Source: Ulva prolifera (lineage: Eukaryota; Chlorophyta; Ulvophyceae; Ulvales; Ulvaceae). From it: a stretch of DNA of 64,000 nt. The notes beneath the pieces were generated by a model. The model saw nothing but the letters and a program-made list of their open reading frames with translations. It ran no database searches and was not told the origin of the DNA. Within the stretch, counting starts at the first letter, position 1; each line of letters begins with the position of its first letter. Below, one piece after another: positions 1-64,000 of the stretch. Location: contig CM041196.1 in the NCBI GenBank assembly GCA_023078555.1, forward strand, positions 10,434,985 through 10,498,984. The letters are read 5' to 3'. Position numbers and translations under genes: made by a program.

Positions 1-165
1 TGAACCATCCTGCTGCTTACAAGCGGGCGCTGGGAGCGGTTAGACGCCAACATCACCGTTCTCAACCTGACACGAGTGCCATGCTGACTACCCAGGTATT
101 CATGCTCCTAACATGTGCTCCCGCCAGCCATCCCGCCACACTCACGCCCCCGCATTGCTGTGCAG

Positions 166-3100
166 GATCGCATCGGGCGGGCAATGATCGATGATGCGGA
201 GCGTGCGGGCCGGATCAACCCGGGCAAGACGCTGCTGGTGGAGCCAACCTCAGGCAACACCGGGATCGGCCTCGCCTTTGTGGCTGCTGCCCGTGGCTAC
301 GACCTCACGCTCACCATGCCGGCCTCGATGTCCCTCGAGCGCCGGGTGATGCTGCAGGCGTTCGGGGCCAAGCTCGTGCTCACGGGTGCGTCCCTGGGGG
401 TACCCCTCGTTAGGCACCAGCAGTGCTGGTCCAACACTGCCATGCATCGACCTTCGCCTGTGGCATCTAAAACAAAGCAAATCTGAGCTCACTGAGCCTG
501 AAGAAGACATTGAAAACTCCGAATCAAGGGGACCACATATGCCGGTGGTCACATGAGAGGTGTGCGGTTGTCTGGGGGGGGGTAAACCACCTGGTTTACC
601 ACTTCGGCATGCTGTCCCCTTCATTCGGAGGTTTCAATATTCTGTGAAGGATATGGCTCAGTAAATCCAGATGTACTGGACTTTGCACTCAAGCCATATA
701 CACTGTCCCACAGCTGCCTGTCTCCACCGCCCATGGCACCTGGCATTCCAGCCACGTGTACCTCTCTAGTTGTGATCGGTGTACCTCTCTAGTTGTGATT
801 GGTGTACCTCTCTAGTTGTGATTGGTCCCCCACACACATCCTGCGGATCATGCGGCGCAAAGCAGGGCCCTGCTGCAGACCCGGCGAAGGGCATGGCGGG
901 CGCCGTGGACAAGGCGCGGGAGATCACCGACGGCAACGCCGACGCCGTCATGCTGCAGCAGTTTGACAACCCGGCCAACGCGGACGTGCACCGCGCGACG
1001 ACGGGCCCCGAGATCTGGCGGGACACCAACGGCAAGGTCGACATCCTCATCTGCGGCGTCGGCACCGGCGGCACGATCACCGGCACCGGGGAGTACCTCA
1101 AGTCCCAGAACCCCAACATCAAGGTGCGCTGGGGCGACTGCCTGCAGACGTGGTGCCTCGTCAGCTGTCAGTGTCCATGGGTCTACCTTTCTCTATAGAT
1201 TTTTGTTTTGTTTTGTTTCGTTTTGTTTTGTTTTGGGGTTATTCGTACTTGGGAACAGGAACCAATGTTTTGTAATCGGGTCCTGTTCATCACTTCACAA
1301 CTGCAGGCTGGAGCAGTCGGAAATACACAGTTGTGCCCCCCTGGCCGGCGCTGGGGGCCGGTGGGGGCGAACGTATGTTTGTGTTTGTATGCATGGCGGC
1401 ACTGCATGCGTGCGGACTGCCCATCGGCTGCACGAATGCTGCAGAAGCGCTGTTGAGTTGAACGTAGTGCTTGGGCGTGTGGTTTTCCCTGGCGGGCTTC
1501 TTGAGAGCAATGATTTGCATGTCAGATGCAGTGGCAGTGACGGAGTATCTGGCAATTGAGAATTGAGATCTCACTGAATTGAGATCTCATTGAGCGGTGT
1601 TGTGTGGGTCAAGGCTGATGTGCTGAGGCATACGCTGGTCACACACTAGTGCCCCGCCACCACCACGCACTTCAAGCATGGCTCAAGCTCGTTCGCGTGC
1701 CTTGCGACGTGTACGTGACAGCATGCATGACATTACCATGCAGGAGGTGCCGCAGCGGCGAGCGTGCCTTGCGACGTGTACGTGACAGCATGGAGCCCTG
1801 TACAGTTGTCCGCGAGCGCTCATCTTCGTCGTCGCATTCCTTTGCTTAGCACGTTCTTCGCACTGCTGCTGTGCCTTCCCACCCTATCTGACGATTGTGT
1901 AGAAAAGTTCAGCAGTGTGTGAGAACCGCTGCGGAGCCAGGTCTCTGGTTAGCTCAGCAGCAGTGTTGGGTCGCTTTGCAGCATTTCCAGGGCTGCCACC
2001 CAGAAATGAGACCTGAATATTCGGAATTGTTACATATGATCGGGTCCGACGACCCAACACCGCTCACCAGGTGAATGCTGTCAGTGAGGCTGACAAGCAG
2101 TATAGAGAGAGGTCGTCTGCAGTTTTTGAGTAGCTGCGCTTGTGGGGGCATGCTTGTTGAGCTGTCATCGCTGTCCTGTTTGGTGAAGCACTTGTCTTCC
2201 TCCCTTGTCTGGCTTCCATGGGACACGCATCGGGTGCCTTGCTGTCCAGCTCATCATGCTGTGTGTTCTTGGTCCAACACGGCACATCCCGCCCAAAACC
2301 TGAGTACTCGACTTCGGCACTGAGCATGTTGGCGACAGCATCTGGCACCTGTTTCCCAGCCACGAACAATACTTGAAGATGCGCATGTGGCGGACAACTT
2401 TGCATGATGGCCCGTGACTGTCCAATCGGGATGGTGAATCACTCAGTAACGATGCTGCCTGAATACCTTGTGCAAGCTTGCTTGCTGGATCCAGTACAGA
2501 TGGAACCTCTGGCCGACGTGATCGTGTGATGGGCATGGCATTCATTACATAGCCAGTGGAACCATTTCTGAGCAGCATTGAGTACATGCAAACTCTGGTG
2601 CAGTAGACGTGAAACTGAGAATGTCATGTGATTCAGGTCATTGCTGTTGAGCCTCTGGAGAGCAATGTTCTGTCGGGTGGCAAGCCAGGGCCGCACAAGA
2701 TTCAGGGCATCGGAGCTGGATTTGTTCCTGGTGTGCTCAATACATCAGTAATTGATGAGGTGATCGAGGTTTCAAGTCAAGAGTCTATAGACATGGCAAT
2801 GCGAATCACGCGGGAAGAGGTATGTTCACCAGAGACCCGTGCAGTGTTTTCCTACTCTGATACGCTCATAAACATGGGCCTGAGCATCTGCGGCAGCTGG
2901 AATCTCCCAGGCAGACATGAAATGTAATCCGCGTTGACAATATTATGAGATTAAACGAGAGCATTGAAAGAATCAATAACGTCTCCACAATTATTTGCAG
3001 GGCCTTTTTGTTGGGATATCATCTGGAGCTGCAGTGCAAGCTGCACAGGCTGTGGCATCCCGTCCAGAGAATGAGGGCAAGCTCATCGCGGTCGTACTGC

Positions 3101-3228
3101 CTAGCTTTGGTGAACGGTACCTCTCTACTGTCCTGTTTGAGGGCATTCGTAAGGAGTGCCAGGAGATGACAGTCAACGAGCGGATCAAAGTTGCTGATCC
3201 TGCTGGCCGTGAGTACTATGTGCCTTAG
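166..3228 (+). CDS. cysK: Cysteine synthase (O-acetylserine thiol-lyase), 3' four exons
   Basis: This PLP enzyme makes cysteine from O-acetylserine and sulfide. Four exons join in phase: 166-385, 879-1123, 2637-2819 and 3001-3228, with TAG at 3226-3228. The first visible exon opens with DRIG directly after a TGCAG acceptor; in the family the PLP-binding lysine is the residue just before this aspartate. That lysine and the whole N-terminus therefore lie in an exon to the left of the window. Visible family motifs are SGNTGIG (substrate loop), [10 protein letters not shown] (phosphate-binding loop), [18 protein letters not shown] and SSGAA near the C-terminus. No frameshift or internal stop is seen. 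The compartment (cytosol, plastid or mitochondrion) cannot be told without the N-terminus. The 1.5 kb second visible intron carries several short repeats. Confidence 0.95.
471..600. repeat. Dispersed short repeat, copy A, with terminal hairpin
   Basis: Inside the first visible cysteine synthase intron lies a copy of a short element also found at 14906-15000 and 39256-39325, with weaker copies near 657-690, 21453-21492 and 29274-29332. Shared blocks are a GTAAATC-like start, CACTGAGC, a CATTGA-AACTCCGAAT block and GGGACCACATA. Copies A and B also share TAAACCACCTGG. In copy A this sits in a perfect 8-bp stem with a 4-nt loop (581-600, GGTAAACC/GGTTTACC). No coding capacity is evident. Confidence 0.55.
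756..824 (+). repeat. Tandem repeat, 23 bp x 3
   Basis: Three nearly identical 23-bp units beginning GTGTACCTCTCTAGTTGTGA, differing at one position, lie in the first visible cysteine synthase intron. Confidence 0.9.
1199..1239 (+). repeat. TTTTG-type simple repeat
   Basis: A run of TTTTG units with one TTTCG variant starts about 75 bp after the donor of the long cysteine synthase intron. Confidence 0.85.
1695..1792 (+). repeat. 31-bp direct repeat, two copies
   Basis: An identical 31-bp sequence occurs at 1695-1725 and 1762-1792 within the long cysteine synthase intron, with start points 67 bp apart. A separate pair of adjacent AATTGAGATCTCA units lies at about 1557-1593. Confidence 0.85.
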
Positions 3229-4735
<1,507 letters not shown>

Positions 4736-4762
4736 GCTTCCGGACAGCATGATGCTGGAAGC

Positions 4763-6386
4763 ACATAAAGCTTGAACTCGTCATCTGGTGTTTATGTCAA
4801 CACCACCCACCGTTTGCGCTGTCTAAATTGACTGCGCAGTCGCAGAGTTGGCTTATCTTGCTCTAAATGCTAAGTTTCACATAGGATTGCCAAATGAGTA
4901 CATTTACAATCGTACTGTGTGTTTCATGCTGTGATGTTGCAGTCGGTCGGTGTAAATAGACCGACATTCGTAAAATTCGTTCCAGGTCGTTTGTCTACAA
5001 TTTGTCATTGATCATCGGAAACAGTGAACATCAAAGCACTGTTAACTTTGGGGTGTCTGTAAAATATCAATTGGCTCAAGACAATTAGCTGTCTCGACCT
5101 TAACAAAATTTGTGACATCCAACAAGGCCAAGCACTCAAAACTGAGATATCAGGTAGGCGCAGTCTTAGTTCATGTGCAGAAGTCTTTTGGGTTTCAAGA
5201 AGTATTGTTGATGTATTCTGCAACGGTGTTGACAAAAGGATTGAAACAGCATTGATGGGTACCAACGGCAAAAACAGGGCGTCCTTTCACCATGTAAATA
5301 CTTTATTGGTATCGGCGAATCTGTATTGTTTTAACCGCGCACTGCTACCGGAGAAATTGTTGCGAGAAGACCCGTCCGTCGGGCTGTACAGCCGAGTCCT
5401 GTCTTTGATGAAGCCGCGAATGTGGGAAAGGACAGCCGTCCGTCTGGTCGGGTATCGGTGGTCACCATTCATCATCATGAGCACTGCCTAGACTGTGGCC
5501 CATTCGATAGTCAATGATATTCTGGTGTGGATGTGTGGACTCAAATCAACTGTTATCACCTTCGTCAATCAACCAGCGTTATCACCCATTATAGACATGC
5601 TGGGGTATTGTTATTGTACTTCTTGAATCTGAGTGGTGTTAGGACGACCATGTGCCCAACAGTGTGACCACTTTACCTGAGCAACTACCGTCCTCCAGTA
5701 GTACATTGCAGACAAACCACTTGTCGTAAATCCTTGGAACAGGTACAAGGGCAGATCTATGGCAAGTGTATGCTGCCGTTATTGGTGCTGTGGTGTTGTC
5801 AGTAGTTCATTGACATCTCCTGCCAGTGCAAACAGGTAAGTCTGGTGTGTGCAATTCAATAGTCCATTTTCTCGAGACAAGGAGCAGAAATGCTGGTTTG
5901 TAGTCCGCACCTGAATGCGGTTGTAACAGTGTACACCAATTGTGTTCTGATAGCAATCGATGTGTGCTTGCCTACTGCATAACAGTGCGGTGTTGTAGTA
6001 TTTGAGGTAAAGAGTTTCCCCCTAGTGACCGGCATCACATGCACAGAACAGATCATCAAAGACTCACCATCACAACGTCAGGGATGGGGCAAGTGACCGG
6101 CAGCGTTGATGGTATGCATGTATAATGATCAGCTGTACATACTCACCCTAGCATGCATAATTTCCTACAATTTCTGATCAACCATACGCACATGTTATCA
6201 AACTACCACCAACTACTTAACGGACATATTATCAAATCGCCTGTACCCTTCCCGGGCCCTCACTCGCTTTCCTCGCTTTCACTCTTGCACCCAGCGACAA
6301 ACCACTCGCAGCCACTACTGCACCGACAATGCACATCGACACTCAGGCTATCATCACAGCAGCCCATTTTGAACGAGTCGGCGCAG
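4763..6386. other. Spacer between H3 and the NLR gene
   Basis: This holds the H3 3' region, including a small hairpin with TGTAA in its loop at about 4942-4968, and the 3' flank of the oppositely oriented NLR gene. I see no gene or tRNA. Small open frames at 5252-5491 and 5005-5271 show no family resemblance. Confidence 0.5.
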
Positions 6387-9300
6387 TCATTCCTGCGGCA
6401 GCAGCGTCGAAGTGTCGGCTTCCACCACACAACCGCTCGGCACCACCCGCTGCGCCCGTGCAACCTCCCCCACAGCTAACGCGCCGCACTGCATCACATT
6501 CAGCGAGCGCAGCTCAGTAAGGCCACCCAGGTCCACCGGCAACGCCTTAAGCCCCTTGCACCACTTCAGGTTCAGCATCGTGAGCCCCCCGATGTTGCAC
6601 ATGCTATCCGGCAGCGCCGTGAGTGCATAGCAGCGCTCCAGCACGAGCGCGTGCAGGCCGGCCATCCCACCGAGGTCCGCCGGAAGCGCCTTAAGGCACT
6701 TACACCACGTCAGGTTGAGCACCTCGAGATTACGCAGCTCCGGCAGCCGCGGCGGCAGCACGGCGAGCGCCCTGCACCACTTCAGGTTGAGAGACGTCAG
6801 CGCGGCCAGCTCGCAGCAGGCCTCCGGCAGCGCTGTGAGCGCGTAGCAGCGCTCGAGCACGAGGGACTCGAGTGCCTGCAGCTGCCCGATCTCCTCCGGC
6901 AGCGAGATCATCGCCTTGCACCACTTGACGCTGAGCACGCGCAACTCCGCCATCCCGCCGACGCTCCCCGGCAGCGCTGTGAGGCCCTCGCACTGCTCCA
7001 GGTCGAGCTCCTGCAGCCGCTGGAGGTCGCCGAGCCGGGCTGGCAGCTGAGTCAGCGCGGTGCAGTCCACGAGGCGCAGCACGCGCAGCGCGGCACAGTC
7101 CCCAACGCTCTCCGGCAGCGCGGCCAGCGCGCCGCAGCGCGACGCGTCCAGCACCTCCAGGTGGCTCAGCCCCCCGAGGCGCTCCGGAAGCTGAGTCAGT
7201 GCAGAACACCCCGAGATATCGAGGGACTGCATCCGGGCCGCATTGCCGAGGCGCTCCGGCAGCGCTTCGAGGGCCGTACACTCGCGCAGGGTCAGGGTCT
7301 GCAGGTCGGAGCAGTCGCCGATGCTGTCGGGTAAAGCTGAGAGGCTCGCGCAACCCGACAGGTCCAGCTCACGCATCGCCGTGAGCTCGCCGAGGCGCTC
7401 CGGGAGCACAGCGAGGCGCGAACACCCGGCGAGCCGCAGCACCTCCACCTGCGCAGCCCCCCGCATCTCCGGCAGCCCCTTCAGACCCCGGCAGTGCGAC
7501 ACGTCCAGCACGCGCAGGGACTGCATGTCCCCTACGTCGTGTGGCAGCACCTCAAACCCGGCGCAGCGCGCAGCGCACAGCGTGCGCAGTGCGGTGAGCC
7601 CGCCGAGCGCCGCGGGTGCGTCGAGCCGCGGGCAGTCCCGCACCGAGAGCTGCTGCAGCGCGGTCAAGTCCGTGAGCCGCGCGGGCAGCGCGCTCAGCGC
7701 GCGGCACGCCGCGGCGTCAAACACGCGCAGCTCCCCGCAGTCCCCGAGCCGCTCCGGCAGCGCGGGCAGCTGCTTGCAGCCGCGCAGGATGAGTACCTCG
7801 AGCATGCGGAGGTCGCCGATCGCATCCGGCAGCTCGGCGAACGCGCCCCCTGCGAGGGACAGAAAGCGGAGACAGCCGCACGCAAGGGCCTCTGAGAGCG
7901 CGGCCTCGCCGCCGCAGCGCAGGTGCAGCAGCGTGCGGAGGCTGCCGGCCTTTCCGGATGGCACTACGGCCGAGAGGGTGCCGCCGCGCGGCACGCTCGC
8001 GTGCAGGACCGCCGCGTCGTCGTCGCTGCGCCGCCGCGGCCACAGCGACTTGGCGCGCGCCGTCAGTGACACCGCCCGCTCCGGCGCAACCGTCCCCGGC
8101 CGCAGGCGGCGGCCGCCGCCGCCGTCCGCCTCCGCCATAGCTCCCCGCAGGTATACGAAGCCCGCCCGCGCCGCCGCCTCCGCACACACGATCTGCTGCA
8201 GCACGTCATGCATGAAGCACAGGCCCCCCGCGTCGCGTGTGATCATCCGCCGCTGCAGCAGCTCATGCATCTGCATCGCCGCGCGCGGGGCCGCCTCCTC
8301 GCACGGCAGCGGCGTCTGCGCCGCCCACAGCGCCTCCAGCTCCTGCTCGGGCACCCGCGCACCCCCAGGGTACGCCGCCCAGTGCAACAAGCACTCCTGC
8401 AGAGTTGGCGGCAGCACGTCGTAGCTCAGCTTACACTGCTGCGCGATCGTGGCGTCCACGTCCTCCGCCGTGTCCACCCCGCTGTGATCCCGCAGCTGCA
8501 GCCGAACCTGCCCCCATAGCCACCCAGACCGGCCGCGCAGCGCCGCGCCGACCTGCTGCAGCACCAGCGGCACCGGCACACACGCAGCCGCGACGGCCTG
8601 ATACGGCGGCGAGTCTCCGTCACGGCCGGCGGCCAGCGCGGTGTCCAGGGGGGGCGCGGGTGTCGCGTGCGCGCGGAAGAGGTCCTCCGCGTCCGCGGCG
8701 CACAGCGTGGGCACGCGGACCAAGGAGAGGTCCGGGAGGAGGGGCCGGCCGTCTGCGTGCTGGAGGGTGGGTTCGTGGCGCGTGGTGATGAGGAGGCGGC
8801 TGTCCTGGTGCGCGGTGGCACCCTGCGTCGCAAAGTCCAGCAGCGCGATGTCCTCCTGCATGCATGGCGTTCACTCGCTGTCGCATGCCGGTTGTTGACT
8901 CGCTGAAGAGTGCGTCACACACGCTCAGGCGATGATGCGAAAAAGTCATGCCGGAGCGGCGGGCAGCGAACGGCGACAGGAGCCCAGGTTGAGCGAATAT
9001 ACTTCTTGTTATGGCCAGATTCCGGACATATACGCTTCTTCATTCATCAATTTGACGATGATAGCCATCAGGTCCGGAACGGGCCATGCATGTGTGCGGG
9101 CCCTCGCATGGGTTCACCCCCATGCCATGCTGCGCCTCGTGCGATGCACAGGCGCTGGGCGGCGATGACAGCATCGCTCGCACTCACCGTGACCGGCACT
9201 CACCGTGACAGCATCGCTCGCACTCACCACTCACCGTGACCGGGCGGCGCGGACTGACTGTCTCGCTGCCCGATCACGCCGTGGGGGGCTGTTCGCGAGG

Positions 9301-10778
9301 GTGCCGGTGGTGAATGAGATGGTCAGCCGTGTTCACCACCGGCACCGACAGGAGCAGTCCCCTACGGGAACAGCCCCCACGGCGTGCAGACTGACGCTCT
9401 GCGGGGGTGAGCAACACAGCAGCTGCGCCGGGGGTGCCACGGCTCAGCCCCAACCATTTGCCAGCGGTGCCTCATGCTGTGGCGCGCAGCGCGACAGCCG
9501 CCGGCGGCAACCAGCTTGCCGGGCACACCCAGCCACCCGGCACAACCCAAACCCCCTGTGTGCTCACGACAACTCCATGCGTGACCAGGTTTGTACACCG
9601 GATGTTTCAAGTCGCATTGCGCTCAATGTGGTCATCCAGCAAAAAACGCGATCCACTACAATGGGGTTTGTCTAAGTCTTTTGCTGTGATGAGATTTGGT
9701 TATTGCTATGGTGGCAGCCGGTCGCTCTTTGGCTTCTTGTATTTGTTTGCTTTGCCATATGATGGCCCGGTATGTGTAACCTTGTGACTACAAGGGGGAA
9801 CCGTCCGGGATGCCGCACCTGCCTCCAGACGTCGTCGAGCACCAGCAGCACGTGCAGCTCCTGCTGCGTGAGGGCTCTCTGCAGCTCCGCCAGGCCCTCC
9901 TCCGCCGTCTCAAACGCGAGTGCCGTCTCCGGCAGCAGCACGGCCGCCGCATGCTGCAGCAGCGCCACCGGGTCGGGGTCCCGGCCGACGGTCAGGAACA
10001 CCGAGCAGCCCGCGAAGCGGCCGCGCAGGCGGTCAAACACGCGCCGCACGACCGCCGTCTTGCCGGCGCCGGCGATGCCGATGACGCCGAGCTGGCGGCA
10101 CCGCTTCGCCGCCGCCTCCGCCTCCGTCAGGAGCCCGTGGTAGTCGCGGAAGTGGTCCGGCTGCGCGGCCGCTGCCGCGGCCGGGCCGGCGGCGGCAGCC
10201 GCCTTGCCGCCGTGGTTCGCGATGAGGCCGAGGGTGGCGTCGCGGCGGCTGCCATGCATGTGCTGCTCGAGCGCGGCGTGTGCTGCGCGGACCTCCTCGA
10301 GGCGGGCGTGCTCGCCGAAGCGCTCCAGCGCGCCCCGCACCGCTGCGAGCTGCTGCGTGTGCTGCGCCCGGCGCACGATGTCCCACTTGCGTGTGCTCTT
10401 GCACCTCAGGCAGAGGTCGTGCGCCTGCGTAATGAGCTGCCGCAGAGTCGCGTAGTCGTTCCACAGGTGCTGGTGCTTGGCCCATGCCATGTGCGGCCCC
10501 TCTACCAGGGCTGAGAGCAGAGTCAAGTACTTCGGGAACACATCGCCACCGGTCAGTCGATCAAGCAGCCCGTCGAGCCTGTCGCGCTCCTTGCGGCAGG
10601 CGTACGCGCCAGAGGTCTGGGTCTTGAGAACTTGCTTTCCTGGGCTTGGAGTCGCATCAGGAGGCAGCTGGTCAACGACGCCCAGGCCGTCCTCGACCAC
10701 TGCATCCCGCAACTGAGAGACGGCGGAGCCCAGCGTCTGCCAGCCAATCAACGCAAGAGATGACTCGGGCGAACGCAT
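6387..10778 (-). CDS. NLR-type NB-ARC leucine-rich repeat protein with RPW8-like N-terminus
   Basis: Two exons, 10778-9819 and 8855-6387, join in phase 0 into 1142 residues. The GT-AG intron (8856-9818) falls exactly between kinase-2 and RNBS-B. Order: an N-terminal helical region (about 60-172) with a C-x2-C-x4-W pattern like the CC-R/RPW8 domain of ADR1/NRG1 helper NLRs; P-loop GIAGAGKT (234-241); kinase-2 LLVLDDVW (311-318); RNBS-B SRLLITTR (339-346); GLPL-like VPLVLQQVGAAL (415-426); RNBS-D-like LSYDVLP (463-469); MHDV (535-538); then 19 repeats of 24 residues (about 662-1118) with the plant-type pattern LPxxLGxLxxLxxLxLxxC. In plants this architecture senses pathogens and switches by nucleotide exchange; that role is inferred here. 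The alanine-rich linker at 192-206 is low complexity. The long plus-strand frames over these exons are GC-driven shadows. Confidence 0.92.
9168..9241. repeat. Imperfect direct repeats in the NLR intron
   Basis: GACAGCATCGCTCGCACTCA recurs, mixed with shorter CACTCACCGTGACCG units. The block lies just 5' (plus strand) of the nested hairpin. Confidence 0.75.
9275..9386. repeat. Nested inverted repeat in the NLR intron
   Basis: Outer arms 9275-9294 and 9368-9386 are complementary except for one bulged G. Inner arms 9301-9314 and 9332-9345 (GTGCCGGTGGTGAA and its complement) pair perfectly over 14 bp around a 17-nt loop. The whole could fold as a hairpin of about 112 nt on either strand. It could be a foldback element, a small-RNA precursor or a remnant of a transposon. 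Confidence 0.75.
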
Positions 10779-13069
10779 ACTTCTGCGGCGATGCTAATAC
10801 GTGATACCTGCATGTCATCGAGGCGGGGTTGGTGGCCTATCATCGGGTGGGCAACTGGCGCGCATGCACGTACGCAGATGGCGCCTCATCAACGTACGCT
10901 TAACCGTTGACCCACATCTACGGCAATGCTCATCACGTACGTGTGGTGCGTGTTGCGCTCAGGGCGGTTAGTACTCCAGCTCACGTCGGGTGGTGTGCCG
11001 GGCCCACTGTCCCACTACATCACGGATACACGTCCTGAAGAAGGTGGAGCTACAGCAGACAGTGAGGTTTTCATGTGTTTGTGTGTTGTTCGTGTCAAAT
11101 GCGTGATTGCCGCAGGCGGGTGGCATGCGTCACGTGTCCCAGAGGCTAAGACCCGCTGGACAGCGAGACATCCTCTGCTTGGCCATTGAATACACCAAAA
11201 TTGGCACAGACTCGAATAGCTTGCTGATGGCACAGTCTGGAGTCTCACCGGCGCCTCACCTGCTGAAAATCTTGCTGTCGTGCACCCGTGTATGTACACA
11301 GCTAAACGCGAGCTGGTTCAGTCTGCCTGCAACCAACACCTCGTCAATACAGCAAAATTGTATCCACAAGATGCGACTGAGGCTATCTGCGCGTGGTGTG
11401 CCAGCGATGTCAGAGGAGGATGCACCTTCGCCCCTGTTGAACAAGTCGAAGCACTGATGCAAGCGACACTAGAAGCACAATGCAAGCCTTGAAGGTGCGC
11501 CAGCGCCAGAATAACCGTGGCAGCAAATGCTGGCATCTGTTTGACGAGCTGCGCCGGTGAAGGGCGAGGTGAAGTTGACAAAGAGGAACCGCGAGGCCTC
11601 GCGAGGTTGTTTTCTCTGAGACTAGTCAGCCAGCAACGACCGGTACATCCGTGGGCGCCCCCAAACAGCAGCCGGGGTAACAACACGCCATGCACACATG
11701 GGCACGACGTTGCACACAGCTGTGCACAGATGCATGCGTGGATGTTTGCATGATGCCGTCATTCATGAAAGATTACTTTTTGACCGTCGGTAGACGCGTC
11801 AAGCACATGCGTGACATGGCATCGCTTGCCCAGGTATCTGAGACGCTGCTGCGAGACCAGTATGCGACCAGGAAATACCGTCGCAGAGCTCTGCTGAGCC
11901 CTAGCTAGACACAGTGCTCCACTGTCACCGAGATGTTCGATGCGACGTCAGAGACCTCAGGTCCAAGCTTTCGATCGAACAACGAAGCTTGGAATTCCAT
12001 GGAATTTGCTCTAGATGCCACAGAGCATGCATGGCCGGCATCAGCAGCACCCATGACTGGCCACCACCCGCGCCACGACTGATCGACACCATACACGTGT
12101 ACAGAAACTATCCGAGAAGATATGCATCTTGCATCAGCAGTGGGAGCGCTGCTGTTTATGATCGACGGCCTGAACTGTTTCATGCTCTCCAGTGCAGCAG
12201 CTGACAACTGGACTGTCATGTACACTTACTATTTGTGCACGGGGTCAAGACAGTCCAATAAATCATTGCTGCAGCAGTGGCGGCCATGTGTGTAGTAACA
12301 CGACGACGCGATCGTGCAGACGCGATCGTGCACCACGTAGTGCCAATTGCCTTAAGGACCATGCATTATGGACCGTGGACCATGACGCATGCCCACAAGT
12401 GCGCTCAACCTGGCGCACCGCTCGCAACTCGCAGCAACGAACGCTGCGCAGCCGCTGTCGACAGATCGATCGCGTGCAGGGGCACGTGCACGCTGCTAAC
12501 GGCGCTCGGGCGTCCATCAGCAGCTGGCGGTACGTATACGCAGAGCCCTGGCTGTGTCGCCTCGTGTGCAATCCTGTCAGCTAGCTGCCAGCCATGGCCA
12601 GCAGATGAATTCGGAATTCAAAGCATTCCGATTCAAACGAGACTGAATGCCGGCAGGAACCCGAGCTTGACTGCCCGATACCGAGTGCCCGGTCGGTTCG
12701 GCATACGGAGCGGCGCGCCCACGTTCTGAATTCACCAGCGACAGCGCAAATAGCGAAAACTTGTTCAAACATCGAGGGTCTCACGGCCACGTGCGGCCAC
12801 AACGTCGGGCATGGTGCGGACATCACCCTGCCGCCGCAGCTGTCCCCGTGCCGACGCACGTCTGGTGGCGCATCGCAAGCATTGGTGAAGTGATGCGCAT
12901 AATGGGACGCTCTGCACCTCAGAGGTATATACCCAAAAACAATGCCAGTGGAGTTGGCTAGCCGACGTACGTTGTCTTGCGGGCACCACGCGGCCTGAGC
13001 GTACGTCATGACGAAAACCAGGCGATCATGATCATTCAATTCAGCAGCTTGGAGGTGCTCAACACCTGG
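10779..13069. other. Spacer with no assigned gene
   Basis: The NLR promoter must lie at the left edge. I recognise no family. A minus-strand frame near 11280-11560 that opens after a CGCAG acceptor with LVKQMPAFAATVILALAHLQ looks protein-like and could be a downstream exon of the unidentified gene at 13070-16159. Overlapping frames are equally open, so I do not call it. Confidence 0.4.
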
Positions 13070-16000
13070 GTGTGACTCATTCAGGCTGAGGGAGCAGGTG
13101 GTGATGTGAAGTGTGTGGGGGCACGGGGCCGCCTCGTTCTGGGGGGCTGCGGCGCCTTTTTCGGGTGCTTCCGCAGTGGGTGACGGCTGACGCAGCTCAA
13201 GTCTGTCGACACGCTGCAGCTTTTCAAGCAGACTCTTGGAAGTCGAGCTGGGCTCAAACAAGCAACCCCAGCTCTCGGCCGACTGTGCACAGCCTTTGAC
13301 ATCCGACATGCACAGACACAGCCCACGACACAGCCGCCTCATGGCACACCGGCACGCCCCCGCACCATGCATGCTCCCACAACGGCTTGTGCATGGTTAC
13401 CCACACACGAGCTGACAGTGCACTGTGCCGCAATGCACACCAGCCTTCAATCGCCCCCCCCCCCCCCCCCCCCCCCCTACTTTGCTGCCTGCGCGACTGC
13501 AGCCGGCTGCCGTGGATCCGGCTGATGGCACCCCGACGCGTGCAGCAGCAACGAGGTGACGATCTCGACACGCACAGCGCTGAGCGGCCCGCGCGCCAGC
13601 CGCCGCAGCGCGCGCTCCAGCAGCGCCGGCCCTCCCCGCCCCTGCGCCCCCACCTTGCTCACAACCCACAGCAGCAGCTGCCGATTTGTGGCCGTCCACA
13701 CCGGCGAGCTCATGCACGCGGCGCTGAGAAATGCTACCAGCAGCCACACCGGCACCGCCTGGAGGCGCATGCATGTGAGCAGCGCGTACGTCCGCTGCGT
13801 GTCGGGCTCACGGGACGCAAAGATGAATGCGGAGTACTCAACGAGCGCGTCGAGAGGGGCAACGTCATCAGGGCGCAGAGGCAGCACAGATGCCGGCGCC
13901 CCGCTGGCCACACCTGTGCCACCGTCGGCCACCGCCATCAACGCCGGCAGCGTCTTCGCAGCTTTCAAGGGCTGCGCCCTCACGGGCTCGGGTTTCCCGG
14001 GCTCGGCTTTGATGGGTGCCATGTTGACGTCGCGGCTGCGAAGGGCCCTGTGTGCGGGGGGCGCGGCGTCATTGCCGCCGGCGCGCGCGCGCACGTGCAC
14101 GAATGGCTTGGACCCCAGCGCATCGCCGACAAAGAGTTCGACGACGTGTTCGGCCATCGTGGCTGGGGAGACCTCGAGGGCCTTCGCGATGAGGCGCACC
14201 ACCTGCACACCGCACATCCTCTGCCTCTATCCTTGTCACATACAGCGCATCCTCTGCATCTATCCGCAGCACACCCTCTGCCTCAATTTTTGGACCACAC
14301 GGCGCACCACCTGCCGCTATCCTTGTAACACAGCGCATCGTCAGCACCGACACCGTGCACGGTCAGCACCGCTACTCCGCGTGGACGCCAAGCTGCCTGC
14401 TGCAGTTCACACCGACGCGCACCGGCCTGGCCCAGGACACTGCTGCATGGAATTGTGTGTGCTGCAGATTGTGCCGGAACATTCGGACGCCAGTGCTTCA
14501 TATGCATGCACACAGAGAACTGCGTGTGCGTGTGTGTACACTGGGACAGCTAAGGCGGTCTTGGGGCACCCGGCTGGCCGGCTCAGGCGCACACATGACG
14601 TGGGGCACATGCAGACAGACACCGCCTCCCTGATGACAGCTGGTGTGTTCGCGCCTGCAAGCCCACACGGCAGTGGGATGAAGGCATCGGCCTAAAGCTC
14701 AGCAGATGCACCTCTCCTCACAAAGTTCCTCAGGCATGCGTGGCGTATTGACACACGGGCCCGGAATAGCTGGGCCCGACCAGAAAGACTGTGCCGCAAA
14801 CATGACGCAGCCACCAGCCAGCCACTCTCAAGCTGTCACCACAGCAACATCTGTGCGTAGGTATGCCTACGTGTGCGCACGAGCAGGCACAGTTTGGTTG
14901 TATGACAAAGTAAATCAGAATTCACTGAGCTGTATCCTGAAGAGGACGTTGACACCTCAGAAATAATGGGACCACATACGCTGAAGGGGTAAACCACCTG
15001 GACACCCCCCTCAGACGACCGTTCGCAACTCACAGGGCCCCCTCCTGTGCTAGGCGAGGTGGTCACGCACGGCCGTTTCGATTCCGCAAATGATTGTGGC
15101 ATGACTAGTCAGTTCGGAGGAGACATGGCACGCTGGTCTAACAAGCGCTGCCATGGAAGAGCAACTACGCATGTGGGGGGGGGGGGGGGGCGCACCTGCC
15201 AGTGAGACATATGCTTGACAACAGCGCAGGCATACTGGGCAAATGGGAGGAGCAGTTGAGTTGCGCGCAGGCGGCCAATCAGATCAAGCATTCCATGGAT
15301 CTGATTGAGAGACATGGTCTCACGCGGCTGACTCTCAATGAACCGTGCAAAGAGGTCAACAGCAGCCGGATCAGCGCCATCGATGTCAATTGGCTTTCTT
15401 CTGCTTACTTCAGATGAGCCTTGTAGCTTCTCCGTGGCGACATCTTTGGAGGGAGCAGGGGCGTTGCTGGCTTTGCTTGGCTGCAGGAAACGAGTCCCAG
15501 TGAAGACTACCAGGCGCTGCGTACTGACAACTGCCTCACTGGCTTTGATTCGTGTGTACGTTGGAAGTGCGATGCCCTGCGTCTCTTCCAAATCAAGGAT
15601 CTGCATGGCAAGGGTCTCACTGATGCATTACTCTCGAGCGATTGTCGCCATGATGCAGCCCTTTGGGCGAACAATGATGCTACTCCTGGACATGTGGGCG
15701 ATGTTGCCTTCCTGATGTAACATGTTTTTGTCAGATGCAGATGCACACCAGCTGTTTTGCACTTTGTTCGCTGGAGTTGACAATGCTCGTAACAGCTGCT
15801 CGTGCTGCTGCTGCCTCGGCTGTGAAGGGCAGCCGTCTGTCACCATCAACACCTATAGAATCATCTTCCAATGGCTCTGGGCTCAGTGGTGCAGGATCGG
15901 GATGGTGCTTCTGGCTTGGGGATGGTCCGTTGTCAACAATAGTGCTGATCTGCTTGGCGATGGGATCTTTGAGTGCTGCGCAGACGTGAGATCGCTCCGC

Positions 16001-16159
16001 CGAAGAAGCGCATTTTATACGCAGCGCCATATGAAAGAGCTTGTCCGCCGCTTCATCCACTCGCTCGCTGTCAGATGTGGCAATGCGGTGATCTCTGGCG
16101 TCCCTAGTGCATACCAGGTCGGCCAAGACGGCTCCAGCCCATGTACGAGCCTGAACCAC
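13070..16159 (-). CDS. Unidentified multi-exon gene
   Basis: Four minus-strand exons join in phase with GT-AG sites: 16159-15749, 15600-15196, 14202-13576 and about 13282-13070. The left-hand ends of the last exon and of the gene are uncertain, and the first exon may start at an acceptor near 16150 rather than at the ATG. The products include helical stretches (SLNQIHGMLDLIGRLRATQL; VVRLIAKALEVSPATMAEHV; a hydrophobic stretch VPVWLLVAFLSAACMS) separated by proline- and alanine-rich linkers. I recognise no domain; helical-repeat (HEAT/ARM-like) structure is possible but not shown. Intron 3 carries a 24-C run, and intron 2 begins beside a 16-G run. Confidence 0.4.
13454..13477 (+). repeat. Homopolymer, 24 C
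   Basis: An uninterrupted C run on the plus strand lies in a predicted intron of the unidentified minus-strand gene. Its length may be inaccurate in the assembly. Confidence 0.95.
14205..14340 (-). repeat. Imperfect tandem repeat, units of about 32-37 bp
   Basis: CGCATCCTCTGCCTCTATCC and variants recur about four times. The block sits immediately upstream (minus-strand sense) of the acceptor of the third predicted exon of the unidentified gene. Confidence 0.6.
14906..15000. repeat. Dispersed short repeat, copy B
   Basis: This matches copy A (471-600) and copy C (39256-39325) through the GTAAATCAGAATTCACTGAGC, ACGTTGACA, GGGACCACATAC and TAAACCACCTGG blocks. It lies in a predicted intron. 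Confidence 0.55.
15175..15190 (+). repeat. Homopolymer, 16 G
   Basis: The run sits 5 bp from the predicted donor at 15195, so in gene sense the intron begins GTGCG followed directly by C's. Confidence 0.95.
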
Positions 16160-18201
16160 AAATATAATGTATTTTCAAAAGCGCCGTGACGTGCATGCAA
16201 GTGATTGTCTCAGTCTTTGTTACACGTACATTGCCTGCAACCTTCTCCGATCACAATGCAGCACGCGAGAAACACGACTTTACGCATGAGCTTCAGCCAG
16301 CGACTGTGACAGATTCATGGCTCATATCAACAGTATAACCAGACATGTTTGCGCCCACATCATGGCGGGCTGGTGCCGGAACGTACTTCATATCCACGTC
16401 CGGCAGGTTCCGACGGTGCAATTGCACGCTCGTCGACCCTTGCACGTTTGCAGGATTCCATGATGATATGTATGCCTCTGTCACTGTCTACTTTGATCTG
16501 ATTCTGGAGCGGATTCATGCCGGCGCGAAGCCAGAACGCATTACAGAGTTAACGTTGCAGTTCTCGTTTGCTGTAGATAAACGCATAAGGCTATGCAACG
16601 TCGACAGTAACACGTTGGCATCTGCTGTAATAAATGTCTTGAAATGCAGTGTTCTGTTGACTTCGTAGCTACATACAAGTGCAGGAGTGTAAGTCGAGGA
16701 GCTTGCGCCTCTTCCAGTACCACTGCAAAATAAACGCTGCGAACATTGGAACAGACGTGAATTCGCAGAGCTCTGTTGTCACACTTAAGGCGCAAGGAAG
16801 TGGCGTTGCGAAGCGAGCCTGAATTGAATTTGCCGCGATCCATGGATCACTTGCAGCACTCTGTGTGGCCAGAGGTGTGCCCCGCCGCTGGGCAACACAG
16901 CAAGATGGTCGTGGTCTCTACATGTGCTGCCGCAGTTTGTCCCTTGACGTGTATACAGCGGCCTTCTGTGATCATGTGAAAAGCTTGTGACTGTGTACAC
17001 TGTCCCCAACTCCGTTGCAATCGAAGTCAAGTGACCGGAGAGCATGCACTGCCATCCGTGTGATCAAAGCATTACAGGTTTCACGACCATGCAACGTTTA
17101 TGCCGTCACTGAGCAAGGGCGCTACATCTGTATTACACATGGTCGCTGGCGACATGCTCGCCGTAGCTCGACATACTACTACTCACACTTTGGACAACGG
17201 ATGAAATGTGGCAAGTCACCGGCATAGAACAAGTCAGCGCATTGCACGAAATGATGTTGATACCTTCACAACGGTGTGCTGGCCAATACATTTATGGCCA
17301 CGTTCAAGCATGGTGGGTCCATCACCCCTGCGTGCCTGCATCTCAATGAACTTGTTCTGCCTGGTTCACAAGCTGATGCTGATGCACCAGCCTTACATAT
17401 GGATGCCAATGGACGCCTCAAGCAGGACCTGTGCTATACAATAGCTTGGGTCGTATGGTATGTGTGACGGCACACAGTGGCAGTTTGTGGCATGGACAAT
17501 GGCAAGAGTGGCCACGCTCCCCAGACACACATGGTCGTAGCCTCAGGTCCGAAGTGACTTTTTTTTGCATCTGCAGAGATTCAATGCTACCTTGTCTACA
17601 TTCTAGCCCGTGCAAGCCCCTATGTGATACGCCAAAGTAAATGTACCGATTCACCTTTCCCTTTGCAACCTTGAAGTAGCCATGCGGAAGGGGGATCCCA
17701 TTATTTCAAGTGTTTGGCAGAATTGATGAGGCATGTGGGCGTTCGGTCGCCCTGTTCCTATGTTGGCCAAGCTTCTCTTCGGTACTTGTCGACTCGGGTC
17801 TGTTCCAGAAGCAAGCGTACTGGTATCATGCACGGCTGTCTCTGCATACACGGCAGATTTGATGCGGGGGGTTCAAAGTTTTCGTCAAGATGGCTGGTGC
17901 ATGTCGCCGGAGCGTGCCTTCAACAGTTCGTGGCGCACCGCGGCATGATGGGTGTCTGGGTGCCAGAACAGTACCGCAGCAAAGAAACCGATGTGACCGA
18001 CGCGTCATGTTTTGAAGAGCAGCACCTTTCGTTGCCTTTGAATGCAGTTGTGCTCCTGCTACATTCTTTGATCGGGTAGCTTGTGGTCGACGTGTCGTTT
18101 TTTGGACCCGATTCATTGACGCCCTGATCAGGGCATCACTACATGTACTGAGTGGTAGCTTACACCATCTTGGATTAGTGCTGTTTCCTGTTGTGGCCGA
18201 G
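16160..18201. other. Spacer upstream of the complex I gene
   Basis: I identify no gene. A plus-strand frame at about 17760-17948 (starting MLAKLLFGTCRLG) lies about 250 bp before the complex I start codon and resembles nothing I know. The region may hold 5' exons of the minus-strand gene to its left. Confidence 0.4.
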
Positions 18202-20281
<2,080 letters not shown>

Positions 20282-22501
20282 ACCGATGCAGACAGCTGCA
20301 TGAGGCGAGCTGTTCTGCATCTGCAGGTACTACCTCAGACGAAGCCATGCGCTTGCAATGCCTCGTGGGCTATCTTGGTGCTCTGCCATGCAACGGCTCG
20401 AGCTAATGCCATTCATCTCTTTGGGTGTGGTGTGGGGTGCTGTGCCGTCGGTGGTCCCGCTGCGAGTTGAGTTCAGGGCGGTCCTGGCGGGGGTGCCTGT
20501 TCCCCACTGATGCGCGGCACTAGGAGGTGCTGGTGGTCATGTGGCGTGGAGGGCGTGCTTGGTGTGCCAGTTGCTAGCTGTGGATGGCCTTGTAAGCATG
20601 TGTCGCGTCTGTGCACAGCGACAGGCTGCGCTGCTCAATCTGTTTTCAATGTGGCTAGGTCTGGCCATTGCTGCTTCTCCGCAGCGCACCCCACTTTCCG
20701 AGATGCATCTTTTTTGTGGCATAAGTGATGCATGTGCAGTGGGTGCAATGTGGTGGCACAGCCTGCAAAACTCGATGATGATTTCTACCCGTGGCTACCT
20801 GGTGGCATGGCCCCCCTTTCTGCCCCGGTTGCTTTGTTCAGCTTCGCACACATGCACCATCCGTGCAGACGAGAATGGTCTTGAAGCAAAGTTGAAAAGA
20901 TCACCTCAGGAGTGATGTTTAACATCAACTGTATGGTGTTGCGTGGCCGCGAATGACGTTTAGCACGCCTGGCACTGTCACTGAACGGTGCAACTTGAGC
21001 CATGCCACCTATGCATAGCGAGCGTGCAGAGCCCACACATTTATACGTGCCATGAGAGCCTGAAGCAGCATGCATCGTCATGAAGTGTGCTCATGGGCTC
21101 GAGGGCTGCAGCGAGCAGCGCACTACATCCAGTGCTGAGCGGCCCGCAACATCCACCTCGTAGCGTACTACATATGCAGCCTCATACACATGTCTACTCT
21201 GTGCGCCATCACAGCCAGAAATTACAGGGCAAGCAAATGTTTTCTATGCGGCTGACGTTCCACACTCCATACTACACATACTGAAGCACTGCCTGATAGT
21301 TCGCAGTCTGTAGCGTCACTAGAAGATCCTCTGGGCCACTGAAATGCCTAGTCAGCATGAAGGTTGCCCTACATACCGGCATGGCGCACATCCACAGTGC
21401 CGCCATGCCAGAGGCTGCCCACCTGAGGCACCTCCATCTCGGACACATGTACAGCAAACCTGCATTTTCTGAGCTGTATCCTATTGGACATGTACAAGAC
21501 GCTTTGTGTACACTGCCGCTGCCACTGCAGCTTTGCCTCCCTGACCTGTTGCCCTCGCCAGCATGACCAACCCAACAGTGTCATTGGCCAGTTGCGCAGC
21601 CAAAGCAGCAGTGGCAGAGCCTGACCAGCCCCGCAGTTTCGTTGCCGAAGCGGAAGTGGTGCAGCCCTTGGACAGATCGGGCAAGCACCGCCTGTGCCTG
21701 TGCCTCTCGATTTCACAGCCCATACGGCCCCACGCCCAGGCTGTCTCTCCCTGTAGGCGCCAGCCCCGGGAGGCCTCACAGCTTGTCATATGAGATATCT
21801 GGCCTGTGATGTGCTCATCCTGATCTATGTGCTAGTCCAGGAGCGCTGACAAGAAGCCGATGACCTTTTGCCCGGTCGAGATCTTGAACGCCTCAGTTCT
21901 GACACAGTATCCTGCCACGCATCCACAAGAGCCTGTGGCGTTCCCTGCGTTTCTGCCATTGTCCCTGTGATGATTCAACATGTCGCAGTGCACAGCTGTC
22001 TGAGCTGTCAGCGTAAACACCGCAACAATGCCATGCAACCACATCTCTTTCCACACCAGTCATGCTCGATCGAATTCAACCACAGCTCCTGATGAGCCCA
22101 GTCCGCTGGCAGACTCTACAACCCCCTATCAGGAGCTATGCAGCAGGTCACATTGGATCACACCACCACTGTAGGCACAGTGCTTGCAGCCTAGCATGTG
22201 AAGGATGTTGAATACCTACACAACCGGGCAGCATCAACTCTGCCAGTGTACGTACAACACATCCAGCTAATTGTCCCCTGGCAGGCATACAAATGTGACT
22301 CAAAGGCGCATCACGTGAGTCATAAGCTGCTCCAACAGTTTGATGAGCTTCCATGAAACTGAAATTTGTAAGCATCATGAATAACACTATGTTTGCTGGC
22401 CACCTGCATCTGTGGCACTTTGTGTTAGTACCACTACCATATGGAGCATGTTCAGCTGCTGGGATTGCTAGATGTGATGGCTCAGCTTCAGTGCAGCTTT
22501 C

Positions 22502-22503
<2 letters not shown>
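20282..22503. other. Spacer right of the complex I gene
   Basis: I see no gene. It contains a partial copy of the dispersed repeat at 21453-21492 (TGAGCTGTATCCTATTGGACAT). Small open frames on both strands near 21370-21790 overlap one another and show no family features. Confidence 0.45.
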
Positions 22504-22555
<52 letters not shown>

Positions 22556-22586
22556 ACACACACACACACACCACACCACACACACA
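22504..22586 (+). repeat. CA-dinucleotide microsatellite
   Basis: About 40 CA units, interrupted by a few CCA steps toward the right, end at the assembly gap; the array may continue inside it. Confidence 0.98.
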
Positions 22587-22686
22587 NNNNNNNNNNNNNN
22601 NNNNNNNNNNNNNNNNNNNNNNNNNNNNNNNNNNNNNNNNNNNNNNNNNNNNNNNNNNNNNNNNNNNNNNNNNNNNNNNNNNNNNN
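22587..22686. other. Assembly gap, exactly 100 N
   Basis: One hundred consecutive N's are the usual placeholder for a gap of unknown size. Peptides called through the gap or the CA array are artefacts. The missing sequence may hold the 3' end of the ankyrin/coiled-coil gene. Confidence 0.98.
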
Positions 22687-23025
22687 CAATTGAGCAAGAG
22701 AAAACAGGGGTAGCAAACGCCAGCGACGTGTAATCAGATCGAGCACATTCCGTTGTGTCGTTCCCCGCTGTCACTGCCCCTGGAATGTACACCACCTGCC
22801 GCAGGGGGAACACGGCAACGGCGTAACAAGTGACACGCATACACCGACGCTCGCGATGCATCCAACAGTTCCACACACAACAAACTCCCCCTGCATTGCC
22901 CTCCTCACGGCAGCCACACGCCACCCATGATACAGCAACAGCCTGCGGCTGGAGAGTCCCGCAGAGTCGGCACGTCGAATCCCGGGGCTGGCAGCGGCCA
23001 GCAGAGGACAGGGGCGGGGGCGCAC

Positions 23026-26000
23026 CGAGTGCCGGCTGTGGCCGGGCGAGTACATGAGGCCGGCGATGCGGTCCTCATGCTGCGCAGTTGTGTGTTGCAC
23101 GAGCTTCACTGCATGGTCGAGCCGCTCCATGCGCTCCTCCAGGTCCGTGATCGCCTCGTCCGTCTCGAACCGACCGGCCTCGTTCCGCATCTGCTGTTCC
23201 CTGCATGCGTACATGCTGCGCTTTCGAGCACCTGTTTGCGCCGCACACATCAACATGTACTCGACGACAGGTTGCGATTGACAAGACACAGAACGCAGGC
23301 GTCCACCAACCTGACCGTGTCCATGATGCATGGAGATCGTGCATTTGTGCAAGCTGCGGGGCTCACCTGATGTCCCCGAGCCCGGGTCCGAGCCCGGGCC
23401 CCCGGTCGTGGTCATCGCTGCCGAATGTGTGGCCGAAAGAGCCCGGCGCATCAGAGAGCGCAGCACCGCGCGCCTTGATCGCGTCCACGTCGGCACGCAG
23501 CGCCTTGACGGCCTTGGTTGACGCCTCCACCGCCGCATTCATCGTCTCGAGCCGCTCCGTGACCATTGAATTCTCCAGAGTGGCTGAGGGGCCGCTGTAG
23601 ATGTTTGTGTAGATCGCCGCCTTGCTCGCGGTGACCTCGCGCTGTGAAGTGCTCCGCTGCGGCTCCTTCGGGGGCCCGACCATGAGGTCTGACGTGATGT
23701 CCAAGCTCCTGCGCATGTATGCATGAGCTTCATGCATGAAGACATCTGCACAGAGCGACGACAACGACAGCTGCAATCACCACACACGACAGCAAGGGAG
23801 ACACGAGAGAGCGGGGGGTGCGCACGCATCCTCAGGGTAGCTGCTGTACGCCTCAGGGGTTCGTGGCGGCGACGCCGACGCGCCCGAGCCACCCTGTGCG
23901 GGTTCCCCGTCCGCACCCTGCCCCTTGCTCCATCCGGCCACTTGCGACTCGATCGCGCCGACCTTCCGGCACACCTCGTCCAGCCTGTCCACCACCTCCT
24001 CCGGCACCGCCGCCGATGAGCCCGCCCAGTGCTCCGGCGTTGACTGAAGGGACCGCGCCGCCGCGGGCCGCACCGTGTCACCGCCCGCGAGCTCCTCCAG
24101 CCGCTCGAGGGCGTCATCAAGTTCCACAAACTTAAACTTCGCCGTCGCCTGGAACTCGCGCAGCTCCTCGAGGTCGTCGCGCACGGTGTCAAAGCCAGGG
24201 CCACGGAACGCCTGCACCTCGGCGACAGAGGCGCGCAGCGCCTCGACCTCGGCCGTCACGGCGGCCACCGCCTCCGCGGCGCCCATCGCCGCAGCCGCGT
24301 CTGCGGCCTTGGCTGCCGCGTCGGCGGTCGCCGCCTCCGCGGCAATCGCGGCGGCCTCCGCCGCCGCGTCCGCCTCCGCAGCGCGCACGTCGTGCTCCGC
24401 GGCGACGGAAGCGCTGCGCGACACCGGCGCTGCCGCCGTGGCGTCGGCCGCGGTGCGGCGCAGCTGCGCGACGTCGGCAGCCGCCGCATCGGCCACATCC
24501 GCGGCGTCCGCTGCGGCGGCGCGAGCGGCCTTCGCCGCCGCCTCGGCGGACTCCGCCACCTCAGCCACGTCCTGCAGCTGCGCCTCCAGCCCCTCGAGCT
24601 TGGCCTCTGTGTCTCTCTGCCACTCTTTCCCCCCAGACACGTCCTTCCACAGGCTCTCCACGTGCCCCTTCAGCTCCCGCAGCTCCTCCACACCCTCCTT
24701 CCGCCCCGCGGCGGCCGCCTCTGCAGCTTCTGCCGTCGCCGACGCGACCGTCCGCACCGCCGAGTCGATCCCGTTCAATCGCTCGCTCACCAGCGCGATG
24801 CTCTTGCTGAACCCAGTCATCTGCTTCTGGTCTCCTTCCCGTGTCGCCTGGATCTCCTGCAGCGCAGACTTGGCGTGCCGCAGCGCGGACTGCACGTCGG
24901 ACACCTTCTTCTCCAGCGGCGCCAGGTCTACCCGGGGCGCCTCGGGCGTCTTGGCAGGTTGCTCAACCTTGTGGTCCGATGACAGCATTGCGCGGGGTCC
25001 GGGAGGGGTCGTTGCCGGCGGGGACTTTGGGATGGCACTGCCGTCGTAGCGATCCACCCGCGCAGCGCCCGACGTGGACGCGCGCTGCGCGCGCGCCGCG
25101 GCCGCATTCGCCATCTCCACCGCACCATCGGCGGACGCCGGCGGCGGCGTGTGCGCGTGCCGCACCACCGGCGGCTCCGCCGACGTGCGGATCGCGCGCA
25201 GGCTGGTCGGCGGGGAGTACCGGCTGACCGGCGTGCGCGAGCGCCGCTGCGGCGACCTCGACGCCGGCGGCGGCGTGCCGCCGTCGCGCGCGCCGCGGCG
25301 CGACGCGTGCGGGCTGCGGTGCGGCACACCCGGCGTCGACGTGCTGCGCGGGCGCGCGGTGCGTCCAAAAGCGACCCCCGCCTGCCGACTCGGCGATGCG
25401 CCGTCCGCCGACATCCGGCTATCCACGCCGACGCCACGCAGCGGCGACACCGGCGGCGGCCCGTACATCGGCTCGCTGCTCTGCGGGCCGCCGCGCTGCA
25501 TCGGGAAGTTTTGGTATGCATGGATGCCGGGGCCGCCGATGAAGGAGCCGTGGCCGCCGAGGGATGACGGCCCGCTGCCGAGGACGGACGGCCCGCCGCC
25601 GATGTAAGACGCACCGCCGCCCATCTGTGACAGCGCGTCCGGCTGTGCCATTGTGCTTGGCTTCGTGCGGCATGCATGCGCTGTGTCTTGCATCAGTTGG
25701 TACAGCTCCGGTCGGTCCTGCAGCCACGCTCACGGGCACTACGACGGGCACTACCGAGGTGCACGGGTTCGGATTGCTGTCACTGCTTACAATTTTATAG
25801 CGTGAAGACTGTGAGGTTCACACCAGCCGCACGGGCGCAGCCACACATGGTGGCTTTGTCCTTGTAACACGCAGGCGCAGCTATCAGCTATCATGCACTC
25901 ACGCACTCGAATCTGTGATGTGTCTGATCACAGCGTGCGAGTACATATATGTCACAAAGGAGTGCTGTGAGCTCACGAACCCTCATCACAACGGCTACAC

Positions 26001-29000
26001 AGTCAGCAAATCTGGCCTGCCATGCGTGGTGTGATGTGAGCCTGCAGGACACTGATTGGGAGGAACGCATGCTCCTGGTCTGATGCATGTTTGCAGGCCA
26101 TGCATGAATCTCACAGGCATTGAATGAACCTCACAGGAGACGCCTGTGGGGTGGGGTGGGGTGGGTGGGTCCCTCGCCGACGTCCTACGCAATCAACAAA
26201 TTTGAATGATTACAGAGCCCTTTGAGCACACTAGAGACTGAAGCCGTCACTGAACATGGACAGATCACAATGGATACATCAGCATGTATGCCACAGCATC
26301 GCTTTGGTACGGCATGGCAGAAGTATAGGTGGGCTTGCAACAGAGGCATGCATGGTGTGCCGAGTCCAGCGGGTGCGCAGTCACGGCCTCTCAGCACCCA
26401 CCTCAAGCTTGGCCCACACAGTGAGCAAGCTCCCCTGAGCCACACACAAAAAGAAACCCAGCAACAACGTCACGGTCCGTAACCAAACGCACCTGCGAGT
26501 GCCTTACAGATTTCCTGAGCACATGCGACAGTCCACCGCAACACTGCCGCCGCAAGTTCCCATGGCCGCAAGTGTCCATGTCCGCGCGGGTGTGGGGTGT
26601 GTGGTGTGCCACAGCAGCAACAGTCCAAATTCGTTCTCAGAAGCACATTAGTACATATATGGGGGGCGGCAGGCTCACCTGGGCGAGGTCGAGGGCGCTC
26701 TGGCCGTCGCTGTTCGGGCGGCTGATGTCGGCGCCGACGGCGACAAAGGCCTGGATGATCTCGGTGACCTCGGGGATGTCCGGCAGCGCCATCGAGGTGT
26801 GCAGGGGGGTGTCCCCTGCCATGTTGGGCGCGTGCAGCGCCATCACCCAATCCGCCGACTTGCGGTACCGGCACAGGTCGACCCGCGCCACCTGCGCAGC
26901 ACGGCCGGCTGTGAGAGACCGGCGATGGGAGCGGCTCAAATGCGGTGGGCCTACAGTCTGGGGCAGGACAGGGGAACGGCCGGAGAGGGTGGGAGTTGGT
27001 GATGGCAGCCAGGGCGTGCTGAGCCAGCAGGCTGCGGGTGCTACCAGTCCGGCAGCGGCCATGGCATGCCATACATGCCGTTCATGCACCGCCCCTCAGT
27101 TCATGTGTGACAAGTTCTCAAGCTGCCACTTTGTTCCTATGCTCTGGGTCAACAGCACAGCTCATCACAGCCATTTGTTCTCTTTGCATGCCAGTATGTG
27201 CATGACTACAACGGGCTGCCAGCAACTGCTGGTTCAACTTGATATGCGAGAGCAAGCTGGCAGGTGGTTGCTGGCAAACTGCTGTGGGGGCAGGCACAGG
27301 CACACGGCTGCTGGGAACTGACTGCCTAGGCCAGGTGGTTTGAATTACATGAGCTCACTGGACATGGCTGCAGAGCTGCAGAGCTCCTGGCATGTACAAG
27401 GTAAATGTTCAGATGCACTCAGATGCACTCAGATGCACTCAGCCCGGCATGCAAACCCTGGAACAGGAACAGTTCCTGAGGAACCCCATGCATTGTCGCC
27501 ACATACAGCCACATACAGCCAGCCGGCCTAGACCAAAAGGCTTATGCTAGCCACAGATGCGTGTGGCTGGCAAGCAGATCATATGTTGCGAGGTTTGTAC
27601 TGCCTCACATATTGTACTCAGAGTTGTGATGGCTCTGGCTACACCATTGTCAGGGGTATGGTGTGCTGTCTGTGAGCTGGAAGGAACGGGACTGAATGGT
27701 ACGAGACTGAACTGCATGCACGCATGCATGCATAAAGGAGGCAATGACGAGCGGCCATGGTGATCCCATATGCATGCGGCGTACGGAAGGCACGCAGCTA
27801 GCCCCCACGGCCGAAGCTGTCGCCACAGCTGCACGGTCAAGCATGGACTCGAGGAGGCGCGTGCTGACGCGCAGAGTCGCGCACGGCTGTGCACGACTGA
27901 GGACCTGCGCCACTGATGCGGTGCTGATGCGTGCACTCCCTTGGACGCCTTTGAGACGGAAGCCTAGTGCTTCAGCGTTGGCTGGCGAGCTTGTCGGCAC
28001 GCACACAAAACACACAACATACAAGCAGCACGAGTCGTATGTGATCCGGAGTTTCGCCCAGATGTTGCAGGCCAGATCACAGCAGCACGCCGTTCAGAGT
28101 GCATCTGTGCTGTACTGCATCTGATGACAAACAATTGGCTACAGGTGGTGCAGCAGCTTCAACTGGCACACAACAGCCTCTCAGTCAACAGGTGGGGTCA
28201 CTGTGTGTCAGGCATTGGAGGTATGATCCGTGTCTGGGGCACTGGCTTCGGAATTCTGTCCTAGATGTGTGATATGACCCGCGCGAGCCGGTGTTGGAAA
28301 GCCAGTTTCAGAACAAGCTGCGTGTATCCATGGCCCATGGCCCCTTGCCCATGGCCCCCCACATTGACAATGCATGCTGAGAAACAGCCCGGTCTACATT
28401 CCCACCTCAGGCGCAGCTCCTGCTGCACCCACTGCTTTTCGGCCGTACTTTTCGGCCGCGTTTCGGCCGTGCTGAATTTCACACGACGCTCACGCCAGCA
28501 ACGAAGCAGTCCATTGCATCACAGTGAATGTCAATCGCGCTCAGCGGCTGCATTTGGGGAAAGAGAACGGAGCGCTGCGCCTGGGCACCACCTCGGCCAC
28601 CCCGAGCTGCCTGTTCGGCACAACGAGTGCGTGGATGATCTACAAGGCACACCCCCCACAGAGCTGCTGCACGCAGACGTGCCTGCCAAGCTGGCCAGCA
28701 ACCGCAAGCTAAACAGATGCTAAAGCACTAACGAGCAGAAGGAGCGGCTGAGGAGCCCGTGGTCTAAGCGCGCCCGCAAAACTGAGCAAAATCACGACAA
28801 CAACAACATACTTACGGGGACAGACATGGGTGCTGAGGAAGAAACGGACGCAGAGGTGTGAGCAGCATCGCCACCCCTGCTTCAAGAGGGCGCCCCTGGG
28901 GGTGGGGGGGGGGGGGGGGGGGGGGGGGGTCAGGGGGAGAGGGGGGCTGCACAGGGGGGGGCTGCACAGAGGGAGAGGGGGGCTGCACCTGCGCGACGTA

Positions 29001-29120
29001 GTGGACGGCGTTGTTGCCCTGAGGGTCGGTGTCGGTCCACCGGGCGCCGTGGCGGCGCAGCGCTCGGATGACCGACTCCCCTGCCGACTGCACCGCGACT
29101 TGCAGCGTCGTCTGTCCATT
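23026..29120 (-). CDS. Ankyrin repeat and alanine-rich coiled-coil protein, incomplete at both ends
   Basis: Five minus-strand exons join in phase: 29120-28989, 26891-26679, 25717-23826, 23708-23367 and 23200-23026. The first two encode ankyrin repeats (NGQTTLQVAVQ, DPQGNNAVHYVAQ, AGDTPLHTS, NSDGQSALDLAQ). The third opens with DRPELYQLMQD, which completes the last ankyrin helix and links this part to what looks like a separate gene with its own ATG at 25651. It continues with a Gly/Pro/Ser/Arg-rich disordered region of about 230 residues, then a long coiled coil whose middle is almost all Ala with Asp/Glu/Val (DAADVADAAAADVAQLRRT). The last two exons carry further coiled coil (TDLEERMERLDHAVKLVQHT). 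Upstream ankyrin exons and the stop codon are not found; the final donor at 23025 is tentative. A scaffold role is plausible, but no function is assigned. Confidence 0.7.
26149..26172 (+). repeat. GTGGG-type simple repeat
   Basis: A GGGGT/GGGT run lies in the intron between ankyrin exons 2 and 3. Confidence 0.7.
27411..27442 (+). repeat. 10-bp tandem repeat x 3
   Basis: AGATGCACTC is repeated three times perfectly in the long intron of the ankyrin gene. Other short tandems in the same intron lie at about 28329-28360 (CCCATGGCC units) and 28434-28470 (TTTCGGCCG units). Confidence 0.9.
28904..28929 (+). repeat. Homopolymer, 26 G
   Basis: It lies in the long ankyrin-gene intron, about 60 bp after the donor in gene sense (a C run in the transcript). 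Short GGGGGGCTGCACAG units sit between it and the donor. Confidence 0.95.
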
Positions 29121-31529
29121 CTGCACACACCACCCGGCCGCCATCAGCACGCCTGTGTTGGAGTGCATGGAGAGCACATGGAGTGTTCGTTCAGCAGACT
29201 TCAGCAGTGCAGCCGTCGTCAGAATATCTGGTGGTTCAGCAAGGTTCAGCAGTATAGCCCAGCGTCAGTGAAGTAGAGTAAATTTACTGGATTTACGGAG
29301 CCACATCCTGATGGCGACATTGACAACACTGACCAGCCGGGCCGAGTAGAAGAGGCGGGACTGTGGCCTGGCTGTCGACAATGCCGACGATGCCAGACGA
29401 CAGGCATTGCGGAAGCTGGGACGATGGCGAAATGAATCGATGATGGCATGGTCCTGGTGTGGCGGACGGAGCAGACAGAGTTGCTTCGTGTGCCATGCTG
29501 TTCTCTGCTTGCAAAGGAAAGAGCACCGTCCACCCTAGAAACTCAGCTTGAGTCAAGTGGAATGTGCCTCTCCGTGTGAGCGGCGATGCAGTGGAGAGAG
29601 AGATGCGTGAGCAGTGGGTATGAAGGACACGCAATGCCCACATATGAGGCTGATCACCCCGGACTGCTCGAAAGCGGGTTTTCAAGCCCACGGGCTGCAG
29701 CTTGCAGCTACCGCCGCACCTGACGTGCACAAAGTGTTCCTGCTGTCCCAGCTGCTCTGAGCATGATGCGGCTGGTGCTGTCTTATATGCATGCAGGCGT
29801 GACGCACGTATGCATCCGTTCACAAGATGCGCTACGCACAGCTACTCGCAGCGTTCCCACGATACGCAGTATCTGCTAGCCGGTGATAGCTTGCTCGCAG
29901 AGCGGTTGACATGCCGCCACATGTCTAGACTTCATTCCTCACGACTTGCAACATGTACCGCGCAAGGAACGTGCGGCCCGAGTGAGGTGCCACAACCTGG
30001 CAGAGGGGCATCCAAGTGCTCCATGGGCCTTTTATCACAGTCTAGCGCAGCGCTGATTCAGGAAGAGATTCTGGGAGCGCTGCGGCCTGGTGAATCTGTC
30101 CACTCATGCGAGAACGCTTCCAGTGCATCGAGCAGGACAGGCGACGAGACTGTGAGCCAGGAGGATACCGAACAGAGATAATCATCGCATGCGCACCCGG
30201 AACGCACTCAAAGATGCAAAGACTCCACACGCACAGATCACACGGTGCAGAGTTTCGTACAGTTATCATCTCGTTGCACGTCGTACTTCCGATGATCCGA
30301 ACGGCGAACAACATGCCCCCACCGACCCACAAGTACTACCGGGGAAACAATCGATATGGCACTTGCAGTTGCAGTACGTGTCGCTATCGTGCTGTGGCTG
30401 CGGGCGAGCGAAAGAACACCCGCGCTGAGCAAGAAGCAGGCATTAAGCGAGCATACAAACGCACGGACACACTTTTGAACACAGCAGACACCCAATTCGT
30501 CAACTGTGGCACAATTGACGGGCTACCAAATCCAGCATCGCCATAGAGCGTGGTGATCACGACAGCGAAACAACCACGGCAGAAGGGCAACAGCTACAGA
30601 ATTCGCGGAGTGCAGTCTCACCCTTTAACATGCGATACCAGCCGATGCGGATGTAGCTACCGAGGGCGTTCGGCTGTGACGATCGTCTCTGGTTGATGCG
30701 TGTGCAGCGGCACACCGATGACAGCAACATTGTCTCGACCAAACCTAACCAGCAAACAGTCGGCTGAAACCTGAGGGCTCTTGCAGCCAACATGGCATCG
30801 ATGGTGCATCCACTCGACAGTTCGTGCATGCTGCAGAGAGCATGGCAAGCGAACCTGGTGCCACATCCGGTGAGCACTGTTGAGATGCTCGAGCATGGCC
30901 GCATTCGATGCGTGAAAGAAGACAGACGGCTCCTGTTGATGAGGCGTACCAGAGGATGCACTGATGTCGCCATTGCCGAGTTGGACAGCAGCGACGCCTT
31001 CACTGCTTGCGCGCGATCGCATTTGACATCGGCGAAGAACCTGGCCAACATGATAGGCGATCACGAAGATTACACGTCAAATTCCGTACGTTTAGAACGT
31101 ATTTTCGATGCTACCGACCGGCATGTCGCAATCGCCCAGAGGCCAGCACCTGCAGTACAGTATCAATTCTGCTAAAATCAAATATTCAATCGTCTACAGA
31201 GTAATAAAAAGTGTTGGCGTGTGAAGCATCCTTCTATGCGGATTGGCCTGCGGCCAGGTGGGACCGATCAAGCATGAGCCCGAAGCTGTCGTCCCGGCCG
31301 CACCCGTGCGCCACGCCATCACGCTGCAGTGCCCGTGAGGTGAACAACATCAGCTTACATAAGCGTGTAAACGACATAAACCAGTTCTCCCTTGGAAAGC
31401 TCAAAATCACGTTCCACCCGTGTCCAAGCCAACACCGTCGCCTTTTCATAACGTGCAGCCAGGCCAGCTGTGTTACGCTGTCAGCAGCATCAGCTCTGCT
31501 ATTCACGCGATACTGATAAGGCAGTGAAT
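29121..31529. other. Spacer between the ankyrin gene and engB
   Basis: The 5' exons of the ankyrin gene should lie here but I could not recognise them. A weak copy of the dispersed repeat is at 29274-29332. Open frames on both strands at 30560-31180 overlap and are not assigned. Confidence 0.4.
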
Positions 31530-32576
31530 ATGATCTCGTATTTGAAATGCTTGCCCATCAGCTGCGCGATTCGTGTGGTACGACAAGAAACAGCGTGGAA
31601 GGGGAATGCTGCTCATCGGCGTTTTGCAGGCCGTGTGAAGGGCGGCTTGCCTCGGGCTTTGAAGGGGCGAGGAGACCCGACTGTCATGCGCAGACTCGTC
31701 AACATCATGGATACTGATGATGATGACGCCGATGATGACTTTCTGGCAGAAGGCGCGAGCATCAGCGGCTCAGACCTCAAGCAGCCATCACCCCGCGAAA
31801 TATCACAGCCTGACCCGGACAATCCGAAGAACGTAAAGATCAGGTCATCAAGTTACGTCAGTAGCTCTACAAAGCTAGACACGTGTCCGAAGGATGGGCG
31901 GGCAGAATTTGCTATCATCGGCAGGTCCAACGTCGGGAAGTCGTCCCTCATCAACTTGCTGACGAAGAACAAGAATCTGGCACTGACATCGAAGCAGCCA
32001 GGTCAGTCTTTTCACATTGCTTCGTGATTCTTCTCGTGGGGAAGACATCGAGTCGCCATCAACCACAACAGCTGCTGACATGTAGGCAAAACCAAGTGCA
32101 TCAACCATTTTCTCATGAACAATTCATGGTACCTCGTTGACCTGCCGGGCTATGGCTACGCTAAGTCCAGCCAGGATACCAGAGTTGAGTGGAACAAGTT
32201 CACCAAGAAGTTTTTCCTCGAGCGACGAACGCTTCTTTGTGTCCTCCTGCTCGTGGACGCCTCCATCCCTCCCCAGCAGGTAGACATCGAGTGTGCAGCT
32301 TGGCTCACTTCCTCAGAGGTGCCATTCATGGTCGTCTTCACGAAAGCTGACAAAAACAAGCGCAACGGGACTCGTGTGGACGACAATGTGTCTGCTTTCC
32401 TAGAAACGCTCCAGGCTGATGTCGGGGCGGTTCCAGACTGCTTCCTCACATCCGCCGAAGCCGGCACAGGAGGAAACGACCTGCTCCGTCACCTCGCAGG
32501 CCTACGAGAGTCCTGGCTCGCTGCAGTGGGCAAGCCACCAAGGGCCTCACCTCTCATCAAACCTGCAGAGGTGTGA
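31530..32576 (+). CDS. engB: EngB/YihA-family GTP-binding protein
   Basis: GTPase of the TrmE-Era-EngA-EngB class, which in bacteria assists large-ribosomal-subunit assembly. Two exons, 31530-32001 and 32086-32576, join in phase 1 to 320 residues. G1 GRSNVGKS is at 131-138, the switch I threonine is in KQPGKT (155-160), G3 DLPGYG at 176-181, G4 TKAD at 243-246 and G5 SAE at 280-282. The GYGYAK signature after G3 is typical of EngB. The 120-residue N-terminal extension starts MISYLKCLPISCAIRVVRQ and contains an acidic stretch (about 61-70), consistent with an organelle transit peptide, plastid or mitochondrial. The ATG at 31530 is the best in-frame start, but an acceptor at 31629 leaves room for a different first exon. 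Confidence 0.93.
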
Positions 32577-33305
32577 CAGGTGTCGATGATAGGCCCCCAG
32601 TCCATCCCAGCCTACCTCCGAGACCCCACAAGCCCTGTCCCTGACCCCCCCCATCACGCCGACTCCCACAGATGACATCACTAGCTTCACCCCCCGCCCT
32701 GGAGGCGTTGCCATCGCAGACCACGGAGTCATTCCACGATACTGCCCCACCCCCGCCCCTCGCAGGCCCCCCCCTCCCCCTGGCCCGGAGACGCCTACCT
32801 CTGAAGCTCAACGCAGCCCGCAGCCCAGATCTGCGCCATTATGTTCCCACAGGATAGCTTGGGGGTTCTATTACGCCTTCTGTGTGAGAGGCGAAACTCA
32901 GCTCAGCTTCAGCGACGGCTTGGCTCAGCATCAACGCCTGCTGAACTACCCCATCGTACAGAATACGTGTGCTGTTGCGGGGCAGTGATCTTCTCCCCGA
33001 GGCACAGGCCCTGTCTGGACGCGAAGCATGCACGGGGTGCTCTGCAGTCCGTGTGTGCTGTCAAGGCTAGCGTGCAATGCCAGGAAATCACGGACGTAGC
33101 CTCCTTGGAGGGAAGCCGGCTATTGCAACTGTTCACCTGGCTTATGGGCCATCATAGCTGTCCAACATCTGCAGCTGAGGTGACAGCACTGGTCCAGTGG
33201 GCTGACCTGGGTGCATCTTGAGTTCAGTCAGGGCCGTGCAGGTCGTATCTTGTTGCAGATATCCTTGTGGCACACCCTTCCAGTTGCATGGGCATCACGA
33301 GGGCA
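32577..33305. other. 3' flank of engB
   Basis: The stretch at 32580-32830 is proline-coding, C-rich low-complexity sequence. An open frame at 32841-33221 (+), ending AAEVTALVQWADLGAS, looks mildly protein-like but has no known relative. I do not call a gene. Confidence 0.4.
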
Positions 33306-33540
33306 GCTGGGATGCTGTTCCTTCCATGTGTCGCTCCGTGGCGATGGCGCTCGGATGCTGTTCCTTCCATGTGTCGCTCGGTGGCGAGGGCAGCTGGGAT
33401 GCTGTTCCTTCCATGTGTCGCTCCGTGGCGATGGCGCTCGGATGCTGTTCCTTCCATGTGTCGCTCGGTGGCGAGGGCAGCTGGGATGCTGTTCCTTCCA
33501 TGTGTCGCACGGTGGCGATGGCGCTGGGCATGCTGCTCCT
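33306..33540. repeat. Minisatellite with alternating 43/44-bp units (87-bp dimer)
   Basis: GATGCTGTTCCTTCCATGTG starts at 33311, 33354, 33398, 33441 and 33485, and a degenerate sixth unit follows near 33529. Spacing alternates 43, 44, 43, 44. Units alternate between a CTCCGTGGCGATGGCG and a CTCGGTGGCGAGGGCAG ending, so the true period is an 87-bp dimer. Because 87 is a multiple of three, frames stay open on both strands, which explains the stacked open frames here. Confidence 0.93.
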
Positions 33541-34576
33541 CTCGGTGAGGTCTCCAGAGGCAGTCTCATAGTCTCATAGTGGCAGGTGTCGTGTGTTTGA
33601 GCCCGCATCGGTTTATGTCCTGGAGCAGCAGCAGTAGGCTGTCGTGGTCGTCTCGTGGGGTGAATTGTAATAGTGCTCCCGTCACATGGTATGGCATCAA
33701 TGTGCTCTCTCTGGCATGGTTGCTTGGATGTGTGTGGCGTACACTCCAATCAAAAGCGCTGCGATGTCACGTGCCTTGCTATGTGTGCATTCAGGCTCAC
33801 TTCAACTGATTCGGTTGTTTGTCTGCCCGAGCCGGAAGGCCCAATGCAGCTCTTCGCTCTGTGCTGTTCTACAAGGCCATGTAGGTCTCTTTCTTAACTC
33901 AACCGCATGCATCTTTCCTGTTGAGTGTATGTAAAATCATATCTGGCAAATAGCTAAGTACTCAATGTTTGGGTGGTCGTGGTGTTGACCGATGGTTATT
34001 GGTACTGGTATGCTTTGTCGTGTTGGGTTGCAGGCGCCTCACGGGGCGTTGACCTTGCAAGATGGGACCAACAGAAAATGCAACACGGTGTTTACACAGG
34101 CCATCTTTGAGGGGGGTCGAGTCAGGGTGCAGCGCTGTACATGTTCCCTGCAAGGACGTTCATGGAGTGGACTTCTGCCCATGTAACACAGTGTAAAGCA
34201 AATTTGAATGTGAAATCTCAATGTAAGTGTCGATGTCTAAACTTGCGGCCCAAAGTCACTCTCTTTGTTCATCTGATACCATATCCATCTTTTCAGTTCA
34301 CATCAACACCAGCATTCCAATGCGATTCCGGGTGCCGAATTCGTGAATCGCATGTTGTGCAATGCTATACCTTTCAGACCGGCCGAATTGCATAGATTCA
34401 ATTGTGTGGTGCACTGCATGTTTGAACTATCCTGAACCGTTCTAACCTGGATGGCATGCAATAGTGTCTCAGTGCATCAGCAACCCAACGAGAGTGCGCC
34501 TGACATCAAATTCACGTTTTAATGTAATTCATTATTTGAGGTATCTCACAGGAGTGACCACTCAGATGTCCGCGTC
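33541..34576. other. Spacer between the minisatellite and the tRNA gene
   Basis: I see no gene in this stretch. The sequence upstream of the tRNA is AT-richer than its surroundings. Confidence 0.5.
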
Positions 34577-34669
34577 GGCGGTATGGCCCAATGGATAAGG
34601 CATCTGTCTACGGACATGCTTAGCATGCTTGGTAACAGAAGATTCCAGGTTCGATCCCTGGTTCCGTCA
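34577..34669 (+). tRNA. tRNA-Arg(ACG) with 20-nt intron
   Basis: Acceptor stem 34577-34583 pairs with 34662-34668, with one G-U pair and one T-T mismatch at the sixth position, and A34669 is the discriminator. The D arm GCC/GGC surrounds AATGGATAA. The anticodon stem is TCTGT/ACAGA (34603-34607, 34635-34639), the anticodon ACG is 34610-34612, and the T arm is CCAGG-TTCGATC-CCTGG (34645-34661). A 20-nt intron (34614-34633) sits at the canonical place one base 3' of the anticodon. The body closely matches eukaryotic tRNA-Arg(ACG). The acceptor mismatch leaves some doubt about whether it is fully functional. Confidence 0.88.
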
Positions 34670-35687
34670 TAGTCACCAATCGGGTGGCGGAAGCAGCAGT
34701 CGCTTTTAGCATGTTGCAACATGCACACGGGGAGCTTCGAGTGGTCGGAATGCCCATTTGTGGCGTACCTGATGGCAGCCTGACAGCATGGAAATGGTGA
34801 TACCCATGTATGCTCTGATCGGTCTACCGGTCGCGGGCATAGGGAGGTGTGGTATCACAAGTTCCGCGGGTACACTGTTGCGGCAGTAAGAATCACGCCG
34901 GTGTGTCGTTTCACGAGTGGCGACGGCTTGTGTTCCGAGGTGCATGATGCATCCTGACACCAGCTCCACCACACATTCACCCAGGTGAGTGCTGAGGTAA
35001 ACGTGGCTACGAACGTCATGACCAACAGCGGCGAGCTGTACTCAGACTCTGTCGGACGGGGACAAGCTTAGAGATAGTGTTGCGAAGTACGTGCTAGCCT
35101 AAACCAAACACATCAGCCGGAATTTCCTACCGCAGATGTGGTGTTGACGCAGTCAGTGTCGATGCAATTATGGCCACACTGCACTTCTTCCACCATCTAT
35201 TGCAGTACCTACCAGATTCTTTGACCACACCGGGACAAAGTGCAAATGCAAAAGGACACAGTGTTGGCGTGTCGCATGTTGCGACTAGTTGAATTGGTGC
35301 AGGTTACACATCCACATGTCTCATCCGGAAAATGGAGGGGATGGTGGGCCTTAAACTACAGCTGCACAGCTGCCATTATCACCTCAGGTTTTTTCCGCAT
35401 CCGGATGGCAGCTGGGACGTGATTCACTTTGCGTATCACCTCACAATGCCATCACTATGCCATCTACTGCTCCTCTCAGCAAACCACATAGCAATGCCAC
35501 TGCGAATCATGAACTGCTCATCAAGTCCTCGATTCTCATGGTTGGCTACTTGTAAATACCAAGCACACCACGCAAAGTCGCTTACGGGTGGATACAGCCG
35601 ACATCTGTGTTGCATCGGCCGCACACCATCTAACAATGCTAAGTATACACAACACGGCCGCACATTGCACGACCTTTCAAAAGAAGC
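34670..35687. other. Spacer between the tRNA and PSB33
   Basis: I find no gene. The right part should hold the PSB33 3' untranslated region. TTTT runs suited to RNA polymerase III termination are weak; the nearest is CTTTTAG at about 34705. Confidence 0.45.
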
Positions 35688-36275
35688 TCACTCCTTCTTC
35701 TGTTGAGCATACTGGAATGCAAAGAAGCCCCCAACAGCAAGCATGAACGCCCAGAAACCTCCCAACAAGATGAAGTCCTCGTAGTACAGCGCAGTTGCGG
35801 TTCCGGCCGTTGCAACGATGCCAAATGCAGAGATGGCCACTGTGAAGGTGAGGGCTGTGGAGAGGCCGCCGGTGGAGCTTGCGCCCGTCTTTGCAGCAAC
35901 CGCCTCGGCCGCCTCAGAGCCCTCCACATAGACAGCTGGTTGCACAGCGAACACGTTGTTGTTCTCGAGTGAGGTGTCGGCACCGCCACGGGTTGGGGCG
36001 AGAGCTGTGCCTCCTTGCAGGGACACTTGGACAGCATCCTGGGTCAGCTTCACTGGGTAGATCTACAGGAACAGACCTCATGTAACCATCACGTATGCAT
36101 CATGTTCCTACCACCGAGAGCTGACATGGCTGATAGTGGGAAGAACATGGGGTCAGCCAATGCTCCGTTCATCACCACACACGCAAGTATGCGTGCGATC
36201 ACAGGCATTCGCAAGAGAGCGATCAGCAGAATACACCTCTGAAGTCAGCAAAATCGAGGTCTACGCATTGGGGGG

Positions 36276-36313
<38 letters not shown>

Positions 36314-37527
36314 GGAGCGCAACAACATGTGATGGAGATAACTGCGCTTTGGACTAATCCACACTGATCACCGATATGGGGCCAGCCTATACATGTAGAA
36401 GCGCTGATAGTGAACATATCACACGCAGGTGGAGGATGGCACGCTGCACCCGCCAGTCGCAACATACTGTGGCATGTCCACATGTCCAGCAACTCCAGCA
36501 ACAAGCCATGTGAACTCCGTCATAATGAGCTCAGACATGAAGAGGAGAAACGCACTGGCAGAGACCCGGTTGGGGGTGTGATAGATCGAAGAACTGGGTT
36601 TGTGGGGTACCACTCCAAGATGGAGCCATCCTTCAGGCTGAAGATCGAGCCTGTGCTGGGACAGACGATGCCATAATCTTGAGTGAATTTGGCCTTGATG
36701 AAGCCCTCTGAGTACGCTCCCTCTGCAGGTGAACGAGCGGAGATGGCAAAGATTTGGTTGCGGTACCAGAACATCAGAATGCTCTGCCCGTCCACTGTCA
36801 CCTCCTTGCGGACTCCCTTTGGCAGCTCCTCGGGCTTGATGACAGAGATCCAGGAGTCATCAGATGGCGCGGGAGGTGGTGTTGCAGGAGAAGCTACAAA
36901 ACCAACCTCAACTTAGCTGGCAGCTCATCGCGAGAAAGAGCTTTCGGGAAACGAGCTGCGATGCGATCGGGACGACAGGCACGCTCGTGAGGCGACGGAC
37001 GGTAGCCGGTGCTACAACAGACGACATAGTAGACATGTAAATCCTCAGATAGCTAATTGTGTGCTGATTAGGCACGGGATGGACAGCAGCAGTCCCGCGC
37101 TCACAAGACATCTCGAAGGCAGTGGCCGAGTCCCAATCGAACAGCCGAGTCAGTGGCCAGGATGATATTTGAAGATACCGCATTCAGAGTGTCATCAATG
37201 TTTGTACATGCTGCGAGTGTGGTGTTCCAGGCTGCTAGACCAGGATGCCCTATGCTCACTGTACCGCTTGTGTGGCTGAACCCGGCACCATATATGGCGA
37301 AGGCAGCAGCAACACCTGAGCTCATTGACACTTTTCCATGTAGTCTAATTTGAAGAAGCCATACCTTCGGGAGTCGTAGTCGTTTCGGATTCCGTTGCCC
37401 AGCAGACGGGAGCCTCACGCACGGGTTTGGCGCTTGTAGGCACGCTTGAGCGACCAAACGGCCTCACGGAAGAAACATTGGTACGACGCTGGCAAGCGAC
37501 ACGAGATACGGACATGGAGGTAGACAT
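35688..37527 (-). CDS. PSB33: PSB33-like Rieske-fold thylakoid protein
   Basis: In plants PSB33 (At1g71500) is a thylakoid protein that stabilises photosystem II and its antenna. Three exons, 37527-37365, 36893-36556 and 36062-35688, join in phase to 291 residues. The start MSTSMSVSRVACQRRT is Ser/Arg-rich and lacks acidic residues, as in a plastid transit peptide. The Rieske-like domain spans about 70-170, including RSPAEGAYSEG (108-118) and CPSTGSIFSL (132-141), then NPVLRSITP and YPVK. The iron-sulfur ligands are lost: only C132 remains, the paired histidine is Thr135, and the first ligand box is RSPAEG. Two C-terminal membrane helices follow (about 236-257 and 264-284), ending QKKE. The second intron contains a run of 34 G's. 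The gene is divergent to the antenna gene. Confidence 0.88.
36270..36312 (+). repeat. Homopolymer, 8 G + A + 34 G
   Basis: A near-pure G tract lies in the second intron of PSB33, so it is a C tract in the transcript. On the G-rich strand it could form quadruplexes. The exact length is unreliable in most sequencing. Confidence 0.95.
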
Positions 37528-37974
37528 GTTAGCGTCCAGGTAGGGACTTGATCCAACCTGCTGGGTTGATTGAAACCTACACACTAGTTTTACTGATAGT
37601 GGGGTCACAAATGAACTGGTGAGCCGAAGTTGTGGTCAGGTCCCTTATATATCAATGAGAAAATGCGTCCGGGAGCAGCTCTGTCGTCTCGCTGCAAGTA
37701 ACGCACAGCCACAGAACTGTGTGCATGGACCTGCGGCCACAAGCGCTCACGAGTACCAGATTTCCGGCACGAACTCTAGCCACCTGCCACACCCACAAAC
37801 TGCAGAGACAAAATCCGAGAGTGCACGCCGACTGAGTTACAGGCACACTGCACTGCATGTTTTCCTCATCGGCAAGGCCTGCAGGTTATTCGTGCTGAGG
37901 CAGATGGGTATGTGCAGCTTCCGCGACTGAACGTGCAACGTACTGAATTGCAGATTTCTTCTGGTCAAAGTACA
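37528..37974. promoter_or_regulatory. Divergent promoter region between PSB33 and the antenna gene
   Basis: Only 447 bp separate the two start codons, which point away from each other, so both promoters and both leaders must share this stretch. Its sequence shows no convincing TATA box for either gene. The inference of co-regulation comes from arrangement and from both products being thylakoid proteins. Confidence 0.6.
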
Positions 37975-40655
37975 ATGAGGCATAGCCTACACAGGCATGC
38001 AAGCAGAGCACCTTTCTGCTTCTCGTGTCGAGATTTGAGGCCGCTCAGGCCCACTGCCCGCGTTCACGCTGCACTGCCATCGTGCCGCTCTGAGCAGGAG
38101 CAGGATCCCAAACTTCAGGCAAACACAGGTACTTGAGGGCCATTCACTGGTATGCTGACATGCGCGCATGGCTACTCTGTGTCGTGGGACTGCCTCATCG
38201 GTGCAGCACTCAATTACATGCTAGGTTCTCAGAGAGCACTGCAAATGCAGGAAGCTTGATAGAGCGTGCTGGCAAATTTGCCGCCGACCTGGCCGTCAAT
38301 CCGTTGACATATCTCGTGGCCATCGTATTCTCTGTGTGGCTGGTCAATGTGCTGGGCGAGAGTGACCTGACCATCTTCGTGCTGGCTGCATTCCCCATCG
38401 TGGGCCTCACAGCCCTCTCCAAAAGCCCAATCGGAGAGGAAGTCCAGAAAAGTCTCGAGGCTGAGCTTCCTGGTGTGCTGTCATTTCTCCACCGCATGCA
38501 TGGTTCACACACAATCCCATCCTCAATGGTCAAACCTATGGTCAACAGTGCTTCCTTCCGCCACTGCAGAGCTTGAGGACGATGCAGCCCAGATGCAGCA
38601 GGCCTGGCACGATGCCCGAGAGCGCTCCCCGTACTTCGGCCCGTCCCGACCCCGCCTCCCCGGCCCCCTCGGCGCCGCACCGCACCTCCGGGGAGAGGCC
38701 CCAGGGGACTACGGCTTTGACCCCCTCGGCCTGTGGGCCGCAGCCGATCCGGGCCGACAGCGGTGGTACACCGAGGCCGAGATCCTGCACGGCCGCTGGG
38801 CGATGCTCGCGGTTGTTGGGTGCCTGATCCCGGAAATCCTGGACGTTTGCGGGGTGAACGTCGGCGAACCGGTGTGGTGGAAGGTGCGCCCTGGCGCACA
38901 GCACCCCGCGGGTGTCCACCAGTGCGGGGCTGGTCAACCGTGGCTGAGGCGCGCAGCGGGTACGGGTGGCGGACTGGGTCCATGTCTCGAGTCCGCACTG
39001 CCCTCCATGCGGGTGGGCAGCACTGCAGCCAGCAGGCGTCGGCCCGCGCAATTCTCCGCGGCAGCAGCGAGCGCGACCCACCGCCCCATGCATGAGCAGC
39101 TGCTGCACTGCCGCACGGGGTGCCCATGCCTGTACCTGTATCGTCGGCATTGGTGCACCAGAGACGGGCGTCGACGCTGCACCCTGCGCACATGGTCGCA
39201 TCACACGCACATGGGCCCCAGAACTGCACTGGAGGGTCGCAACCGGCTGGGGGTAAAGTAAAGTAAATCTGAATGTACTGAGCCGTATCCTATTGGACAT
39301 TGACAACTCCGAATTAACGGGGTTGTATCTGCACGTGCACATGCGTGTCCACATGCAAGCATGCATACATGGGCATGTGCATGCAGGTGGGAGAGTCCAA
39401 GCTGCGTGACGGCGTGAGCCTGAACTACGCCGGCATAGAAGGCTTCCGGATCGCGGGGAACCAGGGCCTCGGCATCATCTGTGCCTGCCAGGTGCCGCCT
39501 CCACCCTCCCTGTGCCTGCCATTGCCAACTCTTGCATTCCTCACGCCTCAGTGCCTCAGTTGTGTATCACTCATTCACTCACCGAGTGCTCGTTGGGTAT
39601 CGCTCACAGGCAACGGCTGGGAGGAGCCGAGGTCGTGATGCTGTACGCGTCAGTGCCTCGGGATTGTTCACTGTGATGTCATCGGCATACATCTCGCTCC
39701 GGCGTTCTCTGTGCTCTGCTCGGATGCTACACGCATCGGCACTCACCGGGCTGGCGCATAGCACTGCTGGAGAGGGTATGCGCAGCTTCGCGGCCATGAG
39801 TGGCCAGGAGTGCCGTCCGCCCCGCGCACGGTGCGCGCAGCCCTCGTCCATCACGGCAATCTGCCGCATATACCCAGCACCGACCGCTCTGCAAAATTTA
39901 AAATAATTTCTTTTGAATAAGGAATAAACTCACCTAATTTTACTTTAAATTGTGGATGTGGAAAAACAGTTTTTAAATAAGTTTGGCCCAGTGGCATATG
40001 ATGTGGCAACGGCCCTGGGTCTGACGGTCGCGCCATGGCGCAGGTGGTGCTGATGGGCGGCCCGGAGTACGCGCGGTACGTCGGCATCAAGTCGCTGCAG
40101 CCGGTGGGCGTCTTCCTGCCGGGCACTCAGGAGTACCCCGGGGGGGCGCCCTTCGACCCGGCGCAGTTCTCACGCAGCCCGGACGCTTTCCTCGAACAGC
40201 AGGTGTGCTCGCTGCCGATCCCATGCATGCGCGGCGGCGACACGGCGAAGCTGAGATCATGCGATGCTGTCATCGTGAATGCGCCGACATGACGATGATG
40301 CCCCGCGCAGCAGATGTGTCACGCAGACACAGTTCCAGGGGCAGGGAGGGGCAGTAGATGTGCCATGCGGACACAGTTTGAGGGGCAGGGAGAGGCACAG
40401 CCGCTGTGTGATGCGTTCGGAGAGATGACAGTGTCTGGCCTGAGTGCGGCTCTGAAGCTGTACATACACACACTGCGCTGGAGCCACGCATCGCATGTGC
40501 GTATCGCGGCGAATGCGGCGGTGAGCGGCAGTGTGTGGCTACAGGTGAAAGAGATCAAGAACGGCCGGCTGGCGATGGTCGCGATGCTCGGGCTGTTTGT
40601 GCAAGCCGCGGTGACGCGGCAGGGGCCGGTGCAGAACCTACTGGACGCACTGTGA
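37975..40655 (+). CDS. Light-harvesting chlorophyll-binding protein with extra N-terminal membrane region
   Basis: Antenna protein of the thylakoid membrane. Six exons (37975-38128, 38251-38472, 38570-38883, 39387-39491, 40044-40202, 40545-40655) join in phase to 354 residues. The first exon is a transit-peptide-like start ([17 protein letters not shown]). Exon 2 encodes a hydrophobic region not found in standard LHC proteins: about 70-86 and 91-106 ([33 protein letters not shown]). The three LHC helices follow, with chlorophyll ligands in the first (E196, H199, R201: [10 protein letters not shown]), E273 in the second (GGPEYAR) and E321, N324, R326 in the third (EIKNGRLAM). The [10 protein letters not shown] motif precedes the first. 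Plant LHCB7 is also described with an extra N-terminal helix, so this may be an LHCB7-type protein; a tree is needed. Confidence 0.9.
39256..39325. repeat. Dispersed short repeat, copy C
   Basis: Third clear copy of the element at 471-600 and 14906-15000. It lies in intron 3 of the antenna gene and shares GTAAATCTGAATGTACTGAGC and CATTGACAACTCCGAAT. Confidence 0.55.
40314..40400 (+). repeat. 44-bp imperfect tandem duplication
   Basis: Two adjacent units (40314-40357 and 40358-40400), each with GACACAGTT and GGGGCAGGGA, lie in the last intron of the antenna gene. Confidence 0.75.
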
Positions 40656-42888
40656 CACATGGCGAGCACACTGTGAACTGCGACCCCTGCCAGATCGCGC
40701 ATGCATGCGGCAGTGTATGGTCGCATCATAGGCCGCGGCGCCGCCCGACAGCACGGCCAGCGGGCCGAGCGTGGCTGCATGTGCCGCAGCGTTGCGATGA
40801 GAAGCGAGTCCGCCTGAACATGCAGCTGAGGGGAGGGGACCCCTGCCTAGGGCGCCTGGGGACCATGTCCCCTCCCCTAGGCACCCTAGGAAGAGGCATT
40901 CTCTGAGCTGCGCAGGCTGTTCCTCCGGACCGCCGTTGCCTGCAGTCCTGTAGCGGGCTGGCTTGATGTGTGTCACATCAATGTACCTACTCATGAAAGT
41001 AATACCGCAGTGGTACAGCTGTTGTACAGAGTTGTTGCGGCATTGCACTGCAGGGGGGTGCGCACAGGCAGCCATGTGAGGTTTCACCGTGGTTGTTTGG
41101 GTGTGTGTCGTGGGGCAGGTCGCTTGCCACAATAGGAATGATACATCCATTTGACAGATCGGCACAGTGCTCAACGCGCTAACAGCCTGCTCCAAACTGC
41201 TTGTGCCTTGTGCTACATGGCCTACAGCTCCTGCATATGCGAGCTTGCGACCACTCAGTGGCATACCTATTATAGTGTGATCTATTCACTGCTGCTTGGG
41301 GCTGAAGCTCTGTCATTGCTGGCCATGACGAAGTTTGTCTGAAATTCACATCCTTTCCGTGGACTTGGTGCTCCGAGATTGACCAGGCTGGTGGTGTAGC
41401 TACAATATGCGGGTGAACAATGCAGCACATGCATTAAGGGACGAGAGCCCCTGAGGTAGTGGTTCAGCAGCCTGCATATTCTGAATCAGGTCTATGCCAT
41501 AGAGTCTATGGCTCGAAATTGTCACCGAGCTGAAGGACAGAAGCCGACATGCTGCGCCGGACACGCCACAGTCCAACAGGTTGACAGCTCCTTGAGATGC
41601 ACGAGGTGACTTCTGCGGAATAATATTGATGTCATGCAGCCACATGCGCAATGCTCGTCAACCTGCAAGCGCGCGCTTGCACGACCAGGCGCGCCTGGTC
41701 GAAGAAATCATCAGACAGCGGTCTTACGTTGACTGCATCTGTGTTCCAGCTTCACCTGCTCTGCCAGTTGTAAGTTCGACGTCAGGTGTCACACAGTCCA
41801 ATGCTGTTATCATATGGTTGATTCATCTGGGTGCGCCGATCACGTTGTCCACGATTGTACCGGCCGTCGGAAACAATGACAACAGCGGGATACGGCTTCC
41901 CCCTCAATGGCCATCGCTCACATCTCACGCTGATCTACTGAGGATCCGTGGGTCATGATGCCGTGGCAAGCCAGCATGCCCGTGGCAGTCACAACGAGGC
42001 AACTTGGCCTCTCGAGATTCGACTGCTACGCTGTAGAACCTGTCACAGAAGCCCCACTCGGAGAATACGGGCTCGACATACCGCGGGAACGCCATACATG
42101 CCACTGCTCGTGTACCAGAAGGGTGAAGGATGGATGATCTCGTCTGATGGCCACAGAATGGCCTCAGGTATCTCTAGAGATAGTTGTCAGAGCACTGATG
42201 CCTTTCCTAGCTGTGGGCAGATTGCTTCCACCAGCACCATCTGTGAGCGAGGCCTGCATGTCACTTGCATTGAAGCATCATGACGCTGTGCAGGTGCTCC
42301 CGCGCCTTGTTCACTGGGAACTGGCTTCCATATCGATTCAAACAACAATATGTGGCTGCACAGGTACACGCATTGGCACTGTGGTGCAACGATGTGATCA
42401 TAGCAGCGGCTGCCATGCCACATCCTGCGCCATTACAAAACCTGGGCCCCTTGGCAGAGCATGAGAGCATGCTACCAGTCATTGCAATCAAAGACGTGAT
42501 CCGGTGGTCAAATCAACACAACTTGATCAGCACAAACAAACACCATCTTCAGGCAGAGAACATGTACCCTTGAAATGGCTGCTACCGTCACACAGCAGTG
42601 GCCTTTTCTCTCTGACATGCATGGGTGTGGGAGCGGGGGGCCTGCCGGCATGCATACCTGTCGACACCGCGGCGGGCCAAGGCCCAACACATGCAGGGTC
42701 GACCTCCGAAGCCCAGCCTCCAAGACTGAGTTCAGCGCTCCAGCAGCCGTACGCTTCTACCTGGGACGCTGATTGTCTTGAGTACGTTGTTGAAGTAAAG
42801 CTCAACAGGTCCTCAGGATATCGTCAGCCAACGCAAAGCACTTCGCCTTGACCCCATTGTGCACTCCGTCCTCGGGTCTCCTCTCGAG
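40656..42888. other. Spacer between the antenna gene and the ZIP gene
   Basis: An imperfect hairpin lies at 40846-40890 (next entry). Otherwise I see no gene. Open frames near 41626-41958 and 42504-42851 have no family features. Confidence 0.45.
40846..40890. repeat. Inverted repeat downstream of the antenna gene
   Basis: CCTAGGGCGCCTGGGGA (40846-40862) pairs with TCCCCTAGGCACCCTAGG (40873-40890) with one mismatch and one bulge around a 10-nt loop. Adjacent GGGGAGGGGAC offers an alternative pairing. It is about 190 bp past the stop codon and could lie in the 3' UTR. Confidence 0.7.
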
Positions 42889-45800
42889 ATGGGTCGCAGG
42901 CGTTGCCGTTATTGTTTTGCCTTGATTGGTCTGTACTTCGTCTCACATGATTGTAAAGCTGGAGCAGATGCTCACGACCACTCATCAGATCATGCTCACG
43001 AGCATGATGAGGTGGCCAGCAACACCGACTTCGTCTCGGGTCTGGGAGGTGAAACACCGGCAGCACATGTACAGCACCTATACAACGACAGCGGAACATC
43101 AGATACTTTATTCGCCTGGATGCTGGACAGCGCCAGGTGCGAGCTGGGCGACGTCTTCTTGCTTGTGGCTTGCAATTCGCGCGGGCTGCCCTTGCGAGGA
43201 CCGGGACGGTCGTGTTGTAGAATTGGGTGTGTGACACTGTAAAGAGAAGTATGACTGTAAATGCGTATGGACTCCTGATCGGGTGCTGATGGCCCGTCCT
43301 CATGTCGTGTGTCCGTGCCTGCGGCAGGCGCATGCCACATGCAGGTAACGGCCTCATCAATATACCGTAGTCGCTGTCCGATGCGCTCGCTGTGTGCCGA
43401 AATCAAACCTGAAAATGCAGCCTGCGTGTTGTTCGGTGTTGAGTCCGTGATGGTTATGGTGCGCAAGACCCCGACGCAACACAACGTTGCCAGTCGTGAG
43501 CTCAGTCGGAGACGTTCACTGCACAAGAGGCGTCTCCGACAAAGTAGGTTGCTGGTGGGTGGCTGCATTTGCATCCAATCAGCAAAAATATGTGCGAATG
43601 AGTGCCTGTGTTTACTGAGGAAACCTGCGCTCGCCCTGATGAGCGATTGCGTTCACATGCTTGATATGGTCACGGCCGAAGGCAATCAAAATCATGTGTA
43701 CACTGTAACTCGATGTGCACAACTTGTCTCACGACATCGGTTCAGCCCAACACCCAACAATTCTGCGCAGTCGTGACAGGGACGACTCTCGATCGTTGCT
43801 GCCCGCGAATACCCCATGACTCCTCCTGCGAGATCGAACCATGTAGGCTTTCGGAATCATCAAGAATCTCATACAGATGTTGGGGTCTTACACGTTCATA
43901 TGTGGCTGCCTGGAACGCAAACGCAGCGCCACTGGGCCGGGCTTCGTGCAATACACGCCAGCGGCGTCCTGTGTCCATTAGTGAAAGACCCAACTTGCTC
44001 TTGTGAACTTGTGTTGCAGCTGGTTCACAGTTTGTCGCCAAGCTGCTCACTGCTTGTAATGCGGGTCAGAGATTGCCAGGCCACAATCTCGTTCTGAGAC
44101 ACTTTGCTCGTTGTTGTCCAGTTCCGCCGGCGTGCGCACTTGCCAGCATGATGCGACCACTTTGACATGTACGTGTAAGACCAGCTAGTAATTCTCCTGC
44201 GTTCGAGTGGCGTGCCAGGCTGTGCTCTTCTGACATGCCATATTGTCTGTCTATTGCAAATTGATTCAACTTTGTGTGGCATGCATCGAGTAGATGTGGG
44301 GTCTCTCTTGACCACACAGTGAGCGTAAAACAAGCTACAATCGGTGTTGACTGCTGTGTAGAGGCTCCTCCTGTGCGCCAGTGGCTGAAGAGCTCAGCAT
44401 TACAGAAGCACATGCCCATGATCCGGAACACGACCATGATGAAGACCATGGGGGCTCGGAGAGTAGCAGGCGGTTACATAGAAGGCTACTAGATCTAGCT
44501 CAAGGAACAGCTGAGGCAAACACCTCAGAAGAGGGCAGTGCAGTTGAAGCAAGTGGTCATGATGACCATGCTCACGACGACCACTCAGAGGAGCACAGCG
44601 ACGGTGCTGGGGCGGACAGTGCTGCGTGGGTGTTGACTGCTGCATCGCTGGAAGAGCTGGGGGCGTCAAATGCTGGTACGCAGGCTTTTGCCCACAACTC
44701 TTTTGTCGTGTCGTGCATCACCGCTCAACATTCGGCCGGCCTGGTCAATAAACCAGGTGATGGCCATGAGCCATATGCTCTGCACAGCTGCTGCATGCTG
44801 CGTGGCATGGCAAGATCCTCATCCATTCTTGCGGGCCGGTGGGGACTCAAATGGTTGCGCTGTTCCTGTGGCAACACGCATCGGCACAGTCTCGTGTTTG
44901 GATGTTCCAAACTCCGGACAGCCTCCTCGATGGCTTTGAGGGGCCTGCTTCCAAAGATCAGTGATGGGTGGCAGCGTGCCAGGTGATTGCAGACCAAACA
45001 CCCCCGGCTTCGCTTGCAGTTAAAGCCCGCCAAACACTACCGTTCTCTCGGGGCACAGCTTGCTGTCGAGTGCGCTGGCTGTGCAGCAAGCCCGCCAGCC
45101 TGATGCTCTTTCAGCCACGTGATGCCGCATATCGCGTGGTGGTTGATGCTGTCGTTCTTTGAGTTGCAGACGCCCACAGTAGGTTGTATTGAACCGAAAA
45201 CAATTACAGACTGGCCGACACGCTCACGCCAGACTGGCCGGCACGCTCACGCTGTATCCGCCGCTCGCTGAGCACTGCGTAGCAGTTCCCGCACATCGCC
45301 ACCACACTGGCCACACACATTCACCGGTGCTCCCGCGGGCACATCGCCACCTCCGCGACCGTGGGCCCAGATCACGCCACACCACCTCTCCGTTCCCAGT
45401 GTCACCAAACGCCCCCCGCCGCTCCTCCAGGCCGCCACGCCGCATCTGTGCAGGTTCCGACAGCGTCGCAGAAGCTCTTGCATTCGTCACCGCGTGCCTC
45501 GTGGACCCGAACTGTGTCCTTGAACGCTCCACCACCGCCGCCGCGGACGAGCCGATCACGGGCGATGAAGATCACCCCGGCCACGGTGACGACGACGGGA
45601 AGTTCGTCGGACTCAAGATCGGCCTCGCGGCCGCCTTCCTCGCGATGACCATCATCACGTCGTACCTCCCGCTCGTGTTCATGTTCAGCCGGCACTACAC
45701 GGTGCGCCATCGTGCATGACAAATGCCAATTTCAACTTGATTCGGGCCTTGATATGGTAGAGCACCAAGGTGTCCCAACAGGCGCTGCAACCACAACTGG

Positions 45801-47769
45801 ACTGAGCATCTGGGTTATGTGGCGGGGGGGCCCAGTGGCTGGGCTCACGGCGTAGCATCTGCGGTGTGGCACACGCACGCCACGATGTCTATATTCTCCG
45901 TTTCGGCTGTTGTGGCTGCGTCGGTCTGCAGCGCAGCGCTGTCCGCCCCCATCTGCACGGTACCCCAACTCCCCTGCGCGCATCGCCTGACTGCAACGCT
46001 GTGGGATGTCTGAGGATCGTGCATGATATCAGCGGCGAGGACGGTCTGCTTCCACTAGGGTGGCGGCATCGCAACGAAGCGCTGCGGTGCTGCAGCAGGA
46101 TGATCCACCAGTGGAGCGGCCTGCGCTGCTGGCTTTCGCTGCTTTCTACGCCTACCTGTGCATGATCAGCTGACTGTGCACGGTCAGCAGTCACATCTGC
46201 GGTGACGCTGTGCATTGTGCCTCCTCTGGGATCCCCCAGTTCCATAGTCGTACCATTTGAGCCACAGCAGCCCCCCGCCCGCAGCCACGCATGGAGGCGT
46301 GGGGGGTTAGGGGTAAGGGGTACCGTACCCCCAGGTACGGGCATGCCCCCCGTGCATACATCTTCTGATCACATCTTGTACCACATGGGATGCGGCCGCA
46401 CCCCACCTCCGATAAATGGATGCATGCAGGGCATCCTCACGTGCCTCAATGTGTTCTCCGGCTCCGTCTTCCTGTCCGTCGGCGTCCTGCACCTCCTCCC
46501 GCACGTCGCCGAATACGAGTCCGCGGCCAAACTGTCGACTGACTTCCCGGTCGGCAACGCCATCGTCATCGTCGGCTTCCTGTCGGTCCTTTTCATGGAG
46601 CAGGTGGTCTTTGACGTGCACGGCGCGGAGGTGGACGAGCGCTCGGCGACGGTGAATGCAGCGGCAAAGTACGCGCTGGTGACGCAGGCGACGACGGTGG
46701 CGCGGCGGTTCCACTCGCCGCTGCTCACGGAGGGGGCGGTGGTGCTGCACGCGGTGCTGGAGTGCATTGTGCTTGGGATCGCGGTGCGCACCTGGAACCT
46801 CCCGCTGTGAGCTTCTTGCGCTAGTCACGGCAAGTTCTGTGGCTGAGTGTGCACCTGTCTGCGGGCTCCGCCAATTTGTGAGTAAGGGCAGTGGAGGAAT
46901 GGATATGTGCTCCGGATATGCATTCTGGGCGCACTGCGTTTCACTCCATGAAGCGTCGGTCCGAGCGCAATCTTGCACCGGCATGATTCCAGCGAGGGGT
47001 TGTGCCGTCTGTGATGGCCACATGTGGCACACCCTGCTCGAGGGGAACCACCACACAGTGCAACTCAGCAGTAGTATGCATGCTGACACGTTGATCAGTG
47101 CCTCCACGGACAGTGGCAGGGGAAGAGTCCAAGCGCGTGCATCGGAACTGGCGCATGTGCACGTATGCATGGCGGACACCCTCGCGGCCCGGAGGTCCCC
47201 TTGACAGACCCCCGCACCGACCGCGCCGGCCGATGCAGGGCAGCCGGGAAGACATCTGGCTCCTCTTCTCAGCGATCTGCTCACACAAGGTCTTCACGAC
47301 GATGTCTCAGTCTGCGCGCTTCCTGCGCCTCGGCTGCTCCCCCGCCCTCCTCTTCATCCTCCTCGCACCCTTCCACTTCCTCCCCCCGCTCGGCATCGTC
47401 CTCGGTGCCGTCACCGGCCAGGAGCACTCGACTGCGTCCCTCGTCCTCGCCGCCCTCGCCACCGGCACGTTCCTCTACGTCGGCGCGTTTGAGGTCGTCG
47501 CGGAGGAGTTTGCCGAGGTCGGCACCTCGCAGGCGGAGGAGGTGGCCGAGACGGGCCGCAGCTGGGCGGGGGGGTGCTTCGGCAGCGGCAGCAATAGCGG
47601 CTGCATCGGGGAACCGGTCAGCGGCGAGGCCGGCGGCGCGGACGCTGAGCCGGCAAAGTCGTGGGTCCCTGGCCGCACCGTCAAGTTCTCGATCTTCGTG
47701 TTCGGCTGCGGGGTGCTGTTTGCGGTGACGGCGGTGCTGCCATCGCACAGCGAGGTGCACGGCCACTGA
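42889..47769 (+). CDS. ZIP-family (SLC39) metal ion transporter
   Basis: ZIP proteins move zinc, iron or manganese into the cytosol. Five exons (42889-43136, 44362-44675, 45454-45701, 46430-46783, 47239-47769) join in phase to 564 residues. A hydrophobic start (CRYCFALIGLYFVSHDC) fits a signal peptide. The long extracellular region has His/Asp-rich clusters at about 28-40, 100-112 and 149-161 (GHDDHAHDDHSEEH). Eight membrane helices follow: TM1 about 239-264, TM2 with HLLPHV, TM3 (NAIVIVGFLSVLF), TM4 with HAVLECIVLG (H377, E381), TM5 with HK (404-405), then TM6-TM8. The usual small residue plus Gly after the TM4 acidic position is replaced by Cys-Ile, so the metal site may differ. The first intron is 1.2 kb; its join rests on phase only. 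The subcellular membrane is unknown. Confidence 0.87.
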
Positions 47770-50700
47770 TGTGACAAACACAGAGGGGCGGAGATGGCCC
47801 CGGCAGATGTGTCCGAGGTGAGCAGGCTCGCTGATGTGTTGGGAGGCGCCAGCCGATGAGCTTTGCATCACGAATATATGATGGATATATGTACACGAGT
47901 GGGCCATGCGTTGCCCCCGGAACCATGGCACTGGGCAGTGCGTGAATGTGTAAGGATGCCTGCATGACCAGCTTACAGTGCCCCACCTTCTCGGTCGTGC
48001 TTTTGCTCCTCACCAGACGCCTGGCCCCCAGTCGTCTTGACAGCCGTGGCAACTGCTTGTGTAGAGGTGGTCTAGGCCAGCACTGTAGACAGATGCTGCA
48101 CGAAGCAGCATGGAGTTGAAGGATGCCCAGCGCATCAGGTGCGACACAGCAGGTGAGATTGTTTGGGCTGTGATGCCATTTCGCTGCAGCTGCACTGTAC
48201 CTCGTTATCTCGAGTACTGCAGCGCTGCGGGCTGCTGCCAGGTTGGCACAGCTGACACTGTTCTGAACACAATAGGTACATAAGGCGAGACGCCACGGTT
48301 TATCTGCGGATTTCGACTCAGTATTCTAATCGTTATCTCATGTAAACATTACTATCTATCCTCAACGGCTTCAGGCTGCAAAGGATGCAGGCAGCAGTAA
48401 GTGTTCTATATTCATTCGACGCCAGGATAGCAGCGAGCATGAATCCAGTCGCAGCGAGCGAGCTGTAGTTAGGAAGAACAGATGCAGCTTTTACATGACT
48501 ATGCTCTATCACAGGACAACCTGGCAGTGTTAAGGCCATGCTGTATCCCTGTCGCAGTCACCATGTACCGGCGTGGACATGCGCAACAGTCTGAATTGTC
48601 AAGCAGCAGCGTTCGTGTAGTGTGAGACAGCATGCATCGCCTGATCACACTGTGATGCATTCATGAGATTGCCTATCACCGGCACGATGCACTGAACAGG
48701 TTGCATTTTGTATGGATCCTGCAGCATGGCATGTTACATACGAACATACATTGGAACAATCTAAATGTACAGGAAGTCGGGGTTCAGTCCAATCTACAGT
48801 GGTGGAATTGACCAGAGCTGCATGTTGGGCAGTTGCACTTCAGCGCAGTGTGACACTTTCTTGTCAGAGACCTGCAATGACGAGCGACCACAACTCGCAG
48901 CCATCGCTTGAAACGATCTATTTTTAGCCGCATCAACATCGCCCAGCGATCACAGCGAACCACTGCACACCTTGCACCGGCTGGCCCAGCCACAACCAAA
49001 ATGAGCACCTGAGTTATCAGTGGGACAGACAGGACAGCCTGTGCTCAGTAATCGTTTGTGCAAAGAGCATGATGAAAGGTAGCTATTTCCGTTCCTCAAG
49101 GCCCCTGTCCGCTTCAAACAAGCGAAAATTACGGAAATCATGTGCCTATGATCGGCTGTGCCGTACTTCGTGGCTCCTTGCTGAGCGTGGAGTGCGGCCT
49201 GGGGGCTACTGGAACTAGTTGGCACGACACACTCCCACAGATCACCACCGAAGGGACCAGAATGAGAAACAATGTAACCTACAGTGCCGGACCGCTGTGA
49301 TAGTTGTGCCTGCGTTTCCGGAGCGAAATCAACGGTATCGCTTGCTCGAAACTGCCTTCACTGCACCTCCAACGCAGCTAAGCACGTGCCCCAGCCTAGG
49401 ATGTCTGCCGTGGTACTGAGAAAGGTAAATGCCACTCAATAATCTGCATGTATCAGATTTGGTGGCTGCATGATGAGACTGGGGAGCGGACTCTCCACCA
49501 GCGAGGCGCCGTAGCAGCAAGTGTATGGCTGGCAGTCCAAGCGTAGACAAGACGAGCACTTGTTTGTGTATCAGTCTGGTCTGTGTTCACAGGAGGGGAT
49601 CCACGAACGGCCCTGAAAGCTGCAAGCCATCCGGCGCGTGGCGGAGGCTGCCCAGTATCTCAGATACATGGTACATGGCAGTGCGTCAGATACATGCAAC
49701 GCCGTGCCAAGAGTAAACCGCCTTCGCACTTGGTGCCAGGTTTTGGACACCCGTCACACCTCTCACCACGTACCCTTGCTTCGCTGACGAATGCTCCGAG
49801 TGCTGTCCGCGGCGGTGGCCATCTCCGCCTGGTGCTCTACAGACCCCAGCAGTCGTGCATGTTTGACCCGAGACTACATGGCAAGCAGCATGGGCAGTTC
49901 GCGATGTGGACCACCTTATTCGTAGTGTGTTGTGGTTAGTGAGGCATGCAACTTCACGCAGCTTCTCGGGATCTGTGTTTGAGGTGCATTGCAGTGAGCC
50001 GTCGTCTACACGCGTGCAACGAGCTGCGCTGACAGCAGGTGACGCCTGACAGCCCCTCAATGGACCACCGGGACGTCGAACAATTACCGCTGTGTACGGC
50101 GATAGCTAGACGATCTTCTTTGCGGCAGCCGCTAGCCTGCCAAGGTCTTACGGAGCGCGTCGCCTGCTGCTCTGTAGTTGCTGCCCTGTTACTGTATGTC
50201 GATTGCTTTGAGCAGGTGCTCTACCATACAATGGATCGAGTTCTTGTGAATCCATGAGTACTCTCTGCCCTGGCTGCGGGAAGTCACTGCGGTTGGCACA
50301 TGTATACATTGCCACAATTTACTGTCATGGTCTGCGATGGATGTGTGATATTCTAACAATTTCCAAGCATTTCGTCGCTCTGATCTGTCGTAATCAGGAC
50401 GAATGCTAACTTGCTGCTCAATTCGCGGCCCCTACAGCTAGTTTGTATCGTGCCATCAACACCGGCGCCGTTGTCCATGCTACTTTCACCGATCCGGTAT
50501 ACCGGCTACGTAGCACACTTGAGCTTGCGTGCTGGTTTCGCGGTGCTGCCGGCCTTGTTGCCTTTGTCCTTGTAACACTTGCGTACGCACGAGCATCGTA
50601 CGAGATAGTCGTTGATTCAAGCGAAGTTGATGCTATCACACGCGTACGGGAATTTGTATGCGATATCTCCCGACAAGATGACGTCCCATGACGGCCAAGC

Positions 50701-51344
50701 TGTGTTGCAAAGACGATGTCACGGGGAGGCAGGTAGCACCGCAGGGATTGGGCAAACACGACGCACTTAGGCCATGTGCCAGTTGAAGAGGAAATAATCT
50801 GACCTGGCGCGAACGTTCGGCACTCGTCAGTCATCGCGATTCGGTCCACCACAACAGCGTCATGCATGCTGTACACGTGTACTTAAGCTCGGCTGAGCTT
50901 TAAGAGTACATAGAGCGCATCGCGTGTTCAAGTGGACAGCCGCGTTCCAGATTGCTGTCACAAACAGCTACCCAGATATGGTGGCAGGAACATTAACTGG
51001 CCATCCGCGCGTGGATAATATTGTACGCTTTCCTGAGACCGTCGCGTTGCGAGAGCTCGCGAGGCTTTGAATGCATACACAGGTGGCTTGGGTGCATCCA
51101 GATGTGGTCCTGCTCTTCACTGAGCGCTCCCGCCGGCACAGTTTGACATACAGAGTACGGCAAAAGCAGTGATGACAGCGCTCACTGGCTGGAGTGCGTG
51201 ATGAAAGTATACAGATATTTCGCCATAGGCGCCGGTGATCAAGCCCACGGGGGTGAAGGAGCAGCGCAGTGGCTGACCACACAGTCACAACAACTTCGAC
51301 GGTCACATCAGATGGTGTCATAGATGTAGACTATTGCTCTCATC
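47770..51344. other. Spacer between the ZIP and hydrolase genes
   Basis: No gene is recognised. One plausible but unassigned exon is 50438-50691 (+): it opens after a CTACAG acceptor, encodes YRAINTGAVVHATFTDPVYR and a likely membrane segment (GLVAFVLVTLAYA), and ends with a stop. A second frame, at 50039-50257, also has a hydrophobic segment, but the two do not join in phase at obvious sites. Confidence 0.35.
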
Positions 51345-54300
51345 ATGCAGGTCTGGGATCAGCTTATCAATGCAATATGCCGTCCTTACAGGTGCGAACA
51401 TGGCTTCTCACCGCAGCTCCACATGCCTGCCATAAAGGGCACGCACTATCCCGGACCACACATAGTAATTCCGGTGGAATGTATATTTTCGGCAGTCGCG
51501 AACGAGGCAAAACGAGGCTGTGATTGGGCTGTACGAAGTACGAGAACCAACAAGGCAATTTTGATATGCAGGATCAGCTACAAGACAGCAGACCTATTTG
51601 GAGGTATGCTCTAAACAAGGCGTTTAGCACATCCGCATAGTGCCTTACTGCTCAGTTATGGCCGTGCGCTGTCACTTGCAATCGACACCATCGCCATGCG
51701 GGTGTCGAGAGGCACTGAAACACTGGAGCGACATCCGCTTACGTCTCTAAGGTTCCCGCTGTGGTCATCAGTGTGGGATGGCGCGCTCTTCATACGCAGG
51801 GCCAATATCTTAGTTGTCATGCGCGACGCTGCGGATCAGTGCTGATGTAGGTATCAACGGGCTCACATCTCTCTCGACGTCAGTGGGCCAAATCAGGATA
51901 AAGAGGCAAGACTTTGTTATTACGAATCGGCGAGATGAAAGGCTGCAGTGCTCCTATTGGGAGCCGGATGACCCGATTGTCACCAGTAAACCTATACCAG
52001 CTGTCGTCTACTGTCACTGCAATTCAGGATCCCGGCTAGACGCTGCAGAAGCGATCAGCATACTACTACCCATGGGCGTACGCGTGTTCTCGATGGACTT
52101 CTCGGTACGTCCTCCGCAACGTGCCGTAAGTGTTTGCTTCACCATTCAGCCCTGCTGTCTCCCGTGATGAGCATTCACGTAAAATAGTTACTGTATATGT
52201 TGTATTTGGATGACACAATCACCACATTTCAATTCCGCAGTCACCCGGCTGAATTCTGCTGCCAGGCCACAGCTGTAAGGCATATCACACTTGCTTCAAA
52301 CAGTAGCTCCCACATCAAACAACTTATGTGCATTCAGCGCTGCTGTCAGTCGCCTTGACCTGAGAGTCCACCACTCCTGCCCTTCATTCATACACTCATT
52401 CTATCAACATCTGTACACCCATCTACAATGGGCCAGAGTACCGCAGGGATCCGGCATTTCAGAAGGAGAGTATGTGACGCTCGGCTCCCACGAGGTGGAG
52501 GATCTAGAGGTACTGGTAGAGTTTATTCGCGGCGGGGGCCACACGAGCGTCATCGCGTTGTGGGGCCGCTCGATGGGAGCCGTCACGTCGTTGCTCTACT
52601 CCGAGCGTGACCCCTCTGTCGCGGCTCTAGTCCTCGACTCCCCGTTCTCGCGCCTCACGGACCTCATGCGGGAGCTCGCAGAGGAGCAGAAGATCCCTCT
52701 CTGGGGCATGCTCGGGGGCACAGCGCTACGGCTCATGCGGCGGTGCGCTCCCCATCATGAGGCGCACCTGCTGCTTTGGGCTCCTGTGGGGGGGTCCCTT
52801 TGGAATGATAATGGGCTTGAGAGTCCTCCAGAGAATGCTTTTGGCAGGCACTTGCAGTTTGGATACTAACGGGCTACTACGTGAGCATGCTCTTTGGCAC
52901 CTGCAGGCACACCAAGCATGGCACACTTGCAATGCTGCCATGTGTGAAATCGGGGTATCGCTCACACATCTGCGGTCCCTCATACCGGCTGCTTGCATGG
53001 AAGCGCGGAATCGCTCTCGTTTGCACACAGCCTTGCAATGTTGAGCTGTACGAGTCCAGGTCATGTGCATGCGTGTTCTGTGTGTGGCAGACAGTCCAGC
53101 GATCTACAGTGCTTGCCACAAGCAGCATGCTGCTGGATTCCATGCCTGGACCTATCCGAAACCCCCCCGTCGGCCGATCCGGCAGATGTGGGTCCTTCCC
53201 CCCGCTGCCTGCTTCCCTCGGCACCAGCTTCAATCTTCGGGATGCAGTTTCCGACAGCCGCGCATGCCGACGCAGGTCGGTGAAGAAGCGCGCCGGCTTC
53301 GACATCAACGAGATCGCGCCCCTGGATGCCGCGCCGCAGGCGCACGTTCCCGTTTTCTTCGGCCACGCCTCGGGGGACACCTTTGTGCGGCCTCACCACA
53401 GCGAGCGGCTGTTCGAGGCGTACAGCGGCGACAAGGAGCGCATGGTCTTTGAGCACTGCGACCACAACTCCCCGCGGCCGATCGAGTACTACAACGCCGC
53501 CGCGGGGTTCCTGTCGCGCGCGCTGCGCGTGCCGTTTGAGGCCGCGATGCTGCAGTCGGTGATGAGTGAGGCGAGCATGCAGCTGCCCGGCATCGAGATG
53601 GGTGCGCCGCTGCCGCTCTTGCGCGCCGCTCAGAGCTGTGGCCCCTCTTGTGCGACGCTCATTGCTGTGGGCCTTCATTTGCGCAGCTTCGATCTGCATC
53701 TCCAGTGCGCCGCGCTGAGCTGAGGCAGAGCTTGTGCGCCGCTTGCGTGCCGCTCATTGCTGTAGTCCCTCCTGCGCGAAGCTTAGAGCTGCAGCCCGTC
53801 TTGTGTCCCGCGCTGAGCCGCGGCCTCGCGATTACCTGGGGTGTATCGTGTCAGCAGTGGCATGCATGCTCCTTGCTAGAGCGTGCGCAGGTTTCAGTGG
53901 CACGGCGCTGTGCTTTGGCACACGGTCACATGAACCAGCGCTATTGCGCGGCACTTGTCGCTGCCCCGGGCCACTGCAAGCCCTACGCTGCATGCAACGC
54001 GTGTTCCACCACTGCGGCAGCCCTGCTGTCGACATTATGCTCACGGGACTTTCCGAGCACGCCAGGTCCACACACTCTCATGCTCCCGGATGCGATATGC
54101 AGGACAGACGCACCCAATCTCGCCGTTTGGGCCGACGCGTGCATTCAGCGACTTTGGGGAAGCTGACGGTGCCGAAGTCGACTACGAGCTGCAGCAGGCG
54201 CTTGCGCTTTCCCTCGAGAGCTGCTCTGTCACAAGCAGCTCGCCTAACGCACGTGCCGCTGACCCCGCGACAGCGGCGATGGCCGCGCTGGTTGCGGGCG

Positions 54301-55217
54301 CGGGCCCGGCGGCTGGCACAGCCGGGCCGGCAGCCGGCCGCCCGCGGGGCGGGATGGAGGCAGCGTGTCAGAGCGGGCGCGAAGCGCTGCCTGACGCAGC
54401 GCCTACGTCGCGACCTTCCGCCGATGGTGCGCCCTTGAGTTATGATGACTTGCGCCCTGCTTGCCATCGCCACTCAGGCGTGCACTGCAAACTGCAGTTC
54501 TGCAGGATTTTTCCTCCGCGACCTCTGATCAGGAGACCTGTGATGCATGTCATCTGTTCAGTTGCAAGCGCAACATAGCCAGGAAAGCGTTCTGAAAAAA
54601 ATTCTGTTCACAACTCTGCCCGTGTCAGCAAGGCCTCCACAAAACTTCTGTGGCAGCTACACTCGATTTTGTGGGCCAGAATTCCACAGTAGTTGTGGTG
54701 TACAGAAGTGCACCCTCTTTTGTGTTGACTGTACATGTGCATCTGGTGAATGCCCGAGACTCACGATGGAGGCGCCCAGCAGCATAGCCGGGCATGTGCA
54801 GGGAATGGTGCAGCGGAGCTTGACGGCGGCCTAGCGCGCAAGTCAACGCGAGTCGATGGTGGGGTCAAGACGCTGCTGCGCCAGATATCGCCACTGACGT
54901 CCGATCGCCAAGCGCGCGTAAGCGCCGTGCTCGGCACACAGCCGCTGCAGGCACGTCCAAACAAGGCGAAATTTGGCAGCCGCGCAGCGGAGCTGCAGCT
55001 GGACAGCCCCTTTGAGGCGCGGGCGGCGATACCGGACCCGCCGTCCGCGCGGGGAAGTCAATCCGGCGCGAGCAGTTGCTCGCGTGGCCGCCCGGGGCAC
55101 GTTGGGGCAACGCCGGAGGACGGCGACGCAGTGGTGACGCGGACGGCAACAAACACATTCATGCCAGATGATTGTGTTGCCACAGGAAGTGTTGCAGCGT
55201 TGGGCCGGCATGCGTGA
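51345..55217 (+). CDS. Alpha/beta hydrolase with C-terminal ubiquitin-interacting motif
   Basis: Serine hydrolase of the ABHD17/Bem46-like group; plant relatives share the sequence order seen here. Seven exons (51345-51391, 51572-51603, 51851-52104, 52447-52742, 53276-53601, 54103-54426, 54802-55217) join in phase to 564 residues. The second is a 32-nt microexon. The N-terminal DQLINAICRPYR matches the plant N-terminus. The nucleophile is S153 in GRSMG, the acid D244 in GHASGDTF and the base H273 in DHNSPRP. The oxyanion segment reads HCNSG (82-86), where relatives have HGNSG. A ubiquitin-interacting motif (about 343-358, ending YELQQALALSLES) follows, then about 200 residues of low-complexity tail. 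The substrate is unknown; relatives include protein depalmitoylases. First two exons and the tail are less certain than the core. Confidence 0.9.
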
Positions 55218-57108
55218 CAATGTGCCCTAGGGTGTTGGAGGGGTATATCATGCATGTGTCAGGAACGGGGATGATAATGTGTCACTTTTAGCTGTGCAGT
55301 GTGTGTACAGGGAATGCTGGGGGTGCTTGTAGCTGCCGAGAACATGTATGCGGTTGTGGTGCGATGGGATCCCAATTGCATTTGTGGGTGCCCCTAGATT
55401 CACGTGCTTGCCGCATTTGCCTGTCCTAGGTCTGAATTTCAGGACGGGTTAAGGCACATTGTTGCGATGTATGCCTTGTAGCGGGCGATGAGAATTGCAC
55501 AGATTGTGCGCCCTCTGCCGTGGCTTGGGGTGCACAGCGTCTGATCAATGCTAATGGTTACATTGGCGTGCATTGTCGGCATGTCTGTGGGTTCCCGCCG
55601 TGCAAATTTCCTTACATCTTCGTGATGCTGTTGTCGCTTTCGAGGCATGCTTGATGTGATGCGATCGCTAGTTTGATTAGTGGGGCTCGAACAATTGATG
55701 GGGTCCGATATATGATGCTACTAGCATACCTTTTGCCACGGCAATATCATGATTGCACCGTGCAACTGCAACTGCAATTGTTGCTGCATTGCAAATGGAG
55801 GCTGCAATGAAGTGGAAGGAACATACATATCCGGACGAACCAAGTGCCGGGTGCCCCTGCTTTTCAACACTGTTGTTTTACAACTATCATGTCAATTGGT
55901 TGTGAATCTTCGAAAGAGTTCTGTGAGTCTCGATGGAGCTCAATCGGCCGAGCTGGTACTGATACGTGATGTGCACAGACATCAACATGTGTACATAATG
56001 ATGCTACCGGTCGGATATTGATATCTGCCGTTTGCACTATGTCGAGGGACAGTGGCGTAGGTGATTACACAAGAGGCAGTTGCGTTACCTCGAGAATAGT
56101 GTATTTACTTCAAGAGATCAGCGGTATTACACGTCACCGGGATTGTTTCCGCCGTAATCGTTCTCTTGAAGATGCTCAGACGTATCATTGGTATCAGTGA
56201 CTTGTATTCTTTTAACAATTATGAGCTCGAGCAAACGCACCGAAACATACGCTGATATGGAGCTAGGCGCATCCGCGCCCGCGCATGTTGTAATGGCCAA
56301 GTCTGTTTCCTCAGAAGCACACGTGTACATATTCCAGATATGCAGGCTCCAATTGTGGATACATGTGTATGTATCTCAGGCAAGTGGCCTGCTAGCGTGT
56401 GCCAGCCGAAAGTATACCAAAGATATCAGAGGCGATTCATACCTCAGAGTGCCAGCCTGTACCACGTCACAGCTGTGCACATGAGCTGCATGCATACAAC
56501 TACACGCGCATAATTTCACTTGCCCAAAAGTGCGACCAGCATCTCTCAGCGTGTGTAATCTCGCATGCCGATCCCATATACCATGCCACATTGTGCCACA
56601 GACTTTTGGAAGTTCAAAGTGCCAGCACAGTACGTGACACGTCATGCATGAGGCGCATGTATACCCCTGGACGGCGCTTGCGCACGCCAAGGGTGTAGCG
56701 GCAATGACAATGCCAGCCATTCTACGTCCGCGTCTCCATGCAGAACGACCTTGCTGCATTGGATTGACAGCGGATGATACATGGCAAATCCCAATGCCCG
56801 CAGAAGATCGCCAGATCTCGCGGGATGCTACACCCTGATCCTTACAGAGATCAACGAGCAGTGCGATCCCACAGTACCACAGAGCTATCCGTAGCGCTAG
56901 CGAGGACAGCACAAAGCAGGGATGGGCTTGAAAACATATATTCCAAGTGTTGCTGTGATCGATTGGGGCACGTCTTTTCAAGTCATTCCACTGTGTGCAG
57001 CGTTGTTACCCTTGTCTTTCTCTGCAGTCGTTTTCTGTACGCTCGCTAGGCTGCCCAGCTCCCTGCGCTACCCGATCAGTCAACATGTATCGGTGATCGT
57101 TCTCTGCC
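55218..57108. other. Spacer right of the hydrolase gene
   Basis: I see no recognisable gene. The sequence is AT-richer than the coding parts of the window. Confidence 0.45.
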
Positions 57109-57925
57109 ATGGCCGATCCTAGCGAGCATAGTCAGTTTTATGCATCTGTCGTGCAGCCCCCGGATGGCGATGGCGTTCCTCCCGACCTCATCCAGCTGTC
57201 AGGCTTCGACGCTTTGCAAGCAGTAGAGCGTGCCTGGCCATAGCCCTCCTGCTGACGATTACGAAGGCTTTCTTCGAAGCTACTCGGTGCTCGTCTATCG
57301 AGGTGCGAAAGTCGTACGGCCAGGCTTCCCGCACCATGCTCCAGATGCTCGTCCCAAGCACCACTGACCAGGCGCCCCCTCCGTTCGAAGCTCTTCGACG
57401 AAGATCCCATCTGATGGGTGATCAAGTGCGCGAGTAGCTACGAGCAGCCACTGCGATGACCTGCACCTCCAACTGGGGTCCACCTGTGGGCTGCGCACGC
57501 GATCTTCTCTCCGTAAGGCGATGGCCTTCTATACCTAGACTGGTGGCGCCCTCGCTGCCGCCATTATGGACTTCGTATACTCCTTCTCAACAGATGCAGC
57601 TGCCTAGGCCACTGTATGGCTGCACTGCTCTGTGGACCACTCCCTCCAGGACTTCCCTGCCCGCGCCTTGCGCGTCACGTCACAACACGCGCAAAGCACC
57701 AGCTCCAGCCCCGCGGCCATGGTGTCGCAGATGGCCACCCTCGCCGTCAGCGCCATTGAGCCGATCGTACGGTCCATGTAAACAACAGCGTCTAGCTTAC
57801 CTGGGATTACAGCGAGCTACTTCGAGGAGCAGTTGTTCCGCGCGACATCCCCGCAGGTGGCATCAGCTCCCGCGCTACAGTACGCCGGCATCGTGCGATC
57901 GAACTTGGTACTGTCATTAACACCC
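57109..57925 (+). pseudogene. Broken reading frame, unidentified
   Basis: Three protein-like stretches follow each other in three different frames. The first runs from ATG 57109 for 44 codons (MADPSEHSQFYASVVQPPDG) to TAG 57241. The second (KAFFEATRCSSIEVRKSYGQ onward) ends at TAG 57435. The third (from about 57500, AAAIMDFVYSFSTDAAA, then VDHSLQDFPARALRVTSQ) contains TAG at 57536 and 57605 and ends at TAA 57779. A fourth piece (TASYFEEQLFRATSP) follows. The pattern suggests a decayed gene, perhaps gag-like from a retroelement, but I recognise no domain. Confidence 0.4.
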
Positions 57926-60900
57926 CACACATCACAGCCGACCCGAGGGCAACCTAGTTCTGATCTTCTGATTATTTATTTGCGTCCATATAATTTCCTT
58001 TATCTGATGCGGTTCGTGGTGATGCATGCGCCGAGCGAAAGTGGCATCACTACGTGTGCAACGTTTTGAACAAGCGCGTCATGCACGAAACTATCCGAGG
58101 CCCAAGTGATCAACATTTGTCCAAGGGGTGTACACGTGAGGTGTCTAGCAGAAGAGCTCCGTGGGGGCTTGTTGCCTCCGGATGTAGTGCAGTGATGGGC
58201 TTTCGTCGCGGTACGAAGACCCCTTGCCGACAGTGTGACAAGCAGAAAATACGCAATACGCTACGACAGCGTGTAAGTAGTACGCAGAAGTAGATGGCAC
58301 CCCATCTGGACGGAAGAATGTGTGTCCAGACCTAGCAAGCGCAGGTGCAAATACCCGTGGCGCCCCCTGCTTGGCTGGCCTCACCGAGATGCCGCGCAAT
58401 CGCGAGCACCCACCAGAGATCCCGAATATGCAAGGGAAATATGTATGTTGTGGTTGATATTCGTCAGAGCTGGTGCTGCGTTGATATTACGGAGTGCCCG
58501 GGCTGGGTGTGTGAGCAGCGGTGTATGCATGTGCCAATGAAGGATGCACCATAAGCCCGCTGTGGCGTGGCATGGTTGCAGGCGCGTGTGACGCTGATGG
58601 CTCGGTACGAGTGCTTGTTGGGCAGCATCTCGGTAGGAGGACAGATAGGTGTCATCGTCCGTGATTAGTGTGTTGCTGGACGTGGTGTGCGCCGCTGAGA
58701 TGGCTGTAGACGCGTCAAGCGCGTGGCTGTTAATGTCGCAGCGTTCAAGGTTGCACTGCATGCTTCGAGCATGGTGCAATGTTCGAGTTGTGACCAGACG
58801 TATTGTGGTGAACGGTGTTGCCCGAACCTCATGTATTCGTCTTACACGCATTTGGAGTGTATATTGTGGGTTGTACTTGGACATGCAAGGGTCGCGTCCG
58901 CGAGCATGCATGCATCCTAGTCAGCGAGTGACAGCATATGTGTTTGGCTGATATTTTCTGAGTGCCAGTGTGAGATGTACGCCTCACAACACAAACCCTA
59001 CAGCCAGAATACAGTATTGGTGTATGCGAATAGTGGGATGCGCGATGAATCACTTCGACTTGCTCACTACCCAATGTGCACAATGTTCAACGAGCGTGTA
59101 AACAGACAAAAACACTGTCGGTCTTGCAATCGGGATGTCTATGTGCGGTGGCTGGAGCAGCTATTCGGAGCACGTGTGTGTTCAGAGTCTGAACTTCAGA
59201 CATTCTTGCACTCCACACAATGTGCATGCTCAAACATTGACATTCTCACACCTTGTGGACAATATGCTACTGACACATGTACATCTCCCGCGATGGCTTT
59301 GTGAGTAGGCCATGGTACCGCGTCATCACCCCAACATATACTACACTCTAACCTCCGTCTATTTCGCCGATCCTGATGCAAGCTGGGTCAACTTGTCATT
59401 GTCAACCTGATGTTTTGTTGTATGAATTTGGACCACATGTGGCCTGTGCCGATGTAACATGCATGAGCCCAACGCGGACGGCATCTTATATAATTGAAGA
59501 GAGTCTTTTGTTGTGGCTGTTTTAACCCATACACTATATTCTGTAATGATGGCACGTTGTGCCAAGCCCACCGGGCTGCCGGAGCGGTGGCGGTAGTGTG
59601 ATGGCGGGGTGTGAAGAGTTCAGTGCGCTGCTATTGTATGTATTGCCTTTGTGGCTGTGCTTTCCTAGCACGGTGAAAGGGTCGATGGACATGCATAGTC
59701 AGCAGTAACATTGCAAATCTGAGGGTGTGTCATGACAGCGGACTTGTGCAAGGCGTCGGGCATGGAACGCGCAATGCCACCGAATATGACACGGTGGGAG
59801 GTACGGTACATGGTTACACATGCCCATTGAAGCTTCCAGCAAGATCTCCTCTGCAATGTTACGAACGTCGTCTTCGGACGATCGCCAGCAGACCTCATCG
59901 CATGCGTGCCCATCACATCTATCACCAAGCATATCAATCAGACCGGATATTTCGCAGGCAACCGCAATCTCAACCTCAACCTCAGCATAATCATCATCAC
60001 AATAATAGACACAACCACCCACACAAACACAAGCCCCAGCATCCCTACGACACCCCGTTGCTGCATACGCCTTGATGTGAGGCCATTGCTCGAACCGCTT
60101 TTGCCGCGCCGGGTTGCCGTACGCTCCGAATGCGTTCAAGCCTTTGCCGTCGTGCGTCTACGCGGAGGGTCCACCGTGTCAGAATCATCATGACTCGCCG
60201 AAGATACAAACTCTAGAGGGGAGTACAGCACATCTTCTATACAGGTCCCTCAGCCACTTGGCCATCTTCGCGACGGTACGGCGTGCGTGGCCGAGGAGGA
60301 GGGAGCGTGGATGCCTCGTGTTACCAACATAGCCACGATGCGTGCACGTTGACGGACTGGGGGCCACTAGCAGATAAACTAGCACGTGGCCGCTCGTGTC
60401 GTGAATCGTCTTGAGGAAGGTGGATGTTGCCTGGCGCGGTCCGTGGCGGTTTTCGTATGGCAGGTGCTGACGTGAGAGGAAAAGGCAAACGTCGTTTCAT
60501 GATCCTAGAGTCGGTTCTCTTGTGAAGGCGCGTTTGGGCGCTGAAGGCGCGTTTGGGCGCTTGCGCCGCTTCTATCTGCACACCGGACGGATGGACGTGG
60601 TGGCTCCGCCCGTGTCATGTATAGTAGGTGCATGAGTGCGGGGAAGGGTGCATAGGCGGGGCGAGGGGCGTGGCACCATGCATGCATTTTACGTGGAATG
60701 TGAGTGCAAGTCGCAGCGTGCCCGTACAGTGCATGGGGTGGGATTGAAACGGAGGCTTGATCAGGGCACAGACAAAACAGCGACCACGTCAACAAAATTT
60801 GCGCACATTGCTTGAACCTGTCGCAATGACACGATTGGGATCAAGCCCTAACTCATCTTGTGTGCGCCTACAACACCATTCCCCATTACGCCCATGGCTA

Positions 60901-60998
60901 TACGCCCTTCTTCCCGCTCCATGGACTTTACCCGTCGTCATTAGAAACTTTGTATCTGCCATTGGATGACATGCTATTATCGTCACCCAGCAATGCGC
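57926..60998. other. Spacer with short cysteine-rich frames
   Basis: No gene is called. Short plus-strand frames contain CxxC patterns: CRQC near 58220, ECPGWVCEQRC near 58495, CSSCDQTYCGERC near 58780 and CRSC near 59120. The third fits the C-x2-C-x4-C-x3-C half of a MYND zinc finger. A minus-strand frame at 59699-60139 is Cys/Glu-rich with a GAGGTT low-complexity segment. None has support beyond being open. Confidence 0.3.
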
Positions 60999-61046
60999 GT
61001 TGCTGTGTTCCGGCGTTGCTGTGTTCCGGCGTTGCTGTGTTCCGGC
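60999..61046 (+). repeat. 16-bp tandem repeat x 3
   Basis: GTTGCTGTGTTCCGGC is repeated three times without mismatch, about 170 bp outside the inferred end of the retrotransposon. Confidence 0.95.
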
Positions 61047-61216
61047 AATTCCATGCGGATGCATTATTGCGGCACCACGTTGCATTGGCAATAGATGCGC
61101 GTCGCCGCCATGCTCAGAACACTCTGCGCCCCTTGTCAGAAACCGTTGCAGCTTATCAAGTCAGACGCGCAGTCTCAGTTCAGGTCACATCAGGTCAGCC
61201 AGCGTTCCATACCTGC

Positions 61217-61486
61217 TGCGCACAGAGGTAGAACCGAGGAACGCTTCAGAGGGAGATGAGTGCTAATACCGTGAAACAGTAAAGAGAATGGTTACATATC
61301 ACAGTGTGCACATCCTTATATTCACACTGAACACTAAAGGTTACGGCGGGAAACCCTCACAGGATCTCCCTCACTACATCGAGACAATCCCGGCTGGCGG
61401 CTTACCCCTGCACTGGATCCGCGGATCGTCCGTGCATGGGTGCACCTGTCACCACACTGCTGCCCGCAGGCGCATGCATTGTGACA
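61217..61486 (-). repeat. Inferred 3' LTR
   Basis: Directly after the purine tract (plus 61487-61493) the minus strand reads TGTCACAATG, a typical TG start. A plausible CA end lies at 61217, giving 270 bp. Only one LTR is in the window, so the outer boundary is a guess and no target-site duplication can be checked. Confidence 0.5.
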
Positions 61487-61518
61487 CTCCCCCATAAACC
61501 CTGCTACGTTTCCACTAG

Positions 61519-63975
61519 CTAGAGTTTATTACGAACTTCTTGCAAAGCAGGACCGGGCAGCACTTTGGTAAACACATCCGCTAACTGATCAACAGTGCCA
61601 ACCCATTCTACCTTAAGTTCATCCATCTGGACATATTCCCGCAAGTCATATTCTCGCAAATGCCGCACACGAATGTGCTTGGATCTGTCAGTGGACACAG
61701 CATTCACAGCCAAGATATTGGCGCTCTTATTGTCACCCCACAGAGTCGGCTTGTGTGGGACAAGCTTCACGTCGAGAAGCAATTGCTTCATCCACATCAG
61801 CTCGTTGGCAGTTGCACTCATCGCGATGAGCTCAGCCTCTGTTGTATCCCCAGCCACTATACTCTGCTTCTTCGAACGCCAGAGAACACAGTTCCCATAC
61901 ACCCGAACAATCATACCAGACACACTCTTCAGATCTGCAGAATTCGCGAAATCTGCATCTGAAAAAGCCTCTAGTAAACACCCGTGCCCCTCAGAGCCTA
62001 CAAAATTTATTCCTAAATTCTTTGTGGACTGCAGGTATCTCAGAACATGTTGCACGGCAGACCAATGTTCCTTCAGACTACTAGACATGTGCCGGGCCAG
62101 GGCATGTGCCACATAGCTCAGGTCAGGTCGTGTCACTCCTACAATATACTGGATGCTTCCTACATCACTCATGAACCTGGAATGCTCAGCAGCACTGGCT
62201 TTCTCCAGGTCAGGATGCTCTTTCGCAATCCTTAGTTGTTGCCGCGGCACTAAGGGAGTGGGAGATTTACGACAGTCAGACATACTGTATTTGTCCAGCA
62301 GGTTCTGGATTTTAGTACGTTGTGTCATTGTGATTGTTTTGGCCTTTCGATCACGCGTGATCTCTGTGCCAAGTGCCCAAGACAGGTCACCATAAGTCTC
62401 TACCTTCGAATTTTGTGAGAATGACAGTGATGATTTCCTGCAGCCCCGCGGAGCAACTGAAAATAAATAAGTCATCTACCCACAGAAAAATAAGACATCG
62501 ACCAGTTGTTCTGATATAGAGTCCAGGATCACTTTGTGCGCACACAAATCCCAGTTCAGCCAAGACCTTTACTAGAGCTTTATGCCACTCGCGAGCGGCT
62601 TGCTTCAGGCCATACAGAGTCTTACGCAATTTCCATACACGTGCTGTCCTGTCTGTAAAGTACGGGGGCTGTTCAACGAAAACCTCTTCCTCCAGGTCAC
62701 CGTTAAGAAAAGCACACTGTATGTCTATATGCCTTATCTCCAAATCCTCCTGAGCAGCAATAGACAACAACACACGCAGTGTCGCGTAACTACCGACAGG
62801 GGACCAGGTCTCAAAGAAATCAATTCCCTCTACCTGAGAAAAACCACGAGCTACATATCGTACCTTGTAACGCTGAATCTCGCCAGCGGGTCCGCGCTTG
62901 ATCTTGAACACCCACTTGCCCGAGATAGCTTTCTTACCCGCAGGCAGATATCACAACATAAATGTCCCGTGCTCACCCAGTGCTTCCGCCTCCTCCTGCA
63001 TGGCACGCAGCCAAGCATCCCTGTCTGGACCCGCGAGTCCTTCCTTCATAGAAGGCAGATCAGGGTCGGAAGGCTTCTGCTTCCTGGCGGCAGCTACTCT
63101 GCGCGACCCACGACGCTGAGCATTCCGCTGCTCGCCAGACTCCACATGCTGAGGCTTCAGGCCTGCACAGGACACTCCACAGTCAGCCGCGGCTGATGTG
63201 TCCCGATCGCAAGCTGAAACATCAATAGCAGCTACTACTGTCTCACTACTAGCACTTCAGAGCCCGCAGGCTCATGCATATGCACAGCTGCTACATCCGC
63301 AGCCAATGGAACATGGCGTCTGCGTACAAGAGGATTGATTTTTATGCGAGGCAAGGCGGCTGGAATGGCCCTCACCTCATCAGGCAGATCAACCCCGACA
63401 GCGGTTGAGGGGTCCGGGACCTCTCCCCCTAATTCGGACCCGGTCTCCACCTCATCTGGATCATCCTCCCAGAAGGGCCTCGGCGCCTCAGACCCTCGCA
63501 GGGGCTGAGCAACTGTCCCTGCGCCAGGTGCTGAGGCCGCAGCCGAATTACTTCCAGAACGGACCCGCTGAGCCTCCAGATGCTGATGGGCCGTAGCCTG
63601 TTCATCATCTGAGATGGTGTAGTCCATGCGCTGTTCATCGTCATCATCATAGATGCCAGGACCATCGTCGTCCTCATCCATGTCATCATCAGACGCACTG
63701 ACAGACCCTTGAACAGGAAACGCAGCTTCCACACCAGGGTCGTGCAATACAGCGTTGCGCGTATCAACATACTGCGTAGTGCGAGAGGGCACAGCGACAA
63801 GGTGGTGCACTTCACCACGCACACGAGGGGGGACATGGACGTCGGAATGCGCTGCAGCTCTGGAAGTCGCACGCGTGCGATGAAAAGCTACTCTGGCTAT
63901 GTCCGAGGTGGCCCGAGCAGGGTCACGCCGGATTATCTCCGCAGAGGAGCCAGCTCCAAATCGTGGAGAGTACAC
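61519..63975 (-). pseudogene. Copia Pol polyprotein fragment (linker, reverse transcriptase, RNase H), broken
   Basis: The linker (63975-63235) is acidic and ends at stops. Sequence resumes in another frame near 63240, so a frameshift lies there. The frame 63175-62951 holds the pre-RT motif AWLRAMQEEAEAL and meets an in-frame TGA at 62953-62951. Reverse transcriptase continues in the same frame (62911-62387) with YVARGFSQVEGIDFFETWSP, QCAFLNGDLEEEV, LYGLKQAAREWHK and the catalytic VDD. A second frameshift falls between about 62475 and 62387, and RNase H follows in another frame to 61519, with GVTRPDLSYV, FSDADFANS, TEAELIAMS and ADVFTK. Total: two frameshifts and one stop in the visible part. 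Confidence 0.93.
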
Positions 63976-64000
63976 ATCAGGTCTGGGTTCAGGGTCATCC

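Follow-up and report, generated by a model that had tools for sequence, protein, structure and literature searches.

The 64,000-nucleotide stretch of the Ulva prolifera genome analysed here (the window; assembly GCA_023078555.1, contig CM041196.1, positions 10,434,985 to 10,498,984) carries, at 6387-10778 on the minus strand, a gene whose product is best explained as a chlorophyte receptor of NLR type, located inside the cell. This gene and its protein are hereafter designated as the query NLR, and the family members found elsewhere in the same genome as its paralogs. In the reading that we hold to be fairly probable, the query NLR is a divergent member of this family, with an N-terminus that is probably a CC-type four-helix bundle. 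Judged from its sequence, the protein also comprises an NB-ARC switch, in which the nucleotide-binding motifs are intact and an MHD motif is present, as well as 19 leucine-rich repeats (LRRs). The gene is composed of two exons (Table 1) that, by conceptual splicing, give a protein of 1142 aa with no internal stop and have GC3 values of 0.87 and 0.88. The splice junction sits between kinase-2 and RNBS-B, a place where 19 distinct aligned paralogous frames are uninterrupted and have no intron.

Table 1. Features of the query NLR (positions are those of the window)
Feature	Position	Strand	Residues	Description
Exon 1	9819..10778	-	1-320	960 nt from ATG; N-terminal helical domain, P-loop, kinase-2
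Intron	8856..9818	-		963 nt, GT-AG, GTGCGG...CATGCAG, GC 0.60
Exon 2	6387..8855	-	321-1142	2469 nt including stop; RNBS-B to MHD, linker, LRRs
N-terminal domain	10086..10778	-	1-231	All-helical in low-confidence models
RPW8/CC-R-aligned stretch	10317..10454	-	109-154	Aligned with RPW8 positions 65-110 and the CC-R HMM; holds W of RKWDIV
P-loop	10056..10079	-	234	GIAGAGKT
Kinase-2	9825..9848	-	311	LLVLDDVW; terminal W as in RNL and CNL chains
RNBS-B	8778..8801	-	339	SRLLITTR
GLPL-like	8559..8582	-	412	CVPVPLVL
RNBS-D-like	8361..8393	-	475	CLLHWAAYPGG
MHD motif	8199..8213	-	535	MHDVL
19 LRR units	6513..7871	-	about 649-1101	Period 23-24 residues; ends from unit positions

The Pfam NB-ARC domain was matched above its cut-off at residues 229-447 (E 8.3e-12), and, given the predicted splice, the LRR_14 match (E 1.5e-54) shows that the protein ends in an array of LRRs. 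The first-pass annotation had listed the NB-ARC motifs in canonical order together with 19 LRRs, and both statements were confirmed: every motif occurs in its place, and the 19 units of 23-24 residues are consecutive. GLPL and RNBS-D are divergent and recognisable only as "-like" forms; the P-loop, kinase-2, RNBS-B and MHD motifs are intact. The Pfam scan found no TIR domain in the query NLR, and its kinase-2 ends in W, as compared with DDVN in ROQ1 and DEVD in RPP1; membership in the TNLs was rejected on these two grounds. A decaying family member, with a reading frame still open but no longer working, appears very improbable: the branch of the query NLR is long (about 1.1-1.3 substitutions per site), the CF.D and NFAT signatures of its paralogs are missing, its mean identity to them is 31% as compared with 45% for paralog L012, and its N-terminus has no other copy in the genome, yet 822 and 320 codons are open with high GC3, the four motifs named above are intact and the LRRs are regular.

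For the N-terminus, the first-pass annotation had proposed a relationship with the CC-R domain of plant helper NLRs. Such kinship is suggested, not proven, by the sequence comparisons. For residues 1-231, the Pfam scan gave RPW8 and no other family, at under half its cut-off (13.5 vs 30.4 bits, E 0.057). It matched five of the 20 family N-termini (the query NLR and four paralogs), with a best E of 0.0059 covering RPW8 28-121, and no other Pfam family matched as many members of this algal set; since the paralogs are close kin, their matches are not independent. No N-terminal Pfam match among the 20 reached its cut-off, and other sub-threshold matches included L27 (E 0.0014, paralog L023) and spectrin (E 0.036, paralog L021). 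A first look over the whole genome, too coarse to show absence, gave no candidates for RPW8 or Rx_N. Three NCBIfam families, each matched by one member at E 0.03 or more, and two matches obtained when profile A1 of the N-terminus was run against the PDB (E 0.57 and 1.3) were taken as chance. The helix-propensity profile of the N-terminus showed nothing decisive.

HMMs were built from the CC-R domains of ADR1, ADR1-L2 and NRG1 and from the Rx-type CC domains of MLA13, Sr33 and Sr35, with 1217 decoys (not selected as helical bundles) and 10,000 shuffles as controls. The CC-R HMM gave the query N-terminus 8.4 bits, a score reached by none of the decoys and none of the shuffles, and it scored nine of 20 paralogs above every decoy; the Rx-type HMM did so in none and gave no score for the query NLR. 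An HMM of the algal family gave the same N-terminus 14.0 bits (as high in 0/1217 decoys and 4/10,000 shuffles), and in the reciprocal direction ADR1 was the top-scoring reference in all three builds, with Sr33 and MLA13 also scoring weakly. With the query NLR alone, phmmer matched ADR1 (P 0.0058) and ADR1-L2 (P 0.0044) and found no match to NRG1; among the paralogs, NRG1 matched L017 by phmmer with P 7e-7, and MLA13 matched L010 with P 0.0009. Profile alignment by hhalign was not significant for the algal family against CC-R (P 0.1, probability 0.6%), for profile A1 against ADR1 (P 0.0089, probability 4.5%) or for the algal family against Rx-type CC. The proposed CC-R relationship is backed by RPW8 as sole Pfam family and by the CC-R HMM against its controls, but not by any score above threshold or by hhalign. 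The spacing C-x2-C-x4-W that had been cited in its favour required correction, as the motif reads C-x2-C-x5-W (LCLRCKSTRKW). The paralogs do not share its cysteines, and many of them have a W two or three columns off; in the HMM alignment, the W of the query NLR, L015 and L017 is set against the CC-R W.

In the structure models the N-terminus forms a bundle of four helices, but at low confidence (pLDDT 50-58). The model of residues 1-172 has helices at 4-29, 55-77, 99-126 and 134-158, and four long helices were seen in single-sequence modelling (pLDDT 58, pTM 0.54). With Foldseek, neither model had a match below E 0.001, and the best matches were helical bundles of a generic kind. A potato Rx CC chain ranked sixth for the first model (E 0.63), and the matches listed for the second contained no NLR domain. 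The absence of significant Foldseek and hhalign matches would also fit an unrelated helical domain, resembling CC-R by chance or through convergence of amphipathic helices, whose role may be partner recruitment or membrane binding by some other means. Such a domain would equally agree with Pfam scores that are all sub-threshold, L27 and spectrin being as weak or better, and with the signals of Sr33 and MLA13, including the MLA13-L010 match. We regard it as rather unlikely, given that the CC-R HMM outscores its controls in the query NLR and all decoys in nearly half of the paralogs, as the Rx-type HMM does in none, that NRG1 matches L017 and ADR1 leads in every algal HMM build, and that RPW8 matches the most members, at the same place that it holds in land-plant RNLs. 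The preferred reading of the N-terminus is a probable CC-type four-helix bundle, belonging to the broad group of plant CC, CC-R/RPW8 and related domains and nearest in sequence to CC-R.

The nearest PDB chains to the NB-ARC region of the query NLR are plant resistance proteins (MLA13, best, 7e-15; NRCs). With the paralog profile, MLA13 (2e-28), an RPW8 protein (1e-26) and ROQ1 (2e-26) came first, APAF-1 being far lower (2e-12). In the maximum-likelihood tree, the query NB-ARC joined the algal paralogs with support 98.9/99, and the algal family branches between the bacterial sequences and the NLRs of land plants. Topologies were compared after leaving out 13 of 48 sequences that were close relatives of others; the picture was unchanged in two follow-up tests without the query NLR, one of which also omitted NRG1 and two long bacterial branches. 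The family could be placed as sister to TNL, CNL, RNL or all three without these topologies being separable. Grouping the whole family with RNLs was not rejected (AU p 0.18, and 0.16 and 0.14 in the follow-ups), nor was grouping with TNLs or with CNLs, but the family was not nested in CNLs in the trees.

Grouping the query NB-ARC itself with RNLs was rejected (AU p 0.00026). Compared with four RNL chains, it has neither their RNBS-D form (CFL[DV].G.F.ED) nor QHD, having CLLHWAAYPGG and MHD instead. A true RPW8-type helper NLR orthologous to ADR1 and NRG1 can be drawn from the weak RPW8/CC-R score and from the CF.D in RNBS-D that several paralogs share with RNLs, but with the topology test, these motif differences and an RPW8 score far below its cut-off, this identity is largely refuted and barely credible. 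The helper-type architecture first proposed is not supported, and neither is a helper role for other receptors. The query NLR resembles land-plant RNLs (ADR1, ADR1-L2, NRG1) in the order N-terminal domain, NB-ARC, LRR, in the terminal W of kinase-2 and in the N-terminal scores, which are best for RPW8/CC-R, though sub-threshold; it differs in lying outside their clade. With land-plant CNLs (MLA13, Sr35, ZAR1, NRCs) it shares this W, an MHD-like motif, LRRs and its best single PDB match, MLA13, in contrast to the missing score of the Rx-type HMM and an NB-ARC not nested among them. Non-flowering plants and Chara are described as having CC NLRs with a four-helix N-terminus (PMC11218826), a form seen in the query NLR only as a low-confidence model.

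The intermediate position of the family is also compatible with an origin separate from that of land-plant NLRs, by an NB-ARC-LRR fusion within chlorophytes whose NB-ARC came from a bacterial STAND ATPase; the same working mode would still be possible. Horizontal transfer and convergence in chlorophytes were proposed by Andolfo et al. 2019 (PMC7145615). Bacterial NB-ARC STAND proteins (L030-L045), loci matched on NB-ARC only, share the NB-ARC motifs and 21-39% best-segment identity with the query NLR, but occupy separate tree branches. An origin by such fusion is unlikely, as a position beside the bacterial L030, L032 and L034 was rejected (AU p 0.019) and the PDB ranking puts plant NLRs ahead of APAF-1.

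By analogy with known plant NLRs, the LRRs of the query NLR would keep the switch off in an ADP-bound state until a microbial cue frees it; nucleotide exchange and oligomerisation of the protein would follow, and the clustered N-terminal helices may then act at a membrane and lead to a death or defence response. Assays of N-terminal death activity have been published for Chara domains (PMC11218826). PMC10952240 describes the chlorophyte NLRs of C. zofingiensis as TIR-type; for streptophyte algae, it describes four-helix N-termini that are CC/RPW8-like. If the N-terminus is truly CC-like, CC-type executioners either predate the split of the green lineage or arose a second time, and the NLRs of U. 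prolifera would offer an algal host in which to study what such receptors detect.

An NLR in a green alga, as first annotated, is supported by this NB-ARC and LRR gene and by 33 NB-ARC matches in the 88.9-Mb genome, mostly in clusters, among which the query NLR is a divergent, isolated member. The small subunit of RuBisCO encoded in this genome likewise indicates a chlorophyte. The chlorophyte family is real, and its N-terminus is probably of CC type. The accompanying view that NLRs are rare and patchy in green algae agrees with the literature consulted, but the present genome is rich in NB-ARC genes. Published chlorophyte NLRs, from Chromochloris zofingiensis, Botryococcus braunii and Ulva mutabilis, likewise combine NB-ARC and LRRs, and those of C. 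zofingiensis are also clustered (PMC8891106, PMC7145615). Compared by description only, C. zofingiensis NLRs are of TIR type (PMC10952240), unlike the U. prolifera genome, in which TIR (PF01582) had no match up to the cut-off. Of the 20 paralogs, 11 have a glycine zipper (GxxxGxxxG); as 10 of these belong to one main clade and the query NLR lacks it, it was dropped as a membrane-helix signal. We tentatively suggest that an NLR class expanded in this chlorophyte to give a repertoire that is clustered, changes fast and has no detectable TIR NLRs, and of which the query NLR would be the deepest-branching member. Over 45 pairs, median pN/pS was 0.52 for the N-terminal domain, 0.62 for the NB and 0.71 for the LRRs, with wide and overlapping ranges, and the number of LRR-like units ranges from 0 to 55 among 20 paralogous ORFs, of which one is truncated where its stretch ends.

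The gene outlined by the first-pass annotation is correctly delimited: two open frames on the minus strand join into a protein of 1142 residues, with an NB-ARC domain at residues 229-447 (Pfam, E 8.3e-12) and LRRs (Pfam, E 1.5e-54). The predicted splice, placed between kinase-2 and RNBS-B, is supported because the reading frame is uninterrupted at this position in 19 paralogs. The motif content proposed for the protein also stands, with P-loop, kinase-2, RNBS-B, GLPL-like, RNBS-D-like and MHD motifs in this order and 19 LRR units of 23-24 residues each found in an unbroken row by pattern scan. The N-terminal motif described as C-x2-C-x4-W is actually spaced C-x2-C-x5-W.

Coordinates of the NLR gene and of other features in the window
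Feature	Position	Strand	Remark
Exon 1	10778-9819	minus	long open frame
Intron	9818-8856	minus	GT-AG sites
Exon 2	8855-6387	minus	long open frame
650-codon open frame	23780-25729	minus	weak coiled-coil family matches (ATG16, plant FPP), all below cut-off
Tandem array	33298-33540		44/87-base unit; of the 44-base form, 5.6 copies
tRNA gene	34577-34669	plus	Rfam, 47.4 bits

The genome around the window (88.9 Mb, 44 contigs) contains at least 33 NB-ARC matches, a lower bound counted exon by exon in which a few are short fragments. Its RuBisCO small subunit best matches chains 1ir2, 8q04, 1uw9, 7jfo and 1gk8 (~100 bits), which we take to be from Chlamydomonas and Chlorella, followed by 1aa1 (presumably spinach, 84 bits) and 1bwv (presumably a red alga, 50 bits), and the host was therefore taken as a chlorophyte. 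NB-ARC clusters occur on contigs C6 (10 in 0.3 Mb), C4 (11 in 0.22 Mb) and C1 (5 in 0.2 Mb), with further matches on C8, C3, C31 and at the C6 end, and the window gene is isolated at C1:10.44 Mb, with over 5 Mb between it and the C1 cluster. Equal scores and frame lengths link the matches at C1:4.82 Mb and C6:36 kb, and those at C4:7.465 and 7.500 Mb, which suggests recent segmental duplication, one copy lying near a contig end. Twenty NB-ARC regions (L numbers) were sampled, each represented by a single long ORF; since L027 does not differ from L028 across the compared parts, 19 distinct paralogs remain. NB-ARC is open throughout in all 20 ORFs, which have 214-305 residues from the upstream stop to the P-loop and 0 to 55 LRR-like units; the NLR ORF at L021:4016-10000 has 55 such units within the sampled stretch, whose end truncates it, and by genome search its open frame runs to 2458 residues. 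Among 10 close paralogs (45 pairs), median pN/pS was 0.52 for the N-terminal domain, 0.62 for NB and 0.71 for LRR, with overlapping ranges; these medians would fit a relaxed or diversifying pattern.

The NB-ARC tree included 48 sequences. Besides the window protein and 19 paralogs, it drew on 12 NLR chains from plants, three of the RNL ones containing a gap that was not read, and on 16 proteins of bacteria returned by a GTDB scan; these last are a biased sample, since the search patterns came from the algal family. Among the reference chains, we take 6j5t to be ZAR1, 7crb RPP1, RGA1e Sr33, At5g66900 NRG1 and At5g04720 ADR1-L2, and the RNL, CNL, TNL and Rx-type labels are likewise our assumption. 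The window NB-ARC groups with its paralogs (support 98.9/99), its exact place among them being uncertain because of a long branch. Rooting on the bacterial proteins places the algal clade outside the land-plant TNL, RNL and CNL classes, with weak support; the references being land-plant and bacterial, without chlorophyte or bryophyte ones, this tree cannot date the family. AU tests on 35 sequences rejected an algal clade adjoining the bacterial proteins L030, L032 and L034 (p 0.019) and did not reject its grouping with RNL (p 0.18), CNL (0.37), TNL (0.54) or RNL and CNL together (0.20); reruns without the window protein agree (algal plus RNL, p 0.16 and 0.14). The helper-type architecture read into the window protein is not supported, as its own grouping with RNLs was rejected (p 0.00026) and RNL motifs are missing: where the four RNL chains compared have QHD and CFL[DV].G.F.ED, the sequence reads MHD and CLLHWAAYPGG in the window protein. 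CF.D is common to RNLs and several algal paralogs.

Used as a genome query, the window N-terminus matched itself alone at E up to 10, and it is missing from the 23 places matched by a composite paralog N-terminus (20 below E 1e-5). A family HMM built without it gave it 14.0 bits. No decoy among 1217 reached that score, and its own shuffles did so 4 times in 10,000; it probably belongs with the paralog N-termini. A weak N-terminal-domain match (C4:7353301-7353462, E 0.027) lies within a 1484-residue open frame absent from the listed NB-ARC matches. GxxxGxxxG occurs in 11 of the 20 paralogs and nowhere in the window protein. Within the N-terminal 60 residues, L014, L015, L017-L019, L026 and L029 have the glycine-zipper pattern GENAGKAAGKAAG ahead of a conserved AGW, and L011, L020 and L025 the variant GMAAGTAAG; both forms sit in the main paralog clade, where the zipper could mark a membrane-active first helix.

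The proposed CC-R relationship survives in part. RPW8 is the one Pfam family reported for residues 1-231, yet its score (13.5 bits, E 0.057) falls short of the 30.4-bit cut-off. Across the window protein and 19 paralogs, RPW8 matched five of 20 N-termini (window, L014, L017, L019, L029), best in L017 (E 0.0059, RPW8 positions 28-121), and single members match other families as weakly or better (for instance L27, E 0.0014, in L023). A CC-R HMM built from ADR1, ADR1-L2 and NRG1 gave the window N-terminus 8.4 bits, against 4.7 for the best of 1217 decoys, which are six-frame pieces and not helical bundles, and 7.1 for the best of 10,000 shuffles. Nine of 20 paralogs (L028, the twin of L027, counted separately), which are close kin, exceeded the best decoy; with an Rx-type HMM of MLA13, Sr33 and Sr35, the window N-terminus had no score and none of the 20 rose above that HMM's best decoy. 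An earlier run had 12 N-termini out of 21 scoring above all 1050 shuffles with the CC-R HMM and 0 of 21 with the Rx-type HMM; reversed N-termini reached 2.8 at most. Reciprocally, the algal HMM ranked ADR1 top in all three builds, with Sr33 and MLA13 roughly equal to NRG1. Single-sequence phmmer of the window N-terminus matched ADR1 (P 0.0058) and ADR1-L2 (P 0.0044), with no match to NRG1; NRG1 against L017 gave P 7e-7. Comparisons by hhalign fell short of significance for the algal family against CC-R (P 0.1) and for its N-terminal profile A1 against ADR1 (P 0.0089, probability 4.5%). The balance leans, short of proof, towards a CC-type domain with CC-R as its nearest relative. Independent origin and loss of function are questions separate from this fold.

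Passages of the literature report NBS-LRR proteins from Chromochloris zofingiensis, Botryococcus braunii and Ulva (PMC8891106), and TIR-NLRs in C. zofingiensis with CC/RPW8-like bundles in streptophyte algae (PMC10952240, section 5); a survey with two streptophyte algae lacks the word "chlorophyte" in its main text (PMC11218826). In the open-licence literature covered, titles, abstracts and passages gave no account of a chlorophyte with NLRs of the CC or RPW8 type.

By analogy with plant NLRs, the LRRs would keep the protein off, sensing would lead to nucleotide exchange and then oligomerisation, and the N-terminal helices might then act at a membrane; the protein parts alone are observed here. 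A helper function is unsupported because RNL placement is lacking. The TIR family PF01582 had no match at cut-off in the genome (one match, E 0.07). As far as this family indicates, a helper pathway fed by TIR proteins, as in seed plants, therefore looks unlikely. Elsewhere in the window, ARAGORN gave the tRNA a two-base anticodon call and no name.
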